The notes under the pieces are model-generated. The model saw only the letters and a program-made list of their open reading frames with translations. It ran no database searches and was not told the DNA's origin. This document shows, piece after piece, positions 1-5,914 of a stretch of DNA of 5,914 nucleotides (the stretch's first letter is position 1; each line of letters opens with the position of its first letter). Source of the DNA: a bacterium (GTDB lineage Bacteria > Verrucomicrobiota > Verrucomicrobiae > Opitutales > Opitutaceae). Where the stretch lies: the NCBI GenBank assembly GCA_021780625.1, contig JAJXYI010000061.1, positions 1 to 5,914 on the forward strand. The letters are read 5' to 3'. A program made the position numbers and the translations under genes.

Positions 1-147
1 CCCCCGACTTCCGTCCGCTGTCTTCCGACTTCCGCCCACCGACGTCCGCCCTCCGACTTCTGCCCCCTGACCTCTGGCCCTGGCCTCCGACTTCCGACTT
101 CCGACTTCCGACTTCCGACCTCCGACTTCCGACCTCCGACATCCGCC
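1..147. repeat. Heptamer tandem repeat array (TTCCGAC)n
   Basis: From 85 to 140 there are eight consecutive 7-base units of the form YTCCGAC (first base T or C), followed by one degenerate unit at 141-147. Bases 1-84 hold scattered decayed copies of the same motif (for example around 5-13 and 23-34), so the array was probably longer and extends left of the window. Because 7 is not a multiple of 3, every frame reads as a 7-residue repeat (minus strand of the type SEVGSRK), which makes spurious open frames. I see no credible gene here. The peptidase frame is closed upstream by TGA at 68-70. The array lies directly upstream of the peptidase gene, so any promoter for that gene must lie within it or in 148-241. 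Similar heptamer arrays are, from memory, common between genes in some Verrucomicrobiota and Planctomycetota. Confidence 0.85.
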
Positions 148-241
148 CCGCCGCCACGACCGCTATTTCAAGCGTTTGTCTTGTAGCCGCCAGGCCCGCT
201 TCCGGCTCGCGCGTGGCACCTCGATTTCTGAATCTCGCGGC

Positions 242-2383
242 ATGCACTTCATAGGCCTGCTTACCCTCCCGATCATGGCCATGGCGCTGGGCCTGACGTC
301 GCTGTCCGGCGACGAGATCGCGCCGTCCGACAAGAACCACAACCCGCTTCTCGATCCCTGGACCGGCCCCTACGGCGGCGTCCCCCCTTTCGACAAGGTA
401 AGGCTCGAGCAATTCAAACCGGCCTTCGACGTGGCGATCCGCGAAAAGCTCGTGGAGGTGGACGCCATCGCGAATAACCCCGCCGCGCCGACGTTCGAGA
501 ACACATTTGCCGCCCTGGAGAAATCCGGCCGCACGCTCGCACGGGTGAATGCCGTGTTCGGCATCTGGAGCAGCAACCTGTCCACCCCGCAGTTCCAGGT
601 CATCGAGCAGGAGATCGCCCCGCGGCTCGCGGAGCTGTCCGATCGCGTCACGCAGAACGAGGCGCTCTTCAAGCGTATCGAAACGATCTATACCGGCGAC
701 CAGTCCGCCCTCACGCCCGAGCAGAAGCGGCTCGTCTGGTACGTGGCCACGAGCTTCATCCGCCAGGGCGCCAAGCTCGACGCTCCGTCCAAGGCACGTG
801 TCGGCGAGATCAACAAGCGTCTCGCCGTCCTCTACACGACGTTCAGCAACAACGTCCTCGCCGATGAGAACGACTACGTCCTCTACCTGAAGGAGCCCGA
901 CCTCGCCGGCCTTCCGCAGCCCCTGCGCGCCGCCGCCGCTGCAGCCGCCGAGGAACGCGGACACAAGGGGGAATTCGCGATCCTCAACACCCGCTCCTCG
1001 ATGGAGCCTTTCCTCACCTACTCCGACCGCCGCGACCTGCGTGAGAAGGTGTGGCGCACGTATTACAGCCGCGGAGACAACAACGACGCCCACGACAACA
1101 AGCGGATCATCGTCGAGATCCTGAAGCTCCGCGCCGAGCGCGCCCGGCTCCTCGGATTCCCCACCCACGCACACTGGCGGCTCGACGACACGATGGCCCA
1201 CACACCCGAAAACGCGATGACCCTCATGCTCGCGGTCTGGAAACCAGCCGTCGCCCGCGTGCACGAGGAGGTCCGCGACATGCAGGCCGTCGCCAACGCG
1301 GAACACGCCGGGATCACCATCGAAGCCTGGGACTACCGCTATTACGCCGAAAAGGTCCGCAAGGCGCGCTACGACGTCGACGAGAACGAAGTAAAGCCCT
1401 ACCTCCAGCTCGACAAGCTGCGGCAGGCCATGTTCTGGGTCGCCGGTCAGCTCTTCGACTTCGAGTTCGTCCAGGTCCACGACGTTCCCGTGTTCCAGAA
1501 GGACGTCACCGTGTACGAGGTCCGCAACCGCACCACCGGCGCCCACGTGGGCCTGTGGTACTTCGACCCCTACGCCCGCACCGGCAAACGCTCGGGCGCC
1601 TGGATGAACGCCTACCGCGACCAGGAGAAGTTCATGGGGAGCGTCCCAACCATCGTCTCCAACAACTGCAACTACATCCCCGGCGCCCCGGGCGAACCGA
1701 TCCTCATCTCCTGGGACGACGCGACGACCATGTTCCACGAGTTCGGCCATGCACTCCACGGGCTGTGCTCGAACGTCAACTACCCGACCCTCTCCGGCAC
1801 GAACGTCGCGCGTGACTTCGTCGAGTTCCCCTCGCAGCTGCTCGAGCACTGGCTGCCGACGCCCGAGGTGCTCAACCGCTATGCGCTGAACGTGAAGACC
1901 GGCAAACCCATGCCGCCGGAACTGGTGGCCAAGCTCGAGCGCGCCTCCAAGTTCAACGAGGGCTTCGCCACCGTGGAATACCTGGCCGCCGCGCTCTACG
2001 ACATGCAGATCCACCTTGCGGGTGCGGCGACCATCGATCCGGACGCCTTCGAGAAGGCCGAGCTCACGAAACTCGGCATGCCGAAGGAGATCGTGATGCG
2101 CCACCGCCCGACGCAGTTCATGCACATCTTCTCGAGCGACGACTACTCGGCGGGCTACTACAGCTACCTCTGGGCGGATACGCTCACGGCGGACGCCTTT
2201 GAAGCCTTCACCGAAGCCGGCGGCCCCTACGACAAGAAGGAGGCAAAGCGACTGCACGACCTGCTGTTCTCGGTGGGCAACACCGTCGATCCCGCGGCCG
2301 CCTATCGCGCCTTCCGGGGCCGCGACGCCGGCATCGACGCCCTCATGCGCGACCGGGGTTTCCCCGTGCCAACGAAGAGCTAG
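242..2383 (+). CDS. dcp: M3 family zinc metallopeptidase, peptidyl-dipeptidase Dcp type, exported
   Basis: This is a zinc metallopeptidase of family M3A. Enzymes of the Dcp group release C-terminal dipeptides from short peptides. Numbered from ATG 242 the protein has 713 residues, a normal length for Dcp. The zinc site is HEFGH at residues 499-503 (bases 1736-1750), and the third ligand is Glu528 in DFVEFPSQ, 29 residues after the first His, the usual M3 spacing. His628 and the tyrosines of DDYSAGYYSYLW (635-642) fit the transition-state-stabilising segment, and GRDAGIDALMRDRGF is the conserved M3 C-terminus. Other Dcp-like signatures are PTFENT and GAWMNAYRDQ. I chose ATG 242 because a hydrophobic, signal-peptide-like stretch (FIGLLTLPIMAMALGL) follows it at once, pointing to export. 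The n-region has no Lys or Arg, however. An upstream TTG at 176 would add 22 Arg-rich residues, so it cannot be excluded. Neither start has a clear Shine-Dalgarno. The 3' 66 bases recur at 2929-2994, after the toxin-antitoxin pair. An OpdA/PrlC-like oligopeptidase is the alternative, but Dcp fits better. Confidence 0.9.
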   Translation: MHFIGLLTLPIMAMALGLTSLSGDEIAPSDKNHNPLLDPWTGPYGGVPPFDKVRLEQFKPAFDVAIREKLVEVDAIANNPAAPTFENTFAALEKSGRTLARVNAVFGIWSSNLSTPQFQVIEQEIAPRLAELSDRVTQNEALFKRIETIYTGDQSALTPEQKRLVWYVATSFIRQGAKLDAPSKARVGEINKRLAVLYTTFSNNVLADENDYVLYLKEPDLAGLPQPLRAAAAAAAEERGHKGEFAILNTRSSMEPFLTYSDRRDLREKVWRTYYSRGDNNDAHDNKRIIVEILKLRAERARLLGFPTHAHWRLDDTMAHTPENAMTLMLAVWKPAVARVHEEVRDMQAVANAEHAGITIEAWDYRYYAEKVRKARYDVDENEVKPYLQLDKLRQAMFWVAGQLFDFEFVQVHDVPVFQKDVTVYEVRNRTTGAHVGLWYFDPYARTGKRSGAWMNAYRDQEKFMGSVPTIVSNNCNYIPGAPGEPILISWDDATTMFHEFGHALHGLCSNVNYPTLSGTNVARDFVEFPSQLLEHWLPTPEVLNRYALNVKTGKPMPPELVAKLERASKFNEGFATVEYLAAALYDMQIHLAGAATIDPDAFEKAELTKLGMPKEIVMRHRPTQFMHIFSSDDYSAGYYSYLWADTLTADAFEAFTEAGGPYDKKEAKRLHDLLFSVGNTVDPAAAYRAFRGRDAGIDALMRDRGFPVPTKS
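2318..2383 (+). repeat. Upstream copy of duplicated peptidase gene end (direct repeat, left)
   Basis: This is the left member of a direct repeat with a period of 611 bp. Bases 2318-2370 are identical to 2929-2981 over 53 bp. Bases 2371-2383 match 2982-2994 at 9 of 13 positions. The copy encodes the tail of the intact peptidase, from GRDAGIDALM to the TAG stop. The match stops abruptly on its left side: 2316-2317 are GG, against CC at 2927-2928. It contains a small palindrome, CGGGG-TTT-CCCCG (2354-2366), just before the point where the copies start to differ. Confidence 0.92.
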
Positions 2384-2414
2384 GTGGAAGTTCCCTGGCC
2401 CCGCTCACTCCACA

Positions 2415-2443
2415 GGTCCCGACCTTCCTCAACGGTCGGGACC
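2415..2443. promoter_or_regulatory. Perfect 10-bp inverted repeat upstream of hicB
   Basis: GGTCCCGACC (2415-2424) and GGTCGGGACC (2434-2443) are perfect reverse complements around a 9-base loop. The structure begins 31 bases after the peptidase stop and ends 48 bases before the hicB start. No T-run follows, so it is not a canonical intrinsic terminator. It may be a decayed or factor-assisted terminator, an mRNA 3'-end stabiliser, or an operator for the toxin-antitoxin operon. It shares the string CGGTCGGG with the true terminator at 3009-3042. The role is not settled by sequence; the inverted repeat itself is certain. Confidence 0.6.
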
Positions 2444-2491
2444 CAGACATCCCGAGCTTGCGGAGCATGAAATCCAAGGTAGCTTGTAGGC

Positions 2492-2698
2492 ATGAAGTTC
2501 ACCGTGACCATCGATCGTGATGAGGCCGGCGTATGGGTCGCAGAATGCCCGTCAATCCCGGGATGCGTCAGTCAGGGCAAGACCAAACCGGAGGCACTCA
2601 AAAATGTCCGCGAGGCCATCGAACTCTGTCTGGAAGTCCGGGCCGAACGCGGACTCCCGCTAACCATCGAAACAAAGCAGGTTGAAGTCGCTGTCTGA
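2492..2698 (+). CDS. hicB: HicB family antitoxin (short form)
   Basis: This 68-residue protein is a HicB-like (UPF0150) antitoxin, expected to bind and block the HicA toxin encoded next to it. The recognisable core is residues 1-50: an N-terminal beta strand (MKFTVTIDRDEAG), then WVAECPSIPGCVSQGKT, then a helix (KPEALKNVREAIELCLE). This is the partial RNase-H-like fold of the family. The protein ends about 18 residues after that helix, so the C-terminal ribbon-helix-helix or HTH DNA-binding domain of longer HicB proteins is missing. Autoregulation by HicB alone is therefore doubtful. The stop codon overlaps the hicA start by one base (TGATG), which implies translational coupling, and the antitoxin comes first. 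There is no strong Shine-Dalgarno: GTAGG lies immediately before the ATG and AAGG about 13 bases upstream. The gene sits inside the 611-bp unit bounded by copies of the peptidase gene end. Confidence 0.9.
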   Translation: MKFTVTIDRDEAGVWVAECPSIPGCVSQGKTKPEALKNVREAIELCLEVRAERGLPLTIETKQVEVAV

Positions 2699-2925
2699 TG
2701 CCCGTCCTTCCCAAACTGAGCGGACGCTCTGTCGTCAAGGCGTTTGGTCGTGATGGTTGGGAGCTAGCCCGGCAACGCGGCAGCCACATCATTTTAGTGA
2801 AAGAGGGAAACTGGACGACGCTCTCAGTCCCCGATCACCGCGAAATTGCCCCGGGCACCTTGCGAAGCCTCATTCGCGCGAGCGGCCTTTCCGTGGAGAA
2901 ATTTATCGGGCTCACGAAGAAGTGA
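2698..2925 (+). CDS. hicA: HicA family toxin (mRNA interferase)
   Basis: This 75-residue protein is a HicA/YcfA-like toxin. The family has a small double-stranded-RNA-binding-like fold and cleaves mRNA, using a conserved His. Here that residue is in RQRGSHIIL (about residues 26-34), the family's G-S-H motif. The C-terminal half, VPDHREIAPGTLRSLIRASGLS, is the conserved strand-helix segment. The N-terminal LSGRSVVKAFGRDGWEL is the usual first helix, ending in the G-W pair. All key positions are present and the length is normal, so the toxin appears intact. Its ATG shares its A with the TGA of hicB, so the two genes are almost certainly co-transcribed and coupled. Only three bases (CCC) separate its stop from the start of the repeated peptidase tail. 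Neutralisation by the neighbouring HicB is inferred from family knowledge. Confidence 0.9.
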   Translation: MPVLPKLSGRSVVKAFGRDGWELARQRGSHIILVKEGNWTTLSVPDHREIAPGTLRSLIRASGLSVEKFIGLTKK

Positions 2926-2928
2926 CCC

Positions 2929-2994
2929 GGCCGCGACGCCGGCATCGACGCCCTCATGCGCGACCGGGGTTTCCCCGTGCCGACCAAGAGCTGA
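2929..2994 (+). pseudogene. Displaced second copy of the peptidase 3' end
   Basis: These 66 bases repeat the last 66 bases of the peptidase gene and stay in the equivalent frame, encoding GRDAGIDALM...PVPTKS and a stop, with no start or body of their own. The first 53 bp are identical to 2318-2370. The last 13 differ at four positions, all silent: CCA/CCG, ACG/ACC and TAG/TGA. A canonical intrinsic terminator follows 14 bases after this stop, whereas the upstream copy has none. I therefore infer that this is the original end of the peptidase gene, separated from its body by the hicBA unit, and that the upstream copy carries a replacement tail. The reverse origin cannot be excluded from one sequence. 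The duplication itself is directly visible. Confidence 0.9.
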
Positions 2995-3008
2995 TCCGAT
3001 CTCCCTCG

Positions 3009-3042
3009 AAAACGCCCGGCTTACACGGTCGGGCGTTTTTTT
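3009..3042 (+). terminator. Intrinsic (rho-independent) terminator
   Basis: The stem AAAACGCCCG (3009-3018) pairs with CGGGCGTTTT (3030-3039) around an 11-base loop, and the T-run is seven long (3036-3042). It ends transcription from the hicBA side and lies 14 bases after the stop of the displaced peptidase tail. Its proximity suggests it was originally the peptidase gene's own terminator. On the minus strand the same stem is preceded rather than followed by a T-run partner (AAAA at 3009-3012), so a weak reverse activity is possible but not convincing. Confidence 0.92.
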
Positions 3043-3078
3043 GTCTTCACCCAGAGACGCAGGGACTCAAGTCGGGAT

Positions 3079-3217
3079 TTTTAACAGGGATGAAAGGGAT
3101 CGAGGGGATGGATCGATCCACCTTTGGTCCCCAAAAAAACATCCGTTCGATCCTCGATGGATTCCAGCCTTTGGAGTCTTTTCCGTATCCCCTCCATCCC
3201 CTTCATCCCTGTTAAAA
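3079..3217. repeat. 139-bp structure with 31-bp near-perfect terminal inverted repeats
   Basis: Bases 3079-3109 and 3187-3217 are reverse complements at 29 of 31 positions; each begins, from its outer end, TTTTAACAGGGATGAA. The mismatches fall at arm positions 17 and 23. The 77-base interior includes the 12-bp palindrome TGGATCGATCCA (3109-3120) and contains no credible gene. Pairing stops exactly at 3079/3217, and I see no target-site duplication outside it. Neither side has the T-run of an intrinsic terminator. It lies between the hicBA terminator and the convergent ydbL stop, so it could be a bidirectional transcript-end structure, a MITE-like or REP-like repeat, or both. The arms are themselves built of a GGGAT-rich near-repeat, which suggests a dispersed family. 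Confidence 0.8.
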
Positions 3218-3242
3218 CCATCTCTGAAAGAAGGGCCCAGCC

Positions 3243-3611
3243 CTATTTCCGATACCAGCGTCCCGACTGATCCTGCAGCCAGACTCCAGCCTTGCTGATC
3301 TCCGCGATCTTCTGCGCCCGCAACCGGCCCACCGCGTCCGGCGAGGTGCCGGTTTCCTGGGCGATGAGGCGATAGATCACTCCCCGATCGTGATTCTCGG
3401 CGTCGATGACCTGCCGGTCCGCCGCGCTCGCCTGCCCGCGAACCTCCAGGTAGCCCCGGTTGTTCTCCCCCACCACCTGACGCTCTTTCATGGCGTCGAT
3501 CTGGGGCAGGCGCTGGGCCATCGCACGCGCGATGTCGCTACGCTGGTCCGCGAACACCGTGACGGCCATGGCACAAAGGATGACGAAAAAGCTGAGTATT
3601 GAATGCTTCAT
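3243..3611 (-). CDS. ydbL: YdbL family periplasmic protein (DUF1318)
   Basis: This 122-residue protein belongs to the YdbL/DUF1318 family. Residues 1-21 form a signal peptide (MKHSILSFFVILCAMAVTVFA) with probable cleavage before DQ, so the mature protein is periplasmic. The family pattern is clear: VGENNRGYLEVR (47-58), an AENHDRGVIYRLIAQ helix (71-85), a TGTSPDAVGRLRAQKIAE helix (88-104), and the ending GVWLQDQSGRWYRK. In E. coli, YdbL is reported to act on the YdbH-YnbE intermembrane complex, keeping YnbE from forming multimers. The gene is third in the operon, starting 13 bases after the ynbE stop. The frame could be extended upstream to 3671, but that would overlap ynbE and bury the signal peptide behind 20 polar residues, so ATG 3611 is preferred. 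No clear Shine-Dalgarno is visible; translation may be coupled to ynbE. Confidence 0.87.
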   Translation of the reverse strand: MKHSILSFFVILCAMAVTVFADQRSDIARAMAQRLPQIDAMKERQVVGENNRGYLEVRGQASAADRQVIDAENHDRGVIYRLIAQETGTSPDAVGRLRAQKIAEISKAGVWLQDQSGRWYRK

Positions 3612-3624
3612 GACAGGTGGGAGC

Positions 3625-3816
3625 TCAGGGTTTGGTTTCGAGAGTCGATGACTTTTGGTCGAGATTGCCAAAGAAGTCGTTCAGCGCGCGGTCGACCTTC
3701 ACATTCACGTCCACCGTCACATGGATCGGTTTCACTTCGATGGGAGCGGTCCTGACATTCACGCAGCCGGCCAGGAGCAGGGGCATAAAGCAGAACACAG
3801 AGAGGCGGGGATTCAT
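3625..3816 (-). CDS. ynbE: YnbE family outer-membrane lipoprotein
   Basis: This small lipoprotein of 63 residues (E. coli YnbE is about 61) has a hydrophobic signal ending in a lipobox, LLAGC, with the lipidated Cys at residue 18. The mature part is short and beta-rich: PIEVKPIHVTVDVNVKVDRALNDFF. YnbE is known to continue the beta-sheet groove of YdbH and so join it to the outer membrane, and this alternating hydrophobic strand fits that role. The start is ATG 3816. A longer frame from TTG 3864 would put 16 proline-rich polar residues ahead of the signal and is unlikely. The gene lies 62 bases after the ydbH stop and 13 bases before ydbL, in the same order as in E. coli. The first residues after the Cys (VNVRTAP) show no Asp at +2, consistent with sorting to the outer membrane under the E. 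coli rule. Confidence 0.85.
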   Translation of the reverse strand: MNPRLSVFCFMPLLLAGCVNVRTAPIEVKPIHVTVDVNVKVDRALNDFFGNLDQKSSTLETKP

Positions 3817-3878
3817 GTTCGGTTGCGATGGCGGTGGTGCCGATGCGTCGTAGGGATCGCGCAATTGCGGGTGGATGA

Positions 3879-5354
3879 CTACTTCGGCGAAAAATTCATC
3901 CGCGAGTCAAGGCCCCACTGGATAAGCTTTTCCACCGGGCCATTGATATTCACGTCAAAGGTCACCGGCGCCTTGATGGTCGGGTCGATTGGCTGACCCT
4001 CGACGTGAATCTGAACGGAACGCCCCGGGGGGGCATTGAGCGGGTGGATGTCCACACGAAGCGCGTTCACCCGGAGGTTGGTGAGCCCGGTCTCCACGGC
4101 CTTGAGCGTCGGATAGGCCATGCTGTCCGGGGAAACATTCGCCGTCAGCAGGCCCGGTTCCTGCAGCTGGAGCGTGCCGGCCGACCCCGCATGCAGCCCG
4201 AGCCAGCCGCGCCCAAGGCTCAGGCCCTCGGGGCCGTAGTGGACCGCCACTTCACCGTCCGCCTCACCCGTGGCGCGCGCAGTGGCCGTCGGGATCAGCG
4301 CCATGGCCTGGCCAATCTGAAGTCCGGCGACCTCAAACGTCGGCCGGTAATCCACGACCAGCGGATCGAAGGCAAACGGCTCGGCGGAGACGCGCCCTCC
4401 GAAAACTTCCGCCGAGCCCGACTCCAGCTCAATGCGATGAAGTCCCCTCAGTGCAAAGCGGGCATCCACATTGCGTAGTTGAACATCCCCGACACGCACC
4501 GATGCGACCCGGACGCGCTGACCCAAGCGTGAGGTCAGTTTCGCAAGATCGGCGACGGCCACATCCGCCTCAATGCCCTCTACGCTCAGGTGCTTCGCCG
4601 GATTGCTCGCCGCTCCATCGCGCAGCTTCAGATCCAGTTTCCCGTTCATCGGCCCCCCGCCGAATTGTCCGCTTCCAGACAGGTCGATCCTTCCCGAAAC
4701 ATCCCAGCCGGTCAGAACCCCGGGGAGGATCAGGTCCAGCAGGTCGCGGCTGCGCCTCAGGTCGATCGACGAATCTTGGAGCGCGAACCGGCCGGCTGAA
4801 CGCCCGAGGTCGTAGTCCAGCGTGCCCTTGGCGGAAAATGTCTCCCCGGACAGTGCGGCCGCCGCATGTATCAACCTGCCGGTGACATCTGGGCGTGCGG
4901 TGAAATCAATCTGCACGGGTATGCCCGTGTTTCCGACATGCAGCGTCACGGTTCCGCCCACCGAAACCTGGTCGAATCGAGGCCATTCCCGCCCCGGAGC
5001 TGGGGCGGCCGGAATCGCCGGGTTCGCCGCGGGCAATCGCGTCAGATCCACGTCCACCGATAGACCCTTCACGGTGACTCGACCGAGCGATGCGGAAATC
5101 AGATTCGGACGTTCGATGGCCAGCGAGTCCACACGAACACGTTGTCCATGCCACGACAGATCGATCGGTCCGGCCGAAGCGCCATGAAGTCCGACCGCGT
5201 TCACCCGAAGATCCGTGACCTCCAGGCCGGCCCCGACAAACGCATGCCGCAGAGCACAGGAGGCTATCGGACGTCTCCAGACAAGGACGACAGCCAGCCC
5301 CATCCAGCCCAACCCGCCGGATACAGCCAGAAACCACAACAAGCCTCGTCGCAT
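3879..5354 (-). CDS. ydbH: YdbH-like AsmA-family intermembrane phospholipid transport protein (short)
   Basis: This 491-residue protein has one N-terminal membrane segment (residues 4-26, after MRR) and a long periplasmic part of alternating beta-strand sequence, typical of AsmA-like proteins that form a hydrophobic groove between the membranes. YdbH in E. coli works redundantly with YhdP and TamB in moving phospholipids to the outer membrane. Identification rests on the weak but matching C-terminal pattern (conserved-looking LKAVETGLTNLRVNALRVDI, then VEGQ and APVTFDVNI) and, mainly, on ynbE and ydbL following in the canonical order. A Pro/Ala-rich linker lies at about residues 107-124. The protein is little more than half the length of E. 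coli YdbH (about 880 residues), so the groove would be shorter. I chose ATG 5354 because it places MRR just before the membrane helix. TTG 5387 would add 11 residues and is the limit, as a stop lies just upstream (5397-5399). Another DUF748/AsmA member is the alternative. Confidence 0.83.
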   Translation of the reverse strand: MRRGLLWFLAVSGGLGWMGLAVVLVWRRPIASCALRHAFVGAGLEVTDLRVNAVGLHGASAGPIDLSWHGQRVRVDSLAIERPNLISASLGRVTVKGLSVDVDLTRLPAANPAIPAAPAPGREWPRFDQVSVGGTVTLHVGNTGIPVQIDFTARPDVTGRLIHAAAALSGETFSAKGTLDYDLGRSAGRFALQDSSIDLRRSRDLLDLILPGVLTGWDVSGRIDLSGSGQFGGGPMNGKLDLKLRDGAASNPAKHLSVEGIEADVAVADLAKLTSRLGQRVRVASVRVGDVQLRNVDARFALRGLHRIELESGSAEVFGGRVSAEPFAFDPLVVDYRPTFEVAGLQIGQAMALIPTATARATGEADGEVAVHYGPEGLSLGRGWLGLHAGSAGTLQLQEPGLLTANVSPDSMAYPTLKAVETGLTNLRVNALRVDIHPLNAPPGRSVQIHVEGQPIDPTIKAPVTFDVNINGPVEKLIQWGLDSRMNFSPK

Positions 5355-5387
5355 GCCTCGCACGGGCCCCGACCATGGGAGAGGCAA

Positions 5388-5629
5388 AGGCCGATGTCAT
5401 CATCAATACTCGGATCAACTCATACGACGTAGCCCCCGCAGGTTGCCCATTACCTGGACCCCGCAAACAGCCGTCTCAGGCCTCTCCAAACCCCGCAAAC
5501 CGCAAGCGGAGAATCCCAACCCGCAAGTAGCAATGCCGGAGGCCGATCAGGCATACTCGACGTCGTTGGATCGGCAGCCCCGCGCCCATGCCAGAGGCAT
5601 ACGGCTTCGTCGGCACAACGTTATCCCCC
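5388..5629. other. Divergent intergenic region between ydbH operon and cytochrome gene
   Basis: This region should contain the promoters of both the minus-strand ydbH-ynbE-ydbL operon and the plus-strand cytochrome gene, but I find no convincing -35/-10 pair. It carries four copies of CCGCAA on the plus strand (5461, 5493, 5500, 5521) and two ATGCC/GGCAT inverted pairs (5533-5537 with 5550-5554; 5588-5592 with 5596-5600). The string AGGCATAC occurs twice (5549, 5595). These could be binding sites for a regulator, or chance. Open frames across this stretch on both strands lack family features. Confidence 0.5.
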
Positions 5630-5914
5630 ATGAAATTTGCACTCATTGCCGTCCTCGCTGCCTCCGCCCTCACTCTCCGGGCCGAAACCGGATCGGACGG
5701 ACGTGTATTGAGCGCCGCCCACCAGGCCCGGATCGCGCACTTCGACAAGGGACCTTCGTCCATTGACGTCTCGACCTACCCACGCGGCGCCCAGGCCGAT
5801 TACCGGGTATTCCGCGAACGCTGCTCGGCCTGTCACACTCTCAGTCGCCCAATCAACTCGGACTACGCGCTCCCCAACGAGTGGTCGCTCTACATCCTTC
5901 GAATGATTTCAAAA
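5630..5914 (+). CDS. c-type cytochrome, partial (3' end outside window)
   Basis: The frame opens at ATG 5630 and is still open at the window edge, giving 95 residues. Residues 1-18 are a signal peptide (MKFALIAVLAASALTLRA, probable cleavage before ET), so the protein is exported. CSACH at residues 65-69 (from base 5822) is a CXXCH haem-c attachment site, with the two Cys binding haem covalently and His as axial ligand. The following EWSLYILRMISK resembles the W-x(3-5)-RM segment of many small monohaem electron carriers or haem domains of larger proteins, and the Met could be the second ligand, but the fold cannot be completed from what is visible. About 45 residues separate the signal peptide from the haem site, which is long for a minimal cytochrome. 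No Shine-Dalgarno is evident upstream. The gene is divergent from the ydbH operon and has no clear functional link to it. Confidence 0.82.
   Translation, partial: MKFALIAVLAASALTLRAETGSDGRVLSAAHQARIAHFDKGPSSIDVSTYPRGAQADYRVFRERCSACHTLSRPINSDYALPNEWSLYILRMISK

Follow-up and report, generated by a model that had tools for sequence, protein, structure and literature searches.

A hicBA toxin–antitoxin operon between two copies of a peptidase gene 3′ end, and the recurrence of duplicated gene ends around hicA loci

Introduction

Phage 21 and the element e14 integrate at the end of icd, and islands integrate at the ends of tRNA genes. Integron gene cassettes and pdif modules that carry toxin–antitoxin (TA) pairs use conserved recombination sites.

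Restriction–modification (R-M) systems insert with a long target duplication (Nobusato et al. 2000, Gene 259:99; Furuta et al. 2010; as cited and summarised in PMC1643837, PMC3031569 and PMC3874152), and inserts of this form are expected to amplify in tandem through crossovers between the repeats (PMC3031569). Reports of TA pairs with duplicated gene ends could not be recognised, by title or opening of the abstract, among the literature matches listed.

Here, we describe a stretch of DNA (the window; one entire contig of 5,914 bases) in which a gene for a Dcp-like M3 family peptidase has its final 66 bases duplicated at a distance of 611 bp, on either side of a hicBA operon. The locus resembles the R-M insertions in that an addiction-type gene complex has on either side a copy of a long target stretch, variable and of the order of 100 bp. 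It differs from them in the cargo, a half-kb type II TA operon in place of R-M genes, and in the duplicated stretch, which in the window and at eight loci of our survey is the 3′ end of a gene or tRNA, so that the host gene is kept. As at icd, the gene end is duplicated, the left copy, a slightly altered tail, makes the reading frame whole again, and a circular form is possible; unlike phage 21, e14 and the tRNA islands, the unit consists only of a TA pair, without an integrase, and the target differs per locus. With the integron cassettes and pdif modules, it has in common that repeats of some tens of bp bound a TA pair and that tandem accretion is possible, but the repeats here are the ends of unrelated host genes.

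Results

Anatomy of the hicBA Locus

The initial annotation had described a 611-bp period, in which the last 66 bases of the peptidase gene lie on either side of hicBA and the first copy completes the gene; direct inspection and a repeat search both confirm this (Table 1). The repeat search returned a 64-nt direct repeat (2318-2381 and 2929-2992; 97% identical; start-to-start distance of 611), which includes, on sequence reading, a 53-nt identical core (2318-2370 = 2929-2981), the identity extending right up to its left boundary. Past the core, the copies differ by CCA/CCG (Pro) and ACG/ACC (Thr), both synonymous, and by their stop codons, TAG (2381-2383) in copy 1 versus TGA (2992-2994) in copy 2. 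The insert is bounded by long direct repeats of its target, the 66-bp peptidase gene end. A chance repeat is ruled out, as 62 matches over 64 positions are far beyond chance. Among the direct-repeat families of the window, D1 alone is longer, being a tract of simple repeats (1-163); the thirteen others do not exceed 26 nt. An integron attC or a dif site, as commonly defined, was considered and rejected, since the repeated sequence encodes the end of the peptidase and the repeats elsewhere are unrelated.

Table 1. Features of the window and loci at which a hicA bracket duplicates an upstream gene 3′ end.
Feature	Location	Strand	Basis
Dcp-like M3 family peptidase gene, whose end is repeat copy 1; alternative start TTG 176	242..2383	+	ORF, profiles
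Repeat copy 1, serving as the peptidase gene end; TAG stop	2318..2383	+	Sequence, repeat search
Spacer of the inserted unit, 108 nt; hairpin (10-bp arms, 2415-2443) lacking a T-run	2384..2491	+	Sequence, fold
hicB antitoxin, 68 aa, short form	2492..2698	+	HicB_lk_antitox PF15919, 36.1 bits, cut-off 27
hicA toxin, 75 aa	2698..2925	+	HicA_toxin PF07927, 62.8 bits, cut-off 27
Repeat copy 2, bodiless peptidase gene end with TGA stop, 3 nt past the hicA stop	2929..2994	+	Sequence, repeat search
Hairpin then T-run, presumed original peptidase terminator	3008..3042 (about)	+	Sequence, fold
3′-end case: epimerase-family gene	L129/L094		
3′-end case: CAAX-protease-like gene	L114/L089		
3′-end case: gatA	L119		
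3′-end case: ORF	L126		
3′-end case: Smr-domain gene	L385		
3′-end case: ORF	L417		
3′-end case: tRNA-Leu	L245		
3′-end case: tRNA-His	L399		

The peptidase ORF, from 176 or 242 to 2383, matches Pfam Peptidase_M3 (E 4.3e-111), and its best NCBIfam model is Dcp, at 585 bits and under the cut-off of 944. By its HicA-profile match and the adjacent HicB, the hicBA operon is a predicted HicAB type II TA pair, in which the hicB stop and the hicA start share one base. PADLOC made no call for hicB or hicA, and a PDB sequence search with HicA gave no match. The 545 nt between the repeat copies carry hicBA only, devoid of the recombinase of an icd-type element, and none of the six profiled ORFs of the window is a recombinase.

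Relatives of the Peptidase and HicA

HicA has 2950 relatives at E <= 1e-3. The closest relative of HicA is 96% identical (all 120 matches listed are at least 76% identical) and that of the peptidase 77%, a difference that constitutes weak evidence of mobility, because HicA is short and perhaps more constrained. The named HicA matches and the one named peptidase match are from Opitutaceae MAGs. Scanning genome contigs with the peptidase, we kept 80 loci, which are 59–70% identical and none of which is titled verrucomicrobial. A search for other hicBA units or tail copies at M3 peptidase ends, as proposed at the outset, came back empty: of 79 distant peptidase loci of other phyla, 0 had either hicBA in the sequence retrieved or, within 2.5 kb, a tail copy. 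No genome with a YdbH-like neighbour (0/48) was found in a search run without a positive control. The plasmid search yielded three records, all below 60% identity, and the phage search none.

Direct Repeats Bracket hicA Loci More Often than Mock Positions

In Acidobacteriota, Planctomycetota and Myxococcota, direct repeats (score of at least 22) bracket 24 of 138 hicA loci versus 47 of 1769 mock positions, nearly all surveyed loci stemming from MAG contigs. For Acidobacteriota/Planctomycetota (intake: 65/73 and 11/11 listed places plus four new ones), the counts are 15/72 versus 34/1181, and for Myxococcota (70/75 places), 9/66 versus 13/588. Pooling both surveys gives a Fisher p of 1.8e-11, the survey p-values being rough because the mocks overlap one another and were drawn from the surveyed loci themselves (for Myxococcota, from 40 of the 70). 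Tight brackets, with copy 2 within 100 nt of the toxin match, occur at 10/111 loci versus 29/4418 mocks. Short flanks led us to drop 8/80 loci in Acidobacteriota/Planctomycetota, 4/70 in Myxococcota, 9/120 in the tight-bracket count and 1/40 for ParE. Such a repeat is absent at 114 of the 138 hicA loci, and E. coli K-12 hicAB has no bracketing repeat within 700 bp. An earlier, smaller survey gave 4/30 ParE and 5/25 HicA loci at a score of at least 22 alone; its complexity filter (3/30 ParE, 3/25 HicA) lost long repeats, and the larger surveys are relied on instead.

When the 24 bracketed loci were read by eye, eight proved to duplicate the 3′ end of the upstream gene (six protein genes and two tRNAs; Table 1) and two the start of the downstream gene, while 14 are non-coding, dispersed, ambiguous or unread. 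This recurrence at unrelated gene ends, above the mock level, is a direct observation. At L126, there are three tail copies with two TA-type (HicB-type) units. Three loci (L117, L260 and L246) are likely dispersed repeats and were excluded from the gene-end cases. Two others were not counted, being ambiguous: L118 has an ORF stop within copy 1, but copy 2 has diverged and a MazE-like ORF separates the two, and L370 has a frame on the minus strand that terminates within copy 2. L130, a candidate duplicated tRNA end, was dropped, as ARAGORN finds no tRNA there. The repeats are unrelated between the loci read, without a shared attachment sequence.

Could the unit be what remains of an integrase system, in which a recombinase-bearing satellite, phage or island integrated at a gene 3′ end and then lost all but hicBA, or which moves hicBA in trans? 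Gene and tRNA 3′ ends are the classical attachment places, and many integrases attach from the tRNA anticodon loop, which is where the repeat copy at our tRNA-Leu locus starts; moreover, copy 1 in the window restores its gene with a slightly changed tail, comparable to phage 21 and e14 at icd. Against this stand the 545 nt filled by hicBA only, the little room left by the periods of the other 3′-end cases, and the unrelated repeats, some of which are gene starts or non-coding DNA. In viral contigs, moreover, the peptidase-tail pattern had 0 matches, HicA had no confirmed relative, and the peptidase search gave nothing usable. We regard such a remnant or passenger as quite improbable. The analogy with phage 21 at icd drawn in the initial annotation holds for the anatomy and falls short where gene starts and non-coding stretches are duplicated likewise.

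A second account needs no mobility of hicBA. Flanked inserts would arise for any gene, by homology-facilitated or illegitimate recombination or by template switching, and be removed by recombination between the repeats; only addictive modules (TA, R-M) would persist, since their deletion kills. Such duplications are indeed reported or seen for addiction modules, namely R-M systems (PMC3031569 and PMC3874152), hicBA and L239, a ParE/RelE-type locus where more than 110 bp of a gene end are duplicated, and repeats that differ at each locus do not indicate a site-specific enzyme. However, ParE/RelE loci, also TA pairs, are weakly enriched (4/39 versus 25/598 mocks; p 0.09), and the periods of the eight 3′-end cases (541-909 bp, where the search geometry would permit about 2 kb) barely exceed a TA operon, which random inserts need not do. 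We consider this account unlikely, albeit the most serious competitor to insertion of a small hicBA unit.

Empty tRNA-Leu Sites and a Foreign gatA Tail

Two of the analogous loci give a direct view of the site without the unit and of a tail from elsewhere. In G019 and G090, two of two close relatives, the tRNA-Leu locus is empty and has one copy. At gatA, the downstream tail copy matches another genome, G840, at 44 of 45 bases; in copy 2, the 24 bases on the left side of the core agree with G840 at 21 positions and with the locus' own host gene at 11. Judged by these matches, the downstream tail copy is demonstrably foreign; unlike in the R-M insertions, the tail would have arrived with the unit. 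G840 itself harbours a truncated hicB, a relic, some 35 nt after gatA. To the right of the core, copy 1 is not G840-like, and the donor was therefore at best a relative of G840. A HicA/HicB match is absent at 26 of the 30 gatA loci read; the motif comparison covers 21 of 22 loci, L150 having been dropped as it has no motif.

Had the gene end been duplicated locally, in tandem and long ago, with hicBA falling into the duplication later, or had replication slippage duplicated it, neither an element nor transfer would be involved. The enrichment at hicA loci over mocks, the foreign tail at gatA and the tRNA-Leu empty sites with one copy only all argue against this account, and we hold it to be very improbable. 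For the window locus, we infer insertion rather than local duplication from these analogues.

The reading of the unit as a gene-end-targeting element, with which the analysis started, is supported in part: hicBA with duplicated ends recurs at unrelated genes, relatives have empty sites (tRNA-Leu and gatA), and one tail, at gatA, is foreign, but a specific attachment site finds no support, the repeats being unrelated between loci.

Discussion

A small unit with the hicBA operon probably inserted at the peptidase gene end and produced a long, 66-bp target duplication, by homologous recombination and with addiction contributing to maintenance of the unit; for the window, we infer both the crossover and the role of addiction. 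The left copy would be the working gene end (TAG) and the right copy the old end with its terminator. Such an insertion would be cheap for the host because the peptidase gene stays intact. Foreign DNA consisting of a peptidase tail and hicBA would have recombined within the conserved tail, either as a circle by a single crossover or as a linear piece with tail homology; donor sequence would then make up the right-hand part of copy 1, where the synonymous changes and the different stop lie. A crossover of this kind is expected to leave divergence on both sides of the core, which is seen at gatA only. The duplicated tails may then act as homology arms, for loss of the unit, for its tandem amplification or for passage to a species with the same gene, while addiction to the toxin would select against loss.

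The duplication of gene starts and non-coding stretches in the same manner at some loci gives the process the appearance of insertion with a long target duplication, and not of a site-specific element. Its recurrence at unrelated genes suggests that TA pairs can enter gene ends without breaking them. More tentatively, and with some doubt on our part, HicBA-type operons might constitute minimal, recombinase-free mobile units, with a slice of a conserved host-gene 3′ end as the sole targeting sequence, recombining into that gene in other species while leaving it intact, accreting in tandem and being kept by addiction.

These observations bear on how chromosomal TA pairs spread without visible mobile-element machinery. 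As a recurrent, readable scar, the duplicated gene end would make insertions recognisable and datable, donors traceable (as for gatA) and excision measurable. The scar would place TA pairs beside restriction–modification systems as long-target-duplication inserters and, if the reading as minimal mobile units is true, core-genome gene ends would act as shared landing pads.

Duplicated Peptidase Gene End around hicBA

In the window, which is one whole contig, an M3 peptidase gene has its 3′ end duplicated, with one copy on either side of hicBA and a period of 611 nt (see the table). The two copies are identical over bases 1–53, while their last 13 bases carry two synonymous changes, and the stop codons differ. 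The peptidase gene is completed by copy 1 (left); copy 2 (right) begins 3 nt past the hicA stop and is followed by a hairpin and a T-run. The duplication recognised in the initial annotation is correct, and it is beyond chance.

Elsewhere in the window, an inverted repeat that looks like a small hairpin element is flanked by the presumed terminator of the peptidase gene on one side and by the DUF1318 gene on the other. The 79-aa ORF looks like a lipoprotein gene; a profile search with it gave nothing above the cut-off. The row in which it stands resembles the ydbH-ynbE-ydbL operon of E. coli. A ‘ctgacttctgacttctgac’ tract, similar to the tandem units at the window's start, lies 3′ of hicA in the acidobacterial locus L089 (about 1780–1840).

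Features of the window and gene parts repeated around hicA in loci from other genomes (L-numbers)
Locus	Feature	Position	Remark
Window	CCGACTTCC/CCGACCTCC units	1–163	degenerate tandem
Window	M3 peptidase (Dcp-like) gene 3′ end, copy 1	2318–2383	66 bp, stop TAG
Window	hicB	2492–2698	between both copies
Window	hicA	2698–2925	between both copies
Window	M3 peptidase (Dcp-like) gene 3′ end, copy 2	2929–2994	66 bp, stop TGA
Window	inverted repeat	3079–3217	31-nt arms, 94% complementary, 77 nt between arms
Window	YdbH-like gene (PF11739), 79-aa ORF, DUF1318 gene in a row	3243–5387	− strand
L129/L094	NAD-dependent epimerase family gene 3′ end		profile
L114/L089	CAAX-protease-like gene 3′ end		profile
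L119	gatA 3′ end		amidase profile; taken to be GatA
L385	Smr-domain gene 3′ end		profile
L126	3′ end of ORF		no assigned identity
L417	3′ end of ORF		no assigned identity; repeat takes in stop and AGGAGG shortly ahead of next ATG
L245	tRNA-Leu 3′ part
L399	tRNA-His 3′ part		with T-run behind

Direct Repeats at hicA Loci

We surveyed hicA places from the phyla of the genomes G002 (grouped with G046, titled Acidobacteria), G004 (Planctomycetaceae) and G052 (Myxococcota), scoring direct repeats (match +1, mismatch −2; threshold at least 22) around the toxin match, up to 1100 bp upstream and 800 bp downstream of it. In the first two phyla, a repeat was present at 15 of 72 hicA loci versus 34 of 1181 mock positions in the same loci (p = 1.9e-8; all survey p-values are rough because mocks overlap one another). 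Myxococcota gave 9 of 66 versus 13 of 588 (p = 1.1e-4), with mocks drawn from 40 of the 70 loci. With the second copy at most 100 nt from the toxin match, the counts were 10/111 and 29/4418 (p = 1.8e-8). A first, smaller survey (8/39 versus 3/485) is wholly included in these loci. For ParE/RelE toxins of Planctomycetota, repeats occurred at 4 of 39 places and 25 of 598 mocks (p = 0.09), and around E. coli K-12 hicAB the 700 bp on each side are free of such repeats. At L133, L139, L142 and L143, hicA lies at most about 400 bases from a contig end, as if surrounding repeats had broken the assemblies.

Twenty of the 24 hits were read (L240, L255, L359 and L392 were left out). In six, an upstream protein gene with the same orientation as hicBA has its 3′ end repeated, copy 1 being the one that completes the gene; in two, the 3′ part of a tRNA is repeated. 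Two more duplicate the beginning of the gene downstream and leave it complete (L134, presumably hypC-like, and L266, presumably kinase-like, both judged from motifs), and the remaining 10 are dispersed, non-coding or ambiguous. Several gene-end cases (window, L119, L129, L385, L114) have an identical or near-identical core followed by a diverged yet coding tail, ending in AGI*/ANI* in L119 and QST*/KSA* in L129 (asterisk, stop); in L126 and L417 the match between copies extends through the stop codon.

Outside the survey, L239 has a ParE/RelE-type toxin between two copies of a gene 3′ end (near 926 and 1882; score 90 over 114 bp, with more matching sequence beyond), the same scar around another toxin-antitoxin family. 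The host gene tail of L126 occurs three times (479, 1020 and 1596 on the reverse complement; stretch 479–1653), with hicBA between tails 1 and 2 and a HicB-like antitoxin reading, broken by two Ns, between tails 2 and 3. On this short MAG contig, one gene end looks to have been used repeatedly. By eye, a tRNA-like 3′ fragment lies ahead of the third tail.

Empty Sites and a Foreign Tail

At the tRNA-Leu site, both close relatives, G019 and G090, have one tRNA-Leu only and no HicA or HicB match. Their DnaJ neighbour is 96% and 89% identical, respectively, to that of the L245 genome, from which G019 also departs, by some hundreds of bases, on each side of the tRNA. HicA and HicB matches are absent from all 29 epimerase relatives read; for the CAAX-protease-like gene, one relative was found, a distant one.

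A gatA match occurs in 37 of 41 genomes. Of 30 gatA loci read, 26 are without a HicA or HicB match, two end at the contig end, L148 (L119's own copy) contains hicBA, and in L160 (genome G840) a truncated hicB follows gatA at a distance of about 35 nt. The second tail of L119 starts directly behind hicA; its first 24 bases agree with G840 at 21 positions, with the next best relative at 16 and with the gatA of L119 itself at only 11, and over a longer stretch the agreement with G840 is 44 of 45 bases. It was therefore not duplicated from the host's own gene, and the similarity points to a donor lineage like G840. G840 itself was not the donor, since the right side of copy 1 does not resemble it. 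Inside the core the second tail becomes host-like, as a crossover there would give.

At the peptidase gene itself, 79 of 80 distant loci had at least 300 bp downstream; none of the 79 had HicA or HicB matches within the stretch fetched, nor a peptidase-tail copy (score at least 17) within 2.5 kb. That this end is no general hot spot is all that the result says. At E ≤ 1e-3, 2950 proteins match the window HicA; the best is 96% identical and the 120 listed are all at least 76% identical. Besides the window's own, the nearest peptidase among the matches listed is 77% identical. The named HicA matches and one named peptidase match are Opitutaceae MAGs; another named peptidase match is acidobacterial. 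A verrucomicrobial host is therefore likely. That HicA is closer to its nearest relatives than the peptidase is to its own is compatible with a mobile pair, though weak evidence by itself.

Origin and Persistence of the Scars

The initial annotation read hicBA as a possible element at a gene end, an addiction module that leaves its host gene intact and has no recombinase. This is partly right: such a module is present, and in one analogue, gatA in L119, it carries a foreign gene tail, while the window unit is no more than a putative element, with a putative circular form and putative transfer. A site-specific recombination system is unlikely, because the repeats differ between loci and no recombinase lies within the window unit itself. 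The observations agree with insertion with long target duplication, as described for restriction-modification systems (PMC3874152, PMC3031569, PMC1643837), where duplications are variable and of the order of 100 bp (PMC3874152, PMC3031569). Among the matches listed in a literature search that covered few subscription papers, no report described toxin-antitoxin pairs with duplicated gene ends.

Alternatively, any small insert may acquire such scars and the addictive ones alone survive, which would account for toxin-antitoxin and restriction-modification systems alike. In the explanation proposed here, addiction would protect the repeat-flanked pairs from deletion, and a scar once in place would let different species exchange the unit of gene tail and hicBA, the conserved tail serving as the site of homologous recombination.
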